From: a virus
Length of the DNA stretch: 64,000 nucleotides
Reading direction: 5' to 3' (one strand)
Virus record (IMG/VR): IMGVR_UViG_3300047472_000309
Coordinates: 124,001 to 188,000 of that record
Every line of letters starts with the position of its first letter. The first letter of the stretch is position 1. Positions 1-64,000 of the stretch are shown piece after piece. The notes beneath the pieces are model-generated. The model made no database searches. It was not told where the DNA came from and was given only the letters and a program-made list of their open reading frames with translations. A program made the position numbers and the translations under genes.

Positions 1-266
1 TCGAAGCGCATCTGGTGTCCATGACCTTCGATGGCCGCATCATCGATCGTTATCTGGACGCGCTGGATGAATTCGCGTATCGCTATCGCAACTTCAAGTC
101 GCTGTCGCGCGAAGACCAGACACTCGCTTCGCGTCTGTATGCCTGGGGCCAGCTCATCATGCAGCACGACACGACTTTCCTGCCGACGGCTTTTAGCAAC
201 CACCTGGTGAAGGTGATGTTGAGCTACGTCGAGAAGTCGATGCGTCGCATTGAAGTCGATCAGTAA
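1..266 (+). CDS. Hypothetical protein, 5' end outside window
   Basis: The reading frame is open to the left edge of the window, so the true start probably lies outside; an internal GTG at 15 is possible but has no clear ribosome-binding site. About 87 residues are visible, rich in aromatic and charged residues and predicted mostly helical (for example RYLDALDEFAYRYRNF). I do not recognise the family. It ends 12 bp before the next plus-strand gene and was probably co-transcribed with it. Confidence 0.7.
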   Translation, partial: EAHLVSMTFDGRIIDRYLDALDEFAYRYRNFKSLSREDQTLASRLYAWGQLIMQHDTTFLPTAFSNHLVKVMLSYVEKSMRRIEVDQ

Positions 267-278
267 AAGGAGTCCCTC

Positions 279-1601
279 GTGGAAGAAGTCAATCAAGAAG
301 CGACGATCGTCACCCTGAGTGATGACGTCGAATGCAATCGCCTGAACGATGCGCTCGATAAGCTGGGCGAGTTGGGTACGCGACTGCAAGCAGACGGTCA
401 ACTGACAGTCGACGTGGCGCTCGAACATCAGGCCCTCACCGGTAGCAATACCCTGGTGAATACCTACTACAGCACGCTCGGCAAGCAACAGAAGCTCAAA
501 GTGGCTCAGGAAGGCCTCTACGAGCAAGCCAAGAGCCTGCTGAAGAAGGCGATGGACCTGCTGTGGGAAATGATCGTCAAGGTCTGGAAGTGGCTGCAAA
601 AGCTCTTTGTGAATGGCGTGCCCATGACCGAAGCAGCCCTCGCCCGCGAGAACGAGAAGTTTAAGTCCTTCGTGATGCCGGTGCAAAAAGCCGAACGGGT
701 TCCGAGTTCACGCACTGCCATCATCCAGGCTGTCCGGGAAGAAGGCCTGAACGAAGCGTTCGTGAGCAAGCTCACTCCGGAAGAGATGGACATCTACAAC
801 GAGGGTCCGTACCATCAGGCAGTGCAGCGCATGATTCCGGCGCTGGATGGCTTCAATGTGGCGAGTGTCGTCGAGACGCTGGTGAAGTGGCACGAGAAAT
901 GGTTGCCTGCCGGTCGCCAGTTTGATCAGGACAACGCAGGGGCTGATCCCCATGCGCTTCAGGACAAGCTGGAACGCTTCCAGAAGGACGCTCAGACCGA
1001 TCTGGAGCACGCGACCTCCATGGCTACCAAGCTCATGCAGATCCGCCTGGAGAGCTACCAGACGGCTGTGGAAGCCCGTCGAAAACTGAAGGTCGATCCG
1101 AACTTCCATCTCGGTACCGATCTCTCGGGCATCATGGCGCGTGGTGTGCGCATCTACGACCAGTCGGGCTACAAGAAGATGGGTTCGGCCCTGACCGATG
1201 TCTTCAAGTCCCTCGACTCAACGGTCAAGAAGATGGAGTCGATTCGCACCAAGGCCTACCAGAATCCGATGCCCAACGACCATGGCGGGGCCAAAGCGGG
1301 CGAGGAGTGGATCGAGCAGATCTACATGAAGGAAGTCAATCGGATCATTTCGACGCTGCATCAGTGCGTCTCGATGATTCAGTTGATCAACAACTACTAC
1401 TCGTTCGTGGTTGGCTCGGGCAAAACCATCATGAAGTACGTGATGACGGTGGCGCAGAAGGCCATTCAGCACGGTGGTGATGCTGCCTCGCTGCAAGAAA
1501 TCGTGCGTAGCGGTAGTTCGGCACTGATGGGCATGGCTGCAGATGGTTCGCAAATGGCAGCGCAGCAACAAGCTGCCGGTATGCAAACCGACATGGGTTA
1601 A
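279..1601 (+). CDS. Large helical protein, possible virion/internal protein
   Basis: 440 codons starting at GTG with AAGGAG seven bases upstream. The protein is almost entirely helical; a Trp/Lys-rich amphipathic segment (around residues 95-110, with LLWEMIVKVWKWLQ) could contact membrane or DNA, and the C-terminus is Gln/Ala/Met-rich. No catalytic motif is visible. With the gene before it, it is the only plus-strand operon at the left edge, facing the mostly minus-strand region. A structural role is a guess from size, composition and opposite orientation; the family is not recognised. Confidence 0.75.
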   Translation: MEEVNQEATIVTLSDDVECNRLNDALDKLGELGTRLQADGQLTVDVALEHQALTGSNTLVNTYYSTLGKQQKLKVAQEGLYEQAKSLLKKAMDLLWEMIVKVWKWLQKLFVNGVPMTEAALARENEKFKSFVMPVQKAERVPSSRTAIIQAVREEGLNEAFVSKLTPEEMDIYNEGPYHQAVQRMIPALDGFNVASVVETLVKWHEKWLPAGRQFDQDNAGADPHALQDKLERFQKDAQTDLEHATSMATKLMQIRLESYQTAVEARRKLKVDPNFHLGTDLSGIMARGVRIYDQSGYKKMGSALTDVFKSLDSTVKKMESIRTKAYQNPMPNDHGGAKAGEEWIEQIYMKEVNRIISTLHQCVSMIQLINNYYSFVVGSGKTIMKYVMTVAQKAIQHGGDAASLQEIVRSGSSALMGMAADGSQMAAQQQAAGMQTDMG

Positions 1602-1627
1602 GCGTAAACGACGCTAGAACGGCATAC

Positions 1628-1651
1628 GAGGCCAGGGTTTCCCCTGGCCTC
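1628..1651. terminator. Bidirectional terminator between convergent genes
   Basis: Perfect 10-bp hairpin GAGGCCAGGG/CCCTGGCCTC lying between convergent genes. TATGACG follows on the plus strand and GTATGCCG on the minus strand, the tail motif shared by terminators in this genome. Confidence 0.8.
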
Positions 1652-1661
1652 TATGACGCTG

Positions 1662-2018
1662 TTACTGCGGGGTCAGTGGACTGATCGTCACGATCCACTC
1701 ACGCGTATTGGTGAAGTCAAACGCGCAGTCCAGGACGATGTGTTGATACAAACAGTCTGGGTCGCTGCCGTCGGAAATCAGAATGTCAATTCGTCCCTGC
1801 TTGCCGGGGGCGAGTGAGGGGTCGTTTTGGTAAGGCAACGTCGTCAGACGCACCTGCACGATCTTGATGTACAGGTTAAAGGTGTACTTGATCAGGGCCA
1901 TGATCGAGTACGCGGTGGTTTGCGTTTGCGTGTTGGCGAGCAGCCAAGTACGCAGGCCGTCGAGATCCACGGCGGTGTCCGGGACTACGATGGGCGTCGG
2001 GGTGGTCGTGGTCGACAT
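1662..2018 (-). CDS. Hypothetical protein, 118 aa
   Basis: ATG start with AAGGAGG upstream. The first 20 residues are Thr/Pro/Val-rich and probably disordered; the rest looks like a compact beta-rich domain (LDCAFDFTNTREWIVTISPL at the end). It is the last gene of the minus-strand run before the convergent terminator. Function not recognised. Confidence 0.75.
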   Translation of the reverse strand: MSTTTTPTPIVVPDTAVDLDGLRTWLLANTQTQTTAYSIMALIKYTFNLYIKIVQVRLTTLPYQNDPSLAPGKQGRIDILISDGSDPDCLYQHIVLDCAFDFTNTREWIVTISPLTPQ

Positions 2019-2084
2019 GAACTTTCCTCCTTGGTTGGTTCATGCAATAAGCCGAATCAACAAAAAAAAAGAGCACGGGACATA

Positions 2085-2106
2085 GGGAGAGGCCGAAGCC
2101 TCTCCC
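2085..2106 (-). terminator. Rho-independent-like terminator
   Basis: Hairpin GGGAGAGGC/GCCTCTCCC with a CGAA-type loop, directly after the gene at 2126-3532; TATGTCCCG follows on the minus strand. Confidence 0.75.
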
Positions 2107-2125
2107 GTCTATGCTCTTGAGCCGA

Positions 2126-3532
2126 TTAGCTCAGGAAGATCGGTTGCGCGAAGATGACTTCGCCGTAGCCGTTACGCACTTGGAACACCAGTGCTTTGCC
2201 CGGCACGTACTCGGCGACGAAGCTCATCACACCGGCTCCCGTGTTACGGAAGCTGGTGTTCAGTTGCAGCAAGACCTGATCGGCCGAACCGCGTGCCATC
2301 GGCGGCAGCTCGTCTTCCATCAACATCCCGATGTACGCCGAGAAACGCGACAACGAGTTGGTGGTGAAGATGGTCTTTTCCGGATAGCCACCCGGATAGG
2401 ACGGCGACGGACGTTGACCGTAGAGGCCCGGTGCCTTACCGTAGGGCGAGAGACCGCCCTGGTCCGGACGAGCGAACGGTTCCGTCATGTCTGCACCCCA
2501 AGCCGCACGCGGTTCGCCGATACCCACCATCGGCGGCATCGCCCGCAGCGGTTGTTGACGACCGCTGTTATCCCACACCCCCGACGGCGTGCCCCAGCGC
2601 TGCGGGTGACCGCCACCCAAGGGCGCGGACACCGTCAGTTCCGGCATGACTTCCACGATCTCGTCGTAGCCGCCAGCATTGCGCTTGGTCGTCAGATGCA
2701 CCACCCCCACCGGAATCGCACCAGCACGTGCGCCGACGAAGAGCTGCAAATCCACCGAGCCTTGCGCCGAGGAGTCCGTCGTGGCGATGCCGACTTGCGT
2801 TTGCACCACGCAGTCGAGTTGGTTCATGAGGTCGTCTGTCGACTCTGTCCCGCGCCTCCAGACATGGACCGTCATCTGCCGCACGGCTTGCAGCAGCTTG
2901 TCGTTCACCGCCGCAACGGTGATGTGCGCACGCAGTACTTCGTAGGCTTGCGGCCAGGGCTTGTGGAAGATGTTCGGAATCGTCAGATTTTCATTGCTGA
3001 CAGTTTCCGCAGGCGCAGTCGCTTCGATCAGCTTCGCGTCGACCCCCAGCCCGACGTGGATCGCTTGCTTGCGTTCCTTGGCATCAGCTTCGCGCACGCC
3101 CGCGAAGTATTCGATGGTTTTCGGACCCCGACGCACCGTATCGACCTTCAGGACAAAGGCGCTATCGGCACGACCCGGCACGATCTGATAGACCAGTACT
3201 TCGTCGCCACGACGCTGGAAGACGTAAGTGCCTTCGCCGTCCGGATCGGGATGCTTGCCGAAATGCTCGCCCAGCGCGTTCTTGAACATCGTATTCTTGA
3301 TGTCAACGTTCTTGCTGAGCTTGCCAAACGGCGGCATCACATTGCGATGGATGAAGTTCAACGCCTCGTGGTGCGAGCGCGGGATCATCGGCAGATCCAA
3401 CACTTGCGTGCTGAACTGGATGGTGGCACGCGGCTTCACTTCCTTCATCGCCTTCGTGCGCTTCACCGCAACCGACGTACGCGAGGGCTTCTTGGTAGCC
3501 GGTTTCTTTTGAATGATCTTCTTAGCGTTCAT
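2126..3532 (-). CDS. Hypothetical protein with basic N-terminus and Pro/Gly-rich linker
   Basis: 468 codons, ATG with AAGGAAACAAGG upstream. The first 45 residues are very Lys/Arg-rich (MNAKKIIQKKPATKKPSR), typical of a disordered nucleic-acid-binding tail. Residues 45-320 look folded; about 325-390 is a Pro/Gly/Tyr-rich low-complexity stretch; the last 80 residues form another beta-rich domain. No enzyme motif is visible. It has its own leader and terminator, so it may be monocistronic. A structural or DNA-binding role is possible but unproven. Confidence 0.8.
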   Translation of the reverse strand: MNAKKIIQKKPATKKPSRTSVAVKRTKAMKEVKPRATIQFSTQVLDLPMIPRSHHEALNFIHRNVMPPFGKLSKNVDIKNTMFKNALGEHFGKHPDPDGEGTYVFQRRGDEVLVYQIVPGRADSAFVLKVDTVRRGPKTIEYFAGVREADAKERKQAIHVGLGVDAKLIEATAPAETVSNENLTIPNIFHKPWPQAYEVLRAHITVAAVNDKLLQAVRQMTVHVWRRGTESTDDLMNQLDCVVQTQVGIATTDSSAQGSVDLQLFVGARAGAIPVGVVHLTTKRNAGGYDEIVEVMPELTVSAPLGGGHPQRWGTPSGVWDNSGRQQPLRAMPPMVGIGEPRAAWGADMTEPFARPDQGGLSPYGKAPGLYGQRPSPSYPGGYPEKTIFTTNSLSRFSAYIGMLMEDELPPMARGSADQVLLQLNTSFRNTGAGVMSFVAEYVPGKALVFQVRNGYGEVIFAQPIFLS

Positions 3533-3594
3533 GACCTTGTTTCCTTGTAACGAGTTTATATTTAACTACGCTGTTTAACTGCAGGGGGCGCTGC

Positions 3595-3960
3595 TTACTT
3601 CGAAAAACCTACGTTCATGGCCGATGACGCCGAAGCGCCATCGTGCGTCATGATGTTGACAAACAGACAGGCGTGGGAGACGTTGAGGAATTCCAGCCCC
3701 TGACAGAACATCCGCCACGACAGCGTGGGCTGGAGGAGCGCCCGTTCGAAGTTACTTCGCTCGAGCTTTTCCATGTCAGGGTCCATCAGGTGTTTCATGG
3801 GGTGTCGTGCCATGAAACGATCCATCAGAGCTTCCCACTTTTCCGGAGTCATCTCCACGCCGCGAACCAGGGCGCGGAATTGCACCGCCAGAATCTGGTC
3901 CGTGGCCATCGGTTGCTTTAGGGGCTCTAGCAACTGCTCAATCACGTGCGGTTTAGACAC
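3595..3960 (-). CDS. Hypothetical protein, paralogue of its upstream neighbour
   Basis: I prefer the GTG at 3960 because GGAGG lies six bases upstream; ATG codons at 3966 and 3975 are alternatives. The protein resembles the gene just upstream (3953-4357): both have a segment like MTPEKWEALM, a helix, then a pattern 'P(T/S)(L/M)(S/T)W...GL.FL' near the C-terminus. The two genes overlap by a few bases, suggesting tandem duplication and translational coupling. Function unknown. Confidence 0.7.
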   Translation of the reverse strand: MSKPHVIEQLLEPLKQPMATDQILAVQFRALVRGVEMTPEKWEALMDRFMARHPMKHLMDPDMEKLERSNFERALLQPTLSWRMFCQGLEFLNVSHACLFVNIMTHDGASASSAMNVGFSK

Positions 3961-4357
3961 CTGCATCCTCCGCATCAGGCTTGCGCGGCCCGGTCCAGTC
4001 GATCCGGCTTGGGATCGGCACCAGCTCCTTGCCGTTGATCACGCCCGTCACGACGATGTTAGCCGCAGTGAGACCGAGAAAACGCAGGCCGATCAGATAC
4101 GTCTTCCAGGTCATCGAGGGTGCCGTGAGCTCCTTCGTCACGTTCGCGGTCAGTGCATCCCGCGTGGTTTCGTCGGGCTTCTCGACCAGCTGCATTTCTT
4201 GCTGCACGAACTTAACCATCAGTTCGTCCCATTTCTGCTCATCGACCTGGAGTGAGAGCAACATCCGGCGGAAATTGTCGGCTAAGATGCCGCCACCCGT
4301 CAGTGCTGCTGCTTCACTGGTACCGGCCAAGAGGGCTTTCACTGTATCGTTGCTCAT
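3953..4357 (-). CDS. Hypothetical protein, paralogue of downstream neighbour
   Basis: 134 codons, ATG with AAGGAG upstream. It shares the 'W(D/E)(E/A)LM' region and 'TWKTYLIGLRFLGL' C-terminal pattern with the gene at 3595-3960, which it overlaps by 8 bp. Helical, with no catalytic motifs seen. The pair probably forms a homo- or hetero-oligomer; this is inference from the duplication only. Confidence 0.75.
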   Translation of the reverse strand: MSNDTVKALLAGTSEAAALTGGGILADNFRRMLLSLQVDEQKWDELMVKFVQQEMQLVEKPDETTRDALTANVTKELTAPSMTWKTYLIGLRFLGLTAANIVVTGVINGKELVPIPSRIDWTGPRKPDAEDAGV

Positions 4358-4416
4358 GATACTCTCCTTGTTAAAAAGAGGAGCCCAGTCGGATAGCTGG
4401 ACTCTACCGTTACAAC

Positions 4417-7026
4417 TTACTTCAAGTTCAACACGAGTTCGACCACTGCCTCCACCGAGCCTGCTTCCTTGACACGGATCACCAGTTTGTCGTGCTCGAC
4501 GTAGTGCACGTCGTAGATCTCGTCGTTCACGCCCTTGTGGTGATACATCTGGTCGATGTATTTCACCATGTTGCGAGCGCGCTCCTGCCTCTCCTCGTCA
4601 TCGAGGAGTTCGATGATCACGGCCATGGCGTGATTGAAGAAGACCCACACCGGCGTGGCGAAGCAGGTGCCCGGCAAATACGCGGTCGATGCCGTCACCG
4701 GCGGCGGGGGCGGTGCTTTCTTTGTTTCCGGTGAACCCAATACCCCCACTTGAATCACGTTCTCCTGCCACATGAGTGGATTAGAGGTTTCCATCACCGC
4801 AGTCGTCACTACCAGCATGACTTCCGAATCACTGCGGTCCGGATCGAAAACCCTGACGTGATAGGTGCCCGGAATCACTTGCGAGGCTTTCTTCGTCGTT
4901 GCGTCCATCACTGGACGCTGTTGCTTAACGATTTCGAAAAAGTGATAGGCCGTCACACCGGGATAAACGGAGGTGATCGAAACCGGACCTTCATTGAAGG
5001 CGAGCCAGCTCGTGAACTCCTCATACCCCACCACGTCATCCAACAGCGTCATGAAGCGCAAGGAAACCCCGGACTGCATCATGTTGACTGCAGGGGCTTC
5101 GCCGACTTTCGGACCTTCTTTCCAGTTCTGGCGCACGATCACTGGTTGCCGGATGGTTTCCGATTCGCCCATAGCACGAATACCCTTCATGCTCGTGGGC
5201 GTTTCGTACTTGCTAGTGTCCTTGAAGAGCATCGTCGGATCAGTCTTCGGGGCTCCCGTATCCGGAATCGGGTTCGCTGCCGAGCCCACATCCACGCTCT
5301 TACCGCCCATTGCTTGAGTACGTGCCGAAAGCGGTTCGAAGACCGGCGGCGGTCCCATCTTCGGCATCTCGACTTCGAACGCACCGATGCATTCCGAGAG
5401 TTTGCCTTGGTCAATCGATTCGAGTTCCGTGTACACATCGAAACCAAACAGCAGCTTCGAGTCTGCACCCGGCGAATAGACCTTGCCCTTGATGTGGCCG
5501 CGCTCCAGCGTGTGGTTACTGCGCAAGCTCGGCGAGATGACCCGTTCGAACTTGATCACCACTTGGCTGGCCAGACGACGATCCAGATCCCGGATGAGCG
5601 CGTAGCGCCGCTGGATGTCATTCCACAGCCGCTCGATGTCCTGGACTTCGCGCGCACTGGCCGTGTTCGTGAGCACCATCAGTGCACTAGCGCCGAAGCT
5701 CAGCGAGTCGACACGGTTGACCGCCAGATGTTGATTCTGACGCAGCGTCGGGTCCGTCAGGTACAGGATCTTTTCCACTTGCTGGGGCTTGCTGCCGATC
5801 CGATACTGAGTTTCCCATTCCGCCGTGGTCGTGAACGTGAGCATACTGCCGAGCTGCATCACGCCGAGCGGCTTACCCACAACTGGTACGAGCACAGCCA
5901 TGTCGACCAGACCCAACTCCGACGAGAGTTCATCCGAATGCGGGTTCTTCGTGCCAAGCAAGCTCGCACGCTTAACTGAGACGAAAGCGAACCGGATCAG
6001 GTCCGGCTCCACATCGTGCATTTTGCAGACCTTGTTGAGCAGCGTCTTGAAGTACTCGCAATCGCGCCGCTCCACCGACTGACCTTCCAGCCATTCTAGC
6101 GCGCACTCCAGGGTCGTCGGTCCGCCGCCCTCGAGCGGGACCAACACCGGCGCCGGTTCTTCTTTCTTTTGTTCCGGCCGAGCAGTCGCCTCGGCCGCCT
6201 TGGTGTCGTTTGCTGCTGCGTTGTTTTGTTCGAGTGCCATCTCTGCCTCCTGAGCAGGTTGTTCGGTGTGGGCTGCCGTATCGACAGGCGTGGGTGGCGT
6301 GTTCATCTCGTACAGCAGACGTGTTGCCTCGATGATGAACCCGTCAGCTTCCAGAATCTGACGCTGATCAAAGGTCAGAAAGCTGGTTTCAAAACGCAGG
6401 GTTGCCAGCACCATGTCCCTCGCGCCCTTAGGGCGCATATAGAGCTTGATCAGACCCCCGCGGCCTTCACGCGGATGACGCAGTGCATTACCTCGCACGA
6501 ATTCCACTTGCTGAGGCGTGAGGTTGTGCAACTTCAGGAAGTCCCGCAACTGCCTGAAGAGGACCTCACCCTGACTACCGTCGCCGCGATACACCGACAT
6601 CCACATGCGCAGATCGTCGATCGTCGCTGCGTTCTCTTTCGAGAACTCCGACAGGTCGATCCGCTTGATGTCGTAGTCCGTGCCGAACACGATGTATTCC
6701 TTGCCGTCGACCATCATTGTCCGCAACGCGTTGTGGTGCACGGTTTCAGCCGGGCGTCCAAGAGTGATCCATCTCAGTTCGATCATGAACATCCCGGCGA
6801 GCGCGGCTGCTTCTTGCGGCCGATAGCAATGATAGACTTGCCCCCAAAGTTCACCCGCTGGTGCCTTGCTATTGACGATACATTCCGCGACGTGATCCGC
6901 CACGACGCTCTTACGCAAATAGGTGTTCGACTTGATCCAGTCACCGAGTGTCTGTTCCTCGCCCGGATTCGCGACGATCGGAAAACTGGTTTGCCCTTGT
7001 TCGTGGGCTTGTTCGAGGGTAATCAT
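4417..7026 (-). CDS. Large multidomain hypothetical protein, 869 aa
   Basis: Second-longest protein class of the window, ATG with AAGGA upstream. Two folded regions are separated by an Ala/Glu/Gln-rich linker (about residues 245-300); a second Pro-rich break lies near residues 765-775 (KKAPPPPPVTAS). No nuclease, polymerase or ATPase motif is visible. It lies directly downstream of an AAA ATPase gene (7048-8118), 21 bp away, so it may be a partner or substrate of that ATPase. The family is not recognised. Confidence 0.8.
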   Translation of the reverse strand: MITLEQAHEQGQTSFPIVANPGEEQTLGDWIKSNTYLRKSVVADHVAECIVNSKAPAGELWGQVYHCYRPQEAAALAGMFMIELRWITLGRPAETVHHNALRTMMVDGKEYIVFGTDYDIKRIDLSEFSKENAATIDDLRMWMSVYRGDGSQGEVLFRQLRDFLKLHNLTPQQVEFVRGNALRHPREGRGGLIKLYMRPKGARDMVLATLRFETSFLTFDQRQILEADGFIIEATRLLYEMNTPPTPVDTAAHTEQPAQEAEMALEQNNAAANDTKAAEATARPEQKKEEPAPVLVPLEGGGPTTLECALEWLEGQSVERRDCEYFKTLLNKVCKMHDVEPDLIRFAFVSVKRASLLGTKNPHSDELSSELGLVDMAVLVPVVGKPLGVMQLGSMLTFTTTAEWETQYRIGSKPQQVEKILYLTDPTLRQNQHLAVNRVDSLSFGASALMVLTNTASAREVQDIERLWNDIQRRYALIRDLDRRLASQVVIKFERVISPSLRSNHTLERGHIKGKVYSPGADSKLLFGFDVYTELESIDQGKLSECIGAFEVEMPKMGPPPVFEPLSARTQAMGGKSVDVGSAANPIPDTGAPKTDPTMLFKDTSKYETPTSMKGIRAMGESETIRQPVIVRQNWKEGPKVGEAPAVNMMQSGVSLRFMTLLDDVVGYEEFTSWLAFNEGPVSITSVYPGVTAYHFFEIVKQQRPVMDATTKKASQVIPGTYHVRVFDPDRSDSEVMLVVTTAVMETSNPLMWQENVIQVGVLGSPETKKAPPPPPVTASTAYLPGTCFATPVWVFFNHAMAVIIELLDDEERQERARNMVKYIDQMYHHKGVNDEIYDVHYVEHDKLVIRVKEAGSVEAVVELVLNLK

Positions 7027-7047
7027 TTCAATCCTTGTTTTCTTGGT

Positions 7048-8118
7048 TTAAACGAACCCGGTCTTCTTAGCGAAGCGGTTCACGACTTGTTGTTCAGCTA
7101 CGTCTTTCGCCAGCACTTCCGAGAGCGGCCACTTCTGCTTGAGTGACCAGTCCTTTTGCAACAGGCCCGCAGCATCGCAGGCCACGGATGCTTCATCCGG
7201 GCTGAGCTCCCGGAATTGCAGGATGTCAAAGCAACGACCCTTGCGCAACAAGGCCGGATCGATCCGGTCAATGCTAGGGAGATTGGTTGAGAACACGATC
7301 TTCTTATTCTCGTGCTTGACCACGCCTTCCGAGGCATTGAGAATCGGCGCCATCAGCGTGTTGCCGTCTTCCCGGCTTTTGAGGTAGTTATCGATATCCT
7401 CATACGCCAGGATCTTCGCCGACGAGCTCCGGAAGAAACGCCCGATCAATGACGGCGCGGCAACCACTTCCTTGTTGTAGGCCAGATACGTGTCGTAGTT
7501 ACCCGACATGATCAGTGAGCGCAGGAAGGTGCTTTTACCCACCCCCGGCGGCCCGAAGAGGACCAGGACTGATTCGTCCGACTCCATGTACGCCTTGAAA
7601 TAGTCTTCCAGCGAGACATTGAGCCACGGATAGAACGACTGCAGCGCCAGCTTGGTCGAGTCCTGCGTCATGTACTTACTGGCGAAGGTTGGCTCGCCCC
7701 GATCATTCAGACTCATGGCCGTATTGATCATGGCCCCCACCGCAGTGAAGTTCTCCTTCACCCAGTCTGTCACCACCTGCGCTTCCGTCAAATCCCCGTA
7801 AACGCCGACGCTGATGGTGCTATCCTGCGTGGAGAAGTCCACCAGCGCCTCGACATAGCCTTCGTCATTATCCTTGATGGCAAAATGAGCCCCACTCACT
7901 CGGTACGTGAAAAAGCCACGCTCTTGCAGGTAACGAATGAAGCGATCGCGATCGTCCAGTCCACTGATCGCGCGCGTCGCGGACTTACGGCCGCTATTGA
8001 GACCTGCTTTTAGACGCGTGGCCGTCACGATGGCGTCGAACTTCTGGATGGCGTCACGCACGCTCTGACCCGCGTCGAAGAATTGATTGATGTTCCAGTA
8101 CTTGAAATGTTCTTGCAT
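7048..8118 (-). CDS. AAA-family ATPase
   Basis: 356 residues from ATG at 8118, with AAGGAAC upstream; an in-frame TTG further up lies inside the leader and is rejected. Residues 1-180 are an unassigned N-terminal domain. The AAA core follows: Walker A GPPGVGKST (about 189-197), Walker B KILAYEDID, sensor-1-like KIVFSTNLPS and DPALLRKGR, which fits a sensor/arginine-finger region as in BCS1-like and classical AAA proteins. It should hydrolyse ATP to remodel a protein or nucleoprotein complex; the target is unknown. The next gene downstream, an 869-residue protein, is the obvious candidate partner. Confidence 0.9.
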   Translation of the reverse strand: MQEHFKYWNINQFFDAGQSVRDAIQKFDAIVTATRLKAGLNSGRKSATRAISGLDDRDRFIRYLQERGFFTYRVSGAHFAIKDNDEGYVEALVDFSTQDSTISVGVYGDLTEAQVVTDWVKENFTAVGAMINTAMSLNDRGEPTFASKYMTQDSTKLALQSFYPWLNVSLEDYFKAYMESDESVLVLFGPPGVGKSTFLRSLIMSGNYDTYLAYNKEVVAAPSLIGRFFRSSSAKILAYEDIDNYLKSREDGNTLMAPILNASEGVVKHENKKIVFSTNLPSIDRIDPALLRKGRCFDILQFRELSPDEASVACDAAGLLQKDWSLKQKWPLSEVLAKDVAEQQVVNRFAKKTGFV

Positions 8119-8182
8119 GATGACTGTTCCTTGTTTCAATTGTAACGATTGTAAGTTGCGCTATTTGAACCAACGGCATAGA

Positions 8183-8206
8183 GCGAAGAGAGTTACCTCC
8201 CTTCGC
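8183..8206 (-). terminator. Terminator
   Basis: Hairpin with GCGAAG/CTTCGC base and AGGTAACT loop region, followed on the minus strand by TCTATGCCG. It ends the transcript from the genes at 8223-10662. Confidence 0.75.
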
Positions 8207-8222
8207 CCATCGCCCCGAATTA

Positions 8223-10070
8223 TTATTCGACGTCAACCTTGCACTGGTAGATGGCCAGTGCGGCCGACTGATTTTGGCCGAGCTTAACTGCCCGATCATA
8301 GACCGCGATAAACGCGTTGTTACCTTCGCGCAGGAAGTTCTGCGGCAGATGTGCACCACCGTCGCGCACCAAGGCAGCATGGAACGCCCAGTTTTCCACG
8401 TTAGCGAGACCTTCGCCATCGAGGATGTACTGACGGAACGCGATGAGTGCACGCTTGTCGCGCTCGCTAATCAACGACACGAGCAAGCGCTCGATGAAAT
8501 GATCGAGCATGTACTCGTCATTGCCGATGACTTCGACGTCCTTGATCGCGCGAATCGGCTGCGCATGCACGATCGTGTCCATGACGTTTTCCGCGAGGAT
8601 CTTGCCAGGCGTCTGGGCTTGCACCAACTCTTCTGCCTGCGCCAGCAATGCCCGCGCTTCTTCCGTCGTGGTCCCGACGGCTTCGTCTGGCGTCGGCTTG
8701 ACGTCGCGTACTTCGCTCCACGCGTCGTGCCGCTCGCTCAGTGCTTGGCTGCGCTCCAAGGTTGCTTGACGGCTTTCTTCTGACATGGTGAGCGCGAAGG
8801 CGCCGTTATGCGTGTCGACGTTCAGCACCAGCAGCTTGAGCAACGTGTCGTCTTCGCCCGGATCGCCCTTGCCCAGAGCTTCGACTTCGACTTCGTTGTC
8901 GTCCTTCTTCTGCATGCGGAAATACACCTTCGGATTGGGCACCCCGGCTTCAATGAGTGCCTGTTCCGGATCGCCCAACTCCATGCGGAAGCCCGTGGCC
9001 GTCCCATCGTGACCCGCCACCTCCATGACGAACGTCACGATCTGCTCGTGCGTCGTGAAGATCACAGCCTGGCCCGCTTGCAGTTCCTTGGTGATCTGCG
9101 CAAAGCTATCGAGCATGCGCGTCGTCACCATGCTTCCTTCAAGGCGCGGACGCACAGCGATGCCATCCTTGCCGTAGTCGGCAAAGAACATCTGCAGCTT
9201 CGGCGCACGCTCGCCTTCGTCCAGATCACTGCGCTCGAGCGTGACAGTGAGGATGCCGGGGCCGTTCTCGACGGAGTAACGCGGCGTGTCGATCGTTTGC
9301 TTCTTGTGCGTCGTGAGCACGAGATGCTTGGACCACAGGGCCGTCTTCTCGTCGATGAACTTGAGATTGTCCACCAGTTCGTCGTTCGCCGAATGCTCGC
9401 GCAGATATTCATCGAACTCTGCACGCGTATAGAACTTGATGCTGTTGTTTTCTTGCTCGGACACTACTTGCTCCTTCTTTTGTTCGAGTGATGGGTAAAA
9501 ATCTCGCACGATCAACTCCGCCCACCAGGGCGTCATGCGGTAATGTGGCTTCCAGTGCGCCGGTGCATCTTTGGCGTCGGCCAGCTTTGTAAGAGCAACT
9601 GGCTGACTCGTCACTGACGACCGGGACTGGTTCAGCCAGAAGCCGCGGACGCACGCTATGCCGTCCCGGAAGCTTTCGCATTCCAATGGCGGATCGTCGT
9701 TTTGATGTTCTTGCGCCTTCAGACGCAAGAAATCATTGATGCTGGGATGAGTGGCCTGTCGGCTCACCGCGGTGAACGTAACAAATACACCCATCGACGT
9801 GAGGTTATCGCGATACGCCTGGTAGAAGTCAATCTTCCAGTTTAGCTCGTAGAGCAATCGAATACTGCGATCCCAGTCGTCCACGTAGAAGTTGCCGATC
9901 TCTCGCACCATCTCGTTGACGGCTTCTGAGAGGGCGATCTCGGCGGTCTGACCCGTCGCGTACTCTCTCACAAAGGCACGCATGTAGTCCACTGTCTGCA
10001 AGCGCGTGCCGTTCAGGATCGCCATGCTGGTGGGTAAGTCTCGGGGGCGCCAGATGCTCAATTCACTCAC
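8223..10070 (-). CDS. Large hypothetical protein, 615 aa
   Basis: GTG start at 10070 chosen because AAGGAAACC lies upstream and the preceding gene stops at 10081; longer in-frame extensions run into that gene. Acidic protein with an apparent globular N-terminal domain (1-200), a Glu/Asp-rich middle (about 400-430) and a helical C-terminal third. No motif recognised. It belongs to the transcription unit driven from the TATATTAC site at 10724-10731, suggesting early expression. Confidence 0.8.
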   Translation of the reverse strand: MSELSIWRPRDLPTSMAILNGTRLQTVDYMRAFVREYATGQTAEIALSEAVNEMVREIGNFYVDDWDRSIRLLYELNWKIDFYQAYRDNLTSMGVFVTFTAVSRQATHPSINDFLRLKAQEHQNDDPPLECESFRDGIACVRGFWLNQSRSSVTSQPVALTKLADAKDAPAHWKPHYRMTPWWAELIVRDFYPSLEQKKEQVVSEQENNSIKFYTRAEFDEYLREHSANDELVDNLKFIDEKTALWSKHLVLTTHKKQTIDTPRYSVENGPGILTVTLERSDLDEGERAPKLQMFFADYGKDGIAVRPRLEGSMVTTRMLDSFAQITKELQAGQAVIFTTHEQIVTFVMEVAGHDGTATGFRMELGDPEQALIEAGVPNPKVYFRMQKKDDNEVEVEALGKGDPGEDDTLLKLLVLNVDTHNGAFALTMSEESRQATLERSQALSERHDAWSEVRDVKPTPDEAVGTTTEEARALLAQAEELVQAQTPGKILAENVMDTIVHAQPIRAIKDVEVIGNDEYMLDHFIERLLVSLISERDKRALIAFRQYILDGEGLANVENWAFHAALVRDGGAHLPQNFLREGNNAFIAVYDRAVKLGQNQSAALAIYQCKVDVE

Positions 10071-10080
10071 TGCGGTTTCC

Positions 10081-10662
10081 TTATTGTTGGGTGAACGCCG
10101 TGATAACGCTATGGCGCTGGAAATCTTTGTACGCGATGAGCGTGAGACCTTCATCGTTCATTTCCAAATCAAAGGTGATCGCTGTCGGATACTTGTGGTG
10201 CAACATCTCGAAGTACTCGAGGCTGTGTGCCAGCAGGTCATTTTTCGGGTTATTCAGCGATACGTGACGAATACTGAGCGCCGTCTTCAGGTCCGCGAAG
10301 GTGAAGTGGGCATTCATCGCAGCGGTTTGTTGCACGCGCTTACGAATCACGAGCTGCTCGCTGACCTCGCTCGTCTTCTTCCACTTCAGATGGACCGTCC
10401 CCATCTGCGTGTTGGGCGTACCCGGCGCCATCACGTAGAGGTCGATCTTCTCGCTGCTACCTTCCACCCGGCCGAAGGCAAAGCGCGGTGCACTGTAGGG
10501 TTCGCGGGGGTTACGCGCCTGATACGACTCCATCACCTTATTCACTTCCGAGATGATGTCGGCAGCGATCTCTTCGCTTGTGTGATCCACCAGGTGAGAG
10601 TGGAGTTCAAGCGTTCCTACGAACAGTTTGGCACTGATGGCTTTGGTTGCAACGACGCTCAT
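10081..10662 (-). CDS. Hypothetical protein, first gene of an early operon
   Basis: 193 residues from ATG at 10662, with GAGGTG upstream; a GTG nine bases earlier overlaps the Shine-Dalgarno. Mixed alpha/beta protein without recognisable motifs. It is the first gene after the early-type promoter at 10724-10731 and sits 10 bp before the 615-residue protein. Confidence 0.8.
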   Translation of the reverse strand: MSVVATKAISAKLFVGTLELHSHLVDHTSEEIAADIISEVNKVMESYQARNPREPYSAPRFAFGRVEGSSEKIDLYVMAPGTPNTQMGTVHLKWKKTSEVSEQLVIRKRVQQTAAMNAHFTFADLKTALSIRHVSLNNPKNDLLAHSLEYFEMLHHKYPTAITFDLEMNDEGLTLIAYKDFQRHSVITAFTQQ

Positions 10663-10723
10663 GGTAATCACCTCATAGTCAGATTGGTCTACTAGATGAT
10701 GCTTTCTTATCTAGCTCTGACGG

Positions 10724-10731
10724 GTAATATA
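10724..10731 (-). promoter_or_regulatory. Early-type promoter element TATATTAC
   Basis: The minus strand reads CCTATATTACCCG about 60 bases before the gene starting at 10662. TATATTAC is the core I know from phiKZ early promoters; the same element recurs at eight other operon starts in this window. Confidence 0.65.
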
Positions 10732-10750
10732 GGGCTGAAAGTCGTTTCAA

Positions 10751-11158
10751 TCAGAAGGGAAGCAGCCAAGCCAGCACGACGGCAAGGATTCCCACTACAA
10801 CGAATGCCCCCAGGACTGTTGCCACGCCGGAGTCCCCTTTACAGGTGACGCTTACGTCACTCGCCCCGTGTTCTTCTGTCTTCTCGACCCCGCTCGGACA
10901 CAGGTCATGATAACTGCTGCCGTGTCCAACGTAATACGTGCGCGGCACCACATGCGCTTCTTCGTGGAAACTGCTGCTGTGGCCACCCTCGCTCCCATGG
11001 GGTGAACTGTGCCCTTCCCCACTGGCGTGACCACTCGCATGTCCGCCACCGCCGTGTCCACCTCCGCCCCCGCGCGCAAAGGCCAGCGGTATGCACACCA
11101 ACATGGCGATCATAAACGTGAGAATAAACCCCGCTATTACTATTTTGGTCTTTTTCAT
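10751..11158 (-). CDS. Gly/His-rich membrane protein
   Basis: 135 codons. A hydrophobic N-terminal segment (residues 6-28) could be a signal anchor. It is followed by a low-complexity Gly/His/Ser region (30-65), then a small domain with two cysteines (CPSG, VTCKG) and a C-terminal transmembrane helix (about 112-134). It may sit across the inner membrane with a periplasmic metal-binding Gly/His loop; this is inference from composition. AGGATAA lies upstream of the ATG. Confidence 0.75.
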   Translation of the reverse strand: MKKTKIVIAGFILTFMIAMLVCIPLAFARGGGGGHGGGGHASGHASGEGHSSPHGSEGGHSSSFHEEAHVVPRTYYVGHGSSYHDLCPSGVEKTEEHGASDVSVTCKGDSGVATVLGAFVVVGILAVVLAWLLPF

Positions 11159-11233
11159 TGCTTGTTATCCTAGTGTCAAAGCACGCCTACAATACATGCC
11201 CTCATCGTGTCAAAAAAAGATTGGCGGCATAAA

Positions 11234-11253
11234 CGGGAGCCCGAAGGCTCCCG
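11234..11253 (-). terminator. Terminator
   Basis: CGGGAGC/GCTCCCG hairpin with a CCTTCG-type loop, followed on the minus strand by GTTTATGCCG, just after the gene at 11266-11571. Confidence 0.8.
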
Positions 11254-11265
11254 CAGATGCGCCGA

Positions 11266-11571
11266 TTAGGCGTTCTTCTTGATGAGCGCCCAGATGACAG
11301 TCCACTTGCCGGTCCGATACAGGAAATAGGCAGCAGCCGCCAACCAGAGCCACAGTGGCAAAGACGTCAGGAAGTACAGCGCCGTCACCACAGCCACGAT
11401 CACAACCTTCGTCGTGATGAGAGTGGGTGCCAGGCCGAACTTCGCAACCGCCTTTTGCAACCATTCCGAAGCATCCGCCATGCTATTCTTGAGAATTGCG
11501 TACTGGCCGAACGCGTCGGAGAATTGCAGTGCCACCACAGCCAAGAAGACGAAGAAGACGAGTTGCGTCAT
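11266..11571 (-). CDS. Small membrane protein, 101 aa
   Basis: ATG at 11571 with GAGGT upstream; upstream in-frame codons have no ribosome-binding site. Predicted topology: transmembrane helix at 2-18, amphipathic middle (about 25-50), then one or two helices at 53-82 rich in Trp/Leu, and a basic C-terminus. Function unknown; it resembles the many small membrane proteins at 25-29 kb in style but not obviously in sequence. Confidence 0.75.
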   Translation of the reverse strand: MTQLVFFVFLAVVALQFSDAFGQYAILKNSMADASEWLQKAVAKFGLAPTLITTKVVIVAVVTALYFLTSLPLWLWLAAAAYFLYRTGKWTVIWALIKKNA

Positions 11572-11627
11572 GTTGACCTCGAGGAAAGGATTACCAGGGT
11601 ACTGCACATGATAATCCTTTTCTTTTT

Positions 11628-11846
11628 TCACCCTATCTTCACGCAGGTGAAACCCTCGAATGTCGTGTAGCCATTGTTCGACAGCCACTCATTGAGCTCG
11701 GCCAGCTCGTCATGCCAGTCCTGAGGGATCGCCTTCTTGGCCTCGAAGTAGCGTCCCATCGCCTCGACGATTTCTTGAGCACGCAGCTCAGCGACGATAA
11801 AACGCGGGCGCAAGCCCAGTGGCGGAGCTTTAGTCTCGGCTACCAT
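11628..11846 (-). CDS. Small hypothetical protein, 72 aa
   Basis: Start ATG at 11846 overlaps the end of the preceding zinc-ribbon-like mini-gene (GACCATGG); an in-frame ATG at 11852 is an alternative. Short helical protein (ELRAQEIVEAMGRYFEAKK). Translation is probably coupled to the upstream gene. A GGATTA/TAATCC hairpin lies between it and the next gene. Not recognised. Confidence 0.65.
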   Translation of the reverse strand: MVAETKAPPLGLRPRFIVAELRAQEIVEAMGRYFEAKKAIPQDWHDELAELNEWLSNNGYTTFEGFTCVKIG

Positions 11847-11961
11847 GGTCATCCCCAAACAGATTGATACAGACGACGCAGTCGCCCTCGGCGGTATGCC
11901 AGCGCACACATCGACACACCTGACAGTACTTGCTGGTGGCCTTCTTCCAGATACTAAACAT
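11830..11961 (-). CDS. Mini-protein with Cys pairs, zinc-ribbon-like
   Basis: Only 43 residues, with strong AAGGAG before ATG at 11961. It contains CQVCRC and, 13 residues on, CVVC, a spacing that could bind one zinc ion. It overlaps its downstream neighbour by 17 bp. Possibly a small adaptor or DNA/RNA-binding knuckle; inference from the cysteines only. Confidence 0.7.
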   Translation of the reverse strand: MFSIWKKATSKYCQVCRCVRWHTAEGDCVVCINLFGDDHGSRD

Positions 11962-12265
11962 TGCGATTCTCCTTGTTGGGCGCGGGACATTGCTCCAGCA
12001 GTGCCTTGAGCTGGCGCGTATAGTAGCGCACCAGTTCACCATTGAAATCGCGCACCGCAAGCATGCCCTTATCCACATACTCGACCACCAGGCCGTGGCT
12101 CTGCGGATCAGGGTACTTCATGTCGAGGGCTCGATTAGTCGTTTCGCGAAACTCTACGAGCGTTTCGATAAAGCGGTAGGTCTTCTTACCGGTCGGGCCG
12201 GGAAGGAGTTTGGCCCACCACTTCAGGAACGCGTAGTAATGCCGTTCGAAGAAGCTTACTTTCAT
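11954..12265 (-). CDS. Hypothetical protein, 103 aa
   Basis: ATG at 12265 with AAGGTGA upstream; a GTG at 12271 is possible. Basic N-terminal half with an aromatic segment (FFERHYYAFLKWW) and a helical C-terminus. Ends inside the next mini-gene's start region, indicating coupled translation. Not recognised. Confidence 0.75.
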   Translation of the reverse strand: MKVSFFERHYYAFLKWWAKLLPGPTGKKTYRFIETLVEFRETTNRALDMKYPDPQSHGLVVEYVDKGMLAVRDFNGELVRYYTRQLKALLEQCPAPNKENRNV

Positions 12266-12285
12266 GCTCACTCACCTTCCTGATT

Positions 12286-12705
12286 TCAAACGTTGGGTAA
12301 TGCGTCCAGGGCTTGACGATCTTTGTCCGAGAGCATGTAGTGCATGCGTGACAAGCCGCGCGCATCATTGGACTCAAACTCCTTGTCATGATCCTCGGTT
12401 TGGAGGGCAATTTTCATGATCCGGTCGGGCCCGAAGCGTAAACGGTCTATGCCGCGACTATGCGCCACCCAGACGGCCGCAAACACCTTGGGGGAGGTGT
12501 AGGGCTTACCATCATCGTACTCGACCGCATAGCCCTTCTCCTGGAGAATCTGACGGATCTCCCCATAGAACAAAGTAGCCAGCCGCTTGACACGAAAGTT
12601 GCGCAGATACTTCGGATTGCCCTTGATAATGATCGCGAGCTTGTGCTTGGCTTCTTCGGCCGCATCGAAAACTTTGAGTCGTCGATCGATTTCCACTTGT
12701 TCCAC
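12286..12705 (-). CDS. Hypothetical basic protein, 139 aa
   Basis: GTG start preceded by GGGGG. Strongly basic and helical, with LRNFRVKRLATLFYGEIRQIL as its central segment. No motif assigned. It follows a 29-codon membrane mini-gene by 8 bp. Confidence 0.7.
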   Translation of the reverse strand: MEQVEIDRRLKVFDAAEEAKHKLAIIIKGNPKYLRNFRVKRLATLFYGEIRQILQEKGYAVEYDDGKPYTSPKVFAAVWVAHSRGIDRLRFGPDRIMKIALQTEDHDKEFESNDARGLSRMHYMLSDKDRQALDALPNV

Positions 12706-12713
12706 TGTGCCCC

Positions 12714-12803
12714 CTATCGCGGCGGATACTTGTTACCCCAGACCAGTACCAGGATCAGCACACCTACGAAGATCCAGACCCGACTCACGGATTTCTTTTT
12801 CAT
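12714..12803 (-). CDS. 29-residue single-pass membrane peptide
   Basis: Short frame with GGAG six bases before ATG, placed right after the stop of the upstream gene (12807). Sequence: basic start MKKKSVSRV, hydrophobic WIFVGVLILVLVW, then NKYPPR. One transmembrane helix with positive-inside N-terminus. The good ribosome site and tight packing make it a likely real gene. Confidence 0.65.
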   Translation of the reverse strand: MKKKSVSRVWIFVGVLILVLVWGNKYPPR

Positions 12804-12806
12804 GCT

Positions 12807-13160
12807 TTACTCCATGCGCACGATCTGATCGATCTTGCCATTATCGAGCTTAAAGCCCACGACCACTCGACTAACCGGGGTGTCGGGATCACTGGCTTTA
12901 GCAAAGTCCATGTGGTGAACGATCAACTCGCAGTGCACCGGCTCCTGAGTGTCGAGATGCTTGAGCACTGCAGCACGATCAATGCCGAGGCCAGTGCCGA
13001 TCTTGACCGGGCCATGACGATCCACTTGTCCTCGTACCGTATCGGCAAGATACTCGAACATGTCGGGCGTAGCACCGTAGTTGCGCAGGATGTCGTAGAT
13101 TTCATCCAGCGTATGCTCGTCTGTATCAGCCAGCGGTTCCAGGTATTTCTTTTCCTGCAT
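12807..13160 (-). CDS. Hypothetical protein, 117 aa
   Basis: ATG with AAGGAG upstream. Acidic N-terminal helix region, then a beta-rich C-terminus ending in FKLDNGKIDQIV. A similar short ending ('G(K/Q)I(V/D)E/Q') occurs in the small proteins at 47900-48223 and 49007-49357, hinting at a dispersed family. Function unknown. Confidence 0.75.
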   Translation of the reverse strand: MQEKKYLEPLADTDEHTLDEIYDILRNYGATPDMFEYLADTVRGQVDRHGPVKIGTGLGIDRAAVLKHLDTQEPVHCELIVHHMDFAKASDPDTPVSRVVVGFKLDNGKIDQIVRME

Positions 13161-13187
13161 GCTCGCTCCTTGTTTGATGTCATAAGC

Positions 13188-13210
13188 GGGAGAGGTTCCG
13201 CGCCTCTCCC
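13188..13210 (-). terminator. Terminator
   Basis: GGGAGAGG/CCTCTCCC hairpin followed on the minus strand by GCTTATGACATC; ends the gene at 13223-13648. Confidence 0.75.
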
Positions 13211-13222
13211 GTCAGTCCTCGT

Positions 13223-13648
13223 TTACTGCAGTGTCAGTCCGGCTTGATTGGTCCGGCCCACACGACGCGGCGCCACCACTTCCTCGCCCCGGCGCGGGCG
13301 CAGCTTCACGCCTTCCAGCAGCCACGGCTGGTTATCCCGCAACCACGCCACGTCCTTGGTAATGGTGCCGGTGGAGAGCTTAAAGCACTTGGCGATGATC
13401 GTCTGCTTCATGCCCGCTTTCATCATCTTGGCAACAAACGCTCGGCGCGGCTCCACTGCCATCCAGTAGGCGAATTCCTCCACCCCATTGCGAAAGAGCT
13501 TTGCCTCGTAGCCCTTGTCAACCTGAACGACGACAAGCTTGAGAAACAGGAATTTGTGTATCGTAATCTGCACGTACTTTCGGCTGTTCTCGTACTTATC
13601 GTAGATTTCGTCGATGTACTGCTTCGCCCGGTCCATCTTCTTTGCCAT
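13223..13648 (-). CDS. Putative helix-turn-helix DNA-binding protein
   Basis: 141 residues from ATG at 13648, preceded by the leader CAATTGTTACAAGGA; the open frame extends upstream but without a ribosome site. Residues about 75-115 (KAGMKQTIIAKCFKLS, then TGTITKDVAWLRDN) read as a helix-turn-helix like those of sigma-type or FlhC-like regulators, and the C-terminus is Arg-rich. It is probably a regulator, single gene, with its own terminator. The family is not firmly assigned. Confidence 0.75.
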   Translation of the reverse strand: MAKKMDRAKQYIDEIYDKYENSRKYVQITIHKFLFLKLVVVQVDKGYEAKLFRNGVEEFAYWMAVEPRRAFVAKMMKAGMKQTIIAKCFKLSTGTITKDVAWLRDNQPWLLEGVKLRPRRGEEVVAPRRVGRTNQAGLTLQ

Positions 13649-13781
13649 TTCAGTTCCTTGTAACAATTGTAGAGTAACGACTAATGCGGGGCTTTGCGCC
13701 CTCTCATCTACGGGTAGTAGCTTACCCATACGAAGTGCCCAGCGCGTAAAAATCACATTCCTTCGAAATAACGGCATAAGA

Positions 13782-13799
13782 GGAGAGCCGAAGCTCTCC
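13782..13799 (-). terminator. Terminator of the tRNA/ncRNA transcript
   Basis: GGAGAGC/GCTCTCC hairpin with TTCG loop on the minus strand, followed by TCTTATGCCG. It lies downstream of the structured region and tRNA genes, so it is the likely 3' end of that RNA operon. Confidence 0.8.
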
Positions 13800-13802
13800 C
13801 CC

Positions 13803-14390
13803 AATACCTGAAGCGTCGATTGCAAAGTCCTGTGGACAGGGATAAGCAAAAGCTTTGACTCTATGCGACTCGAATGCACTTCCGACTATACTTACCAGAC
13901 AGGGTGGCCATCCCAGCAAGTAAGTACACCCGGCTGCGCATTCCCAGCCCGACGTAGACGCAGCGGCCGCGGTGAAAACCGCAGGCGCCACTAGGCGAAC
14001 AAGTCCCGTAACGGCCGCACAAGGAAGACGGGCGTAACAACTCCGGGCTGGCACGTCGGGTTACCCCGGTTACCAACGAATCGCGAAGAAGCGAGACTAG
14101 ACGCAGTATCGGTACTGGAAACAAACAACTTACTGGTGTTTGCGTCACCAGTCGTACGATTCGTGGCACCCTTCGCGCGCAAACGCGATCTCGTCCACAC
14201 GTAGGTACCTCCGCTAATCGTGAGTCACGGAGTCACAGGCGAAACTCGCCTGAATCTTGCTTGCAGCAAGTCTGGAAGCACTATCGACTCGGTCTGATCC
14301 ACAAGGTCCAGTCAGCGGCAGGTCAGTGCATGCAAAGGAGAGGGCGTAGTTTCACGTCCGACAATGCTTCCAAATTTGATGGCAGAAGAA
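13803..14390 (-). ncRNA. Candidate large structured non-coding RNA beside tRNAs
   Basis: About 590 bases with no credible gene but many perfect hairpins: 13969-13982 (GCGGT/ACCGC), 14104-14117 (CAGTA/TACTG), 14132-14152 (ACTGGTG/CACCAGT, 7-nt loop), 14235-14251 (CAGGCGA/TCGCCTG). It lies between the tRNA-like genes and a minus-strand terminator, so I place it on the minus strand; hairpins alone do not fix the strand, and one GAAA loop reads on plus. Large ornate phage RNAs such as GOLLD and ROOL are often beside tRNAs; I cannot assign it to either. Confidence 0.5.
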
Positions 14391-14394
14391 AACT

Positions 14395-14520
14395 TGGTTC
14401 CGTCAGGTTGGTATCGAACCAACGACCTCCGTCTGGTTGGTGAGTGGGAGAGTCCACCCTACCTGGTCGGTAGGTGGGCCCACTCTGATGACGGCGCTCT
14501 ACCAACTGAGCTACTGCGGA
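14395..14520 (-). tRNA. tRNA-like gene with 56-nt anticodon-loop insert (no anticodon assignable)
   Basis: Canonical body: acceptor TCCGCAG with CTG-A-CGGA (one bulged A), D-arm GCTCAGTTGGTAGAGC, anticodon stem CCGTC/GACGG, variable loop AGGTC, T-arm GTTGG-TTCGATA-CCAAC, then ACCA. Instead of 7 loop bases there are 56, folding as a rod: GAGTGGG/CCCACTC enclosing CCACC-TACC/GGTA-G-GGTGG with a GACCA loop. It could be an intron, a tRNA with an extended arm, or a decoy. The outer body is similar to the gene at 14545-14677. Confidence 0.6.
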
Positions 14521-14544
14521 CACTGAGGTACAACGGTAAAAGGA

Positions 14545-14677
14545 TGGTTCCAAGCGACACGAATCGAACGTGTGACCTCCCGTCTGTGTATACCAACTCC
14601 ACCACTTCCCAATACTGGGAAGCCCGGATTCGAACCGGGGGAACTACGGGCACTCTTCCAAACTGAGCTACGCTGGA
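14545..14677 (-). tRNA. Two-headed tRNA-like gene: permuted tRNA body inside an anticodon loop
   Basis: Outer body: acceptor TCCAGCG/CGCT-T-GGA (one bulged T), D-arm GCTCAGTTTGGAAGAGT, anticodon stem CCCGT/ACGGG, variable AGGTC, T-arm ACACG-TTCGATT-CGTGT, end ACCA. The 62 bases inside the anticodon stem form a second tRNA body in permuted order: T-arm CCCGG-TTCGAAT-CCGGG, acceptor CTTCCCA, loop GTAT, TGGGAAG (perfect 7 bp), D-arm-like GTGGAGTTGGTATACAC. Both bodies would share one anticodon helix, and no seven-base anticodon loop remains. It is unlikely to decode as written. Confidence 0.6.
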
Positions 14678-14702
14678 CACTGATACAACTACAACGAATT
14701 CT

Positions 14703-14787
14703 TGGTAGAGAGGGTGCGATTTGAACGCACGAAGGCAGAGCCACCGGATTTACAGTCCGGCCCTTTTAACCACTCAGGCACCTCTCT
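14703..14787 (-). tRNA. tRNA-Tyr(GTA)
   Basis: Complete 85-nt tRNA: acceptor AGAGAGG/CCTCTCT, D-arm CCTGAGTGGTTAAAAGG, anticodon arm GCCGGA-CTGTAAA-TCCGGT with GTA, long class II variable arm, T-arm GTGCG-TTCAAAT-CGCAC, discriminator A and encoded CCA. It begins 13 bp after the stop of the HNH gene and is probably in the same transcript. Confidence 0.95.
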
Positions 14788-14799
14788 ATTGCTGCATAT

Positions 14800-15531
14800 C
14801 TATACCACGTTCTGATAAGACTTGCCGTTGATGATGTCAGAGATCAACGAATGATGAGCGCCGTACTGACGACCAATCTCCCGCATTCCCATCGTCCCCT
14901 TCAACTGGCGAATCTCTCGAACCTGTTCTTCTGTGAACCGAGAACTACCCACTTCTGTCCCCTGCAGAATAGGAACCAAGTTATTAGCATAGGCGTGCTG
15001 GGTATTCTCTTTGTACGTCGCCCATTCAAGATTCGTGTCGCGATTGTCGATCTTCACCGCGTTCAGGTGATTAACGATTGGCTTGTTATCTGGGTTAGGG
15101 ACAAAAGCTTTTGCGACTTCACGACTCGTCTTGATTGCGCGATTCACTCCATTGCGACCACCGATCTTGGTGATGTGATGGAGATAGTTGCCATCTACTA
15201 AATTTTGCGACACAACGCGATTTGTCCGCTTCGAATACAAATCTCCGTTTCGAGTGACCAGGAAATAATCTTCCAGGCCCTCAATCGGTTTCGCGTCGTT
15301 ATGAGGACTTGGGTCATCGGCGGTTCGCTTACGAATCTCGCCGTCCTCAATAATTAGGTTGAGAGGGAAAGGCTCCCCATCTTCCATTTCCTGCTCAAAC
15401 TGGTCCAGCGGGCGAAGCTCGTGCGTGTTACCCGATTCTTTCAAATGGGTGATCAACATGAATTCTTTGCCGTTCTTGTCTTTTGTTTGTCGCAGAACCC
15501 ATTCGTCCAAATTAGGCATTACCAAAGGCAT
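14800..15531 (-). CDS. HNH homing endonuclease (NUMOD4-like)
   Basis: 243 residues, ATG with AAGGATAAAG upstream. Residues about 80-125 fit a NUMOD4-type DNA-binding segment (GLEDYFLVTRNGDLYSK); the HNH core is around 150-185 (VNHLNAVKIDNRDTNLEWAT). The C-terminus (about 200-240) is a helix-turn-helix resembling NUMOD1-type modules (TEEQVREIRQL...HSLISDIINGKSY). Such enzymes nick or cut DNA near their insertion point and spread with it; the position next to tRNA genes is a common niche. The first 75 residues are an unassigned acidic domain. Confidence 0.9.
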   Translation of the reverse strand: MPLVMPNLDEWVLRQTKDKNGKEFMLITHLKESGNTHELRPLDQFEQEMEDGEPFPLNLIIEDGEIRKRTADDPSPHNDAKPIEGLEDYFLVTRNGDLYSKRTNRVVSQNLVDGNYLHHITKIGGRNGVNRAIKTSREVAKAFVPNPDNKPIVNHLNAVKIDNRDTNLEWATYKENTQHAYANNLVPILQGTEVGSSRFTEEQVREIRQLKGTMGMREIGRQYGAHHSLISDIINGKSYQNVV

Positions 15532-15662
15532 GCTTTATCCTTCAAAAAGTGGGAACTACTAGAGAGGGCGTTGAGGACACGCACGACGTTCACACAAGCT
15601 TCTGGTTAGGAAGCTCATGCAAGCATCACCCTCTCTAATAGATGCTCAGACGCGGTAAAAAG
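15532..15662 (-). promoter_or_regulatory. Leader of the HNH gene with long-range stem
   Basis: AGAGAGGG near 15563-15570 can pair with CCCTCTCT near 15629-15636, enclosing an AAGCTTC/GAAGCTT-like hairpin. On the minus strand this lies between the stop of the 15663-16544 gene and the HNH start. It may be the terminator of the former, or a leader structure limiting HNH expression as seen for other phage homing endonucleases. Confidence 0.45.
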
Positions 15663-16544
15663 TTACTTTACGTCGTAGTCTGGATCGAAACACATGTGGC
15701 TATAGTTCACCAGCATGTCCGTGAGATCGATGATTTGGAACTGCCAGTGTGAGCCAATATTCGCCGCAGGCGGCACGTAGTCTTTCCCCGCGATCTTCGC
15801 TTCACTGTCATCGAAGTCCACGTAGTGAAACACCCCGGCCAAAATCTGATCGAGTGTACGCCGCGCGCTTTCTGCGTCCACGAATGACTGGATCTTGTTG
15901 CCAAGCCTGGCCCACTGGACTGTATCCTTCTCAGGATTCTGAGAATGAAACTCGAACCCGGCAAAATAGAGAATCGTGTTTTCCAATACCAGCCGCAAAA
16001 CGAACATACCTGCCTCCTTTTTCGCGTTGACGTCTTTGTGGTGAGAACCTCCCGGCTCGAACTCCTTCACCGGCACGTACCATTTGCCCTCATTCACGCT
16101 CGCCAGGATCTTGGCTTTCATGGCCACGAAGCTGTGACCGTAAAGATGAGCGATCTTGCGAGCCATCGTATCGAGATCGGGATAAACTTCGGAGATCGGG
16201 GTGCCGAGGGTGACTTCTTCGTACACCTGCCAGGCGGTAGCTTCCTGGATCGTCCAGGCAGGTGTATAGTCGGTCGCTACCGGCCGCTCCCCGTAATAAT
16301 GTTCCATGCTCATGTCCAGCGCATGGCCGTCGCGTTTAGTCCAACCGTGTAAATCCCGACCATCCGAGCGCACCCCAACCAAGGTGTACACTTCGTTGGA
16401 TTCATCCCAGCGTCGCCGACACTCGTCCCAGTGCTGTTGGTGCGCACCTAACTTGGTGCCGTCCATTAGCGGGATGTAGCGACCCAGTGCGTCGCGCGGA
16501 TGTTGCCAATCCGGAGCCACTCGACGGTATGCAATCTTACCCAT
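15663..16544 (-). CDS. Hypothetical protein, paralogue of 18200-18715
   Basis: 293 codons, start overlapping the upstream stop as TAATG. Its N-terminus (VAPDWQHPRD...RYIPLMDGTKL) matches that of the protein at 18200-18715 (VAVDWQHPKLN...YVPLLDGSRF), and both have a later 'A(T/W)...YE..TLGTP(I/L)S' block, so the two are paralogues. This copy carries about 120 extra residues at its C-terminus. Many Trp, Tyr and His; no enzyme motif seen. Confidence 0.8.
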   Translation of the reverse strand: MGKIAYRRVAPDWQHPRDALGRYIPLMDGTKLGAHQQHWDECRRRWDESNEVYTLVGVRSDGRDLHGWTKRDGHALDMSMEHYYGERPVATDYTPAWTIQEATAWQVYEEVTLGTPISEVYPDLDTMARKIAHLYGHSFVAMKAKILASVNEGKWYVPVKEFEPGGSHHKDVNAKKEAGMFVLRLVLENTILYFAGFEFHSQNPEKDTVQWARLGNKIQSFVDAESARRTLDQILAGVFHYVDFDDSEAKIAGKDYVPPAANIGSHWQFQIIDLTDMLVNYSHMCFDPDYDVK

Positions 16545-16939
16545 TAGAAACCTGCCTGTTTAACTTGATGTTGCAAAAGCGCGATGAAGCGATCGAGCTT
16601 GACATGGTCGACGTACGTGGGCCACGAACAGCCCAGAAAGAAATGCGTGAGCACGCCCAGCATCTCAGCGCGCATCATCGTGTCAATCGAGCCCGCCAAG
16701 ACGAGCGCGGTTCGCTCACGGATGTAGAGGGAGAGAATCTGTTCGGCTTGCGCAGGCAGCAGATCGACTTTGGCTTCCTCAGACCAAAGTTCAGCGACTT
16801 CCGCGTACGCTTCATCGGGCACCACCATGTAGCGATGATTCAGAAGCTCTATTGACTGTTGCCAGCGCGCATTGACGATAAAGCCCTGGTGCTCATCCTC
16901 GGCCATCTTCAAGGTATTCTGAGCGCTATCGATAAACAT
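16544..16939 (-). CDS. Hypothetical helical protein, 131 aa
   Basis: ATG overlaps the upstream stop (TGATG) with AAGGGG nearby, indicating coupled translation within a three-gene run (17397 to 15663). Helical, acidic N-terminal half; no motifs recognised. Confidence 0.75.
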   Translation of the reverse strand: MFIDSAQNTLKMAEDEHQGFIVNARWQQSIELLNHRYMVVPDEAYAEVAELWSEEAKVDLLPAQAEQILSLYIRERTALVLAGSIDTMMRAEMLGVLTHFFLGCSWPTYVDHVKLDRFIALLQHQVKQAGF

Positions 16940-17397
16940 CAGAATTCCCCTTCAGCCAGAAACTTGAGCAAGTAGGGTAGCAGATTCGACACCCCATCTT
17001 CCGTCAGATGCATGCGTGAACGGAGTTCCGAGCCCGGATGTGCTTGCAGATTGCGTTGCACCTGGTCCGGCTCCACGCCGAGCCATAACGCAGGTGCACT
17101 CGCCAGACTGCTTTCTTGCAAACTGCAATCTTGTCCGTACAAGTCCTTGAACAGCACGCGCGTGGCGCCGCGCCGAGTTTCAATCTCGATCTGGCGCCGC
17201 ACTGGGTGCTTCATCTGTGCCTCGAACTGCTCGTGTAGGACATTGATCGGATTGCGCTCTTGACCCGGCAAACCATCCAAGTCGCGTGTCGCTTGCAATT
17301 CCTGGATGTGGTGCTCCGGACCATTGAGAGCCCGTAACAGAGTACGCAAGGCTTCGGCATCGACGGCGACGTAACGGGTATATTTGAAAACGCTCAT
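16939..17397 (-). CDS. Hypothetical protein, 152 aa
   Basis: Start ATG at 17397 gives the best spacing from AAGGA; the ATG at 17403 overlaps the preceding stop (ATGA) and is only three bases from it. Begins VFKYTRYVAVDAEALRTLL; the middle contains many Arg/Glu and one Cys. Not recognised. Confidence 0.7.
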   Translation of the reverse strand: MSVFKYTRYVAVDAEALRTLLRALNGPEHHIQELQATRDLDGLPGQERNPINVLHEQFEAQMKHPVRRQIEIETRRGATRVLFKDLYGQDCSLQESSLASAPALWLGVEPDQVQRNLQAHPGSELRSRMHLTEDGVSNLLPYLLKFLAEGEF

Positions 17398-17399
17398 GC

Positions 17400-18080
17400 T
17401 CATTTTCCTTGTACGTGAGTGTCAAACGTCCAGTTCTTGATGTCGCTGGCTTGGATGAAGGGGAATGCTTTACGCAACTCCTGCGTGACGTTCTTACGGG
17501 CGTCACTACCCGTCATCATCAGCGACAGGTCAAAGAGCGGGTGCTGCAACGAGAAGTAGTGATGCTGGCCGAAGATCGTCACTTCACCGGTCATGCCGCG
17601 CCGCCGGGAGGTCGTCTTGTTGTGGCAGTCCGTGGTGAACACCACGTCCGAATCCATCGCAAGTGTGATGGGCGTACAGCGCTTGACGGCAGCGCCGATA
17701 CGGCTTTCAACATGACGACCACGTCGCTGGAAGAAGTTGTGGAACTCCTTTGCTACGCGGTAGTTCTCGGACTCATTGGGTGCTTTCTGCATCCAACTAT
17801 TGAGGACGAGTTCACCGAACTGTGCGATGAAGTTTTCGTCTGTCAACATCGCCTTGATGTAATCGACTGTATTCTCGGCATCGCGGAGGTCCACAGGTCC
17901 GGCTTCGACATAGTGGGTCATCTGCAAATAAACCTTGACGGCTTTGTTGGTCTTCTTGTTGCCGAGCGTGATGAACCAGTTGGGTAGGTCCGCTACCTTC
18001 TTCACCTGCTTGGGAAGCGCGATGAAAGTGAACTTGCAATAGGAGTTTTCCAACGTGATCGGATTTGCGTTTGCAGTCAT
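17400..18080 (-). CDS. Hypothetical protein, 226 aa
   Basis: Start ATG at 18080 (MTANANP) is chosen because a terminator for the upstream gene lies just before it; the frame remains open upstream but runs through that terminator. Contains basic and Cys/His-containing stretches (HNFFQRRGRHVESRI, FTTDCHNKTTSRRRG). No family recognised. First gene of the run to 15663. Confidence 0.75.
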   Translation of the reverse strand: MTANANPITLENSYCKFTFIALPKQVKKVADLPNWFITLGNKKTNKAVKVYLQMTHYVEAGPVDLRDAENTVDYIKAMLTDENFIAQFGELVLNSWMQKAPNESENYRVAKEFHNFFQRRGRHVESRIGAAVKRCTPITLAMDSDVVFTTDCHNKTTSRRRGMTGEVTIFGQHHYFSLQHPLFDLSLMMTGSDARKNVTQELRKAFPFIQASDIKNWTFDTHVQGK

Positions 18081-18146
18081 TGTAACGTTCTCTATAGTGG
18101 GGTCGGGCACGCATTCGTAGCGGGCTTGGACACCAAGGTCATAAAC

Positions 18147-18168
18147 GGCGAGGGTATAACCCCTCGCC
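18147..18168 (-). terminator. Terminator
   Basis: Hairpin GGCGAGGG/CCCTCGCC with GTTATA loop, followed on minus by GTTTATGACC; ends the gene at 18200-18715. Confidence 0.8.
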
Positions 18169-18199
18169 CAAAGTGCTCTACTGCGAGACGCATCTACCA

Positions 18200-18715
18200 T
18201 CAGGCGGGTTGGAGCAACACATCCTCGATAAGAATGGTGTTGATCTTCTCCCGCATCAGCTGGCCAAAGGTAAAGCCCTGGCACAACTGTAACCAACCGG
18301 TAAAGGTCAGTCGCCGAGTCGGACAGAGCGTGACATTGTGGGTCACACACCAATCCGCCAACTCGTTTTCGGTCGGAAACGCCGGGGATAAAGGCGTACC
18401 CAACGTGAGCGTTTCGTACAACATAAAGCTGGTGGCTTGCTCGGGTTTCCAGACGGGCATGTACTGGTCTTGATGGGGCACGTTGCCGTAATACTGGTGA
18501 AAACAAGTCTGACAGATACCTGCCTCACGCCGAGTGATCCACTCTTTCGCGTTCAGGGGGTCTCGTACCATCCCGAGCTCCCACATCCGGCGATTTTCTT
18601 CATACCGCTGGAGGTCACTTTCAAAGCGACTTCCGTCCAACAGTGGGACATACAGCTTGTCGTTTAACTTCGGGTGCTGCCAATCTACGGCTACCTTACG
18701 AACTTCGCGACTCAT
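18200..18715 (-). CDS. Hypothetical protein, paralogue of 15663-16544
   Basis: 171 residues from ATG at 18715, AGGAG upstream. Shares DWQHP, 'VPLLDGSRF' and the 'LYETLTLGTPLS' block with the longer protein at 15663-16544. Unlike it, this copy has a CQTC pair (ICQTCFHQYYG). The role is unknown. Downstream gene of the unit starting at the 19276 promoter. Confidence 0.75.
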   Translation of the reverse strand: MSREVRKVAVDWQHPKLNDKLYVPLLDGSRFESDLQRYEENRRMWELGMVRDPLNAKEWITRREAGICQTCFHQYYGNVPHQDQYMPVWKPEQATSFMLYETLTLGTPLSPAFPTENELADWCVTHNVTLCPTRRLTFTGWLQLCQGFTFGQLMREKINTILIEDVLLQPA

Positions 18716-18742
18716 CACTTATCTCCTGTTGGTGATGCCTTG

Positions 18743-19234
18743 CTAGGTCGACAAGACAAGCTGATACTGCCTATACTCGACTTCGCCGGTGAGACAGTGC
18801 CGGAGAGCAACAGCGTCCCACATGGCGTTGTGTTGTACAGCGCCCTTAGGTGGATTCAAATACGGGTCCACCCGTTTAACTTCGAAAGCAATGCCCGGAA
18901 TGTCAATCATCTTGCCCGGTCCCGTAATCAGCAACTCGCTGAAATACTTCACGTCATCGGGCCAGTCGGTGACAATACAGACTTCGCCTTCTTCCTCTTG
19001 CAAAAATGCTTGCAGGAGGTCCTGAAACGCGCGATACGACTGGTGATGGCAGGTAATACCGCGCGGCACAGATCCGAGGTACGGCACCACGTTGTTCGTC
19101 ACCCACCCGTCTAACTGCTCTAGCGGGGGCGGAAACACGTTATATAGCGCAGTACCGTCTTCTTTGATGAGGCCGACGGAGATGACCTCACCCTTGTAAC
19201 TATTGAATTCAAAATCCGTGAATATGCGTTTCAT
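18743..19234 (-). CDS. DnaQ-like 3'-5' exonuclease (Rv2179c/ExoAS-like)
   Basis: 163 residues with the three exonuclease motifs of DEDD nucleases: D7-x-E9 in FTDFEFNS, Asp around D90/D94 in VTDWPDDVKYF, and H135-x4-D140 in HNAMWDAVALRH. Length and the 'ISVGLI.EDG' segment suit the Rv2179c-like/3'-exoribonuclease subgroup rather than polymerase proofreading subunits. It should trim DNA or RNA 3' ends using two metal ions; a role in host or phage RNA turnover is plausible. First gene after an early-type promoter. Confidence 0.85.
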   Translation of the reverse strand: MKRIFTDFEFNSYKGEVISVGLIKEDGTALYNVFPPPLEQLDGWVTNNVVPYLGSVPRGITCHHQSYRAFQDLLQAFLQEEEGEVCIVTDWPDDVKYFSELLITGPGKMIDIPGIAFEVKRVDPYLNPPKGAVQHNAMWDAVALRHCLTGEVEYRQYQLVLST

Positions 19235-19275
19235 TACTTCTTCCCTTTGTCTAAGTTATTGCCCTACTCAGAGAA

Positions 19276-19283
19276 GTAATATG
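19276..19283 (-). promoter_or_regulatory. Early-type promoter element (CATATTAC)
   Basis: One mismatch from TATATTAC on the minus strand, about 42 bases before the exonuclease start codon at 19234. Confidence 0.55.
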
Positions 19284-19313
19284 TCGCCCAAACTGGTTTC
19301 ATTAGGGCATAAA

Positions 19314-19331
19314 CCAGAGCCCCTGCTCTGG
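19314..19331 (-). terminator. Terminator
   Basis: CCAGAGC/GCTCTGG hairpin followed on the minus strand by TTTATGCCC. It lies 310 bases beyond the nearest coding gene, so the transcript has a long non-coding 3' portion. Confidence 0.75.
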
Positions 19332-19334
19332 ACA

Positions 19335-19640
19335 ACTTTTATTCTGGTTAGGGTATAAAAAGCGGGGTAGCAGAGCTCGCGTATCGGTGGAGAACGAGCT
19401 GGCAGTCTGCACCCCGTGGACAAACAAAAAAGCAGGAGGGACTCTGATCCGGTGTTGGACAGACCAGCGCTGATAGCCCCTCCCGTCGGAGAACGGGTAA
19501 GAAAAAGCGAAGGCCAGGCAGCAGGCAGGAGGAGGTGAGCCGAGCCACCCGGCCTTCGAGAGGAGACCTCTACAATTGAACAAACAAGGAACAGTCTACT
19601 ACCGCACTAAAGCTGCATGCAAAAGACAGCAGCCCGAAAG
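19335..19640 (-). ncRNA. Long non-coding stretch, possible structured RNA
   Basis: About 300 bases without a credible gene between the stop of 19641-20009 and a terminator. Minus-strand pairings include CGAAGGCC/GGCCTTCG spanning about 35 bases and CCCGT/ACGGG. It could be a 3' UTR or a processed RNA. At 19575-19600 the plus strand carries a copy of the gene-leader sequence CAATTGAACAAACAAGGA that is not followed by a plausible gene. Confidence 0.35.
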
Positions 19641-20009
19641 TTAATCGTTAACCTGCCAGCGCTTAGCGGCCGCAATGACTTTGGCGGCGCGTTCTTCTAC
19701 CGGCAGCTCGAGGAGTCGGCGATGCGCAGCAATGTCCGCTTCGGTGTAGGGGATAATCGTTGACTTGCCATCGCCCCACACGGTGCGACCGGGTGCATCC
19801 TGACGGGCTTTGAACCAGCGACCCGCAAGCACTTCGATCGGTGAAAGTTCGTTCAACATCTCACACGCAGTGACCAAGAACGCATTTGATCCTTCCACGC
19901 GTTTTTCGTGTCGGTTCAGTGTCTCGAGCAATACCTCGGGTGACTGCTCAGCTGCCAAGGTGCCGTCTTCAAAAACCGAATGCATGAAAAGACCCATTGC
20001 CACACTCAT
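19641..20009 (-). CDS. Hypothetical protein, paralogue of 20021-20353
   Basis: 122 residues, ATG at 20009 with AAGGAGG upstream. A central 'NELSPIEVLAGRWFKARQD' segment aligns with 'GLAPIEYLACGLLKHSKSH' of the neighbour upstream, and both are helical, so they look like a tandem duplicate. The C-terminus is Ala/Glu-rich. Function unknown. Confidence 0.75.
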   Translation of the reverse strand: MSVAMGLFMHSVFEDGTLAAEQSPEVLLETLNRHEKRVEGSNAFLVTACEMLNELSPIEVLAGRWFKARQDAPGRTVWGDGKSTIIPYTEADIAAHRRLLELPVEERAAKVIAAAKRWQVND

Positions 20010-20020
20010 CACGTGCCTCC

Positions 20021-20353
20021 TTAGGCGAAGAATTGCACAGCCAGTAAACGAATCCGGTTAATACGCATGTTCGTACCCGCAGCGCCCATTTTCCAGTCCG
20101 ACAGGATTTGAGGCGAGGGATGCGACTTGCTGTGTTTGAGCAGCCCACACGCCAGGTACTCAATCGGAGCCAGTCCGCCTAAGGTATTCTGGGTGGAGGG
20201 CTTGGTCAGCGCCTGACGCGCAGTGTCCGGAATACCCGGCAAGCTACAGAGCTCATTGAGCAATGTATCCGGATCGCCAATATTCGCATTGGTGAGTTGC
20301 GTGAGCACTTGCGCGCTCTTCCCTACAAACATCTGTTGCCAAGCCGTACCCAT
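20021..20353 (-). CDS. Hypothetical protein, paralogue of 19641-20009
   Basis: 110 codons, ATG with AAGGA upstream, 11 bp from its putative paralogue. Shares the 'PIE.LA' block and surrounding helices. Not recognised. Confidence 0.75.
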   Translation of the reverse strand: MGTAWQQMFVGKSAQVLTQLTNANIGDPDTLLNELCSLPGIPDTARQALTKPSTQNTLGGLAPIEYLACGLLKHSKSHPSPQILSDWKMGAAGTNMRINRIRLLAVQFFA

Positions 20354-20412
20354 GATCGTGTCCTTGAAAGAGAGGATGAACTACACAAGATTTCATCCTC
20401 CCCCGACGGCCT

Positions 20413-20595
20413 TTAGCGCTCTTTCGGGAACCGACGATTGAGTTCGTTGAACTCCAGATTCAATTGCATTCCCAATTGATGGCGAATCCGCAACAGTCCT
20501 TCTTTGATGATTGTACGGCCTTGTTCGATCTGTTCATCGGAAAGACCTTCGTCATCCAAAAGGTTTGCTGCAACACGTTCGATATCGGCGGCCAT
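20413..20595 (-). CDS. Small helical protein, 60 aa
   Basis: ATG with AAGGAGG upstream. Highly charged, predicted as two helices (DEQIEQGRTIIKEGLL, RIRHQLGMQLNLEFNEL). It follows the cyclophilin gene by 9 bp. Function unknown. Confidence 0.7.
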   Translation of the reverse strand: MAADIERVAANLLDDEGLSDEQIEQGRTIIKEGLLRIRHQLGMQLNLEFNELNRRFPKER

Positions 20596-20604
20596 GTCGC
20601 CTCC

Positions 20605-21582
20605 TTAATGCTGCTGGTGGGTACCTTCGACTTCGCGTGCAATGCGCGCTCGCGTACGACGTTGCAAGGCATCGATCGCCGCGTTGATGTGATCCAGCGC
20701 TTCCTGGTTTTCGTCACAGGCGAACTTGCCGTCCTGGAAACCTTGCAGACGATGACCGCACACGGCGAGCAACGATTCGAGCGTCACGCCGTTCTGACCG
20801 ACCTCCGGCACCACACCGTTCTGGAACAGCACGTGCAGATACATGCGCTGACCTGCCCAGTGCTCGCCTGCTGACGCGTTGCTTTCCGTGTCGAAGCCGG
20901 AGAGCTGGTAGCTGTGGTTCGCACCGCTGATTTCGTTGGCGCCATCGCCGACCACCACGACCAATTGCGTATCGGCGCCTTCGACGAGATGCCGAGTAAT
21001 CACAGCGCCGCGTTGACGACCCAGCGCGCGTGCTTCGGCTGCTTCTTCCGTGGCCGGATCACCTTGACGATAATTGGCTTCCGCGTCCGTTTCGTACGCG
21101 GCCGTGACGATCACGTCTTCGAGCGGCACGTCTTGATGAAAGCCCTTGCTACCCGTACGCATACGACGAATTTCGTCGATCACTTCTTGACCGGCCACGA
21201 CTTGGCCGAACACGCAGTAGCCCCAGCCTTGTGGCGTGGCCGACGTATGGTTCAGGAACTCGTTGTCGCGCACGTTGATAAAGAACTGCGCGCTCGCCGA
21301 ATGCGGATCGTTGGTGCGTGCCATCGCGATCGAATACGCGATGTTCTTCAGACCGTTGTCCGCTTCGTTGCGAATCGGCGCGTCCACCGTCTTTTGCTTC
21401 ATGCCGGGTTCGAAACCGCCGCCCTGGACCATGAAGCCATCGATCACGCGATGGAAGATCGTGTTGGTGTACTGACCCTTGTGCACGTAAGCGAGGAAAT
21501 TTGCGACAGTCTTGGGGGCGCGCTCATCGTCGAGCTCGACGAGGAAGTTACCCTTGTTGGTTTCGAATAGGACGTGTTTCAT
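20605..21582 (-). CDS. Cyclophilin-type peptidyl-prolyl isomerase fused to a second phage domain
   Basis: 325 residues. Residues 1-170 are a PpiB-like cyclophilin: FHR at 43-45 (catalytic Arg), Q53GGG, a SAQFFINV block and a VFGQVV segment. Residues about 215-322 form a separate domain of a type I recall as stand-alone ~100-residue phage proteins (pattern [31 protein letters not shown]), function unknown to me. An acidic linker joins them. Typical bacterial PpiB is about 165 residues, so this is nearly double. No Shine-Dalgarno is visible before the ATG. Confidence 0.9.
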
Positions 21583-21626
21583 GACGGAGTGTTATGGTTG
21601 TAAGTGTAGCGTGTGGCCGAGAGGCC

Positions 21627-22385
21627 TTAAACCGGGTGATACTCGGGCGAAGTCCGATAGCGCGAGGCGAGCGTGTCAGCTGCAACAGCCTGCAGGTTTT
21701 CCTGCGAGACATACTTGGGTGCACGCAATTCGTTCACGCGATCTGCGTCCAAATCGTAACCGACCAGTCCCACCTGTTCCAGCGCGATCCGGGTCAGGTC
21801 CTGGTGGATCTGTTTACGAATCGCTTCTTCTTGTAGCGAAGGCGCATCGGGAAACGTAAAGAGTGCCTCGATGTGCGACGTGTAAAAGAAGGTGTCGGCG
21901 AGTTCGAGGTTGATACTGCCGCCGATCTTGGCTTCCAGCGTGATCTTGATCCCAGCAGATGTAAACGGGTCAAGCACGTTCAGGATCTTCCCATGCACAT
22001 CGCGCGTGTAGCTATCGATGGTCGTCGAGAACGTCACGCCGCCTTCAAGCTCAACCGTGCGGTAATTACTGCGCGTGTACTTGAGCGGCGCATTGACTTC
22101 TGCGCGGATGTACTGATCGCCGACTTTCACGTAGACGTTTTCCAACAGCGCCTTGTGACTGATAGCGTCCGTCACACCCAACGGCGATGTCTCCAGCAAA
22201 CTTTCTGTTTGGCCCACGCCGAGAATCGAGAACTGTTGGCCGAACCGATACGGCGCCGTCGACAACGAGTCGTTGTCGATTTGAACGATGTGTTGCAATT
22301 CTCCCACCAAAAGTCGCTCGACTTCCGGCCGATACAACGGAACAATCCGCACCGCGCGGAACCGTTTAAAATGTTGCGCTTCCAT
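21627..22385 (-). CDS. Hypothetical protein, 252 aa
   Basis: ATG with GAAGGAC upstream. Beta-rich sequence with a central 'VELEGGVTFSTTIDSYTRDV' region and an acidic helical C-terminus. It might be a virion or chaperone-associated protein because of the cyclophilin downstream, but no family is recognised. Confidence 0.75.
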   Translation of the reverse strand: MEAQHFKRFRAVRIVPLYRPEVERLLVGELQHIVQIDNDSLSTAPYRFGQQFSILGVGQTESLLETSPLGVTDAISHKALLENVYVKVGDQYIRAEVNAPLKYTRSNYRTVELEGGVTFSTTIDSYTRDVHGKILNVLDPFTSAGIKITLEAKIGGSINLELADTFFYTSHIEALFTFPDAPSLQEEAIRKQIHQDLTRIALEQVGLVGYDLDADRVNELRAPKYVSQENLQAVAADTLASRYRTSPEYHPV

Positions 22386-22901
22386 TTACTGTCCTTCTTC
22401 TTGGTTTTAGTGACGCACTCCACAGATCGCTCTTTGACACTTCTCTGTCTTACCGTCCTTCTTTCGATTAAAGCGGTAGTCCTCAACAGAGTCGTCGACA
22501 CGTGAGGACGTGTCGTTTGGACCAAAGAACTTTCTGCAGGCTGCGTCCCTTACTTAGTCATCGACTTATCGTTGGCTTGCGAGTCCAACCTTACGTCGCC
22601 TTTTCGTTTCAGGGTACAACTTGCCTTAACTCCGGTAGCACCGTAAGTCTTAGCCGTACGATTTGATTCAACGTATCAACTTGGCGGTATCTCGCTGATG
22701 TGAAGGCGCCACACGGGCGACACCTCACCTCCTAGTAGGATCGTGAACCTACTGCTCTGAGGGGGAGTGAGAGCTTCCCCCTTTCGCGGGCGTTACACCC
22801 ACGAATTACCAATCGTCCCTTGAGAAGGGTGTCTTAACAGATGGACGATTGATAACCGTTGCCGACTTGCACGGCTCATCAGAGAGCTTACTACAGAGCG
22901 A
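22386..22901 (-). ncRNA. 500-base non-coding region with many hairpins
   Basis: No gene of useful length. Perfect or near-perfect stems: 22496-22515 (CGACACGT/ACGTGTCG, GAGG loop), 22761-22781 (GGGGGA/TCCCCC), 22810-22851 (CAATCGTCC/GGACGATTG). A minus-strand AGGAGGTGAG is followed by a GTG frame of only 15 codons, perhaps a leader peptide. Likely a structured RNA or long leader of the gene at 21627-22385. Strand inferred from the flanking genes. Confidence 0.4.
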
Positions 22902-23180
22902 CTACGCAACCCGGAAAATGGGATTGTCTGCGTCACGCATGCGCTTCAGAAAATCGCGATGACCGTGACGCTTGAGTTGACCTTCCAAGAGGTCAGCCGC
23001 TTCAAAGCACTCGATCATCTTGCTTTCAATGACCGTTGCCACCGAGCCCTTGCACTTCTCATCGGACTCCAACGACGTGCGCAGCTGATACGCTTCAGAG
23101 CGCGTCGTTTCAATCGCAATCCACAGTGCTTCTGAATAAGCACGTGAATATTCGATCGGTTTAAAGTTGTTGTCGTTCAC
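22902..23180 (-). CDS. Hypothetical protein, 92 aa
   Basis: GTG start at 23180 preceded by AGGATAATC; an upstream ATG at 23207 lacks a ribosome site. Helical and acidic (EALWIAIETTRSEAYQL). Not recognised. Confidence 0.65.
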   Translation of the reverse strand: MNDNNFKPIEYSRAYSEALWIAIETTRSEAYQLRTSLESDEKCKGSVATVIESKMIECFEAADLLEGQLKRHGHRDFLKRMRDADNPIFRVA

Positions 23181-23287
23181 GATTATCCTGTTTGATCTGA
23201 ACAGCATGACTCTTCCAGATTATGCCGCACCTCAGTAAGTTTTCCTATTCTATTGTTTTCTTTAATAAATCACCATTCTTACGGCAT

Positions 23288-23313
23288 AAAGGCAGGACCG
23301 TAGCCCCGCCTTT
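23288..23313 (-). terminator. Terminator
   Basis: Hairpin AAAGGC-GGG/CC-GCCTTT followed on minus by TTTATGCCG, just past the gene at 23325-23684. Confidence 0.75.
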
Positions 23314-23324
23314 ATCAGAGGCGC

Positions 23325-23684
23325 TTAGGCGCCTGCTTGTGCTTCGCCGCCTTCCGAGGACGGCGTGCCGTTGGCAGCATGCGTGGTGCTGTCAGCCGGA
23401 ACCGCGTAGCCGACTGCCGTCACGAACGGACCCGATGCCGGAGGTGCTTCACCCGCGTCGACGAACGGAACGTTGTTGGTCGCCCACGCGCCCGACGGGG
23501 TCTGCTTCGTTTGTGCCGGGTTCTTGATCGCGACGTTCACGCGCGAGCCGCCGGTCAGGACCTTGACGATCGTGCAGGGCAGCGGTGCGATGTTGGTGAC
23601 GGTAGCACCCGTGCCGTCCAGACCCAATGCGGGCGACGTGAATTGCGGGAAGTACTGAGCGGCGGTGTTATTTGCTGCGGGCAT
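23325..23684 (-). CDS. Hypothetical Ala/Pro/Gly-rich protein
   Basis: 119 codons, ATG with GGAG upstream. Low-charge, Ala/Thr/Pro/Gly-rich with a central beta-strand segment (PCTIVKVLTGGSRVNVAI). Composition suggests a surface or virion-associated protein; no homologue recognised. Confidence 0.7.
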   Translation of the reverse strand: MPAANNTAAQYFPQFTSPALGLDGTGATVTNIAPLPCTIVKVLTGGSRVNVAIKNPAQTKQTPSGAWATNNVPFVDAGEAPPASGPFVTAVGYAVPADSTTHAANGTPSSEGGEAQAGA

Positions 23685-23741
23685 GGATCACTCCAGTTAA
23701 GAATGGGAAAAGGCTACTGCATGTGTGCCGAACCGAAAAGC

Positions 23742-24203
23742 TTAGTTCGGATCTTGCGCGACCGGGGTTTCCGGAGCCTCGACGGGCGTACCCGTCTCGT
23801 CGGCCATGATCTTGACCGGTGCGTAAGGCTGCGCACTGTCTTCCGGGTTGGCCGGGGGATTGATCGGCGAGAGCGGCATGTTCCAGCCTGCCTTCTGATA
23901 CGGCACCGTCTTGGGCGGCGGGAAGGCCGGAGCGTCGTTCGGGTCCACACAATAACCACCCACGCCAGGGATGATGTTTGTGTAGGGACGCGCTGCGTAT
24001 TCGCTATCGAAGTACGGCACGTTCTTCAGCATATACTGGCGACCCGTGGGGCCCGTGACCGTCAGGTTCACTTTGAGCGTCGGACCCACGTAACGGATCG
24101 TAGCGCTCAGCGGCGTGATCGCTTCGATCGCATTGAGGTCAGCCAGCTGACCTCCGCGTTCCGGATAGAACTGGACCGCTTGGCCGATTGTCGGTGCACC
24201 CAT
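23742..24203 (-). CDS. Hypothetical Pro-rich protein
   Basis: 153 codons; ATG overlaps the stop of a 33-codon gene (TGATG) with GGGGGA upstream. N-terminal beta-rich part (PTLKVNLTVTGPTGRQYML) and a long Pro/Glu-rich C-terminal tail from about residue 95. It resembles its downstream neighbour in composition and may act with it. Confidence 0.75.
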   Translation of the reverse strand: MGAPTIGQAVQFYPERGGQLADLNAIEAITPLSATIRYVGPTLKVNLTVTGPTGRQYMLKNVPYFDSEYAARPYTNIIPGVGGYCVDPNDAPAFPPPKTVPYQKAGWNMPLSPINPPANPEDSAQPYAPVKIMADETGTPVEAPETPVAQDPN

Positions 24204-24304
24204 CAGATCCCCCAGAGCAGAAACGGGTTGAACAACGCCATCGATTGGAGCATGGCGCGCTGTGTGACGCCATTCATTAGCATGGCGTACGTCATGAAAG
24301 ACAT
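24203..24304 (-). CDS. 33-residue hydrophobic peptide
   Basis: ATG with AAAAGGAA upstream; the stop overlaps the next start (TGATG). Methionine-rich and hydrophobic (MSFMTYAMLMNGV...ALFNPFLLWGI). Possibly membrane-associated; its fit between two genes and its ribosome site support translation. Confidence 0.6.
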   Translation of the reverse strand: MSFMTYAMLMNGVTQRAMLQSMALFNPFLLWGI

Positions 24305-24316
24305 GTCAGATTCCTT

Positions 24317-24661
24317 TTATTGACCACCGCGAAACTCGGGCGGCGGCATGGGGACTTCGGAGTTTTGCTTCAGCCTCACGCCCCAGGCTGCAGCGAGTGC
24401 TTGGCCCGAGATCGCTACGCAGCCACCCGAGAAGGCGAGGCTGTTAAACGAGTGATTCTTCAGCGTGTCGTAGATCGTGAGCGCGATGAAGACAAAGCCA
24501 CACAGCAGCACAAATCCGTAACCAATCAGACGGGCCGGGTCGTAGTCACCGTTCCAGTTCTGGAACATGTCGCCGAATGTCTTGGCGATCAAGGCGCGCG
24601 TTTGTTTCATCGTGAGCTTGTCACGCAGCCATTTCAAGAAGGCCAGGAATTTGGCGCTCAT
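24317..24661 (-). CDS. Small membrane protein, holin candidate
   Basis: 114 residues: charged N-terminal 45, transmembrane helix about 47-66, a short loop, a second hydrophobic segment about 76-95, then a polar Pro-rich tail (PMPPPEFRGGQ). Size and two-helix topology suit a class II holin, and the gene just upstream encodes a DUF6527-type protein often found near phage lysis genes. No endolysin is adjacent; the nearest muralytic gene is at 41177. Holin assignment is tentative. Confidence 0.7.
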   Translation of the reverse strand: MSAKFLAFLKWLRDKLTMKQTRALIAKTFGDMFQNWNGDYDPARLIGYGFVLLCGFVFIALTIYDTLKNHSFNSLAFSGGCVAISGQALAAAWGVRLKQNSEVPMPPPEFRGGQ

Positions 24662-24672
24662 GTTAGTTTCCT

Positions 24673-25062
24673 TTATTGATCGTGCGGCGGAAAGTCCTCG
24701 AGCGGAATCGTGACTCCTGCCAGCTTATGGGTCGAATCACCACAGTACACGAGATAGCCGCCAGTGATAAAGTAGTGGCATACCACATCCACTATTTGCT
24801 CATAATGATCGGGCTTTCGCGTGGGCAAGTCGAGCCGCTCGTCAAAGCGTCGCGTATACCGTAGCAGCAGCGACGGATGGCAGGTAAGTTGTTCGTTAAA
24901 TTGACCATTCCACGTCCAGACCGGATGCGGGTGGGCTTGAAGCTGCTGCGCAATATAAACCACATGGTTCATATCACACGCAGGACAGTGGTGAACAATT
25001 CCGATTCGATGATTCGGATCTTTCGAATCGACCAGCCAGCGCAACTTCTTCGAGTCAGTCAT
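24673..25062 (-). CDS. DUF6527 family protein
   Basis: 129 residues from ATG at 25062 with GGAGG upstream. It has the DUF6527 layout: HHCPACDMNHVV near the start, WTWNGQFNEQLTCHPSLL in the middle, and VCHYFITGGYLVYCGDSTHK near the end, with conserved Cys/His likely binding zinc. Family members are common in phages near lysis genes and their function is unknown to me. Confidence 0.85.
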   Translation of the reverse strand: MTDSKKLRWLVDSKDPNHRIGIVHHCPACDMNHVVYIAQQLQAHPHPVWTWNGQFNEQLTCHPSLLLRYTRRFDERLDLPTRKPDHYEQIVDVVCHYFITGGYLVYCGDSTHKLAGVTIPLEDFPPHDQ

Positions 25063-25123
25063 GATCCTCCGTCCATACTGCGACGCCATAAAGCCAAAAA
25101 AAAAAAAGATGGGGTAAGAGGAG

Positions 25124-25155
25124 GTGAGTCAGAGACCCGAAGGCATCTGACTCAC
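25124..25155 (-). terminator. Strong terminator with poly-U
   Basis: 10-bp hairpin GTGAGTCAGA/TCTGACTCAC; on the minus strand a run of 12 T follows about 20 bases later, then GGCTTTATGGCG. Ends the membrane-protein operon. Confidence 0.8.
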
Positions 25156-25165
25156 AGAATGAAGC

Positions 25166-25522
25166 TCACGCTGGCATGCAGCAAAGCTCCTGGCCTAAGA
25201 GGATGTGATTAAAGCGCTGAGCCACGCTGTCTTGCGCTGCATACAGCCACTGGATGCACTGCAAACACATGTAACCCAGCACTGCCATCGCGGTAATGGG
25301 TAGGCCCACGAACCAGGCGCCAAAGGCGAGGAAGGTGTAGACGAGCACCGCGATGACCATCTCCGTACCAGGGATGAGGTTTGCCGAGAGGAAGGACTTT
25401 TGGAGCCAGACCGTCAGCTTGCTTTGGGGATCTTGGATCGTGAGCGAGACGAGCGCCCTCACGACCCAGAACGCGACCAGCGCAACGAAGACGACCAGAC
25501 CGATTGCGTATGCGATGGCCAT
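25166..25522 (-). CDS. Multi-pass small membrane protein
   Basis: 118 residues: hydrophobic helix 3-25, a short soluble segment, then about 55-95 hydrophobic (two helices), a Cys-containing C-terminus ending CCMPA. No Shine-Dalgarno is clear; the start is 8 bases after the preceding stop. Last gene of the membrane-protein cluster. Confidence 0.75.
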   Translation of the reverse strand: MAIAYAIGLVVFVALVAFWVVRALVSLTIQDPQSKLTVWLQKSFLSANLIPGTEMVIAVLVYTFLAFGAWFVGLPITAMAVLGYMCLQCIQWLYAAQDSVAQRFNHILLGQELCCMPA

Positions 25523-25530
25523 GATAATGT

Positions 25531-25884
25531 TTAGTGAACAGTGGGGGATTGGGGGCTAACCGGTTGAATCGTGAGGGTAGCGGCCTCATCGAGGATAGCC
25601 TTCAGGTCTTTCTCGGTGTCTTTAATCACGGCTTGCATCATGAGGTCCAGAAAACCCATGCCGAGATCCAGCGTCGCATTGATGGCCTTTTCAGCGAAGA
25701 TGCGATCCTGAGCCGTCGAGTCGTACTCGCAGGTGCCGTGCACGAGCGTGAGTTCACGACGATTCGCTTCGGCCTTCTTTTCGTTGGCGTAGGACACGTT
25801 CAAGTAGATCACGTAGGCAAACATACCCACGAGCATGGCGCTCGGAACGATGGCGGAAAGGTTAGCGTGGATGAAGTTCAGCAT
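25531..25884 (-). CDS. Membrane-anchored protein, 117 aa
   Basis: ATG with AGGAG upstream. One transmembrane helix (about 10-30) followed by a soluble helical domain with a single Cys (VHGTCEYD) and a Ser/Pro tail. Part of the membrane-protein cluster. Confidence 0.75.
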   Translation of the reverse strand: MLNFIHANLSAIVPSAMLVGMFAYVIYLNVSYANEKKAEANRRELTLVHGTCEYDSTAQDRIFAEKAINATLDLGMGFLDLMMQAVIKDTEKDLKAILDEAATLTIQPVSPQSPTVH

Positions 25885-25923
25885 GATAAGACTCCTGACA
25901 AAGATTGATCAACTCATGGAAAA

Positions 25924-25949
25924 CGCAGGGGAGCCCGAACTCCCCTGCG
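25924..25949 (-). terminator. Terminator
   Basis: GCAGGGGAG/CTCCCCTGC hairpin, loop TTCGGG, followed by GTTTTCC on minus; separates the genes at 25985 and 25884. Confidence 0.75.
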
Positions 25950-25984
25950 GGCACTACCGCACTACTGTACTACTGCCGCAACCC

Positions 25985-26191
25985 TTAGGCTGCCGCGGCT
26001 TGTGCGCCATTGGCGTCGTTGCCTGCTTCCTTGACCGACGACATCTTCGAGTCGATGGTCTTGGCGGCTTTCTTCGCTGCGCTACGGCGACGCAGGGCCT
26101 GGATGCCCTTGTAGCCACCGAAGCCGACGCCTGCGCCACCGATAACACCACCAGCGATGATTGCGATCTTGATTGCGAGTGCTTGATTCAT
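25985..26191 (-). CDS. Single-pass membrane protein, 68 aa
   Basis: ATG with AGGAG upstream. Gly/Ala-rich hydrophobic N-terminus (AIIAGGVIGGAGVGFGGY), then a basic stretch (ALRRRSAAKKAAKT) and an Ala-rich tail. Member of the membrane cluster. Confidence 0.75.
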   Translation of the reverse strand: MNQALAIKIAIIAGGVIGGAGVGFGGYKGIQALRRRSAAKKAAKTIDSKMSSVKEAGNDANGAQAAAA

Positions 26192-26263
26192 GGTAAAGCT
26201 CCTATAACGGTTTAAAGTAACTACCTGTTGTACTACGGGGGTGCACGCTCTTAAGCGACGTGC

Positions 26264-26350
26264 TTACTGTCGCCGAGTCATCAGCGAAAACCAGACCAGC
26301 AAAGTCAAAACCAGAAAGACAGTCCACTTGCCACTACGTTTCTTGGCCAT
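26264..26350 (-). CDS. 28-residue membrane peptide
   Basis: MAKKRSGKW, then hydrophobic TVFLVLTLLVWFSLM, then TRRQ. Start two bases after the stop of the 17-codon gene, so probably coupled. Typical phage single-pass mini-protein; translation is inferred. Confidence 0.55.
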   Translation of the reverse strand: MAKKRSGKWTVFLVLTLLVWFSLMTRRQ

Positions 26351-26352
26351 GA

Positions 26353-26406
26353 TTACATCACGATCAAGATGTAGATGATCGCGGCCAGAAAGAGGATCTT
26401 CTTCAT
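26353..26406 (-). CDS. 17-residue membrane peptide
   Basis: MKKILFLAAIIYILIVM with AAGGAG seven bases before the ATG and tight spacing to both neighbours. One short hydrophobic helix. Extremely short, so confidence rests on the ribosome site and operon position. Confidence 0.5.
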   Translation of the reverse strand: MKKILFLAAIIYILIVM

Positions 26407-26416
26407 GATGCGCTCC

Positions 26417-26752
26417 TTAGAAGGAGAAGCTCGCGAACTTCTTGGAGGTGCTTTCCTTAAGTTCACCGAGCTTACGGTTAAGAATCATCACGGCCCCGAC
26501 GACGACCGTGAACCCCATCACTGCGGCGAAGATGCGATAGTCGGCATGCACGAGCGAGATGATCGCCGCACCCACAATACCGGCGTTCAGGATCTCGCTT
26601 TCGCCTGCGGTCTTTTGTGCGTGGTGAAACATAGCGCGCACACGCTCCACGCTCGGGTTCTTCGCAGAACGGGTATGGAAGTTGTACCACACGCCCATGG
26701 CGAACGAGATCATGCCGATGATTTGCAAAACGATGAAGAGGGTTTCGAACAT
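26417..26752 (-). CDS. Small membrane protein, 111 aa
   Basis: Start ATG at 26752 with AAAGGAG upstream. Helix 3-23, soluble loop 24-55 (basic, HTRSAKNPSVERVRAMFHH), then a hairpin of two hydrophobic segments about 57-92 and a basic tail. Same helix/loop/two-helix layout as four other proteins in this cluster. Confidence 0.8.
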   Translation of the reverse strand: MFETLFIVLQIIGMISFAMGVWYNFHTRSAKNPSVERVRAMFHHAQKTAGESEILNAGIVGAAIISLVHADYRIFAAVMGFTVVVGAVMILNRKLGELKESTSKKFASFSF

Positions 26753-26807
26753 GACGTTCTCCTTTAAGCGATGTGGAATGAAGGGCAGCTCATAACCGCC
26801 CGAAAGT

Positions 26808-27185
26808 TTACTGCGCGAAGTCTTCCCCTTTCGGCCAATGCCAGGCCGGGGGATCATTCGGTTGATGGTCGACATCTCGCTCCGCAATATCGATCCAGTT
26901 CTGAATCGTCACGTACGAGATAAGGCAGCACACCAGTGCCAGTCCCAGGAAGATCGCGAGCAGATGCAGCTCGACGTACACGGCACCCGCGAAGAGCACC
27001 ATGAGGAGTAACGTGGTGAGTACCGACGGACGGCGCGTCACGTTGTAGTCCTCCAGGTTCTTCTGGGCGCTGGCGTAACGCCGGGCGAGTTCTTCGTTGG
27101 ACATCTCGTCTTCAGACTTGATCAAGCCCAGCCATGTGGCGACACGCACGACTACCTTTTTCAAGGCACGGAAAATATGCTTCAT
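26808..27185 (-). CDS. Small membrane protein, 125 aa
   Basis: ATG with AAGGAGG upstream. Basic amphipathic N-terminus (MKHIFRALKKVVVRV), acidic middle, two hydrophobic helices about 56-90, soluble C-terminus rich in Asp/Pro/Trp. Confidence 0.8.
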   Translation of the reverse strand: MKHIFRALKKVVVRVATWLGLIKSEDEMSNEELARRYASAQKNLEDYNVTRRPSVLTTLLLMVLFAGAVYVELHLLAIFLGLALVCCLISYVTIQNWIDIAERDVDHQPNDPPAWHWPKGEDFAQ

Positions 27186-27212
27186 GATAACCCTCCTTAG
27201 GGTCGAGTGAAG

Positions 27213-27590
27213 TTAAGCAACCGCAGCTTCCGCCGCGAGATCCATCGGCACGGCATTCTTGCCAGCGATGTGCATCGTAATGGCGTGCTCGATACCGCGC
27301 GCGAGCGCCCCTGCAGCAAAGAGGCCGATGAACGCGGCTGTGAAGGCCCAGCCTGCTGCGAGGACCAGACCCATGATCAGATACAGAACGGCCGCACGCA
27401 TAAACGCCGGGGAGAACTTACGGCCACGCAATCGCTCGCGATCCATCTTGACATTCGCTGCTGCAATCTCCACCACGCGCTTGTGAATCGGCGCCTTCTT
27501 GAACTTATCGAGGCCTGTGATGGCGCTCCAGGCAAAGATCACCGCGAGAATAACGAAGACCACAAAGTAATAGACGACGAGTGCGACCAT
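27213..27590 (-). CDS. Small membrane protein, 125 aa
   Basis: ATG with AGGAG upstream. Helix 5-23, basic loop (about 28-60, MDRERLRGRKFS), two helices about 63-98, short tail ending EAAVA. Same topology as the proteins at 26417, 27625, 28020 and 28616. Confidence 0.8.
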   Translation of the reverse strand: MVALVVYYFVVFVILAVIFAWSAITGLDKFKKAPIHKRVVEIAAANVKMDRERLRGRKFSPAFMRAAVLYLIMGLVLAAGWAFTAAFIGLFAAGALARGIEHAITMHIAGKNAVPMDLAAEAAVA

Positions 27591-27624
27591 GGTGTTCTCC
27601 TAGACCAACGAAAAAGTGAGTGAC

Positions 27625-27990
27625 TTAGTACGCGTACACGCCTGCTTGATCGACAGCGTCGTTGTGACGCACGACGCGATGCATGAGCAGCTTGCGGATC
27701 AGCGCCGAGGTCGCATCACCCGCATACCAGACACACAGCGCAGCGGCGCCGTAAAAGCCCACCAGGCCGAGGAACACGCCGAACACAAAGAAGAACGAGG
27801 CGAAGCCCAGATCGAAGTCGATCGAACCCGCTACCGAAAGACGCTCTTTGGTGCGCTCGATTTCACGGGCTTGGTCAGCCGGGTCTTTCTTCAAGAACTT
27901 CTTGTAGGCAGCGATAGCGCCGCGCGCTTTGATCGCGCCGATGATCAACATGGTGAGAGCGAGGATAGCAACGAAGAGAGCGACGGACAT
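27625..27990 (-). CDS. Small membrane protein, 121 aa
   Basis: ATG at 27990 with AAGGAAC upstream; the frame is open further upstream but has no ribosome site there. Helix 1-22, charged loop about 23-55 (KKDPADQAREIERTKERL), hydrophobic hairpin about 60-100, basic tail. Confidence 0.8.
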   Translation of the reverse strand: MSVALFVAILALTMLIIGAIKARGAIAAYKKFLKKDPADQAREIERTKERLSVAGSIDFDLGFASFFFVFGVFLGLVGFYGAAALCVWYAGDATSALIRKLLMHRVVRHNDAVDQAGVYAY

Positions 27991-28019
27991 GATGGGTTCC
28001 TTGTAATCAGTAATGTGGG

Positions 28020-28397
28020 TTAAGCGGCAGCGACATTCAAGCCACGACCCGTTTGCCAGAAGCGGATCAGGTGGATGTCCTTGAGTTGCTCCAGGAAATC
28101 CGCGAAGCAGCAGGCAAAGCAGAAGGTGAAGAAAAGCGAGGTGAGCGTGAAACCACCCATCGCACACACCAGGGCGAGCGCCGCCGCGATCATGAAGTAG
28201 CTCGCGTCAGGCAGCGGATCGTTGTCGATCTGCACCGACAGACCCTTCGCAGCCAGGCGCACTTTCTTGATCTCGATGTACGACTCGCAGAATTCTTGCG
28301 ACTGCACGGCCAACAGTTTCTTGGCTTCTTCCATGTTGAAAGCGAAGAGCACGAGCAGCAGCGCTGCGATCACGAACAAGGCGAAGAGAACGATCAT
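28020..28397 (-). CDS. Small membrane protein, 125 aa
   Basis: ATG with AGGAG upstream. Helix 1-21, amphipathic loop about 22-65, Cys- and Phe-rich hydrophobic hairpin about 67-100 (TFCFACCFADF), short tail. Same layout as its neighbours. Confidence 0.8.
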   Translation of the reverse strand: MIVLFALFVIAALLLVLFAFNMEEAKKLLAVQSQEFCESYIEIKKVRLAAKGLSVQIDNDPLPDASYFMIAAALALVCAMGGFTLTSLFFTFCFACCFADFLEQLKDIHLIRFWQTGRGLNVAAA

Positions 28398-28411
28398 GGT
28401 GCTGCTCCTAA

Positions 28412-28585
28412 TTAGTAGGCGGTGGACTGGTAGCCGGATTCAGCAGCATACGCGTCGAGGAAGGTTGCCGTATTGCGGATGGCGTTATCGATCATCCACA
28501 ACACAAGCGAGATCGTCAGGCACACAGCCAGCGGCAGAATGACCATCAGTGCGAAGAGCACCAGAATGAAACCGAGGACTTCCAT
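28412..28585 (-). CDS. 57-residue single-pass membrane protein
   Basis: ATG with AGGAAG upstream. N-terminal two thirds hydrophobic (FILVLFALMVILPLAVCLT), C-terminus polar (AAESGYQSTAY). It fills the gap between two membrane-protein genes with proper spacing. Confidence 0.7.
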   Translation of the reverse strand: MEVLGFILVLFALMVILPLAVCLTISLVLWMIDNAIRNTATFLDAYAAESGYQSTAY

Positions 28586-28615
28586 GGCAGTTGCTTCCTA
28601 GAAAGAGTGAGAGAG

Positions 28616-28960
28616 TTAAGCAGCGACAAAGCCATTCATTGCATCGCGCTTAGCGCTGCGGCGCAGCGTGAGCTTAGCGATCACGAACTGAACGAGCTCG
28701 CCACCGATGACTTGCGTCGTCATGGCGAAGACGACGGTCGGGAATACGCAAGCGAGCAAGCCCAGCGAGCAGCCGAACACCGTCAGCGCCAGCATCGCTG
28801 CCGAAGCCGCGAAGTAAACGAAGAGGTCGTTGGAAAACTTGCTGACGACGGCTTGTGCTGCGCCTTCCGTGCCCAGCATCTTTTCGTGCTTCTTGAATTC
28901 CAGAGCGCCGATGAAGAGAGCAACAAAGAGAACGATAGCAGCGATGATGAGTGCGAACAT
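28616..28960 (-). CDS. Small membrane protein, first gene of membrane cluster
   Basis: ATG with AAAGGAG upstream. Helix 1-20, basic loop 23-45, long hydrophobic hairpin about 47-90, then AKLTLRRSAKR. It directly follows the early-type promoter at 29016-29023, so the cluster is likely expressed early. Confidence 0.8.
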   Translation of the reverse strand: MFALIIAAIVLFVALFIGALEFKKHEKMLGTEGAAQAVVSKFSNDLFVYFAASAAMLALTVFGCSLGLLACVFPTVVFAMTTQVIGGELVQFVIAKLTLRRSAKRDAMNGFVAA

Positions 28961-29015
28961 GGTGAGGCTCCTTTCAGGTGTTTGGGTAGAAGCTATTTGC
29001 TTCTATTCACACGAA

Positions 29016-29023
29016 GAATATAT
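29016..29023 (-). promoter_or_regulatory. Early-type promoter element (ATATATTC)
   Basis: Minus strand CATATATTCTTCG about 55 bases before the first gene of the membrane cluster; close to TATATTAC. Confidence 0.55.
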
Positions 29024-29074
29024 GTTTGAAATCTTTTTCAATCCACTTTTAAGTGGGCTCAAAGAGATTCCAGA

Positions 29075-29095
29075 CCAGGGAGCCGAAGCCCCTGG
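29075..29095 (-). terminator. Terminator
   Basis: CCAGGGGC/GCTCCCTGG hairpin with TTCG loop after the gene at 29107-29460. A second small stem CCACTTTT/AAGTGG lies just beyond, before the next promoter. Confidence 0.7.
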
Positions 29096-29106
29096 TGCTT
29101 ACTCAC

Positions 29107-29460
29107 TTACATCCAGTGGCACAGCGGATGCAGCTGCTTCGGACGATAGGTGCGTCCAGGCAATGCCGTCATGAGAGCGTTGCGCAAGATGCAGGCGATC
29201 GCACCCAGGAAGGTAAAGAACGCTGCAGCTTGCCAGCCAACGTGATAGAGCAGTGCTGCAACGGCGATATAGACGACCGGGATCACCCAGGCCTGCCAGA
29301 TTTCCAGCACGCGCCGTGTGGGTGCCACGAACACGACACGCCGACACCAGTCCGTCGCCGGATGCTGGAGGGGGCCGACTGCTGCCACCACCGTGGTGAC
29401 AAAGTGGAAGACGAAAGCGTAAGCCATCAGACCCGACACGATCATTTCGAATTTGCTCAT
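29107..29460 (-). CDS. Membrane protein, 117 aa
   Basis: ATG with AGGAG upstream. Hydrophobic N-terminal helix about 7-28, polar loop with one Cys (PATDWCRRVV), hydrophobic pair about 55-90, basic C-terminus. Separate transcription unit with its own promoter (29525) and terminator, but same style as the cluster downstream. Confidence 0.75.
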   Translation of the reverse strand: MSKFEMIVSGLMAYAFVFHFVTTVVAAVGPLQHPATDWCRRVVFVAPTRRVLEIWQAWVIPVVYIAVAALLYHVGWQAAAFFTFLGAIACILRNALMTALPGRTYRPKQLHPLCHWM

Positions 29461-29524
29461 GTGTAACTCCTAGTTGGATTTAGTAGAGGGTTTTGAGTTC
29501 GATACTGGTTTGAACTCATGCGCG

Positions 29525-29532
29525 GAATATAT
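29525..29532 (-). promoter_or_regulatory. Early-type promoter element (ATATATTC)
   Basis: Minus strand GTATATATTCCGCG about 65 bases before the start at 29460. Confidence 0.55.
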
Positions 29533-29580
29533 ACTTGAAAAAATCTAGGATCGAGCCCAAAGAAAAATCGACGTCATAAA

Positions 29581-29600
29581 GGCGAGCCCGAAGGCTCGCC
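29581..29600 (-). terminator. Terminator
   Basis: GGCGAGCC/GGCTCGCC hairpin with a four-base TTCG loop, followed on minus by TTTATGACG. Confidence 0.85.
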
Positions 29601-29607
29601 TCTGGGT

Positions 29608-29964
29608 TTACAGACGGTGGTTGGAAGTGAGGCGCCGAATCTCCTCACTCTGATGCTCAATCACTTCGGCAGGCACATCGGACTCAGGCGGATAGAGGAT
29701 GTAGTTACCGTCACTTGGTTCCTCCACCTCGACACGCTTGCCGCTGTTGCGAGCGCGACACTCGCCTCGCTGACAATGTACGAGTTGCCCGCCCAGTTTT
29801 TCCACATCCGACAGTACCGCCTCCACACTGTCGTACTGGTGCGTCGCCACGTACTTTAACTGGACGTACCGGTGATACTTCATCGCCAACAACGTTATCG
29901 CCACCAGTACAACTAGGAGGGCGATAATGACTTTCTTGGACCTTTTGGTCTCTCTAACTGGCAT
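29608..29964 (-). CDS. Membrane-anchored protein with small soluble domain
   Basis: ATG with AGGAAG upstream. Very basic N-terminus (MPVRETKRSKK), transmembrane helix about 12-28, then an extracytoplasmic-looking domain with two Cys (VHCQRGECRAR) that could form a disulphide. Last gene of a run starting near 35.9 kb. Function unknown. Confidence 0.75.
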   Translation of the reverse strand: MPVRETKRSKKVIIALLVVLVAITLLAMKYHRYVQLKYVATHQYDSVEAVLSDVEKLGGQLVHCQRGECRARNSGKRVEVEEPSDGNYILYPPESDVPAEVIEHQSEEIRRLTSNHRL

Positions 29965-29985
29965 GATCTTCCTGAGGTAAGCCGG

Positions 29986-30330
29986 TTAATCTTTCAGACT
30001 GTCGAAGTACGCCCCATCAACACAACCTTGCGGATCAAGGGTGACGAGAAAGGTTGAAAGGTGGTGTACTGTAAAACGCCGCTGAGTGGGCGGGGCGGTC
30101 ACTTGTCGTACTCGAACGATGCGGCGATTCTCTTTACCGGTGTAAACGAGCTCGAACGCGATGTCAAAGTGAAGTTCTCCGCGCGGAGTGAATTCCCGCG
30201 CCTTGGACTGACCAGCCCACACATGGCTTAATACTTGATGAAACACGGTACTGCTGACACAGTTGCGACGGATGTACTCCAGCCCACGACGCTCGTCAAT
30301 CTCCTCGTTCACGTACATCATCAGGCTCAT
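29986..30330 (-). CDS. Hypothetical protein, 114 aa
   Basis: ATG with AGGAG upstream. Beta-rich with a C-terminal 'LVTLDPQGCVDGAYF' segment similar in style to small proteins elsewhere in the window. Not recognised. Confidence 0.75.
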   Translation of the reverse strand: MSLMMYVNEEIDERRGLEYIRRNCVSSTVFHQVLSHVWAGQSKAREFTPRGELHFDIAFELVYTGKENRRIVRVRQVTAPPTQRRFTVHHLSTFLVTLDPQGCVDGAYFDSLKD

Positions 30331-30339
30331 CGCTGTCTC

Positions 30340-30702
30340 CTAGGCGTAGTGTGTCTCCCAGACCGGATTGCGCAAGCGTACGGTCTCCTGGACAGTGAGC
30401 GCGTGCGTGTGCACAACCTGGGCTTTGATAACGTCATCCATGTCCACCAGCATGCCTTCCACCTGGTCATCCCAGGTCGATCCAAAGAGCCGGATCAAGA
30501 AGAGCGTGCGTTCAGTGAATTCGAAAGCCCGCTTCGGGATGACGGTCTGTTGAATCGCTTCGATGGTCTGTTTAACGGCCTCCGCTGACCCGAAGGCGCG
30601 TGCATGACCCATGTGCACCGTGAGATCCCAGTCTCGACTGTGTTGCGCCACAGTCAGGTACAAGGGGTTTTGCTTGTGACGCTTAAAACGCAACACATAC
30701 AT
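30340..30702 (-). CDS. Hypothetical protein, 120 aa
   Basis: Start ATG at 30702 with AAGGAG upstream, just after the previous stop; a longer frame overlaps that gene. Basic N-terminus (MYVLRFKRHK), mixed fold. Function unknown. Confidence 0.75.
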   Translation of the reverse strand: MYVLRFKRHKQNPLYLTVAQHSRDWDLTVHMGHARAFGSAEAVKQTIEAIQQTVIPKRAFEFTERTLFLIRLFGSTWDDQVEGMLVDMDDVIKAQVVHTHALTVQETVRLRNPVWETHYA

Positions 30703-30713
30703 CACGACTCTCC

Positions 30714-31217
30714 TTAGGCGGCCACGGGAACCTTGAGCGTGCGCAGGAACCGTTCCATGTCTTCCATGGGTTCGGCCATGTTGCCCCACTGCACCGGCGC
30801 GATGTCGCCGTAAGTGGTCTTCAGGAACAGCTCGACCGCCTTCTTGCTCATCTCGCTCTTGGCCCGCAAGAACCAGTACGCGGTGAGGAGCGACATCTCC
30901 TTGATTTCGCCGTGCTTGAGCAACAGCACCCGGCTCGGTTCGGGCGTATGCACCGAGGTGGTTTCCGCGAAGATGATCGGCGAGAAGAGCAAGCCCGTGA
31001 CCTGGTAGCGGTTGTTCAAGAACTCCATCTTCTCCTGAATGGAGACGGCAAAACGACGCTCCATGTCAAAGAGGATAAAGCTCGGTCCCAACGGCGTGCG
31101 CGAGAGGATCGGCGGCATGGCCGACTCCACGAAAAGGTCACCCCCGATGTGACGTAGCTGCAAGTCGGTGAGCAACCGGTGCATGGTCGTGATGATTTGT
31201 GCGTTCTGAATGTTCAT
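30714..31217 (-). CDS. Hypothetical protein, 167 aa
   Basis: ATG three bases after the preceding stop, no Shine-Dalgarno, so probably coupled translation. Alpha/beta sequence (RVLLLKHGEIKEMSLLTAYW). Weak resemblance in layout to the gene upstream. Not recognised. Confidence 0.7.
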   Translation of the reverse strand: MNIQNAQIITTMHRLLTDLQLRHIGGDLFVESAMPPILSRTPLGPSFILFDMERRFAVSIQEKMEFLNNRYQVTGLLFSPIIFAETTSVHTPEPSRVLLLKHGEIKEMSLLTAYWFLRAKSEMSKKAVELFLKTTYGDIAPVQWGNMAEPMEDMERFLRTLKVPVAA

Positions 31218-31220
31218 GTT

Positions 31221-31694
31221 CTATATTTGATACTGATAATGGTCAAACACGTGGTAGGTCCCGAACTGGAGAAAATCCAGTCCACTTTCTGTGCCCTGTT
31301 TAATCAGAACATCTATTTTTTCCGTAAACTCCAGGCTTGAATCCCGAAAGCTCAGGCTTTTAAACACTTCCCACATCCAGAGCGCCAACTGCTGCTTGGT
31401 GCGAATACTCGCCTTTTCTTTGGGAATGTCCACGTACCAGCAAGGGTCCGCAGGCAGTGGGGCAATCCGTGCGCAGGTGATCAACAGGTTAAACGGATGA
31501 ATCGGTGACTCTTGGCGCACCAACACATGGCCGCCCGTATCCGGCGAAATGAGGGTCAAGCACTTACGGTTCTCATACACCGAATGCAAGTAGTCGAGCG
31601 AAAACTTTACATCCTCGTCGTGCGAACCCACATCGAGCATAAAGCGCACGAGTGAGTCACCAAACTGGGTCAAGCTCGACTGGCGGATCTGCAT
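31221..31694 (-). CDS. Hypothetical protein, 157 aa
   Basis: ATG with AGGAG upstream. Mixed alpha/beta; 'FEF/Trp-rich' helix around residues 95-110. No motif recognised. First gene of the pair with 30714-31217. Confidence 0.75.
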   Translation of the reverse strand: MQIRQSSLTQFGDSLVRFMLDVGSHDEDVKFSLDYLHSVYENRKCLTLISPDTGGHVLVRQESPIHPFNLLITCARIAPLPADPCWYVDIPKEKASIRTKQQLALWMWEVFKSLSFRDSSLEFTEKIDVLIKQGTESGLDFLQFGTYHVFDHYQYQI

Positions 31695-31780
31695 GTTGTA
31701 CTCTCCTGTTTAAAAGTGAGGGCCTACTCCTTATTTCAATTGATGGGGCAGTGCGGTCAAAAAGACTTAGCCAGCATAAA

Positions 31781-31800
31781 GACGGGACCGAAGTCCCGTC
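31781..31800 (-). terminator. Terminator
   Basis: GACGGGAC/GTCCCGTC hairpin with TTCG loop, followed on minus by TTTATGCTGG. Confidence 0.85.
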
Positions 31801-31803
31801 ATG

Positions 31804-32379
31804 CTAAGCCTCTTCCGTCTGGACGGTGGTCCGATAGATTTCCATGCCCCGAATGAGTCCAGCAGGCGTTACATCCAGATTCAGGCGCGCGCAGGCACGA
31901 TGCTCGCGCGTGACACGCTGGCCAGCGGGAAAGTCAAACAGCACCACAAAGACACGATCGAAGATGTCGCGCCCGACCCGCCAGGCGGCCGTGCGGGCCC
32001 GTAGGTTCGCCATGCCTTCAAACTGCACCTCCCCCATCTCGTCCATCTTGCGAGCGAGTTTTAACTGAGTCGCCTCGTTCTTACAGAAGGGACCTAAGAG
32101 ATTTAAAATCTCCTGGTACGAATGGGTTTCCCCTTGCACTGAGCGCAAGTCGTATACACCGCCGCTCTTGCTGGCTTTGATCCGTGTCGGGCAAAAGCCT
32201 TCCTTCAGATAAGTGCACAATTCGCGGTAGAGCTTTATGCCGTAGTATTCGCGAGTGATCTGGTCGCGGTACTGGCGATGGGTATATTGATCCTTGCCGA
32301 CTTCCTTGGCACGCACCTTAGCAGCGCGCACAATCCAGGATTTAATCTTCTCGGCTTCTTCTTGCGTTACTGCAATCAT
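31804..32379 (-). CDS. Hypothetical basic protein, 191 aa
   Basis: ATG at 32379 is preceded by GGAG; an ATG at 32406 is possible but poorly placed. Lys/Arg-rich helical N-terminal half, then a segment with FDRVFVVLFDFPAGQRVTRE. Possible nucleic-acid binding by charge only. Confidence 0.7.
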   Translation of the reverse strand: MIAVTQEEAEKIKSWIVRAAKVRAKEVGKDQYTHRQYRDQITREYYGIKLYRELCTYLKEGFCPTRIKASKSGGVYDLRSVQGETHSYQEILNLLGPFCKNEATQLKLARKMDEMGEVQFEGMANLRARTAAWRVGRDIFDRVFVVLFDFPAGQRVTREHRACARLNLDVTPAGLIRGMEIYRTTVQTEEA

Positions 32380-32442
32380 GCTGCCTGCTCCAAAATTTTT
32401 TGCCATCTCATAAGTGCTGAGGGTAAAAAATGATGGTCATAA

Positions 32443-32465
32443 GAGAGGACCCGAAGGCCCTCTCG
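32443..32465 (-). terminator. Terminator
   Basis: GAGAGGGCC/GGTCCTCTC hairpin with TTCG loop, followed on minus by TTATGACC. Confidence 0.8.
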
Positions 32466-32468
32466 GTG

Positions 32469-32894
32469 TTACTCGTAGGGTACTGACGGGGCAGGATGCA
32501 CCACTCCCACACTGCCAAAGGTCCAGCGGGAAAACAGATGCACGCCAAAGTCCGCAATCATGCCGCTCGTCGGATCGAGCTTGTACGACATCCGTGCATA
32601 GCGCGGTTGCTTAAGCGCAGTAGCGTCCAACGCAACAGCCGATGCGATCACCGCGAGGTCCAGCGACGGATCGCTCGTGTAGTACATGATGAACTGCTCG
32701 GGCGTCAAGACCTGGTTGTGCTCAGCAAACTTACGCTGCGCAAACGAGAGGAAACGGTAATAGCTGTCCCGTGCTTGCCAGCCCACTAGCGTAGTCTGAT
32801 CCGAGTACATAATCAGATCGTTCCCAAAGCTTGCTGCATCCGTTGCCACTAAGGAGCCGTCGCGCGGCACCTTACTCCAAAAACCTGCTGCCAT
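32469..32894 (-). CDS. Hypothetical protein, 141 aa
   Basis: ATG with AAGGAG upstream. The start (FWSKVPRDGSLVATDAASF) followed by 'FGNDLIMYSD' resembles Ntn-hydrolase-like openings only loosely. Aromatic-rich, with no catalytic residue I can assign. Confidence 0.75.
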   Translation of the reverse strand: MAAGFWSKVPRDGSLVATDAASFGNDLIMYSDQTTLVGWQARDSYYRFLSFAQRKFAEHNQVLTPEQFIMYYTSDPSLDLAVIASAVALDATALKQPRYARMSYKLDPTSGMIADFGVHLFSRWTFGSVGVVHPAPSVPYE

Positions 32895-32936
32895 GTTCGC
32901 GCTCCTTATTTCCTCACACAGGATGAGGCGCAGGCC

Positions 32937-33455
32937 TTAGGGCTGGATGTCGCCGTCTTCAGGTACGTCGGGCAGTGGTGTAGTGGCGTAGGACTTCACC
33001 CGGTTTGGATCGATGGTGTTGGGTGTCACCTCCTCCTTGGGCGGCACCGCCAGTCCATACGCCGGATACATCAGCTCGATGCCCTGTCGATCGGTCTTGA
33101 TGTGGCCACAAAGCTCGAGAAACTTCTTCACGAGTTCGAACGATAGGTTGGCGAGCCGCTTCGGATCAAAGGTCCATTCCTGCGACCACTTAGCCTCCCC
33201 CTTGAGCATCATGACGACCATCAGCACACAACCGCCCGGCACACCTTCCTTAGCCGTGACGAAGGCATGCAATTCCCGGCCATCTTCGGGCAGTGAGCAC
33301 GAGAGCGTCTCAATGGGCTTGCCATTCCACTGCAGCGCCCCCAGGGTCGTATAGAGCCCGCAGTCAGGCAGCTCCCGACGCTCGATGTCCAGCAAGAGAC
33401 GAAGAAAGAACTGCCGCTCCAGCGGCGTGTCCATCCCACAGTTTCTGATGCGCAC
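32937..33455 (-). CDS. Hypothetical protein, 172 aa
   Basis: GTG start at 33455 with AGGAG eight bases upstream. Beta-rich with a hydrophobic core segment (GGCVLMVVMML) and Pro-rich tail. Not recognised. Confidence 0.75.
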   Translation of the reverse strand: MRIRNCGMDTPLERQFFLRLLLDIERRELPDCGLYTTLGALQWNGKPIETLSCSLPEDGRELHAFVTAKEGVPGGCVLMVVMMLKGEAKWSQEWTFDPKRLANLSFELVKKFLELCGHIKTDRQGIELMYPAYGLAVPPKEEVTPNTIDPNRVKSYATTPLPDVPEDGDIQP

Positions 33456-33470
33456 TACTTCTCTCCTAGG

Positions 33471-34064
33471 TTATTGCGAAGCCGGACGCAGGTTCACTGC
33501 ATGCGACTTGCCAGTAGCGAATTGCTTCGAGACGTCCCCGTCCACGAGCGGCTTGTACTTGTCCAGGTCCAGATGCGGGTAGCCGACGATGTGCATGGCC
33601 ACGCCACCAGGGAATGAACCGAGCGCCGTCTTGTAGGAGCGCGTGGCATCGATGAGCGCCGTCTGGTTGTTCTGAAACTCATCCCGACCTGCCTGGATGA
33701 TTTCCTGGAGCTTGCGATAGACGCTCGAATCGATCTGCGGGTTCTGTTCGTGAATCGCCTGGAACACCGCTTTCGCACCGTCCTTGCCGTAGCGATTTTG
33801 CAGCGCCGCCGTGATGACTTCCTTGATGTCGGACTTCTGCATGTCGGTCACCTGCGCGGCTTCCTGGACCTTTTGCGTATAGTTCGACAGGATGTTCTGG
33901 TTGTTCTGGTAGACCGCATCGATGTGTTGCTCGAAACGGTTACCAGAGTTGTACGCGCCGATCAGCGTGCCGCCGACCACCGCGATAGCGCCCAGGATAA
34001 GTCCGACAGTGATCGCCAGTGCCAACACCAGGGTTTTGTTCGAGTTGCTTTGTGTGGTTGCCAT
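33471..34064 (-). CDS. LemA-like membrane protein
   Basis: 197 residues: short polar start, transmembrane helix about 11-37 (LVLALAITVGLILGAIAVVGG), then a long helical domain with Asn/Gln-rich segments (YQNNQNILSNYTQKVQEAA) and a 'RSYKTALGSFPGGVAMHIVG' ending. This is the LemA layout (N-terminal anchor, ant-parallel helices, Y-N and F-P motifs). LemA genes are usually paired with TPM-domain genes, and a TPM-like protein follows immediately upstream at 34082. Unusual in phage; role unknown, perhaps envelope remodelling. Confidence 0.8.
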   Translation of the reverse strand: MATTQSNSNKTLVLALAITVGLILGAIAVVGGTLIGAYNSGNRFEQHIDAVYQNNQNILSNYTQKVQEAAQVTDMQKSDIKEVITAALQNRYGKDGAKAVFQAIHEQNPQIDSSVYRKLQEIIQAGRDEFQNNQTALIDATRSYKTALGSFPGGVAMHIVGYPHLDLDKYKPLVDGDVSKQFATGKSHAVNLRPASQ

Positions 34065-34081
34065 GTTCTGTTACTTCCTTG

Positions 34082-35161
34082 TTAGTAGCGATAGCGCCGA
34101 CGGCGCGGTTTGTTGAGAAAGAGGACGATGCCCCCGGCCGTAGCGGCCAGTGAGAGCAACGCAATGATGACGCAGGCTGACATCGAAGGGGTCGATTCCC
34201 AAGCGAGGTAGCTAAAATCCTTCATGTGCTTGCGCTGAAAATCGCGGTTGACCCAGCCGCCGATTAACGTCGTCGTATCGACAGGGTCAAGCGTGCCTTT
34301 GTCTTGGATCGCGTCAGCCACCTGAATCTTGAAGGCTTCGTTATCCGACCAACTAAAGACACGGGTCCAATCGACTGTCGGATAGTGACTCGTCCCGATG
34401 ACCGCGACCACATCGTTTTTCTTGCCGCCCAACCAAGCCGCCCGAAGAGCATTGGCAAAATTAGGATCTTGAACAGTCGTAAGCACAAGGATGACATTGA
34501 CTTGTTTCCTCGGTCCAAGGGGTCGCAGCATCAACGCGAGCTGCTGATTCCACGCATTAAGGGTGAGTTCATTCATCGGTACGTTACCCACGAGCAAGAC
34601 CCGTCGGATCTTGTAGTAGTCGTAGATGCCATCCGGATAGGACGGAATCATCGACTTGTAGGTACCGATGAGGGTCTTTTGCTCGCGCGTGTTAAAGAGC
34701 GAGTCTTTCGCCCCCATCACGTAGTTGATGAAGCGATGCGTTTGCGCCACGGGGTCACCGATATGAATCTGGCTCCAGCGGGGTGGCTCGTAGAGGCCTT
34801 GCGCATCGATGCGACGGATCTTGATGTCGTCACCCGCGGTGTTTTCTACCTTCCAGTCCACATCGTAGTCGTGCTCGTAACAGGTGTCACAGGTCGTGGT
34901 CTTGCCTTGAGTGCGACAGTTGCACGAGTAGCTGTGTTCACACGACACGTGCTCCGAATACTTTTTGGTCACCTCGCCATTCCACACTTCGGTGTCGACC
35001 CGATTGTGAAAGAGTACGCCCCCATAGCCAATCAGCACTACCAGTGGCCCCACCACCGCCAGCACAATCAAGGCAGCACGCTCAAACTTCTTACGATGCC
35101 AAAAGAGCGCGCCTGCCGTGAACCCGCCACTTAAGGCGAGCAGATAGAGAAGAGATTCCAT
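34082..35161 (-). CDS. TPM-like membrane protein with Cys-rich insert
   Basis: 359 residues. Two N-terminal hydrophobic segments (about 2-18, 29-50), a Cys-rich loop around 73-96 (SCEHSYSCNC, TTTCDTC) that may bind zinc, then an alpha/beta domain (about 185-300; RVLLVGNVPMNEL, ALRAAWLGGKKNDVVAVIG) resembling TPM/YgcG domains, a C-terminal transmembrane helix (about 330-350) and RRRRYRY. The TPM call rests on these segments and the LemA neighbour. Weak ribosome site. Confidence 0.75.
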   Translation of the reverse strand: MESLLYLLALSGGFTAGALFWHRKKFERAALIVLAVVGPLVVLIGYGGVLFHNRVDTEVWNGEVTKKYSEHVSCEHSYSCNCRTQGKTTTCDTCYEHDYDVDWKVENTAGDDIKIRRIDAQGLYEPPRWSQIHIGDPVAQTHRFINYVMGAKDSLFNTREQKTLIGTYKSMIPSYPDGIYDYYKIRRVLLVGNVPMNELTLNAWNQQLALMLRPLGPRKQVNVILVLTTVQDPNFANALRAAWLGGKKNDVVAVIGTSHYPTVDWTRVFSWSDNEAFKIQVADAIQDKGTLDPVDTTTLIGGWVNRDFQRKHMKDFSYLAWESTPSMSACVIIALLSLAATAGGIVLFLNKPRRRRYRY

Positions 35162-35172
35162 TTTCTTTCTTG

Positions 35173-35466
35173 TTAAATCCCGAGAATCATGAGGAGGATC
35201 ATCAGTGCAGCCCCGATGACGATATACAGCCCGACGAGTGCGTACATAAACCGCCGCCAGTAGCGCGCTTGTTGCTTGCGCTTGGGCGTATCCTCAAAGA
35301 GCGGGATGCGGTTCCAAGCGAGATTGAGCGCGACGAGCAACGGTAAGAACAACAACAGCATCGTACCCTGCCAGATGACCGGTCCTGCATGCGAGCCGCT
35401 GATGGGCGCCGACATGGCGGAGATAGACACGGCCGTCGCCAGCCCCGTGGCGATTGCGATACTCAT
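35173..35466 (-). CDS. Small membrane protein, 97 aa
   Basis: ATG with AAAGGA upstream. Ser/Ala-rich N-terminus, two hydrophobic helices (about 33-52 and 74-96) around a basic loop (TPKRKQQARYWRRF). Probably a partner of the LemA/TPM-like pair. Confidence 0.75.
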   Translation of the reverse strand: MSIAIATGLATAVSISAMSAPISGSHAGPVIWQGTMLLLFLPLLVALNLAWNRIPLFEDTPKRKQQARYWRRFMYALVGLYIVIGAALMILLMILGI

Positions 35467-35529
35467 GATGGTCCTTTCTGGAACTATGAATTAACTCACA
35501 CCGTAAGATAACGGCGATGGGTAAATTTA

Positions 35530-35937
35530 CTAGACCAATTTAGGCTGTTCGTCATCAGTGAGGTTCGCCGCTTTGGAGAGCACGAGGTTATCCACGACGC
35601 CTTGTGCGTTGATGATGAAAAGCGCATCCACGTCAACCGTAGGATGGTGCGGCTCTTGGCCCAGGATACTGAGCTTAAGCTGGTACGCCAGCATCTCAGC
35701 GTCTTCGCCGTGAAAGTCAAACACGGCCTTGACCTTTTGCAGCTCCACCGTGCATTCGACTGCGTCGGTGTTGTAGCTCTTGCCATAGAGCGAGAGTTCT
35801 TGCGCGACCCACTCACGAGCGAGCCGGAACATGTGGGGTTTGCGCTCGGGGTCCGCCTGCGGCTCGAGAAACGCAAAGATCGCGTCGAGCTGACCCGTGC
35901 TTGCAGTGGCGTTCAACATGATCTGGTTATTGGCCAT
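35530..35937 (-). CDS. Hypothetical protein, first gene of early unit
   Basis: ATG with AGGAG upstream; 28 bases downstream of a TATATTAC site. Mixed alpha/beta, ending with ALFIINAQGVVDNLVLSK. Not recognised. Confidence 0.75.
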   Translation of the reverse strand: MANNQIMLNATASTGQLDAIFAFLEPQADPERKPHMFRLAREWVAQELSLYGKSYNTDAVECTVELQKVKAVFDFHGEDAEMLAYQLKLSILGQEPHHPTVDVDALFIINAQGVVDNLVLSKAANLTDDEQPKLV

Positions 35938-35964
35938 ACAGTTCTCCTGATTGATGACATAGCA

Positions 35965-35972
35965 GTAATATA
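35965..35972 (-). promoter_or_regulatory. Early-type promoter element TATATTAC
   Basis: Exact TATATTAC on the minus strand, 28 bases before the start codon at 35937; drives the unit containing the LemA-like module. Confidence 0.65.
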
Positions 35973-36060
35973 GGTGCGTAATCTTTTTCGGTAAGTAAAA
36001 AAATATTGGATCGTATGAAGTGTATTTTTTTCGCTTCGATCACTACCGAAAGGGGTTAGC

Positions 36061-36852
36061 ATGAGCAACAGTAAGTACAAGCGTAAACGCAAGACGCATG
36101 ATGCGCGCGACTTCGTTTACCACGGTCACAAGACCTTCGGGGCGGCCCTGATTCCGCCCAAAGCGGACTTGACGCCTTACCTCGGCCCGGTCTTCGATCA
36201 AGATCAGCTCGGTAGCTGCACCGCCAACGCCTGCGCAGGCGCACTTGAATACGAACAGAACATCCAGAACAACAATCACAACGCCGTGCCACTCTCGCGG
36301 CTATTCCTGTACTGGAATGAGCGTAATCTGGAAGGCACGGTCGATCAGGATTCGGGTGGTCAGATTCGTGATGTGGTGAAAGCCGCAGCCCAGTACGGCG
36401 CGCCGCTCGAAACCACCTGGCCGTACAATGAACGGGCGTTTCGTCAGAAGCCTTCGCTCGAAGCATATACTGAAGGGCTGCAACATCGGGCACTGAAGTA
36501 CGAAGCCGTGCCGCAGGACATGACGGCCTTCAAGCACGTGCTGGCGGTGCTCAATCGTCCGATTCTGATCGGCATCATGGTGTTCGATTCGTTCGAGTCG
36601 CAAGAAACGATCGCCTCCGGGGTCGTTCCGATGCCGGGTGCGAATGAAACCTGCCAGGGCGGTCACGCCGTGCTGTGCGTGGGTTACGACGATCAGAAGC
36701 AAGCATTTCTCGTGCGGAACTCCTGGAACGAAATCTATCCTCCGGCTTGGCCGGGTTCGAAGGAGCGAGGCTCGTTCTGGTTGCCCTACGAGTACATGAT
36801 GAATCCGGAACTCGCTGAAGACTTCTGGGTGATCACAAGCGTGAACGGCTAA
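36061..36852 (+). CDS. Papain-like cysteine peptidase (C1 family)
   Basis: 263 residues, ATG with AAAGGGG upstream. Catalytic residues visible: Q47 and C53 in QDQLGSCTANA, H202 in GGHAVLCVGYDD, N220 in VRNSWNE. No signal peptide or propeptide is visible and the start is basic (MSNSKYKRKRKTHD), so it may act inside the cell or be carried in the virion. One of the few plus-strand genes, with its own upstream region and terminator, hence a different expression time from its neighbours. A TATG occurs about 40 bases upstream, as in phiKZ late promoters, but this is weak. Confidence 0.92.
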   Translation: MSNSKYKRKRKTHDARDFVYHGHKTFGAALIPPKADLTPYLGPVFDQDQLGSCTANACAGALEYEQNIQNNNHNAVPLSRLFLYWNERNLEGTVDQDSGGQIRDVVKAAAQYGAPLETTWPYNERAFRQKPSLEAYTEGLQHRALKYEAVPQDMTAFKHVLAVLNRPILIGIMVFDSFESQETIASGVVPMPGANETCQGGHAVLCVGYDDQKQAFLVRNSWNEIYPPAWPGSKERGSFWLPYEYMMNPELAEDFWVITSVNG

Positions 36853-36877
36853 GCAAAAAAAGAAGGACAGCATAGAC

Positions 36878-36900
36878 GCCCTCCCCGTCGCGGGGAGGGC
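36878..36900. terminator. Bidirectional terminator
   Basis: GCCCTCCCCG/CGGGGAGGGC hairpin between convergent genes; TTATGTCG follows on plus and GTCTATGCTG on minus. Confidence 0.85.
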
Positions 36901-36920
36901 TTATGTCGCTTGAGCCTTGA

Positions 36921-37286
36921 TTACGCAGCGAAGAGTTCCACCGCTTCGTACCTCGCCGTGGGTGTGTCCTCGATCAGCTTCGACATGATTGCGTCCTTGA
37001 ACTCGACCGGCAGCAGCGTTGCGTTGTGCTGGCTATTGGCCCAGCTAAACGACGTCGGCTTTTCCTCATCCGCGAAGTAAACCTGGCTGAGATACTGATA
37101 CTTCTTCTCACCCCGTTCATCATACGCACGACGAATCACCCAGCCGAAGCTCTTGGAGTCCACTGTCTTTTCAAGGATCTCCGCTGCGTGTCGTACCCCA
37201 TTATCGTACGCGCGCATGGTGTCCAAGTGAGCGGGCTTCTGCGGAACTTCCTTGAGGATAAGAGCCACCAGGGGATGCTTATTCAT
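36921..37286 (-). CDS. Hypothetical protein downstream of tas gene
   Basis: 121 codons, ATG with AGGAG upstream, 22 bp after the Tas-like gene and probably co-transcribed with it. Mixed fold, basic middle (AYDERGEKKYQYLS). No nuclease motif seen. Whether it is part of the RNA-guided system is unknown. Confidence 0.75.
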   Translation of the reverse strand: MNKHPLVALILKEVPQKPAHLDTMRAYDNGVRHAAEILEKTVDSKSFGWVIRRAYDERGEKKYQYLSQVYFADEEKPTSFSWANSQHNATLLPVEFKDAIMSKLIEDTPTARYEAVELFAA

Positions 37287-37308
37287 TTACCACTCCTCTT
37301 TTAAACAG

Positions 37309-38574
37309 TTATGCCGTGTAGCGTGGATGCTGCCAACCGGCTTCTTTCGCTTGACCGTGGACCTTACCCAGCACGCCTTCCGAATACTCCGGTGCGACCA
37401 CCAGACCTTCCAGCGCACGCCACTTGTTGTACAGATCAACCAAGAAGCGCTTGACCATGTAGCGGATGGCCATGTTGTGTTTGTGCAGGTCCGTCTTCTC
37501 GGCGTGGCGCGGATCGTTCTTCAGGCGGTTCTTGTAATTGTTGTAGATGACCGCATACGGGCTCGGCTCAACCACCACCGTGTGACCCTTGGCGCGCAGG
37601 TAGATGATGACGGCCTGATCTTCGTCCATCTCTGCGTAGTCCTTCGGATCAAAGCCTTCTTCCTTAGCGAGCTCCAGCCGACGCAGTGCACCGACTTTCT
37701 TGCCATCCACCGTGGAGATGCCCGCACGCAAGAACGAGGTCCCTGCCACGCCGATCAGCTTGGTCTTCAGGAACGGGTTGAAGGTAATCGAATCACGCAG
37801 GGCGAGTTCACCTTCGCGGTTGGTGTATTCCTTCTGCACCAAACAGAAGTCACGCCGTGAACGACCGACCGCTTCGAAGGTCACCGGATACTTGCCTTCA
37901 GCGAGCATCGGCTGATCGAAGTTCTTGCTGTCGGCGTACCAGGCGTCGATTTCCTGACCCCGCACCGTCTGCTCACGACCCTTATCGTCGATGTACTTGC
38001 CGATGTGCACTACGTCCAGGCCTGCGAGCTTCCAGAGGCTTGACGGATATTCCGCCTTGGTGATGTCGATCTCAGAGACGATGATGCCTGCCAAGGCCGG
38101 ACCAATCCCGCGCACGCTCGACAAGAACTCGGTATAGATCGGGATCTTCTTCAGAATCCGTTCCATGTCCTTGAAGTGGTGCTCTTCGTTCTTGAGCGTG
38201 TTCAGGTAGTTATCCACCAGCAACAGTTCGCTGTAGTGCGTGATGAGCTCATCGCCCTTGAACTTCTTCTCCGTGGGGAGCTTAGCTGTCACGGTTTCAG
38301 CGGCTTCAGCCGTGTCGTCGTGGTGCTCGTCGATGATACCATCGGTGATGCGGCGATAGGACTTGCGCAGCTGCTCGAGCAGGTTCTTTTCCTGCTTCTC
38401 GAGTTCCGCCTCGCTCATGCCGTCCTGACGCAGACCGAGCTTGGCTTTGAAGCTCGCAGTCACGCGGTTACCCATCTGGATTCGCAGCCCTTGCATGTCA
38501 TAGGCCGAGCGCACCATGGTGCGAATCACTGCGAGGTTGGGGTTGTAGGTCGGAGCGATGATCGGGGTATTCAT
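37309..38574 (-). CDS. tas: Tas-like protein (TasA type): IS110 Transposase_20/Nop-like RNA-binding protein
   Basis: 421 residues from ATG at 38574 with AAGGAAACC upstream. Helical N-terminal 130; then about 145-190 a Transposase_20-like helix-hairpin segment (VRGIGPALAGIIVSEID, then LWKLAGLDVV), and a C-terminal helix about 360-388 (MAIRYMVKRFLVDLYNKW) as in IS110 recombinases. The IS110 N-terminal DEDD/RuvC domain is absent and no HNH is seen, and there are no insertion-sequence ends. With the 36-bp-period array beside it, this fits Tas proteins of TIGR-Tas systems, the nuclease-less type. Expected role: bind tandem-spacer RNAs and recognise DNA. Confidence 0.85.
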   Translation of the reverse strand: MNTPIIAPTYNPNLAVIRTMVRSAYDMQGLRIQMGNRVTASFKAKLGLRQDGMSEAELEKQEKNLLEQLRKSYRRITDGIIDEHHDDTAEAAETVTAKLPTEKKFKGDELITHYSELLLVDNYLNTLKNEEHHFKDMERILKKIPIYTEFLSSVRGIGPALAGIIVSEIDITKAEYPSSLWKLAGLDVVHIGKYIDDKGREQTVRGQEIDAWYADSKNFDQPMLAEGKYPVTFEAVGRSRRDFCLVQKEYTNREGELALRDSITFNPFLKTKLIGVAGTSFLRAGISTVDGKKVGALRRLELAKEEGFDPKDYAEMDEDQAVIIYLRAKGHTVVVEPSPYAVIYNNYKNRLKNDPRHAEKTDLHKHNMAIRYMVKRFLVDLYNKWRALEGLVVAPEYSEGVLGKVHGQAKEAGWQHPRYTA

Positions 38575-38620
38575 GATTCGGTTTCCTTGTTTCAATTGTA
38601 AGTGGTTGTATACGCGTTAA
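38575..38620. promoter_or_regulatory. Divergent promoter region of tas gene and array
   Basis: 46 bases separate the tas start from the first array repeat. It holds the common leader CAATTGAAACAAGGA for tas (minus). On plus, TTGTTT and TATACG, 16 bases apart, could be -35/-10 boxes for the array. Assignments are tentative. Confidence 0.4.
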
Positions 38621-40070
38621 TGTTACACTAGCTGCTCTTGGGTGAGACTCTACTGGTTTGATACACTAAGACAATCTGGATGAATCGTTGAGGTTGATAC
38701 ACTGTGCGAATATGGATGAATAAAGGTCGCTGATACACTACTCTACGCTGGGTGATTTCTGTATTGTGATACACACAGACCTGATGGATGAATAACCGTC
38801 CTTGATACACTAACCAACATTGGGTGGCTTTTGCGCCATGATCCACTATTTTCAACTGGGTGAATTGAATACGTTGATGCATTTTCCACGTTGGGTGGTT
38901 TAACTTCGCTGATACACAGTCCTTCGTTGGAGGACTCCAGGATAAAGATACACTAACCGGAATTGGGGGACTGTTTGACCGTGATACGTTACTGCACGTT
39001 GGGTGACTGCAAACATGTGACGCACTGCGAATTGATGGGTGGTTCAAGACTTTTGATACGTTGAGGGATACTGGAGGCCTAATGCACGATGACTCAATCA
39101 TCCTACTGGGCGACTTGATCGATGTGCTACACATACCTCGCATGGATGAATCCAATGTCTCGGTACGCTGATATTCATCGAGTGAAGGCGTCTTTCATGG
39201 CACACTTCATGCTTTGGGTGTCTCTTGCCTCTGATCCATTCTATCACAATGGGTGGCTGGAGCAGATTGATACACTCGAGATCGTGGGTGACATTCGTCC
39301 TACCTTGATACATTAACTCATGACGGATGCATAGACGTCTTTGATACACTTACGATGCATGGGTAATTAGCGTGCTTTGATGCACTAACTCTTTTTGAGT
39401 GCGCTTCCCGAAGTGGTACACTAAAAATTTTTGGGTGTCTGCGTATTTTTGATGCGGTTGATTGCGTGGGTAACTTCCATGTTTTGGCCCGTATTACTCA
39501 TTTGGGCGACAACACCTTTTGACGCACTTCTCCTCCATGGGCGAAATTAAACCGGTGGTACGATTTCGACTCTCTGGGGGACTATGTCAGTCTGACACAC
39601 TAGACTACAATGGGGGACTTTTACTCATTGATGCAATTATCCGGTTTGGGCGAATAACAAAAACATGGTACATTCATCTCTCCTGGGTGCTTCAACATGC
39701 CTGATGCGCAAGTGTAGTATGGGTGGCTTCATCTTCTCTGACGCACTGTTCGACAATGGGTCACTTAGTTACTGTGATACACATTTCCCCTATGGGTGCG
39801 ATACCGATGTGATACATTTATTGCAATTGGGTGACTGGTCCGGATTGATACGCTGACTACGCCTGGATGAATTAGCGCTCGTTGGCACACTGGCATAGGG
39901 TGGGTGAATCTTGAGTTTTCTGATGCGCTTGGCGCAACTGGATGCCAATGATACTGTGCCACACTTCGACAACTGGGTGACTTAACTTCCTTGGTCAACT
40001 ATGCGGGACTGGGTGACATCGATACTCTGATACACTAAATCAGTTGGGTGACTGGTGGTTCTTGATGCGT
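38621..40070 (+). repeat. TIGR-like array: 40 units, 36-bp period, two alternating repeats
   Basis: Each unit reads repeat 1 (consensus TGATACAC), about 10 variable bases, repeat 2 (consensus TGGGTGAC or TGGATGAA), about 10 variable bases. I located 41 copies of repeat 1 (first at 38621, then 38659, 38695, 38731 ... last at 40063); mean period 36.05, range 34-38. About ten copies of repeat 1 are exact; most others differ by one or two bases. Both repeats contain TGA on the plus strand, like box C/D cores. No open reading frame spans it. The dual-spacer 36-nt pattern matches published TIGR arrays, not CRISPR. Confidence 0.88.
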
Positions 40071-40076
40071 ACTACG

Positions 40077-40105
40077 GCCCGAGGTTTGCCTCGGGCTTTA
40101 TGCCG
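40077..40105 (+). terminator. Plus-strand terminator at the array's end
   Basis: GCCCGAGG/CCTCGGGC hairpin followed on the plus strand by TTTATGCCG, the tail used by this phage's terminators. On the minus strand no such tail follows, so it points to plus-strand transcription of the array. Confidence 0.85.
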
Positions 40106-40113
40106 CACAGGTG

Positions 40114-40413
40114 TTAATGCACTGTATCATTACCGCGGTGCAACACCGTCAGGTTCTCCTTCACCTGCTCGACCCTGATCGTCGTCTTCGCGATGATATC
40201 GTCGACATAGGCAAGCACTTCAGTAGCCTCGTCGATCAGGACCAGATCGTTATCCGCCATGCGCTGACCTGCTTCGCAGAACGGTTTCACGCGCCCGGTG
40301 ATCTTGCCGATGCACTGGCTCAGCTCTTCAAACGTCGCGAACGAATTCGGTGGGTTATTGACAAACGCCACAAGTTCTTCACGTTCTTCGGGGGTGAGTT
40401 CAAAACGTTCCAT
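40114..40413 (-). CDS. Hypothetical protein, 99 aa
   Basis: ATG with AGGAG upstream. Acidic helical start (MERFELTPEEREELVAFV) and a C-terminal coiled-coil-like helix. It converges with the array and ends 9 bp from the array terminator. Not recognised. Confidence 0.75.
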   Translation of the reverse strand: MERFELTPEEREELVAFVNNPPNSFATFEELSQCIGKITGRVKPFCEAGQRMADNDLVLIDEATEVLAYVDDIIAKTTIRVEQVKENLTVLHRGNDTVH

Positions 40414-40435
40414 CGTCTACTCCTGGTGATGTTCT

Positions 40436-40801
40436 TTACTGCGTGACTTCCACGACCTCGCCCGGAATCACACGAATCGAATCCGGCTCGTAGACATCCT
40501 TGTAACCTTGCGGGTACTTCCGGCCGATCTCGCTGTCGTCGTTACGCGGGTCCCAGTGCACCACGTACGGGCAGCGATTGCCGTCGTAAAAGCCGCTCAC
40601 CATAGCACCCATCATGGCGCTTTGCAACGCCGCATCCTGAATGGTCGCAATGGCTTGCGCCGCTGCGCGCGGATTTTCCTTCGCGTAGCTATTGGGCGTG
40701 ATGTTGTTGTAGCCGACGATGGTGCCTTTACCATGCGAGTGCGGACCACCGTCGAAGTGCGTGACGCGTTGGCCGATCGGCAGCAGCTGTATTGGTTGCA
40801 T
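40436..40801 (-). CDS. Hypothetical protein, 121 aa
   Basis: Start two bases after the previous stop, no clear ribosome site, so likely coupled. N-terminal SH3/barrel-like segment (GQRVTHFDGGPHSHGKGTIV) and a C-terminal 'EPDSIRVIPGEVVEV', typical of small beta-barrel adaptors. Not recognised further. Confidence 0.7.
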   Translation of the reverse strand: MQPIQLLPIGQRVTHFDGGPHSHGKGTIVGYNNITPNSYAKENPRAAAQAIATIQDAALQSAMMGAMVSGFYDGNRCPYVVHWDPRNDDSEIGRKYPQGYKDVYEPDSIRVIPGEVVEVTQ

Positions 40802-40802
40802 A

Positions 40803-41150
40803 TTAGTGTTTCACAATTAGGTTGGTAGGGAGCTCGGGGTCTTGCTCAGCAATCCGGATAATGCGATCCTGCTCATTCACGAAGAGCGCCCACTTGGTGA
40901 CCAGATGGTCAGCGCGTGTCATGGTGAGCAGGTACGCGGGATTGGAGTGACCGTCGAGTGTCTTAATCATTCCGTAGACCAGACTGTAGCGCAAGGTCTG
41001 GCCATTGAAACGCCGCAAGATCGTTTCAAAGTAGGGCCGCGCCAACAAATGCAACTGGTGCTTCGCTTCCAGATCGTGGCACTGTGCATAGATGGCCTGG
41101 ACCATATCGCCGATATTACCTCGAGCAGCCACGTCGAGTAGCGACGCCAT
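40803..41150 (-). CDS. Hypothetical protein, 115 aa
   Basis: Start ATG at 41150 with AGGAGG upstream. Helical N-terminus (LLDVAARGNIGDMVQAIYAQ), then a sheet-forming half. Function unknown; same unit as the lytic transglycosylase. Confidence 0.75.
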   Translation of the reverse strand: MASLLDVAARGNIGDMVQAIYAQCHDLEAKHQLHLLARPYFETILRRFNGQTLRYSLVYGMIKTLDGHSNPAYLLTMTRADHLVTKWALFVNEQDRIIRIAEQDPELPTNLIVKH

Positions 41151-41176
41151 GACTAACCTCCTGGAACATAGAAACC

Positions 41177-41677
41177 TCAATTGCTCGCAAGGAGCATTGG
41201 AATATGCGGGGGTGGAAGAGATGCTACGCGCACAGTTTGCTGCTTAGCTGCAAGAATCGTCTTGACGGCTTGACGAACCTTGGTGGCGTACACTGCGCGC
41301 TCTTTAGGCGTGTTCGAGTGATAGCCGCCGACGGCAGCCCAAGTATTGCCGTACCGGTTCATCGAGCGACGCAGCAACCAGGCTGCGACGTATATGTTCT
41401 TGCAGCTCTGCATCAAGTCCCGACGGCCGATCTTGTACCTCTTCAGTTCCGGGAGATGGATCGAATTCACTTGCATGATGCCAAAGTCAATCGAACCATT
41501 CTTGTTGCGATTAATGGCCTTGGGGTCCATTTGGCTTTCTACCGTGGCGATCCCTTTTAGGATCGTCGGATTCACGCGCTGGTAAGCCGCAGCATCCGTA
41601 AAGCAGTCAGCCTGTGTAACCCCGGAAAACAGCATAGTTGCAGCGGCGAGGGTGGTGAGGAGTGTTCTTCTAACCAT
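41177..41677 (-). CDS. Secreted lytic transglycosylase (SLT family)
   Basis: 166 residues. Signal peptide about 1-23 (VRRTLLTTLAAATMLFSGVTQA). SLT core: catalytic Glu about E47 in ATVESQMDP, NKNGSIDFGIMQVNS, then YVAAWLLRRSMNRYGNTWAAVGGYHSN, as in IagB/VirB1-like enzymes. It should cleave peptidoglycan glycan strands in the periplasm, for lysis or DNA entry. Preceded by an early-type promoter element, which would favour an early role over late lysis. Confidence 0.92.
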   Translation of the reverse strand: MVRRTLLTTLAAATMLFSGVTQADCFTDAAAYQRVNPTILKGIATVESQMDPKAINRNKNGSIDFGIMQVNSIHLPELKRYKIGRRDLMQSCKNIYVAAWLLRRSMNRYGNTWAAVGGYHSNTPKERAVYATKVRQAVKTILAAKQQTVRVASLPPPHIPMLLASN

Positions 41678-41738
41678 CGTTCTTATTTCCTATTGTAATC
41701 AGCGTTGATGAAGGTATTGCGTTCCTAATGCTAAGTTA

Positions 41739-41746
41739 GTGATATA
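41739..41746 (-). promoter_or_regulatory. Early-type promoter element (TATATCAC)
   Basis: Minus strand CCTATATCAC about 62 bases before the lytic transglycosylase start; shares flanking CAGCCCTATAT with the sites at 10724 and 63433. Confidence 0.6.
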
Positions 41747-41772
41747 GGGCTGAAATCAGATTGACGTCATAG

Positions 41773-41796
41773 AGCGAGGAAGCTCTCCTCCCCGCT
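41773..41796 (-). terminator. Terminator
   Basis: AGCGGGGAG/CTTCCTCGCT-type hairpin followed on minus by CTATGACG; ends the gene at 41817-42119. Confidence 0.7.
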
Positions 41797-41816
41797 TTTT
41801 GACGTTGCTTGTTGTT

Positions 41817-42119
41817 TTAGTGATGCACTGCAACGAACTGGTCCGTCACCGTCCAACCATAACGTGCCGCCAGCTGATTGGACCACGCGAGGCATTCGGC
41901 GTGGGTGCCAACATCACACAACGCCAAGGCGCGGCCGTCCTTGTGACGCGCGTAGGCCGAGAAGAATTCCGGATTCTCGTTATCGACCACGCATGGATGC
42001 GAACCGTCTTCGACCGTGCCAGTAGCGGTACGCACGCCACAGATTTCAATGCCAGTAAAGTTCTCCGGCTGATCCTTGATCACTGCGGCTGCGAAGAACT
42101 CGTTCTTAAAGCCTTCCAT
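41817..42119 (-). CDS. Hypothetical protein, 100 aa
   Basis: Start ATG at 42119 with AGGAG upstream; longer frame has no ribosome site. 'EFFSAYARHKDGRALALCDVGTHAECLAW' suggests a compact alpha/beta domain. Not recognised. Confidence 0.75.
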   Translation of the reverse strand: MEGFKNEFFAAAVIKDQPENFTGIEICGVRTATGTVEDGSHPCVVDNENPEFFSAYARHKDGRALALCDVGTHAECLAWSNQLAARYGWTVTDQFVAVHH

Positions 42120-42148
42120 GGTATTGCTCCTGTAGTGAAACGTTATAG

Positions 42149-42481
42149 TTAGCGTAACTGCGGCGGGACTGCGTTGGTGACAATCGTGCCGTGATGCATG
42201 AGGTAGTCCGACGGGACAGGCCAGTGATGCAATTGGTAGACCACGTCCCGGCATCCAAAACAAAAGACTTTGTGCCTATGGATGTCGTACCAACCCGTGC
42301 GTGCACCGCACTTAGGACAATTAGGGTTCGCACCCCAAGTCTTACGAGGCGGGGGAGGAGGTTGCTTCTCCCAAACCTTCACCCACTCGCCTTTCTTCTT
42401 GACATAGATCTTGTTGACCGGAACCTTTTGCCAAGTACTGCGCCGCAGGCTAAAGAGCCGCTTAAATAGCCACGTAAGCAT
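42149..42481 (-). CDS. Zinc-ribbon-like protein
   Basis: ATG at 42481 overlaps the end of the HicB-like gene; TTG/GTG codons further up are alternatives. Basic N-terminus, a Pro stretch (QPPPPPRKTW), then CPKCG and CFGC 17 residues later, a typical four-Cys zinc ribbon. Probably nucleic-acid or protein binding. Confidence 0.7.
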   Translation of the reverse strand: MLTWLFKRLFSLRRSTWQKVPVNKIYVKKKGEWVKVWEKQPPPPPRKTWGANPNCPKCGARTGWYDIHRHKVFCFGCRDVVYQLHHWPVPSDYLMHHGTIVTNAVPPQLR

Positions 42482-42911
42482 GCGCACCGTCAACCTCAAC
42501 GCGAAACCACAGCTCGAGCATGGCAGACAATCTGGCCAATACGTCCAGCGAAATCGGGTCGTCCAGATTCCTGAACTTGGTCATCGGGTACTGGAGAGGC
42601 CGAAGTCGTCTTGCCACCTCGGCGGGCTTGATACCCTTCTTCACCATGGCGTTCCAGATCAACACCTTCGCCTCGACGTTCAGACTGAGCGTCATGGCCA
42701 TTTCGTCGGCTTGCGGGTTTGAGGGCATCGGGATCGGCTTGCCTTGCTCCATCAGCAGCTCCGCGATCACCTTGAACGCCTCGTAACCCATCTTCACCGC
42801 GTACTCTCGGGTCGAGCCGCGCGGCGCGCCAGTGGTCAATTGCGGAATATCGCGCGATTGGACTAGCCAGCCCGGATCGTCGACCGTTACCTTAAGCGGA
42901 TAAATCAGCAT
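42462..42911 (-). CDS. hicB: HicB-like antitoxin (orphan)
   Basis: 149 residues aligning with HicB: MLIYPLKVTVDDPGWLVQSRDIPQ (the partial RNase H fold start), 'AFKVIAELLMEQGKPIPMPS', then LSLNVEAKVLIWNAMVKKG and a helix-turn-helix (PAEVARRLRPLQYPMTKFRNL). HicB normally neutralises the RNase toxin HicA and represses its operon. No hicA-like gene is next to it, so it may counter a host HicA or act only as a regulator. ATG with AAGGAA upstream. Confidence 0.85.
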   Translation of the reverse strand: MLIYPLKVTVDDPGWLVQSRDIPQLTTGAPRGSTREYAVKMGYEAFKVIAELLMEQGKPIPMPSNPQADEMAMTLSLNVEAKVLIWNAMVKKGIKPAEVARRLRPLQYPMTKFRNLDDPISLDVLARLSAMLELWFRVEVDGAHAYVAI

Positions 42912-42929
42912 TTCCTTGTTTCCTTCTTG

Positions 42930-43322
42930 TTAGTCGAACTTAATATCACGCAGGCGCTGCCTAGCTGGGGCACGTAACCAACCGAAGCTCAGTACGTAGC
43001 GTGAACCTTGCTCAATCGGCGTGACCATGTGCAAGCACTGATCGGGCCGAAAGAGTGCAATGCGCCACCAGCGAAAGATACACTTTTCCACCACAAAGAA
43101 ACCACCGACTTTGGGTCGCTTCACCTCGATGTTAAGTCGATAGTGACGCTGATCAAAATTGGCTTTGTCCTTGTGAGGTGGAATCGAGGAACCCGTCGGG
43201 TACTGGATCAAGTGCATGTCGAACTTGAACCGGGAGTTGTTGATGAACGTCATGATGCGATAACCGCTCTTCTGACGTCCCTCTTCCCACTTAGGCAGCA
43301 GGCGCCTGAGTGCGATTAGCAT
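42930..43322 (-). CDS. 2OG-Fe(II) oxygenase-like protein
   Basis: 130 residues with the double-stranded beta-helix signature: H50-x-D52 in IPPHKDKANF, H98 in DQCLHMV and R108 in GSRYVLSFGW, spaced as in prolyl/asparaginyl hydroxylase-like dioxygenases. It should bind Fe(II) and 2-oxoglutarate and hydroxylate a protein or nucleotide substrate. Start overlaps the upstream gene's end; an internal ATG exists, but the full-length start keeps the N-terminal helix. Confidence 0.8.
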   Translation of the reverse strand: MLIALRRLLPKWEEGRQKSGYRIMTFINNSRFKFDMHLIQYPTGSSIPPHKDKANFDQRHYRLNIEVKRPKVGGFFVVEKCIFRWWRIALFRPDQCLHMVTPIEQGSRYVLSFGWLRAPARQRLRDIKFD

Positions 43323-43608
43323 TCTTCAGTAGCTCCGTATCGAAAACGGTTTCGAAAACATCCGGCGCAATACCACGATAGTAGGTGACCCGCAGTGTTA
43401 GGCGGCCGTTATCCTTTCCCCAGATGTCTTCAACCTCTCTCACGTGCTCGGAGATCGAGGACAACCTTCCGTAGAAATCCAGAAATTCATCCTTGAAGCT
43501 CGGTGCCAGCACTTCGATCATCGACAGAATGCCTGACAGCTTTAGACCGAGTGCTTCGATGAACTCTACGTGTGGTCGGTCCGAATTAGGACGGGTGAGT
43601 TTTGGCAT
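43291..43608 (-). CDS. Hypothetical protein, 105 aa
   Basis: Start overlaps the previous stop (TAATG). Helical first half, beta-rich second half (GRLTLRVTYYRGIAPDVFETVF). Overlaps the oxygenase-like gene by 32 bp. Not recognised. Confidence 0.75.
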   Translation of the reverse strand: MPKLTRPNSDRPHVEFIEALGLKLSGILSMIEVLAPSFKDEFLDFYGRLSSISEHVREVEDIWGKDNGRLTLRVTYYRGIAPDVFETVFDTELLKNANRTQAPAA

Positions 43609-43898
43609 TACTCCACCCGATCGAGATCTTTCTCGGTGACACGCGGCTCAGTCTTGGGTGGTTCCGGCGGGATGTCCTGCAGCCAGTCTTCGGCCACCGT
43701 GACGTACATGCCCGTCGCACCATACTGGGAGACGAACTCCTTGCCATCCGCCGACTCGACATACCAGAGTGGGCCGTGCTCGATGTGATCCAGCGGTTGA
43801 CGATGGATCGTCTTACACTTGCGACCCACTGCCAGACCGTTGGGACCATTGGCCGAACCAATGATCAGATAGACTTTCCCCGGAACGACGTTTGCCAT
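43608..43898 (-). CDS. Hypothetical protein, 96 aa
   Basis: Start overlaps the previous stop (TAATG) with AAAGGAAG upstream. Beta-barrel-like (GKVYLIIGSANGPNGLAVG), reminiscent of small SH3-like phage proteins. Middle gene of a coupled run. Confidence 0.75.
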   Translation of the reverse strand: MANVVPGKVYLIIGSANGPNGLAVGRKCKTIHRQPLDHIEHGPLWYVESADGKEFVSQYGATGMYVTVAEDWLQDIPPEPPKTEPRVTEKDLDRVE

Positions 43899-44302
43899 TA
43901 TGCTGCTTCCTTTGCTTCTGCGCCTGTATTCAGGCGTCCTTTGATAGGGAGGGCCAACAGACGCATCACGTCGAGCAGACGCGGCACATCGGTGACGGAA
44001 TCGATTTCCAGCAGGCGATGCTCTTCGCTGCGCGACAGACGCAGCGACAGACGAATGCCGCAGTAAAACGGCTTGCTCGGATCAGTCTGCTGACAGATGG
44101 GCCGCAGCGTATAACGGGCACCATGGTGCGTGATGAACTCATGGATATTCGCACCTTGCTTCCACTGCTTGAAACCCAGATGCTTCACCGCACCTTGCAT
44201 CGCTTCGATGAAGGGCAGGATATACTTCGCGTGATGATCCGCGTTCGCGACCGTGCCTTTGATACCTTTACCGCCTTTACGCAACAACGTTACTTCAGTC
44301 AT
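43898..44302 (-). CDS. Hypothetical protein, 134 aa
   Basis: ATG with AAAGGAG upstream. Basic protein with a Cys/Arg segment (LRPICQQTDPSKPFYCGIRL) and Leu-rich C-terminal half. Not recognised. Confidence 0.75.
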   Translation of the reverse strand: MTEVTLLRKGGKGIKGTVANADHHAKYILPFIEAMQGAVKHLGFKQWKQGANIHEFITHHGARYTLRPICQQTDPSKPFYCGIRLSLRLSRSEEHRLLEIDSVTDVPRLLDVMRLLALPIKGRLNTGAEAKEAA

Positions 44303-44368
44303 TTACTCAGCTCCTTTAAGCTTGAGATTGAGCCGACCTCAAAGTCTGGCTCGGGTTGGATAAAACGT

Positions 44369-44731
44369 TTAGCCTGCTCTCGCCAAGGAGAACAGGTTGT
44401 AGCAAGCAAACAGAGCCCACGGAATCACGATGATGGCGCCGATGACTCTGCGAATGCTTGCTCGACGAGTGGCCGCCAGCGCGATCAACAACACGCCCGT
44501 CACCCCCATCATGAAAATGAAGACGGTGAAATCAGTCGACAGCGGCTTTTCTTCCGGCAGCGGCAACTGATGCGGCGGTTGCACCACCTGAACCGTCGTG
44601 CCTGCCGGAGCCTGCACGATGATAACTTGGGGTTGGGATTGCTGACTCGCCGAATGCGAATTGCTGTCATCCATGGCCGCACTCAAAGCGAGGTTTACCC
44701 CGACATTGTTAGTGAGGGGGACGTAGCTCAT
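44369..44731 (-). CDS. Two-helix membrane protein
   Basis: ATG at 44731 overlaps the preceding stop (ATGA), GGAG upstream. Polar, Gln/Ser-rich N-terminus, two transmembrane helices about 68-87 and 96-114 around a basic loop (TRRASIRR). Function unknown. Confidence 0.75.
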   Translation of the reverse strand: MSYVPLTNNVGVNLALSAAMDDSNSHSASQQSQPQVIIVQAPAGTTVQVVQPPHQLPLPEEKPLSTDFTVFIFMMGVTGVLLIALAATRRASIRRVIGAIIVIPWALFACYNLFSLARAG

Positions 44732-45057
44732 TCGGGCTCCGGCACGTAGTTGATGGTGAACTGACGGATCTCCGAAGCGCTCGGACCCAGCTTGACCCAC
44801 TTGAGGATCACTTGGTCCTTGCTCACCGTGATGGTCTTGGAGTCCGACTGGAGCATCTCGTCGATCTCGTCCTTGCAGAAGAGGCCGCTCTCGCGCATTT
44901 CACGCAGCGTCGCGTCGATACCGTATTTCGCTACGACGACGAGTGTGGCTGCTTCCGGATTCTGCAGGTGACTCGTCAGGTTACGGCTCGTGTCGAGCTG
45001 CTTATCCGGAATCGGGTTCCGACCTTCTTTGAATTCCATCTTGGTAAAGTCTGCCAT
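44728..45057 (-). CDS. Hypothetical protein, 109 aa
   Basis: ATG with AAGGAG upstream. Charged, mostly helical, C-terminus 'IRQFTINYVPEPE'. Not recognised; coupled to the downstream membrane protein. Confidence 0.75.
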   Translation of the reverse strand: MADFTKMEFKEGRNPIPDKQLDTSRNLTSHLQNPEAATLVVVAKYGIDATLREMRESGLFCKDEIDEMLQSDSKTITVSKDQVILKWVKLGPSASEIRQFTINYVPEPE

Positions 45058-45079
45058 CTTGTTCTCCTTGTTATTAAAC

Positions 45080-45259
45080 CTACGCTATCGTGATGGGGAA
45101 GAAATCTGCATCAACGTGCTTGACAGCGTGCTTGCGCTGACCCGGATGTGGACGACTGCTCGCCGTGGTTACATTGAAGGCCACAGACAGAACGTATGCG
45201 CCCATCTTGTTGCGCCAGCGACGAGAATTCTCGCTTTGGCGTTTGATGAGCTTACGCAT
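45080..45259 (-). CDS. Small basic protein, 59 aa
   Basis: Start overlaps the stop of the dCTP deaminase gene (TAATG). Very basic ([20 protein letters not shown]) with a beta-like centre (AYVLSVAFNV). May bind nucleic acid by charge. Fills the gap exactly. Confidence 0.65.
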   Translation of the reverse strand: MRKLIKRQSENSRRWRNKMGAYVLSVAFNVTTASSRPHPGQRKHAVKHVDADFFPITIA

Positions 45260-46131
45260 TAGACTCTCGCTGTCGTAATGCCCATCTGGCCTTGATACTT
45301 GCCTGCGCGCTTGGCATAGTCGACTTCACAGTGGTCGCCCTGCAAGAACATGAACTGCGCGATGCCCATGTCCGCGTAGACTTTCATGGGCAACGGCGTT
45401 TGATTGGCGATCTCGATGACCACCTGACCCTTGAAGCCGGGTTCGATCGGTGTCACGTTAATCGCACAACCTGCGCGCGCGTACGTCGACTTGCCGACGC
45501 AGATGGCCACCACGTCGGTCGGCATGTTGAAGTACTCGATCGTGTGGCCCAGCACGTAGCTATTGGGCGGAATGACCACGTAGTCGCCTTCGTGATCGAC
45601 ATAAGCCTTCTCCGGCATATTCAGCGGATCGATGACTTCCGAGAACACGTTGGTGAAGATCTTGAACTTGCGACCGAGCCGAACATCGTAGCCCATGCTC
45701 GATGTGCCGTACGAGATGATCTTCTGGCCGGGATTCGTTGCAATGGCGCCGTCCTTAGTACCGAAGCGCCAGATTTGCTTGTCATCATCCCAGTATTTGT
45801 CGGCAGTGCGAACCTGCCCCGGCACGAAGGGTGTGATCATGCGCCCCCATTGGCCGTCCGGTTGACCGACCACCAAACCCTGATCCGGGTCCGGAACGAA
45901 ACAAGCGCCGCCTGCGAAGCCGACGGCCTGCTCGATCGTGAGTTCCTTCAGGTGCCGCATGGCTTCTTCCAACCCGCCCTTCCAGCGCGTGTCGTCCCGA
46001 TACCCGTCCCCGAGGCAATAGAGCTCATCACCGACCAGTGCGTAAAGCGTCCGGCGCAGGTTGTTATCGACGCGCTGATGCGTGGGCATCAGCGAGAGCT
46101 TTCTGATGGCGCGGTCATTCAAAATGGTCAT
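45259..46131 (-). CDS. dcd: dCTP deaminase-like protein with large N-terminal insertion
   Basis: 290 residues against about 190 in bacterial Dcd. The Dcd core is clear: PFVPGQVR (101-108), [12 protein letters not shown] (140-151), [25 protein letters not shown] (S215, R219) and VVIEIAN with E240, the catalytic Glu position, then [10 protein letters not shown]. Between the short start ([15 protein letters not shown]) and the core lies an unrelated-looking ~80-residue insertion, plus ~20 residues before SYGTSS. It should convert dCTP to dUTP (some homologues go on to dUMP), feeding thymidylate or hypermodified pools. Confidence 0.88.
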
Positions 46132-46208
46132 TTCACTCTTCCTTGTTTTAAGGTCATACTTGCATACCGTGAGGCTGCGCAGTAAGCTTTATCCTGCAAC
46201 GGCATAAA

Positions 46209-46235
46209 GCCCAGAGTAGCTGTACCACCCTGGGT
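46209..46235 (-). terminator. Terminator
   Basis: CCCAG-GT-GTAC/GC-AC-CTGGG hairpin followed on minus by CTTTATGCCG; ends the unit containing genes up to 50155. Confidence 0.7.
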
Positions 46236-46240
46236 CTCTA

Positions 46241-46540
46241 TTAGCCTTTCCCCGTTCGAGCCAAGTATTCCTGCACCCGAGCAATCTCTTCGGGCGTAGG
46301 GTCCTGGGGTAATTCGTCATGGATCACGGGTTTCAGACGGATCTCTTTTACGAAACCAATCTTGGTGCTGCAATAAGAGCACCAGCACTGACCGTTGGTA
46401 TTCTCTTCGAATAGTTCATCCATGACGATACCTTCGCCCACGTCCTCGAGATTGACATCGTGCTCACTCAAGCGAGTCTGGTAGCGAACGTAGTTCCCAC
46501 ACTTCGGGCACTCAAACTTCACATCCCAGCAAACGCCCAT
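46241..46540 (-). CDS. Zinc-ribbon-like protein, 99 aa
   Basis: ATG at 46540 overlaps the previous stop; ATG at 46543 is an alternative. CPKCG at about 11-15 and CWCSYC about 40 residues later form a probable zinc-binding site. C-terminal helix with Glu/Arg. Function unknown. Confidence 0.75.
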   Translation of the reverse strand: MGVCWDVKFECPKCGNYVRYQTRLSEHDVNLEDVGEGIVMDELFEENTNGQCWCSYCSTKIGFVKEIRLKPVIHDELPQDPTPEEIARVQEYLARTGKG

Positions 46541-46926
46541 CATTCACCCCTTTGCAGCGTGAGTGCTGCTTCGTGAATGACTTGTGAATAAGTAACGAGC
46601 AGGGTCGCCGAGAGGTTCAGATGAAAGTCCACATCCGAGAAGCCTGCTTTCTGCTCAGTCGGAATCTTCTCCTGATCGAGCCCGGCCAGATACTCCTTCA
46701 GATTTTTCAGACCCGGACCCACTTCGCCATGTAGATAGGTCGAGAGCACGGTGAGCGCAAGGACCTTCTCCTTGCGCGTCGGCGCTACCAGAACCTTCGC
46801 CGTCATGGTAGCAGCGATCTGGGAAATGGTGCCCGCCCACAGCTCCAGGGGAATTTCAGGCGGCACTTGGTGCTTGGTGTCTTCGAAGAACTTGCCGAGG
46901 TTGTTAATGTCAAACGCCGCGCTCAT
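46540..46926 (-). CDS. Hypothetical protein, 128 aa
   Basis: Start overlaps previous stop (ATGA), AAGGAGG upstream. Helical (AATMTAKVLVAPTRKEKVLAL). Not recognised. Confidence 0.75.
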   Translation of the reverse strand: MSAAFDINNLGKFFEDTKHQVPPEIPLELWAGTISQIAATMTAKVLVAPTRKEKVLALTVLSTYLHGEVGPGLKNLKEYLAGLDQEKIPTEQKAGFSDVDFHLNLSATLLVTYSQVIHEAALTLQRGE

Positions 46927-47894
46927 TCTTCCTCCTTCTTGGGAAAAGTCTCGACACTGTGGAGCTGGTCGCCGTTACCGATCACGACCTTCGTCACCTT
47001 CGGGAACTTGTGGCCCGGTGGATCGATGATGTGTGCTTCGTCGAGAATCACGAAGTCCTTCTCGATCTGGGCACGTTGCTCCGGCATCAGGTCGCCCGGA
47101 ATGATCACCTGCCCCGGATAGAGCTTATTCACACCTTGGTCACGGATGTGTGCGGTGAGGTCCTCGATACCCTTCGTGAATTCCGCCACGTCGAACTTCT
47201 TACCATCGCCCAAATGCATGTCGTTGAAGAGCCGCGGGATCGAGCTCGGATACATTAGCGAGAGCTCCTTCGCGCTCTCTCGCTGGAAATACTCGACCGT
47301 GCTCTGTGGCGTATCCTGATCCATCACCATGCCACCCATGAGAAACTCGGTGGGACGTAGATGCAGCCAGGGACGATGGCTGTTGGTCCGGGTAGGGATG
47401 TCACCGTAGACAGCGCGGCGGCCGTTGTAGAGCGTGCTGACGCGTTTACGAAGGCCTGTAGGCTTCCACTGTGCCGGATGCTCGAAGAGCGTCTGGTAGT
47501 TCGCCGACTTGACGTGCTCGAAGTAACGTTGCGCGGCCTTCTTGGTGACGAAGATGAACGTCGCCTGCACTTGCGGATGTTCCGGTGTCGGAATGCCGTA
47601 GCTGCTGCAATCATAGACGAGCTCTTCGATGTGCTCGTGCTCGAAATACACGCGTGCCCTGAACGACCAGTCGGGGGTTGGATTCGACACCGCGCTCGGA
47701 CTGTAGTCCGTCATCGACCGCCAGGGTCGCTCGAGGATTTCCATGCGTTCGGGCCGATGGCACCAGGTCAGCGCCAGACGATTGCCACCCTTGCCATTAT
47801 CCACCATCGCTTTACCCCAGCCTGCCCGCACAAGCCAGAACGTCTTCCCTGCTTTCAGATCCTTCAGTGTTGCACGACCTGCTTTTGAAGCCAT
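46923..47894 (-). CDS. Member of phage paralogous family (M-x-x-K-x-G-R type), long form
   Basis: 323 residues, ATG with AAGGAG upstream. Begins MASKAGRATLKDLKAGKTFW, the family signature also seen at 48250-48810 and 54988-55509. The rest is rich in Trp/His/Tyr with no catalytic motif I can name; residues about 130-150 (KKAAQRYFEHVKSA) match 'S(R/Q)...A...(R/Q)(W/Y)I...' in the paralogues. Function unknown. Confidence 0.8.
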   Translation of the reverse strand: MASKAGRATLKDLKAGKTFWLVRAGWGKAMVDNGKGGNRLALTWCHRPERMEILERPWRSMTDYSPSAVSNPTPDWSFRARVYFEHEHIEELVYDCSSYGIPTPEHPQVQATFIFVTKKAAQRYFEHVKSANYQTLFEHPAQWKPTGLRKRVSTLYNGRRAVYGDIPTRTNSHRPWLHLRPTEFLMGGMVMDQDTPQSTVEYFQRESAKELSLMYPSSIPRLFNDMHLGDGKKFDVAEFTKGIEDLTAHIRDQGVNKLYPGQVIIPGDLMPEQRAQIEKDFVILDEAHIIDPPGHKFPKVTKVVIGNGDQLHSVETFPKKEEE

Positions 47895-47899
47895 GGTAA

Positions 47900-48223
47900 T
47901 TACTCCTTGTCAACCGCGATGAATTCGACGATCTGGCCGCTGTCATTAACCCGCAGCAGTGCGCGATAGGCGACACTCTTACGCCCGTCGTCCCAGTTAA
48001 AGATCAGACCGTAAACGTGCGCACGCATGCTCGGACTACCCACCCTCACGCGCTGCTCTTTCGCCTCGTGAATAATCGTGCCAAGATGAGCACAGTCGTC
48101 TTCATCCACTTTATCAATGATGCGACGCGCCCAAGCCTGAAAGGACGGGATGAGATGTGGGGGAACGTTTTTATCCACCCACTCAATTGCAGCCGTGTTG
48201 CGCGCCAGTTCGACGATTTCCAT
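47900..48223 (-). CDS. Small hypothetical protein, 107 aa
   Basis: ATG with AAGGAG upstream. Ends in RVNDSGQIVEFIAV, similar to the end of 49007-49357, with a preceding 'R(A/Q)(L/F)LR' strand. Interleaved with the M-x-x-K-x-G-R family genes, suggesting a conserved gene pair that duplicated. Confidence 0.75.
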   Translation of the reverse strand: MEIVELARNTAAIEWVDKNVPPHLIPSFQAWARRIIDKVDEDDCAHLGTIIHEAKEQRVRVGSPSMRAHVYGLIFNWDDGRKSVAYRALLRVNDSGQIVEFIAVDKE

Positions 48224-48249
48224 CTGGTTCTCCTTGTTTCAATATTCCG

Positions 48250-48810
48250 TTAAGACAGCTGCGCTTCCGCAAACGCTTCCTGTGCTGCCTTAGCCGCCTC
48301 GAATAGATTAAAGGCGTGTTTCGGATGCCGCTCGTACTTGGCTTCGTTCACCAACCACTGCTCCGTCATGACAAACTGGTTATCTGCCAGATTGATGAGG
48401 TCAATGCCGGAACGACGCATAAAGTGCGAACCGTGCTTGAACACCCGGCGATCTTCGCAGAGCGTCTCGACTCGATTGCTTTCGTAGCGCTTGATCCAGC
48501 GCAGCACAGCCGAGCGACTGACAAAGCACTTGTCGAAGGACGGTTCCCCTTTGTGATTCAGGGGGAAGTTCTTGATGTAAATCAAGCGACCGCTGAGTTT
48601 GCCGCGGCGATACTCGTAGAAAACCCAGAAGGCTTCGGGCGAGGCGCTACCAGCTGGCAACTCAAGCTGACTGATAAGCTTTCTGGCCCATGTCCCTACC
48701 AGCGTCGGTAGCGGATAACGCTTACCCGTAGCGTGATCGATCGCTGCATACCACAGTGTTTTCCCCGCGCGGACATCACTGACTTCGGCGCGGCCTGCTT
48801 TAGTTGCCAT
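48250..48810 (-). CDS. Member of M-x-x-K-x-G-R paralogous family
   Basis: 186 residues, start inside the end of the upstream gene. Signature MATKAGRAEVSDVRAGKTLW; later FVSRSAVLRWIKRYESNRVE parallels the 'K/S..A..RYI' region of its relatives. No enzyme motif. Confidence 0.8.
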   Translation of the reverse strand: MATKAGRAEVSDVRAGKTLWYAAIDHATGKRYPLPTLVGTWARKLISQLELPAGSASPEAFWVFYEYRRGKLSGRLIYIKNFPLNHKGEPSFDKCFVSRSAVLRWIKRYESNRVETLCEDRRVFKHGSHFMRRSGIDLINLADNQFVMTEQWLVNEAKYERHPKHAFNLFEAAKAAQEAFAEAQLS

Positions 48811-48997
48811 CTTCTTTTTTCCTTTCGTTAATCTTCTTCAGGCGTGCTTCGAGTTCTTCTTTAGGCACATACACCAGCAGGTGCTGCCAGGCGCGAGAGT
48901 CGACCGATTTAGTTTCGGCAGGAAACGCTGCGAGCACGTCGACCAGCTCCATCACCTTGTCGCTGATGTGCTCTCTCATGGGTTTGCGCTGGCTCAT
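48800..48997 (-). CDS. Small charged protein, 65 aa
   Basis: ATG with AGGAG upstream. Helical and highly charged with C-terminal EELEARLKKINERKKEDGN, probably a short coiled coil. Overlaps the next gene by 11 bp. Confidence 0.7.
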   Translation of the reverse strand: MSQRKPMREHISDKVMELVDVLAAFPAETKSVDSRAWQHLLVYVPKEELEARLKKINERKKEDGN

Positions 48998-49006
48998 GGC
49001 TTACTC

Positions 49007-49357
49007 CTAATGCAAAGTCGGTTGGAATTGCAGCAACTCCACAATCTTCCCCGATTCAGAAGTGCGCAGAAAAAGCTGCGCACGTTTGTACTCTTCGGGT
49101 TTCAAGAGCGGATCTTCAAACAGCATCGTGAACACATGCCCGTATTGCTTGAGCGTATAGCCGGGCACCTCCAGCCAAGCTCGCTCGGTGAGCGAGACCG
49201 TCACTCCTTCAGCCAGATCACATGCGTCGTAGATCGCAAACTGTTTGCGACACCAGGCATGGAACTTCTGGAGCAACAGCTCCTCCTCGACGTTGTTCTC
49301 AATGTACACATGCGCAAACCCGTTCATGGCAATGCGCGAGAGGCGATCAACGTCCAT
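49007..49357 (-). CDS. Small hypothetical protein, 116 aa
   Basis: ATG at 49357 with AGGAGG upstream. Ends LRTSESGKIVELLQF, matching the end of 47900-48223; probable paralogue. Function unknown. Confidence 0.75.
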   Translation of the reverse strand: MDVDRLSRIAMNGFAHVYIENNVEEELLLQKFHAWCRKQFAIYDACDLAEGVTVSLTERAWLEVPGYTLKQYGHVFTMLFEDPLLKPEEYKRAQLFLRTSESGKIVELLQFQPTLH

Positions 49358-49366
49358 CACACCTCC

Positions 49367-49615
49367 TTAGAGCGGCCACTTGAGCACATCGTAGCGACCG
49401 GTGAATACACCCCAGGCCAGCTTCAGACGGCGCCGCAGGCACAGACCTGGATAACCCATCGGCCGAGCAGGTACGTAGTGTTGGCCATCGGCCGAGACGG
49501 ACATCTCCCAGTGGCGGAGCTGCTCGGGTGTAAAGACATTCGGTGCGCCGCCACCATTGGTTTGTTCCACACGGGGACGGGAGGTTTTACCACGCACCAT
49601 TCCTACAGTCGACAT
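49367..49615 (-). CDS. Small basic protein, 82 aa
   Basis: ATG with AAGGAG upstream. Basic, partly disordered N-terminus and a C-terminal LCLRRRLKLAWGVFTGRYDV segment. Not recognised. Confidence 0.7.
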   Translation of the reverse strand: MSTVGMVRGKTSRPRVEQTNGGGAPNVFTPEQLRHWEMSVSADGQHYVPARPMGYPGLCLRRRLKLAWGVFTGRYDVLKWPL

Positions 49616-49627
49616 TTCTTCTACTCC

Positions 49628-50155
49628 TTAGCGGATATAAGCAGTCATGAGTTGGGTGTATTCGACATCCAGCGCCTGATAGTCTGGTGTGCCGGACTTG
49701 TTGCCTTTGACCCACGTGGTGATGAGCGAGCGCAGCCATTTGCCTGCGATGCGGATCTTCCAATCACGCGGGTAATGTGTGTGATCCAGCCGCCCGAGTT
49801 CACGGTTAAGCAGGGCCACGAAATTTTCGTGTTCCACGATGGCATCCAGATGGGCTTTGCCACCTGCCAAATCCGCACCCTCGACCAGAAACAACGCGTC
49901 ACTATTGAGTTTGGAATAGGGCGTGTATTTGACGGCCTTGGGCACACGGATGGTTTCCCATTCGAACGACACACGGGTCTTGCACCAGTAGCACACGACT
50001 TGCTCAGTCAGCGACATCAGTGCCGTCGTCATCGCCGCGTTGGCGTTGTGCAGCGTCGCATGGCTGACAACGGTGTCGCCATTGTCCAGTTCGAGGCGGT
50101 CGGACTTACCGCACTTTTCGTTGGGACACGTATAGTAAAGCAAACTCTTCGTCAT
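49628..50155 (-). CDS. Zinc-ribbon-like protein, first gene of early unit
   Basis: 175 residues, ATG with AAAGGAA upstream. CPNEKC near the start and CYWC about 45 residues later form a probable zinc site; the remainder is helical. Follows an exact TATATTAC site. Confidence 0.75.
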   Translation of the reverse strand: MTKSLLYYTCPNEKCGKSDRLELDNGDTVVSHATLHNANAAMTTALMSLTEQVVCYWCKTRVSFEWETIRVPKAVKYTPYSKLNSDALFLVEGADLAGGKAHLDAIVEHENFVALLNRELGRLDHTHYPRDWKIRIAGKWLRSLITTWVKGNKSGTPDYQALDVEYTQLMTAYIR

Positions 50156-50198
50156 GATTCCTTTACGTCGGATTTAAGCGCTACACTACTCACTAGGG

Positions 50199-50206
50199 GT
50201 AATATA
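50199..50206 (-). promoter_or_regulatory. Early-type promoter element TATATTAC
   Basis: Minus strand CCTATATTACCCC about 44 bases before the start at 50155. Confidence 0.65.
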
Positions 50207-50250
50207 GGTTTTAAATCATCTTCAGTGCCAAAAAAAGAAAGGCTGTCACA

Positions 50251-50274
50251 GAGCGGAGCCCGAAGGCTCCGCTC
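50251..50274 (-). terminator. Terminator
   Basis: GAGCGGAGCC/GGCTCCGCTC hairpin with TTCG loop after the HigA-like gene. Confidence 0.8.
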
Positions 50275-50292
50275 GTATGCCGTTCGACGACG

Positions 50293-50682
50293 TTACAGCT
50301 TGACTGCGATGGCGCCCGTCTTCTTGGCGCTGCCGTACATCGGCGACTGCTTCGGACGACCGTCGGCGGCCTTGCGCGTTTCAGCCTTCGGTGCTGTCGC
50401 GGTTTTGGCCGGGACTTCGACCTTTTGGGTGCGCTTCTTGCCGAGGGCGGCGAGCTGGTCGGTCGCTTGCGCAGCCAGAATGTCGTGCGCATCGACGCCC
50501 ATGGTCTGCTCGAGCTTGAGCGCCAGGGCCGGGCTGATTTCCATCTCACCATCCAACACGAGCTGGAAGTCTTCATCCGACAGACCGCAGTCGGACGCGA
50601 TACGGTGCTTGTGGTTGCCCAGGGCCGGGGCAGTCATCTTTTCGAAACCGTTGCACAGCAAGTTAACAATGTTCTTGATCAT
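50293..50682 (-). CDS. HigA-like helix-turn-helix protein with basic tail
   Basis: 129 residues. About 20-75 reads as an XRE/HigA-type domain (SDCGLSDEDFQLVLDGEMEI, SPALALKLEQTMGVDAHDIL). From 80 on it is Lys/Ala/Pro-rich and disordered. HigA proteins are antitoxins and repressors; no higB toxin gene is adjacent, so a regulatory role is more likely. AAAAGG upstream of ATG. Confidence 0.75.
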   Translation of the reverse strand: MIKNIVNLLCNGFEKMTAPALGNHKHRIASDCGLSDEDFQLVLDGEMEISPALALKLEQTMGVDAHDILAAQATDQLAALGKKRTQKVEVPAKTATAPKAETRKAADGRPKQSPMYGSAKKTGAIAVKL

Positions 50683-50749
50683 GATGAGATACCTTTTCCT
50701 CGTTTATTAACGGAGCACTGCTTCTAGTTGTGGGTACTGCAAAAAAGCC

Positions 50750-51652
50750 TTACTTCTTCACCGTAGTGGTTTTCACCTTGCCACTGGGTGTCGTGTAGGG
50801 AAGCGTCTTCGACTTGGCCTTCGTCTTCGTCTTCGTCTTCGCGATGACTTGCTTGACCGTGGTAGTGGGGACCAACGGAATCGCCACACCTTGCTTGCGC
50901 AGGATGTCGAGCTGCTTTTTCAGGCGTTTGTTCTGCTGAAAGAGCTTCTCGTTCATCGTGGAGATTCGGATGATGTCCTGCGTGTTCTTCGCATTACGCA
51001 CGAATTGCAGCGGGATCTCCTCCATGTCAGCATGGAACTTCTCCATGACGGGACGGATCAGATCCGTCGGAATCGGTTCACACAACCCCACCCGGCGAAA
51101 GCGCTTTAAGCCATCGTCTTCTCGCAGCGCCCAGCAATCGATCCAGCCACCTGATGTCGTATCGGTGATGAAGGTTTCCATCATCGCGCGAATCGGATCG
51201 CGATGGTGCGTGATATTGCGAATCACGTCTTGCGCGCCACTACCGAGCGCCACGGTTTGATCCAGCTCGTAGCGCGTGTAGACAAAACCTTGGTGGTCCA
51301 ACCGAAAACTGTGGTTGGCTTTCTCGCCGATGAAGAAGATTTCGAACGTGTTGCCTGGCACGATCATGTTGGAGGTGGAGACCATGTCGTAAAAAGCAAG
51401 CGTCAGCTTGCTGTCCTCGCGCTCCTTGATATTGCCTTGCAAGTGCTCAGCAAAGGCTTCCATCGCGTCCTGGCTGCCCGTGCCCGAGTAGCCGTAGACG
51501 ATGTCATCGAACTCAAACTCCGGCCTGTCTGAGAGGATTTTAAACGGCGGGTTCAGCAACACGATCTTTTCCAGACTGTTGATGCGATCACTACCTTTGT
51601 AGATAGTGGAGTCAGCAAAGAGTCGGCCGTCGTGGTAGAGGATGGTAGTCAT
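50750..51652 (-). CDS. Proteasome/HslV-like Ntn hydrolase
   Basis: 300 residues beginning MTTILYHDGRLFADST, matching HslV/proteasome beta openings where Thr2 becomes the nucleophile after Met removal; 'GYSGTGSQDAMEAFAEHL' and 'VALGSGAQDVIRNI' fit the G-x-G/SGA strands. The C-terminal 90 residues are extra: a coiled coil (MNEKLFQQNKRLKKQLDILRK in part) and a Lys/Thr-rich tail. Could be a peptidase that self-assembles. No ATPase partner is adjacent; the AAA ATPase at 7048 is far away. Confidence 0.75.
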   Translation of the reverse strand: MTTILYHDGRLFADSTIYKGSDRINSLEKIVLLNPPFKILSDRPEFEFDDIVYGYSGTGSQDAMEAFAEHLQGNIKEREDSKLTLAFYDMVSTSNMIVPGNTFEIFFIGEKANHSFRLDHQGFVYTRYELDQTVALGSGAQDVIRNITHHRDPIRAMMETFITDTTSGGWIDCWALREDDGLKRFRRVGLCEPIPTDLIRPVMEKFHADMEEIPLQFVRNAKNTQDIIRISTMNEKLFQQNKRLKKQLDILRKQGVAIPLVPTTTVKQVIAKTKTKTKAKSKTLPYTTPSGKVKTTTVKK

Positions 51653-51688
51653 GTCAGCGACCTGTAATGTGAAATCTAGTTATTATGC

Positions 51689-52018
51689 CTATTCGCTCTC
51701 GACCAACAGGATCGAGCCAAACTCCGGCTCAAAGAAGTCAGTGAAGTAGCGCTTACCTGTTCTTTCAAACATCTCTTCTGCCAAAGGTAAGAAACCCTGC
51801 AGCAGTTCAAACGTACCTTTGCTGTCGTGTACCGTAATGGTCACCACAGTTCCGAGTTCTTTATTGTTGTACCTGCCCTCTGACACCGACATCACGAACG
51901 GCCGCTCGTTGATTTTGCTAAAGAAGGCTGCAAACTTATCGACCGATTCGGGATTGGCAATCAGGCCATACAAGAGTTCGACTGTCTCCCTTACTGAACT
52001 CCGAACCAAATCAGACAT
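51689..52018 (-). CDS. Hypothetical acidic protein, 109 aa
   Basis: ATG at 52018 with GGGGA upstream. Helical start (DLVRSSVRETVELLYGLI) and acidic end. Lies directly downstream of a stem-bounded non-coding stretch. Not recognised. Confidence 0.7.
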   Translation of the reverse strand: MSDLVRSSVRETVELLYGLIANPESVDKFAAFFSKINERPFVMSVSEGRYNNKELGTVVTITVHDSKGTFELLQGFLPLAEEMFERTGKRYFTDFFEPEFGSILLVESE

Positions 52019-52054
52019 GGTGAATCCCCGGCTATACGCGTGTGGGTCGCCAAT

Positions 52055-52208
52055 CACCTGAGTGCTGGGGGTTGGATTCAGGCAGAGAGGTTTCCACACC
52101 CCTCATCCCTACCAACGGGCCTTTTCCCACCGACTTGATAATCCGGCCAAACCTGAAAACCGGCACGATGGACCACTCCCCGTGAGTGCCGCGCCCAGCA
52201 CTCAGGTG
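52055..52208 (-). repeat. 15-bp inverted repeat enclosing 124 bp, structured leader or MITE-like
   Basis: CACCTGAGTGCTGGG at 52055-52069 is perfectly complementary to CCCAGCACTCAGGTG at 52194-52208. The interior has smaller stems such as CCGG...CCGG. It occupies the gap between two minus-strand genes. It could be a leader RNA with a long closing stem (riboswitch-like) or the ends of a small mobile element; no flanking target duplication is obvious. Confidence 0.6.
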
Positions 52209-52225
52209 ACTAGCACTAGTACGTC

Positions 52226-52654
52226 TCAAATACCGTGTGGCGCTGCGAGCCGTTCTTCGACGGCTGTTACGGCTTCTTGGGTGACATCCGGTAAACCAAA
52301 ACCAGACGGTAAGACAGGCGTCTGATGTTTCGGCACAATGTTCATTATTGCGCCCATCGAGGCGAAGTCGTTCAACCGCATCCTCTTATGGACGAACTCT
52401 CCAGTGCGTGTCTTAAGATAACCCTCCTCGAGCAAAATTTGCTCGACGATGGCTTCTCGTTCTGGCGCGATAGTCGCTTCCAAGGAGAACGACGTGTCTT
52501 GCATGAATTTCACGTGATCCCAGCCGACCGTCGTAATGATGCGCTTCACCGTACGCAGGGCAATCAAGTCCATCTGCTGCCGATAGGTCAGCCGTTTAAC
52601 ACCAATGCCTCGCATGACTTGACGCCGTCTGCGGATTTCACTTCGCCTGCTCAT
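52226..52654 (-). CDS. Hypothetical Arg-rich protein, 142 aa
   Basis: ATG at 52654 with GGAGG upstream, overlapping the end of the ribbon-helix-helix gene. Very basic start (MSRRSEIRRRRQVMRG), mixed core. Possibly nucleic-acid binding. Not recognised. Confidence 0.75.
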   Translation of the reverse strand: MSRRSEIRRRRQVMRGIGVKRLTYRQQMDLIALRTVKRIITTVGWDHVKFMQDTSFSLEATIAPEREAIVEQILLEEGYLKTRTGEFVHKRMRLNDFASMGAIMNIVPKHQTPVLPSGFGLPDVTQEAVTAVEERLAAPHGI

Positions 52655-52904
52655 CACTTTTCCTCCGTGGTGGAAAGAGCAGCAGTTGCTGGGGAGCAGT
52701 TCCGTCCTGAAGATGGAGCATGACGCGATCACCCTTATCCGTCGCCTCCAAGACAGCGGTGACGGCTTTCACGCAGCGCCGGATGACTTCACCCATGCTG
52801 TCTGCGTTGAGGCGCTCCTGTAAGGCCTGAATCTCGGCTTTCACTTCCGGATGCATGTCCAGATTCAGGCGGACCTTTTCAACGGTATGAGCCGGTCGCG
52901 GCAT
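52638..52904 (-). CDS. Ribbon-helix-helix type DNA-binding protein
   Basis: 88 residues; ATG overlaps previous stop (TGATG), AAGGAGG upstream. VRLNLDMHPEVKAEIQALQ followed by MGEVIRRCVKAVTAVLE is the strand-helix-helix pattern of Arc/CopG/MetJ-type regulators. Likely a dimeric repressor; target unknown. Confidence 0.7.
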   Translation of the reverse strand: MPRPAHTVEKVRLNLDMHPEVKAEIQALQERLNADSMGEVIRRCVKAVTAVLEATDKGDRVMLHLQDGTAPQQLLLFPPRRKSDEQAK

Positions 52905-53446
52905 CACGCCTCCTTCTTATTCATGATACGTTGCAGTTCCGAGGACGCGATGGCGGCGGCTTCGTCAGGCGACGGCGCATTCATGCACATGAGGGCTTGC
53001 GTCACTGTCACCGCCATGTCAAACGTGGTGCTGCCGACAAAGTACGCCCGTGCCATCAATTGCACTGCTCGATTACGCAACAACACGCTGATCTTGTCGT
53101 CGACGAGCTTGTGCTCGACGCATACGAAGCTGAGTGCGTCGTGCAGCACTTGACCGAGCGTCAACTCTTCGCGCTCAAAAGCAGCATGGGCGGAGTTCTC
53201 GACCAGGCAGAAGAAATCCCCCTCTTCAGTCACGACGCCTTTGCTGTTGACGCCGATCGGACCGCCGTACGGAAACGCCATCACAAAGAAGTCCGCGATC
53301 GGCTTGTCCACGCGCGGCAAAACAAAGTTAATCTCGCGTTGCATGTTCAACAGTTTACCGATCATGGGCAACGCCCGTGCCACCACCGGCCGCATGCGCT
53401 TTTCGTTGAACGAGACGATCGCCGGGATTGCTTTTTCTTCTGCCAT
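52904..53446 (-). CDS. Hypothetical protein, 180 aa
   Basis: ATG with AAGGAG upstream. Alpha/beta with a central Gly/Phe segment (VMAFPYGGPIGVNSKGVV). Coupled to the ribbon-helix-helix gene. Not recognised. Confidence 0.75.
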   Translation of the reverse strand: MAEEKAIPAIVSFNEKRMRPVVARALPMIGKLLNMQREINFVLPRVDKPIADFFVMAFPYGGPIGVNSKGVVTEEGDFFCLVENSAHAAFEREELTLGQVLHDALSFVCVEHKLVDDKISVLLRNRAVQLMARAYFVGSTTFDMAVTVTQALMCMNAPSPDEAAAIASSELQRIMNKKEA

Positions 53447-53473
53447 TTGTCCTACTCCTTTTAATTAGCCTAT

Positions 53474-53782
53474 TTACTCTTCTTCGTCGAGCACACACCC
53501 CGTCACGTCAAAGAGCATGAACGGTGCCCAGTACTTGCCCTTGGAGGTGGCAATGTAGCGTGCGAGCTCCGGCACATTCGTCTCGTTATCGTTGACCTGA
53601 TAGAAGCAGAGCTTACGCGTTTCGAGCTCATCGCCCATGTTCTCCGGCTCGAGGATCACCAACTGCACGGTGCTTTCGCCCGTATGGTCGATAAAATCCA
53701 ACACCTTCGTGCCTTTATCGAGCACGACTTCGAACGGCCTTAACTTGCCGTTCATGAGGATGTCAAACGTTTTGAGCTTCAT
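53474..53782 (-). CDS. Hypothetical protein, 102 aa
   Basis: ATG at 53782 with GGGGA upstream, overlapping the previous gene by 20 bp. Beta-rich (MKLKTFDILMNGKLRPFEVV), similar to small ubiquitin-like or barrel folds. Not recognised. Confidence 0.75.
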   Translation of the reverse strand: MKLKTFDILMNGKLRPFEVVLDKGTKVLDFIDHTGESTVQLVILEPENMGDELETRKLCFYQVNDNETNVPELARYIATSKGKYWAPFMLFDVTGCVLDEEE

Positions 53783-54350
53783 CGGCGATCCCCAGATCTT
53801 TGGCCATTTGGGTGAGCAAGGCACGCATGTTCAGATCCTGCTCGGGCGTGGCACGCAGTTGCTCGTACGTGACGAACTTCATGAAGTCGGCGTGATCCGG
53901 CGAAGGCAACACGTACTCGCTGCTCACCGGCTTGCCCTCATTCCACGGGTAGCGCACGGATGACCAGCTCTTGCCTTGCAGGTTCTCCTGCACGGCCACC
54001 TTCCATTCGGCACACAGCGCGCCGATCTTGAGCGACAGTTCAGTGGACACGTAGGTAAAGAGTGCTGCACCGTACGCGACTTCCTTGAACGGATTCGACT
54101 CGTGCAACGCGTGCAGTGCGTCACGGAACGGCTTTTGTTTCATCACAACCTGACGACGGTTCTCCAGATAGTTCAGGTAGAACTCGTCAGTTACGGGCGC
54201 GGCGAGCTGTTGCTCGCGACCTTCCTTGCTGTAGATCGGGACGTTCCCTGGCGTATGCGCACCGTGGTGGCCATTGGCCAACATCCGTTGCAGCGCCAGC
54301 GGCAGCTTCTTCTGAGCGGTGCGGCGTTGTTCAGCGTTGGACTTACTCAT
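53763..54350 (-). CDS. Hypothetical protein, 195 aa
   Basis: ATG at 54350 overlaps previous stop (ATGA), AAGGAAA upstream. Basic start (MSKSNAEQRRTAQKK), helical remainder. Not recognised. Confidence 0.75.
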   Translation of the reverse strand: MSKSNAEQRRTAQKKLPLALQRMLANGHHGAHTPGNVPIYSKEGREQQLAAPVTDEFYLNYLENRRQVVMKQKPFRDALHALHESNPFKEVAYGAALFTYVSTELSLKIGALCAEWKVAVQENLQGKSWSSVRYPWNEGKPVSSEYVLPSPDHADFMKFVTYEQLRATPEQDLNMRALLTQMAKDLGIADEAQNV

Positions 54351-54775
54351 GACTTGATTTCCTTGTTGTCGTTGGTGATTTCCAGCCCCATGCTCTTGCA
54401 GGCTGCTTCGAAGCGTTCTTGGTCGTACGCCGACCACTCGTTTTCGAAGTGGAAGACGGGCTTGTAATTCGGATCTTCCGCCATGCGCTTAAGCACCATG
54501 TGGAACGTGAGGTTCGACTTGCACTCACTCGGACGAGGGGTCGACGCAAACAGCACGAGCTCGCCTGGCTTAAAACCCCCTTTCGGGATCATTTCCTCGA
54601 AGCGCTTGAAGTTCGTCGGAATGACCGGCGGGAATTCGTGGTCCTTCAGCATGTTGCGGATCTGATCACACAGCTGCTGGGTCGCCCTCGGATTGGGGTC
54701 CGGTTTGCGCGGGATCAGATCGAGGTAATCAACGATTTTAAACGGCTCAGCCGCTGTGTCCTTATTCGGTTCCAT
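54347..54775 (-). CDS. RecA/DnaB-like fragment with degenerate Walker A
   Basis: 142 residues. GGFKPGELVLFASTPRPSECK aligns with the DnaB/RecA segment 'GG..PGELV..A.RPSMGK', but the P-loop GKT/S is replaced by ECKS, so ATP binding is doubtful. The frame ends about 60 residues later, before Walker B. It may be a decayed helicase domain kept for protein binding, or an unrelated resemblance. Confidence 0.65.
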   Translation of the reverse strand: MEPNKDTAAEPFKIVDYLDLIPRKPDPNPRATQQLCDQIRNMLKDHEFPPVIPTNFKRFEEMIPKGGFKPGELVLFASTPRPSECKSNLTFHMVLKRMAEDPNYKPVFHFENEWSAYDQERFEAACKSMGLEITNDNKEIKS

Positions 54776-55001
54776 ATTCTTTCCTCGGGAAAAACGTCAG
54801 TTGTACGGCACGACCACCCAGCGGGCGGTTCCCTTTGGCCTCCGGATTCTTGCGTGTTTCCAGATAGCTGAAGTTGCGATTGGTGCGATAGCGGCACTCT
54901 TCGCACTGAATCACGGTGTTGTACCCGCAGACGTACACAATACCTTCGGGTGAGTCCCGGTACTCACCCCGGCAGCAAGGATGGCGTTCAGAAGGCGCCA
55001 T
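54762..55001 (-). CDS. Cys-rich small protein, 79 aa
   Basis: Start lies within the end of the upstream gene; no ribosome site, so coupled. HPCCRGEY, then VCGYN and CEECRYR give four to five Cys, a possible zinc ribbon. Not recognised further. Confidence 0.7.
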   Translation of the reverse strand: MAPSERHPCCRGEYRDSPEGIVYVCGYNTVIQCEECRYRTNRNFSYLETRKNPEAKGNRPLGGRAVQLTFFPRKEYGTE

Positions 55002-55509
55002 AGTTCGGGGTGGGGTCAGAAGGCACCCACTTGAGATCGTTGAAATCGACCTGCTCGAACTGCGCGGCCGGTTTGGCGTGCTTGGCGACGGACTCGCGCG
55101 CAGGCGTGCCGAGGGTCACCCCTAGCGGCGCGAAATTGGGCAGCCGACCTGCTTGCACGTCGTTGATATAACGCTGACACGCTTTCTGGCTGGTAAAGCC
55201 ATTCCACTGGCAGAGCGAGCCATCAGGCAATTCCACGATCGCCAAGTTGCGTGTCGGATGAAACGTCGAGAGCGCCGGGCCTTGGTAGTGACTCATGGTG
55301 CGGGGCTTACCGATCGAATACATCGGCAGGCTGTAGCCCACCAGCTGACCCTGCTCGTTTTCCACCAGTCCGACCAAGCGGTAGGTGAAACCGAGGGTGA
55401 TCAGAAAGGGCTTGGCGACCATCTTGCCATCGCGACCGACTGCGGGTTGCCAGATGGTTTTACCTTGACGAAGATCTTCGAGCTTGATGCGACCTGATTT
55501 GGTGGGCAT
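54988..55509 (-). CDS. Member of M-x-x-K-x-G-R paralogous family
   Basis: 173 residues, ATG with AAGGA upstream. MPTKSGRIKLEDLRQGKTIW is the third copy of the signature; 'FTSQKACQRYINDVQAG' matches the conserved middle. Function unknown. Confidence 0.8.
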   Translation of the reverse strand: MPTKSGRIKLEDLRQGKTIWQPAVGRDGKMVAKPFLITLGFTYRLVGLVENEQGQLVGYSLPMYSIGKPRTMSHYQGPALSTFHPTRNLAIVELPDGSLCQWNGFTSQKACQRYINDVQAGRLPNFAPLGVTLGTPARESVAKHAKPAAQFEQVDFNDLKWVPSDPTPNYGAF

Positions 55510-55567
55510 GATTTATCCTTGTATGGGTACTCAACCGATGGGGTGACGGCGTAAAAACGGCATAGAA

Positions 55568-55585
55568 GGCAGCCCGCAGGCCGCC
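55568..55585 (-). terminator. Terminator
   Basis: GGCGGCC/GGCTGCC hairpin followed on minus by TTCTATGCCG; ends the gene at 55592-55954. Confidence 0.75.
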
Positions 55586-55591
55586 GTCTAC

Positions 55592-55954
55592 TCACATTGC
55601 TGCTGAGAGCTTTAAGACAGGACTGCTTGTGCGTTGTTCCAGCGCATAGGTGTCAATAATGCGATGACGGAAGGTGCGTACCTGCCCGTCCACCACCCGT
55701 GCTGCCCCCAATTCAAAGAGGCGGGCCTTTTGTTGCAGTGTTTTCAAGAGGTTCGGATCAAATAGCGTCCGACCAGTCTTGTATTGCACGTGCGTACAGA
55801 GTGCATCGAAAAGTGACGAGAGATCTCCCTCATTAGGGAGGATTTCAGCGCGGTCCAATTCACCATACCAATCTCCCAGCTTTCCTGAACTCGCTCTACC
55901 GAGATACAACATCTTCCCCGTATAAAGCCGTGCAGTAATAACATTTGACGGCAT
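55592..55954 (-). CDS. Hypothetical protein, 120 aa
   Basis: ATG with AGAGGAG upstream. Begins MPSNVITARLYTGKMLYLG; helical middle; not recognised. Confidence 0.75.
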   Translation of the reverse strand: MPSNVITARLYTGKMLYLGRASSGKLGDWYGELDRAEILPNEGDLSSLFDALCTHVQYKTGRTLFDPNLLKTLQQKARLFELGAARVVDGQVRTFRHRIIDTYALEQRTSSPVLKLSAAM

Positions 55955-56028
55955 GTTTCTTCTCCTCTATATTACAAGTAGACAATACTCCTGGTTAGGT
56001 TACTGGTTTTCTCCAACTACTCTCTTTA

Positions 56029-56580
56029 CTACTGCTTATGCATGTGTGCCACTAACAACTCTGATACTCTCTTCCAGCTTTCCACCGACGGCATCTTCAA
56101 GATCGGCAAGTTCTCGATGTGCGCGAACGACGGCTGCACGCTGAGCTCATTGCGATCCTTCTCGGCATCAAGAAGTCGTTGTTCAGCAGAGCGAATGCCT
56201 GTCGGTTCCAACGGACCATGGAACTCCGGTGGCGGTCCGAACATCGGAATGAAATGCTCGACAGTACGTGTGCGCGGAATCCTGATATCGTCCAGGATTT
56301 CGGCAAGCGGCTTGGGCAGCGTCAGCACAAACCGGAAGAAGTCAGCATCGTGAACGCGCGTATAGACGTCGCAATCCACCATGCGTTCTTGCAACTCGCG
56401 CGCCCAACCGTAGCCGACTGCCATATGCCAACGCTCGGTGAGTGAGAGCGAGATCTTTTCGGACCAGACTTCACCCGGCCGAGTCCTAAGCCCAGGATGC
56501 CAGCAACGCCACTCTTCACCTTTAGGCGCATAGCCGATTTGCCACAGCTTCGGGCGCCAGCTCATCTCACCTAAATTCAT
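56029..56580 (-). CDS. Hypothetical Trp-rich protein, 183 aa
   Basis: Start overlaps previous stop (ATGA). Trp/Pro-rich N-terminus (MSWRPKLWQIGYAPKGEEW), 'TERWHMAVGYGWARELQE' helix, acidic C-terminus. In style it recalls 15663-16544 and 18200-18715 but I see no firm alignment. Confidence 0.75.
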   Translation of the reverse strand: MNLGEMSWRPKLWQIGYAPKGEEWRCWHPGLRTRPGEVWSEKISLSLTERWHMAVGYGWARELQERMVDCDVYTRVHDADFFRFVLTLPKPLAEILDDIRIPRTRTVEHFIPMFGPPPEFHGPLEPTGIRSAEQRLLDAEKDRNELSVQPSFAHIENLPILKMPSVESWKRVSELLVAHMHKQ

Positions 56581-56867
56581 ACCGCGTCCTTATAACGAAG
56601 TTCCAACACGTCCACCTCCCATTTGGTGCCGCCGACACGCCGCTTCGCATCGGCGTCGTGGCGCATGCGCATGAGGAAATGATGCGTGAATGATTTGCGC
56701 GTAGCGGTTTCCACCAGCGTCTGTTGAGCTCCCGGTGCGTAGATCGCGGAGCGCTCGATTTCGACGACGGTGTTGAAGTTCTCAGGCCGCGTGAGCTCCT
56801 GGCGTTTGATCTTACCAATGACTCGCACGCGTGCCTGGACTTCAATCTTCTTTTTTGTTCTGTCCAT
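56577..56867 (-). CDS. Hypothetical basic protein, 96 aa
   Basis: ATG at 56867 with AAAGG upstream. Basic, beta-rich (IEVQARVRVIGKIKRQEL), His/Arg-rich middle. Possible nucleic-acid-binding barrel. Not recognised. Confidence 0.75.
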   Translation of the reverse strand: MDRTKKKIEVQARVRVIGKIKRQELTRPENFNTVVEIERSAIYAPGAQQTLVETATRKSFTHHFLMRMRHDADAKRRVGGTKWEVDVLELRYKDAV

Positions 56868-56887
56868 TGTAATGACCTTTTTCGCAG

Positions 56888-57172
56888 TTAGAGACGCACC
56901 GCTGCACTCGTGACTGCTTCGCCGTGACCGAACTGTTCCACAGTGAGATGACCTGTGACAGGCTTCCAAGTCGGCCGGATCAATGCATTACGAACCAACG
57001 ACTGACCCTGTAGCGTCGAGCGCAACATTCCAAAATCATGACTCGCTGCTTCTCCATGCGGATACAACGTGGCGTCCTGGATGTTCTCATGGAAGCCCTG
57101 CGGCGTGCGTTGTCCGTTGGAATAGTAGAGCTTGCGACCATCGTCGCAGTTGAGTATGATCAGATTAAGCAT
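56888..57172 (-). CDS. Hypothetical protein, 94 aa
   Basis: ATG at 57172 with GGGGAGG upstream; begins MLNLIILNCDDGRKLYYS. Not recognised. Divergent from the plus-strand gene at 57243. Confidence 0.7.
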   Translation of the reverse strand: MLNLIILNCDDGRKLYYSNGQRTPQGFHENIQDATLYPHGEAASHDFGMLRSTLQGQSLVRNALIRPTWKPVTGHLTVEQFGHGEAVTSAAVRL

Positions 57173-57242
57173 ACAACCTCCCCTAGGGAAACACATATCT
57201 GATGAACCCCCACACCGGTCCTCTTTCCTGGAGCGCATTATA

Positions 57243-57638
57243 ATGACTGCTGATACCCCAGTGACCACCATCCTCAGTGTGGTTCAAACAACTTCCAGCG
57301 GTGATCGTCCTAACAATCCCGGCATTATCCAGGAAGCCCAGCGTCTGGGTGTTCTGGAAGCAACCAATCCGACTAAACTCGGTGCTGCAGTCCTTGCGAA
57401 TCCGCAAGGGGTAGTGCTGAACTTTGCGCACGCGATCTTTGCGGCGATTGCGTTCACGAAAGAACGCGAAGAGCATGATGCGACGCAACCCAAACCGGTG
57501 ACCAGTGAGCAGGATCTGTGGCAGTACATCGAGCGCATGATTGCGAAGTGTAATGCCGCGGGTCTGGCCTTTACGATCACCCTGGATGAAAACGGGAAAA
57601 TGATTCCCGCCATCCAAAAAGCAGCGCCCACCGCGTAA
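57243..57638 (+). CDS. Hypothetical protein, 131 aa
   Basis: Rare plus-strand gene; ATG with GGAG upstream. Polar start, hydrophobic-ish middle (VVLNFAHAIFAAIAFTKE), C-terminus TFTITLDENGKMIPAI. Own terminator; expression may differ in time from the flanking minus-strand genes. Confidence 0.75.
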   Translation: MTADTPVTTILSVVQTTSSGDRPNNPGIIQEAQRLGVLEATNPTKLGAAVLANPQGVVLNFAHAIFAAIAFTKEREEHDATQPKPVTSEQDLWQYIERMIAKCNAAGLAFTITLDENGKMIPAIQKAAPTA

Positions 57639-57655
57639 CGCGAGGCAGACGCTTT

Positions 57656-57684
57656 CCCCCGGCCGCTGCCGGGGGTTTATGCCG
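57656..57684 (+). terminator. Plus-strand terminator
   Basis: CCCCCGGC/GCCGGGGG hairpin with CGCT loop followed by TTTATGCCG. Confidence 0.85.
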
Positions 57685-58275
57685 TCAATAGTCCGGCTGA
57701 ATCAGACGCTTGGCAGGCAACTGCTTGAAACCTTGCTTACCATTAATGCGCGGTTCATGCGCGAGGTGTTCGCGATACAGCGTAAAGTTAAACGTGCCAT
57801 CGCTGATGTGGTTATACACGTCGACTGCGGCCTTCTTCATGTTGTTCATGCCAGGATGTGCGTTCAGCGAATAATCCACTTCCAGCATATCGAGCAGTTC
57901 TTGGGCGATAGGGTGCGCACGACCATGCGGGCCACGAACTTTGCGCCAGACCAGGTAACGAATCCGGACCTTCGTGCGATCATCATCGAAACAGATGACT
58001 TTCGCCAGATGGTACGTGCTCGAGGCCTGGGTGCGTTTGGTCACCAGATCGCCGTGGAGCTTAAATTCAAATGCGACGTAACCGTCACCCGCTTCCTGTC
58101 CGTAAGTGAGCGCTTGCGGGTTCTGGGGATTGTTCAAGTTATGGCCCCGTACCCACGACAACAAAGTGAGTGCGAGGTCATGTAGATTCCGTTCAATCAA
58201 CGGCGTCAGCGATTGGGGCTGCTGCGTCTTTTCGTCGATACAGTTCCAGTCACGCAGCGTTTCCGTTGGGATCAT
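57685..58275 (-). CDS. Hypothetical protein, 196 aa
   Basis: ATG at 58275 with AAGGAG upstream. Mixed alpha/beta (VAFEFKLHGDLVTKR, AKVICFDDDRTKVRIRYLVW), basic C-terminus. Fold unclear. Confidence 0.75.
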   Translation of the reverse strand: MIPTETLRDWNCIDEKTQQPQSLTPLIERNLHDLALTLLSWVRGHNLNNPQNPQALTYGQEAGDGYVAFEFKLHGDLVTKRTQASSTYHLAKVICFDDDRTKVRIRYLVWRKVRGPHGRAHPIAQELLDMLEVDYSLNAHPGMNNMKKAAVDVYNHISDGTFNFTLYREHLAHEPRINGKQGFKQLPAKRLIQPDY

Positions 58276-58322
58276 CACCTAACTCCTTGTTATTGTTGAC
58301 ATCTCGGCCATATACAGCATAA

Positions 58323-58368
58323 AAGGAGGCTACCCCGTTAGTTTTACCTAGCGGGAATAGCGCTCCTT
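58323..58368 (-). terminator. Long-stem terminator
   Basis: AAGGAG..CTA..CCCG paired with CGGGG..TAG..CTCCTT over about 46 bases, followed on minus by TTATGCTG; ends the gene at 58383-59474. Confidence 0.7.
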
Positions 58369-58382
58369 ATGCTCGTTGTGAA

Positions 58383-59474
58383 TTAGAGCTTCACTTCTTC
58401 CATGTAAAACGGCTGCTTCAGGTACACCGAACCCACCGCCTTCTGGTCTTCGATGTCAATCAACTCCGCCCACACTTCTTCACTGCCCCGAACCAACTGC
58501 GACTTCAACGCCTGGAACGGCAAGGGTTCTTCACCCTGCGCCAGGTCCTTCACGTCGCTCATTTCCATCAGACTGCGCAACAACTCCACGCCCTCGTTCA
58601 TGCTGACGATGAGCGCTTCATCGGGTACGTAGTCTTCACTGGTCTGCCCATCGGCGGTGAGCCAGAGGTCCGCCATCGGTTCCCGCACGATGCGTACGGT
58701 GAAATGATGGGCGTCACTGATCTTCACTACCGTGCGCAGCAAATGCGTCTCGACGGTCTCCTCTCGATTCACGTCGACGATTTCGAGCACCACCTTCTCG
58801 TACCACCACAGCCCTTTGGAGGGGCTGCCGTCGGCGTCCTGGGGTACTTCTTCGGTATAGTCGGCCGGACGCCTACAGAGGTGCAGCTTGAGCTGCGACC
58901 AGCCATCGCTTTGCTCGAGTGCCGTGTCTGCGCTTTCCACCGACTCATGGTCCACACCGATTTCACCAATCGTCGCATCCTGCAATTGCTGGATGATCTG
59001 TCGCACTAAGTTAATGTGCCCGTAGAGGGTTGCTTCCTCCTTGTTCACGGTGAGGTTGATGTTGGCATCTTCGTCGACGTTGATATACACGTCATCCTGG
59101 CCTTCGCGCACGACTTTCAGCTGAAAAGCATCGGAGTCTTGCGAGCTGGCAGGCGCCTTGGCGCTATCGTCCATGTAGGCGATGCTGTGCATGATCGCAT
59201 CGTCATCGGTGCGCACGACGTACAGTGCTGCCACGTCCCCATCGAGTTGCTCTTTCAGACTGATGAAAAGCCCGTCGCCGATCTCATCATTGGCAATCGC
59301 CTCCAGCTTCGTAATCGCCATGGCCAGATCACTGAACTGGGCCGCCTGGTCGCGTTGCGCCCAGAATTCCCGATCGAACAAGAACGCGTAAAAGGCCTCT
59401 GCGGTGTTGCCGGACTTCACGCATTTGATCATGTACTGCGACTGCATCGGGCTGGTCGCTTGCAACTCATTCAT
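58383..59474 (-). CDS. Acidic hypothetical protein, 363 aa
   Basis: ATG with GAGGAG upstream. Strongly acidic (many Asp/Glu), apparently two repeated beta-rich domains: about 110-180 (QLKVVREGQDDVYINVDEDA) and 245-300 (HFTVRIVREPMADLWLTADG) share the 'VRE..D.(Y/L)(I/L)..D' pattern. Possibly a DNA mimic or scaffold by charge; function unknown. Confidence 0.8.
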   Translation of the reverse strand: MNELQATSPMQSQYMIKCVKSGNTAEAFYAFLFDREFWAQRDQAAQFSDLAMAITKLEAIANDEIGDGLFISLKEQLDGDVAALYVVRTDDDAIMHSIAYMDDSAKAPASSQDSDAFQLKVVREGQDDVYINVDEDANINLTVNKEEATLYGHINLVRQIIQQLQDATIGEIGVDHESVESADTALEQSDGWSQLKLHLCRRPADYTEEVPQDADGSPSKGLWWYEKVVLEIVDVNREETVETHLLRTVVKISDAHHFTVRIVREPMADLWLTADGQTSEDYVPDEALIVSMNEGVELLRSLMEMSDVKDLAQGEEPLPFQALKSQLVRGSEEVWAELIDIEDQKAVGSVYLKQPFYMEEVKL

Positions 59475-59488
59475 CTCACTGCTCCTCG

Positions 59489-59821
59489 TTAAGAACGGTT
59501 AAAAGAACCCAGGTCAAACGTGCTCTCCGCGTGAGCACCATCGCTCAGGGCTCGTTCGAGCGCCGAGGAGTTCGACATGAGATCGTCCATCTGTTTGATC
59601 TTCTCTTGCAGGAATGCATCCGGGTACTCGCCGCGGTTGATACGTTCGAGCACCACCGTGTAGTTCGCATCCATGAAATACTTCGCCAAGCGACGGCGGT
59701 AAAACTGGCGACGATCCTGCATGATCGCCCCCGACCCGCGCACCTTTTCGGCCTCCAGCGCTAGGTTATTGAGTTTCCGCACGAACTCTTGACCCAGCTC
59801 TTTCTGTGTGGTATCGGTCAT
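59489..59821 (-). CDS. Hypothetical helical protein, 110 aa
   Basis: ATG with GGAGG upstream; first gene after the element at 59867. Helical with a basic centre (MQDRRQFYRRRLAKYF). Not recognised. Confidence 0.75.
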   Translation of the reverse strand: MTDTTQKELGQEFVRKLNNLALEAEKVRGSGAIMQDRRQFYRRRLAKYFMDANYTVVLERINRGEYPDAFLQEKIKQMDDLMSNSSALERALSDGAHAESTFDLGSFNRS

Positions 59822-59866
59822 AATACTTCCTCCAAAGTTAACGACCTCGGTTGCATTGCTACTTGA

Positions 59867-59875
59867 TGATATATG
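59867..59875 (-). promoter_or_regulatory. Early-type promoter element (CATATATCA)
   Basis: Minus strand ACATATATCATC about 50 bases before 59821, near-match to TATATTAC. Confidence 0.5.
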
Positions 59876-59919
59876 TTTATTTTGTCCTTCAATAGAAAAG
59901 AAAAAGGAACCGGAGGACT

Positions 59920-59939
59920 CGGGAGCCCGAGGGCTCCCG
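59920..59939 (-). terminator. Terminator
   Basis: CGGGAGCCC/GGGCTCCCG hairpin after the gene at 59947-60642. Confidence 0.75.
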
Positions 59940-59946
59940 ATGCACC

Positions 59947-60642
59947 TTAGTGCAAGTCCAGCTCCGCCAATGCACGCGAACCGAAGGCGGTCACGCCGCC
60001 TGCCAGCCCGTCACGCTGCACTTCGCTCACCAGTTGAATGGTTTGCCGGGCGTAGCACAACTCCTGGACGTCGGTTTTAATCGGCGCCTGGGTAAAACCC
60101 ATGCGCTGCCACTCCCGCAGAATTTCCTCGGCCTTCTGCGTCGCGACGAGCTTGCTCACCCAGCAGCAATGCGCGTCGAACATCGGGTCACCCACGCCTG
60201 ACCACTCTCCCCCGACAAAGTGGTAGACCGGCATGTCGCTACCGCCGTACCAGAGGGACTCGTGTTCGCGTCCTTCCAGTGTGAGCTTGATCCCAAAGCG
60301 TCTCGATGGCTTACCTGCGATACGGTCCGATGCGGTTGTGATGATCTGGAAGGTGCTTTCCTTTGTCACCCGAATCACATCGGAGACGGCGTGCGGCGGC
60401 AAACCATCAATCTTGGAGCGGATCACTTCTTTGATGATGAGTTCGCGGATCTTGTCGTAATCCCCCGGATCACGGTAGTCAAAATCCACCAACCCGAGAC
60501 TGTCCATCGACGGTGTCAGCATGCCATCGGGTACGTGCACGGTGTCGGACACGACGAGCGTCCGCACGAGCTTATTGTCCTTATACGCTGGGTGGCGAAG
60601 TTCAAAGGTAATCTTCTTCACCCAGGTCGGTGCATTGTTCAT
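59947..60642 (-). CDS. Hypothetical protein, 231 aa
   Basis: Start ATG at 60642 with GAGGA upstream. Beta-rich N-terminus (WVKKITFELRHP), then 'MFDAHCCWVSKLVATQKAEEIL'. Not recognised. Confidence 0.75.
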   Translation of the reverse strand: MNNAPTWVKKITFELRHPAYKDNKLVRTLVVSDTVHVPDGMLTPSMDSLGLVDFDYRDPGDYDKIRELIIKEVIRSKIDGLPPHAVSDVIRVTKESTFQIITTASDRIAGKPSRRFGIKLTLEGREHESLWYGGSDMPVYHFVGGEWSGVGDPMFDAHCCWVSKLVATQKAEEILREWQRMGFTQAPIKTDVQELCYARQTIQLVSEVQRDGLAGGVTAFGSRALAELDLH

Positions 60643-60652
60643 TTCAATCCTC

Positions 60653-60751
60653 TTAGTGGCTGTAATAGCCATTTATCATACCGCCTATCAATGCACCCAG
60701 ACACAAGAGTGCAAAAATAAGATCGGCTATTGTTATTTTCAATTTACTCAT
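60653..60751 (-). CDS. 32-residue membrane peptide
   Basis: MSKLKITIADLIFALLCLGALIGGMI..., one hydrophobic helix with a basic start; ends 11 bp before the next gene. No ribosome site is evident, so translation is less certain. The 130 bases upstream can fold through GAACGG..AGGGC / GCCCT..CGTTC (about 60767-60842). Confidence 0.5.
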   Translation of the reverse strand: MSKLKITIADLIFALLCLGALIGGMINGYYSH

Positions 60752-60881
60752 GGCGCATCGTCGATTTTGAACGGAGAGAGGGCGAACGCTTAGCAGAGCG
60801 TGTGTCGCTTGCGAGCACAACGGTCTGTGCCCTCCCCCGTTCATGGAACAGTACTCACTCGATGATGCCACTACGTTAATT

Positions 60882-61619
60882 TTACCAACCGGTCCCGACT
60901 GACCAGCCACGGCCCCGAATGACGGCGTAACCACTGTCCCGATACACGGGATAGGGCTGGTAGTAACGCGGCTGTGAGCGCACCACATAACCCGGCTGGA
61001 CATAGACTGGTTGCGGGGCGATATACACCGGCCGGGGCGGCGGTTGATAGCCAGGCGGCGGATACGGGTCGTAGCCATACTCTTCCATGGCTTCTTGCCG
61101 ATTGCGCCAGCTCGGTGCACGCCCAAAGTCCGTAGCAGGCTGGTAGTAGCGCGGGTCCGGCTGCACGACATTCACCACAACCGGCGGCTGAGCAGCACGT
61201 ACGTACTGTTGCGGTTGCGGCTGATAGGCGACCTCAGCTTGTTGTTGGGGCGCAGCATAGACGGGCGCTGGCGCTTGACGCACAACAGGTTGAGGGATGG
61301 CAGCCACTTGGGCGGCTTGGGGGTAGCCTGCGTAAGCTTTCGGTAACGGCGGCAGGGGCGGATAGTTTTGGGCATCTTTTTCTTTTTGTTCTGCGGCGCC
61401 TTGTATCCGACCATTACGGAAGGCACGGGCGGTTCCCGTCATCGGGGCGGCAGGGTCTTCCTGCGCGCCGTCGATGTTGTACTGGCTTTCGGGGATGACG
61501 CGCTCATTCGGGGCGAGCGCAAGATCCTCAGTGCCATCATAGGCGCTGAGCGGGCCGTCTGCGAGCGCCGTGCTCGAGACACTAACAAGCAATGCAGCTG
61601 CTAACAGATGCTTAATCAT
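60882..61619 (-). CDS. Secreted Pro/Gln/Tyr-rich protein
   Basis: 245 residues, ATG with AGGAG upstream. Signal peptide about 1-21 (MIKHLLAAALLVSVSSTALA). The mature part is low-complexity with many PQP, YQP and PVY repeats (PPPGYQPPPRPVYIAPQPVY). Likely periplasmic or surface-exposed; may span or bind peptidoglycan. Function unknown. Confidence 0.8.
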   Translation of the reverse strand: MIKHLLAAALLVSVSSTALADGPLSAYDGTEDLALAPNERVIPESQYNIDGAQEDPAAPMTGTARAFRNGRIQGAAEQKEKDAQNYPPLPPLPKAYAGYPQAAQVAAIPQPVVRQAPAPVYAAPQQQAEVAYQPQPQQYVRAAQPPVVVNVVQPDPRYYQPATDFGRAPSWRNRQEAMEEYGYDPYPPPGYQPPPRPVYIAPQPVYVQPGYVVRSQPRYYQPYPVYRDSGYAVIRGRGWSVGTGW

Positions 61620-61652
61620 TACGTTCTCCTGAAAGAAAGCGACGTCATAAAC

Positions 61653-61674
61653 GCCCGAGGGGAAACCCTCGGGC
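61653..61674 (-). terminator. Terminator
   Basis: GCCCGAGGG/CCCTCGGGC hairpin with TTTC loop followed on minus by GTTTATGACG. Confidence 0.85.
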
Positions 61675-61694
61675 CGTATGCTGCTTAATGCTAC

Positions 61695-63356
61695 TTAACG
61701 CTTGACAGCGTGGCTACCAAAGCCTTCGGCGATCAGCGACTTGACGATGTCATCGAGCTCGTTCTTCTCGAACACGATGCCCTTGATGGTGACTTGCTGA
61801 TTCACCAACGACAGTTGCGAGACGGCGCCCGACTCACGGCCGTAGCCGAGCGCCCGCAGTTCTTCAACGAGCTGACGGCATTCGGCGAAGCTGAACTTCT
61901 CGCCCTTGATGGGAATGGCCAGTTCGATCAGAGGGGCGGCGATCGGCGCAGCCTTCGGGGTGACTTGCACGAGCGAGGGGGTGGCGTTGTACTTCGAATT
62001 GGTTGCGGCAGACATGTCTTCGGTTTCCTTGTTGTCGGCGATTTCGGGTTGTGCTGCGGGCTGCTCAGTTTGCACCGGCAGTTCTTGTTGCGGCGACTTC
62101 GCTTGGGCTGCTGCGCGCTGAGTGGCGTGATACGCCGCCAGCGGTTCGTTCACTTTCAGCTTCGGGTTGGCAATACCGGGCTTCAGTACCCAGACATTCG
62201 CGCGGCCTTCCTTGGAGATGTCGAACCACCCTTCGATGCCCAATGCCGAGAGACGATTGGTGATGCTCTTGGCTGACTGGCTTGGACGCACCAACTGCAC
62301 CAGCGTGATCACGTCCTCCGACTTGTACGGCTTGTGGTCGGACATCACCTTCCAGATGAGCGTGTTCAAATGGTCGTCTTCCGCCATCGTCGGGGCAAGG
62401 TCAATCACGGGATTCATCGGTGCTTCCGGGGTTGTGTTCACTTTCTCGACGGCTTCAGCCGAGGCCTCTTCCTGCGCCAGGACGCTCGCGCCGTCCACCT
62501 TCTCAGCACGCTCAGCATTGAGCGCATCGGAGACGATCGAGAACACTGAACCGACTTCGCGCGACGCCGAATGCAGCGGCGCGAAGTTGCCCTGCGCGCT
62601 GGATTCATACATCGCACCGACACGCACTTCGCGTTGGCTCTCGGCCGCGGACGCCGTGAGATTGCCACGGATCTGGGCGAGCGCCGTTTGCTCTTCCAGG
62701 AGCACCTGGTTCAGCGGCTTGGGCATCGGCACGTGCTTCTTCATCGAGTAGCGCATGCCGCCCGAACCACCATCGCGACGGTCGAAGTAGTTACGCGAGT
62801 TGATCATCGAATCGACCCGACGATTGATCTGCACGCGATCGAACTTGTACTCGGCCAGCATCGCACAGATTTCGTTCTTGGTGCGGGCCTTGTTATCGGA
62901 CATCACCTTCCAGATCGCCACATCCAGACCTTCTTCGAGGACGATGACGCCCTTGGGGTCCGGGGCTTGGCGAGTGCCCACTGGGTCAGTGAGCTTGAAC
63001 GCAGCGGCTTTGTTGCGGGCACTGGTGATGGTTTCCACCGGCTTACGCTTGAGGGTGTAAGTTGCGGGACGACCTGTAATAGTCATGATTTCGAATTTTC
63101 CTTCATTGACGAACTTGTTCATGAGAGCCGGAATCTGATCTGCGTCCGGATGCTTGGCCAAACAGCGCTGCACATCGCCTACCGTCCAACCCCGGTAGTT
63201 AGTCATCAGTGCGAGCATCGCCACGTCGATGTCTTCGAGTGCGGTCGGTGCGTTCTCAGCTGCCGCCAGTTGTTGCGCAAAAGGTTTCTCAGGCTTCGCC
63301 GGAGTGAACAATTGGTGAATGTTACGCAGATCTTTCAGGGCACGACCTTTAGCCAT
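61695..63356 (-). CDS. Protein with three winged-helix-like repeats
   Basis: 553 residues, ATG at 63356 (or GTG at 63359) with AAAGGAG upstream. Three ~65-residue repeats share 'D(V/H)(A/L)..(I/L)WKVMSD...K...EI...L' then a basic wing: about 40-105, 145-205 (LDVAIWKVMSDNKARTKNEI) and 330-395 (LNTLIWKVMSDHKPYKSEDV). Ala/Gln-rich linkers separate them; a fourth small domain ends the protein. Probably binds DNA at several sites, as a nucleoid-like or regulatory protein. Driven by an early-type promoter. Confidence 0.8.
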   Translation of the reverse strand: MAKGRALKDLRNIHQLFTPAKPEKPFAQQLAAAENAPTALEDIDVAMLALMTNYRGWTVGDVQRCLAKHPDADQIPALMNKFVNEGKFEIMTITGRPATYTLKRKPVETITSARNKAAAFKLTDPVGTRQAPDPKGVIVLEEGLDVAIWKVMSDNKARTKNEICAMLAEYKFDRVQINRRVDSMINSRNYFDRRDGGSGGMRYSMKKHVPMPKPLNQVLLEEQTALAQIRGNLTASAAESQREVRVGAMYESSAQGNFAPLHSASREVGSVFSIVSDALNAERAEKVDGASVLAQEEASAEAVEKVNTTPEAPMNPVIDLAPTMAEDDHLNTLIWKVMSDHKPYKSEDVITLVQLVRPSQSAKSITNRLSALGIEGWFDISKEGRANVWVLKPGIANPKLKVNEPLAAYHATQRAAAQAKSPQQELPVQTEQPAAQPEIADNKETEDMSAATNSKYNATPSLVQVTPKAAPIAAPLIELAIPIKGEKFSFAECRQLVEELRALGYGRESGAVSQLSLVNQQVTIKGIVFEKNELDDIVKSLIAEGFGSHAVKR

Positions 63357-63432
63357 CACAAACAGCTCCTTTATCTTCTTCGTTGATCAATTCAAGCCTA
63401 GGAGAAGAATGTACTACAACCTTCTCACTCCT

Positions 63433-63440
63433 GTTATATA
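63433..63440 (-). promoter_or_regulatory. Early-type promoter element (TATATAAC)
   Basis: Minus strand CAGCCCTATATAAC about 77 bases before the start at 63356; flanking CAGCCC is shared with the sites at 10724 and 41739. Confidence 0.6.
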
Positions 63441-63525
63441 GGGCTGATTTTATCTGGAATCCTTGATCTGGGTCCTCATTCCACCATAGACAGATCATGG
63501 CGAGCACGAGTAAAAACGGCATAGA

Positions 63526-63545
63526 CCCAGGGCCGTAGCCCTGGG
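63526..63545 (-). terminator. Terminator
   Basis: CCCAGGGC/GCCCTGGG hairpin followed on minus by TCTATGCCG; ends the gene at the right edge. Confidence 0.8.
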
Positions 63546-63551
63546 CATCGA

Positions 63552-64000
63552 TTAGGTCGGGTTCGACCAGACGATCTTGGCAATGGCCGCTGGATCGCTC
63601 AGCATCATCACCTGCACTTCGAGCTGGGCCTTTTGGGCGATGCACTTGCTAATCCAGTTAAAGCCATCGATGCCGACTTGCTGGATTTGCGCAGCGTTGT
63701 GACCGCGCATTGCCCAGTTGCTGTAGCGGTCCGCACACCAGAAGAGCACCGAGGTGAACCCCGGCAACATCGAGCGCTGCACCGCTGCATTCAGGTTCGC
63801 CTGATCCGTGCTTTTGGCCGGATAGTGGTAGACTGCCCCCAGCGCACTGGAATTGAAGCCACCGACAATAGCGGCTGCACAAGCGTCGTCGATTTGCTGG
63901 ATTTGCAGGTTCTGGATTTCCCCCAACGGCGTGGGGATGTCCGCCAGCGCTTCCGCATCACTGATCACCGTAGCACCGGCAGGCAGATCATGCGCGAACG
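63552..64000 (-). CDS. C-terminal part of DUF4376-containing tail-fibre-type protein
   Basis: The frame is open to the right edge, so the N-terminus lies outside. The visible 149 residues match DUF4376: VYHYPAKSTDQANLNAAV, FWCADRYSNWAMRGHNAAQI and QQVGIDGFNWI. This domain is typically at the end of phage tail-fibre or tail-fibre-assembly proteins. It suggests virion genes begin beyond the window. Confidence 0.85.
   Translation of the reverse strand, partial: FAHDLPAGATVISDAEALADIPTPLGEIQNLQIQQIDDACAAAIVGGFNSSALGAVYHYPAKSTDQANLNAAVQRSMLPGFTSVLFWCADRYSNWAMRGHNAAQIQQVGIDGFNWISKCIAQKAQLEVQVMMLSDPAAIAKIVWSNPT

What the first reader, a model, noticed from the sequence alone, without database searches (positions are those of the whole stretch)
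37309..40105. TIGR-Tas-type RNA-guided system: 36-bp-period dual-spacer array beside a Nop/IS110-like protein
Seen: 41 copies of TGATACAC-like repeat 1 alternating with 40 copies of TGGGTGAC-like repeat 2, separated by ~10-nt unique segments, period 36 over 1.45 kb, with no open frame. Next to it is a 421-residue protein with the IS110 Transposase_20 helix-hairpin segment but no DEDD/RuvC or HNH domain and no transposon ends. Known: TIGR-Tas systems (reported 2025 by Faure and colleagues, as I recall) pair such arrays, processed to 36-nt tandem-spacer RNAs, with Tas proteins carrying a Nop-like domain; TasA types lack a nuclease. Inference: this is a phage TasA-type system, perhaps a programmable DNA-binding silencer or anti-competitor device.
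Basis: partly seen in the sequence, partly recalled or inferred. Interest (0 to 1): 0.97.

Follow-up and report, generated by a model that had tools for sequence, protein, structure and literature searches.

The report
Phage TIGR-TasA guide-RNA array and effector
A giant bacterial virus carries a 40-guide TIGR-Tas system, a recently described RNA-guided DNA-binding system; comparing sister viruses shows that its guide units are swapped quickly while the guides that stay are protected from mutation.

Summary
In detail: 41 copies of one 9-nt repeat alternate with 40 copies of another, period 36, next to a 421-aa protein, in a 310,654-bp phage related to Burkholderia phage FLC9. The interpretation also holds. 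The protein just passes NCBIfam's TIGR-Tas cut-off (100.1 vs 100 bits), fails IS110 (21.7 vs 140), and its model's only strong PDB matches are TasH and TasR. Nearly all relatives carry period-36 arrays. No nuclease domain was found, so it is a TasA. Repeats in 65 loci, and those of the characterised Salicola phage CGphi29 array, fix this. The family is known. New here is array evolution: sister phages differ by loss, gain or replacement of whole units, while retained spacers differ 7-8% against 25-37% at four-fold sites of tas and about 12% in the repeats, so the guides seem to be under selection. No targets were found in its own genome, sister phages, FLC9 or related phage flanks beyond permuted-pair controls. 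Best reading: an RNA-guided, non-cutting DNA binder aimed at non-self DNA. RNA processing, DNA binding and targets are inferred, not shown.

The parts
37309..38574 (-). tasA: 421-aa Nop-domain Tas protein without nuclease domain; insertions at about residues 190-236 and 286-338 relative to its ~285-aa relatives
   Evidence: NCBIfam NF052498 100.1 bits (cut-off 100); PDB profile hits TasR 9mty E 1e-21 and TasH 21kl E 6e-16; AF2 model pLDDT 81, Foldseek hits only TasH/TasR at E<1e-3; alignment A1
38621..40071 (-). TIGR dual-repeat array, 40 units (edge AGTGTATCA, spacer A, loop AGTCACCCA, spacer B), read right to left toward tasA
   Evidence: significance; strand from 65 related loci and from the characterised CGphi29 array
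40063..40071 (-). first edge repeat, 5'-truncated (TACGCATCA)
38621..38629 (-). last edge repeat, 3' part diverged (AGTGTAACA)
39241..39276 (-). most conserved unit ('W24'): spacers ATCTGCTCC / TTGTGATAG, identical in sister phages and in a phage whose Tas is only 77% identical (L114)
40078..40099 (.). GC-rich hairpin just 5' of the array (conserved in G001 and G002); role unknown, T-run only weakly on the + strand
   Evidence: sequence

Best explanation
This is a TIGR-TasA system of a jumbo phage. The array and tasA lie in the same direction on the minus strand. By analogy with the characterised members, the array transcript is cut in the middle of each edge repeat into 36-nt tigRNAs. A TasA dimer holds one tigRNA, the edge repeat on one protomer and the loop repeat on the other. 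Spacer A pairs with one strand and spacer B with the other strand of an ~18-bp site, opening and bending it. With no nuclease domain, the likely effect is blocking transcription or replication of non-self DNA (competing mobile elements or host loci). Shown here: anatomy, family membership, strand, purifying selection on Tas and on retained spacers, unit turnover, and no excess of matches to self or sister phages. Inferred: RNA processing, DNA binding, silencing and the nature of the target.
For: NCBIfam TIGR_Tas_endo 100.1 vs cut-off 100. Profile hits to TasR 9mty (1e-21) and TasH 21kl (6e-16); Foldseek E 5e-7 to 4e-5 to TasH/TasR only, then weak Nop5 and Prp31. Of the related loci scanned, nearly all carry lag-36 arrays, 65 scored. 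Repeats of the characterised CGphi29 array (AGCGAGCCA/AGACAACCA) match this family. Tas differs from G001 by 84 synonymous against 9 non-synonymous codons. Retained spacers differ 7.1% and 8.4% against 25.4% and 37.2% at four-fold sites (Fisher p 2e-9 and 7e-17). Arrays keep many units over 89-92% genome identity. System definition and targeting rules: PMC12045711.
Against: No target was found: own, sister and FLC9 genomes, related phage flanks, IMG/VR for two conserved guides, and phage and plasmid collections for the same two (gap-free form only, at the limit of BLAST for such short queries). No terminator lies after the array, unlike the published pattern. Repeats in this array are unusually degenerate. 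The NCBIfam margin is thin. The spacer-versus-repeat difference is modest (p 0.0095, 0.059, 0.008).
Confidence: 0.85

Rival explanations
1. The array and TasA regulate the phage's own genes by binding sites in its own genome.
For: Two of 43 G001 units match their own genome at 17/18 in the expected layout against 0.10 expected from permuted pairs; one of these sites (ACCTGAAGC-AG-CCGTTTTAC) is kept in G000 and, as another 17/18 variant, in G002.
Against: In the window's own phage no unit has one or fewer mismatches, and units with two or fewer number 2 against 2.5 expected; summed over four arrays in their own genomes 2 against 0.29 at one or fewer and 8 against 7.8 at two or fewer. TasR tolerates some mismatches, so weak sites cannot be excluded.
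Confidence: 0.12
2. It is an IS110-type RNA-guided transposase gene beside an unrelated tandem repeat.
For: Weak Transposase_20 hit; related PHROG 4285 is labelled transposase.
Against: No DEDD domain; NCBIfam IS110 21.7 bits vs cut-off 140; no IS110 structure among the best Foldseek hits; the same array type sits beside nearly every relative.
Confidence: 0.02
3. The array is a decaying relic without function.
For: Repeats are degenerate and spacer lengths irregular, more so toward the 5' half.
Against: Tas is under strong purifying selection (84 syn vs 9 nonsyn codons); retained spacers change far less than four-fold sites and less than the repeats of the same units.
Confidence: 0.06
4. The tigRNAs guide binding to RNA, as box C/D guides do, rather than DNA.
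For: Nop fold shared with box C/D proteins; spacers are purine-rich (56-60%) and lower in GC than the phage.
Against: The characterised TasR did not act on RNA substrates (PMC12045711); nothing here suggests a fibrillarin partner.
Confidence: 0.05

Closest known systems
TIGR-TasH of Salicola phage CGphi29 (SpTIGR, Faure et al. 2025)
   Same: Nop domain; edge AGCGAGCCA and loop AGACAACCA on the gene strand, period 36, phage-borne
   Different: CGphi29 Tas carries an HNH nuclease (PMC12045711), has about 11 units downstream of the gene and a clear terminator; here no nuclease, 40 units upstream, repeats AGTGTATCA/AGTCACCCA, degenerate, no terminator
TIGR-TasA (e.g. FpTIGR, Flavonifractor plautii)
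   Same: solo Nop-domain effector with dual-repeat array (PMC12045711)
   Different: 421 aa with two insertions against ~285 aa in its relatives; 40 units where 5-15 are usual; direct sequence comparison with FpTasA not made
TIGR-TasR (9mty, Thermoproteota)
   Same: Nop fold and sequence similarity; CCA-type box C at repeat ends
   Different: RuvC nuclease present in TasR, absent here; box D reads UG there, AG here
IS110 RNA-guided transposases
   Same: related RNA-binding domain (Transposase_20, weak)
   Different: no DEDD domain, far below the IS110 cut-off, array instead of a bridge RNA

Membership tests
TIGR-Tas | Tas protein with Nop domain | tested here: met
   NF052498 100.1 vs 100; TasR/TasH by sequence and fold
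TIGR-Tas | array of two alternating 8-12-nt repeats with ~9-nt spacers, 36-nt period | tested here: met
   41 edge and 40 loop repeats, lag-36 z about 13
[quoted passage not shown]
   both read AG...YCA on the gene strand, as in the characterised CGphi29 array
TIGR-Tas | array begins and ends with truncated edge repeats | tested here: met
   TACGCATCA at 40071 and AGTGTAACA at 38629
TIGR-Tas | rho-independent terminator after the array (typical, not required) | tested here: not met
   none between array and tas in the window; present in 9 of 65 related loci, on the opposite side in 1
TIGR-Tas | processing to 36-nt tigRNAs bound by Tas | not testable with these tools
   needs RNA sequencing
TIGR-Tas | tandem-spacer DNA targeting | not testable with these tools
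   needs a binding assay; no target found in silico
TasA subtype | no HNH or RuvC domain | tested here: met
   no such Pfam hit; N-terminus of the model is helical
IS110 transposase | N-terminal DEDD domain and full-length IS110 profile match | tested here: not met
   21.7 vs 140 bits; no DEDD Pfam hit
CRISPR-Cas | long near-identical repeats with cas genes | tested here: not met
   9-nt dual repeats; no cas gene among the neighbours scanned

The most novel reading that the evidence does not exclude
TIGR-TasA arrays are guide libraries under selection that evolve by loss, gain, duplication and exchange of whole 36-nt units between phages, without adaptation genes, and they aim non-cutting TasA at long-lived non-self targets; one guide has stayed identical between phages whose Tas proteins are only 77% alike.
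Probability: 0.45. Interest if true: 0.8.

Novelty: new member of a known kind. Interest (0 to 1): 0.62.

Why it matters
The discoverers of TIGR-Tas call the growth and upkeep of the arrays, the origin of the spacers and the role of nuclease-free TasA open questions. This locus and its sister phages offer a natural series in which array change can be read directly, and they show that guides of a TasA system are conserved beyond neutral expectation, which is evidence that they do something. The most conserved guides are the ones to use for target searches.

Tried and rejected
Self and sister-phage targeting with permuted-pair controls in both possible layouts: no excess. The conserved 12+8-nt guide (AGGTAGGACGAA / CGATCTCG) in IMG/VR: no hit. 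Conserved guide W24: 3 hits against 1 for the wrong layout, in three unrelated phages, so chance. Both guides against phage and plasmid collections by short-query BLAST: nothing. CRISPR-like polar growth: private units lean to the tas-proximal end in two arrays (p 0.0007 and 0.02) but not in the third, and repeat quality shows no consistent gradient, so I do not claim polarity. A host-genome search was not possible, since no host genome could be reached with the searches left.

Full report
WHAT IS THERE. The window is G000:C1:124001-188000 of a 310,654-bp virus record. Its nearest named relative found is Burkholderia phage FLC9 (321,833 bp; 65% of G000 alignable at 73% identity). Between 40071 and 38621 lies an array of 41 copies of one 9-nt repeat alternating with 40 copies of another, mostly 9-nt spacers, period 36. 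Lag-36 identity is 0.410 against 0.254 in shuffles (z about 13) and at most 0.312 elsewhere in the window. A 421-aa protein is encoded at 37309-38574 on the minus strand.

FAMILY. Pfam gives only a sub-threshold Transposase_20 hit. NCBIfam's TIGR_Tas_endo model is just passed (100.1 vs 100 bits), and a relative passes clearly (L140, 119.5); the IS110 model is far from passed (21.7 vs 140). The family profile finds TasR 9mty (1e-21) and TasH 21kl (6e-16) in the PDB. An AlphaFold2 model (pLDDT 81) has TasH and TasR as its only PDB matches below 1e-3, followed by weak matches to Nop5 and Prp31. No HNH, RuvC or DEDD domain was found, so within the published scheme (PMC12045711) it is a TasA. Relatives: 27 loci from the single sequence, 121 matches (80 kept) from the alignment and 9 in bacterial assemblies. 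Nearly all have a lag-36 array beside the gene; 65 were scored.

STRAND. In the scored loci the repeats read AG...CCA or AG...TCA on the strand of tas, whether the array lies upstream (22) or downstream (43) of it. Terminators follow the array on that strand in 9 loci and lie on the opposite side in 1. The experimentally characterised array of Salicola phage CGphi29 has the same repeats, AGCGAGCCA and AGACAACCA, on its tas strand with a terminator after them. So the window's array reads on the minus strand, toward tas: edge AGTGTATCA, loop AGTCACCCA. No terminator was found between array and tas, so the two may share a transcript (inference).

ARRAY EVOLUTION. Two sister phages were compared over their full records: G001 (92% identity over 92%) and G002 (89% over 94%). 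Aligned unit by unit, arrays show two classes: retained units (0-6 edits in about 18) and unrelated ones (10 or more), with almost nothing between. Change is therefore by loss, gain or replacement of whole units. One unit (spacers CATGTTTGC / ACGTGCAGT) sits at different places in the window and in G001. Retained spacers differ by 7.1% (G001) and 8.4% (G002), against 25.4% and 37.2% at four-fold sites of tas (Fisher p 2e-9 and 7e-17) and 12.2% and 12.5% in the repeats of the same units (p 0.0095 and 0.059; G001-G002 4.3% vs 8.9%, p 0.008). Recent exchange between phages could lower spacer divergence, but it would carry the repeats along, so selection on spacers is the better reading. One unit (ATCTGCTCC / TTGTGATAG) is identical in L114, whose Tas is 77% identical. 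In other clades tas genes 98-99.5% identical share only about a third of units (L130-L132 8 of 24, L012-L159 4 of 12, L018-L163 4 of 15). There the picture is mixed: in recent pairs spacers change at about the rate of four-fold sites or faster, in more diverged pairs more slowly (L122-L126 1.1% vs 17.5%, L129-L187 2.3% vs 6.4%), and repeats are the most constant part. Near-duplicate units occur within arrays (28 of 9,051 pairs with 4 or fewer edits, against 2 of 29,760 between loci), which suggests duplication and divergence. The discovery paper names array emergence and upkeep an open enigma.

TARGETS. The published geometry (8-nt 3' overhangs) implies a site reading spacer A followed by the reverse complement of spacer B; this is my derivation. 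With permuted spacer pairs as control, no excess was found in the own genome, G001, G002, G004 or FLC9, nor for 1,119 units of the family against 2.3 Mb of fetched sequence. Two guides of G001 match their own genome at 17/18 (expected 0.10), a weak lead. Guide W24 in IMG/VR gave 3 hits in unrelated phages against 1 for the wrong layout. Spacers are lower in GC (0.446) than the phage (0.561) and purine-rich in all arrays, so they do not look like random pieces of this genome.

CONTEXT. The setting of tas is partly conserved: the papain-like protease at 36061-36852 and the small gene at 40436-40801 also lie beside it in G004, a phage with only 5% alignable genome. In FLC9 both flanks are present (86% and 65% identity) but tas and array are absent, with five small genes, gp164-168, in their place.

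VERDICT. A TIGR-TasA system, a known kind, with an unusually long and degenerate array and a larger Tas. The most likely action is RNA-guided DNA binding without cutting, aimed at non-self DNA. Anatomy, membership, strand and selection are shown; RNA processing, binding, silencing and targets are inferred.

Noticed in passing
window 36061-36852 (+) and 40436-40801 (-); FLC9 gp164-168 (LC667451 152387-154848): A papain-like protease and a small gene flank tas in this phage and in G004, and are kept in FLC9, which has five small genes where tas and the array stand here.
   Followed up: partly
window 58404-58423 (G000:C1:182404-182423, -): Site ACCTGAAGC-AG-CCGTTTTAC matches the tas-proximal guide of sister phage G001 at 17/18 and is nearly conserved in G001 and G002; possible self or sister site, weak evidence.
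   Followed up: partly
spacers of about 50 family arrays: Spacers are purine-rich (about 58%) and on average 7 points lower in GC than their flanks.
   Followed up: partly
L202 (Microcystis phage Mvi-JY20, PP438412 21367-22434): An isolated cyanophage carries an unannotated Tas-like gene followed by a 36-nt array (ATGCGAGCC/ACGAAACCC) and a terminator.
   Followed up: partly
PHROG 4285: This phage protein family, labelled transposase, matches the Tas protein (E 1.3e-26) and is probably a Tas family.
   Followed up: no
L191 5890-6340 (Moraniibacteriota assembly): Tas relative in a candidate-phylum bacterium with a nearby period-36 repeat of a different consensus.
   Followed up: no
window 40078-40099: Conserved GC-rich hairpin just before the array in this phage and its sisters; role unknown.
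   Followed up: no
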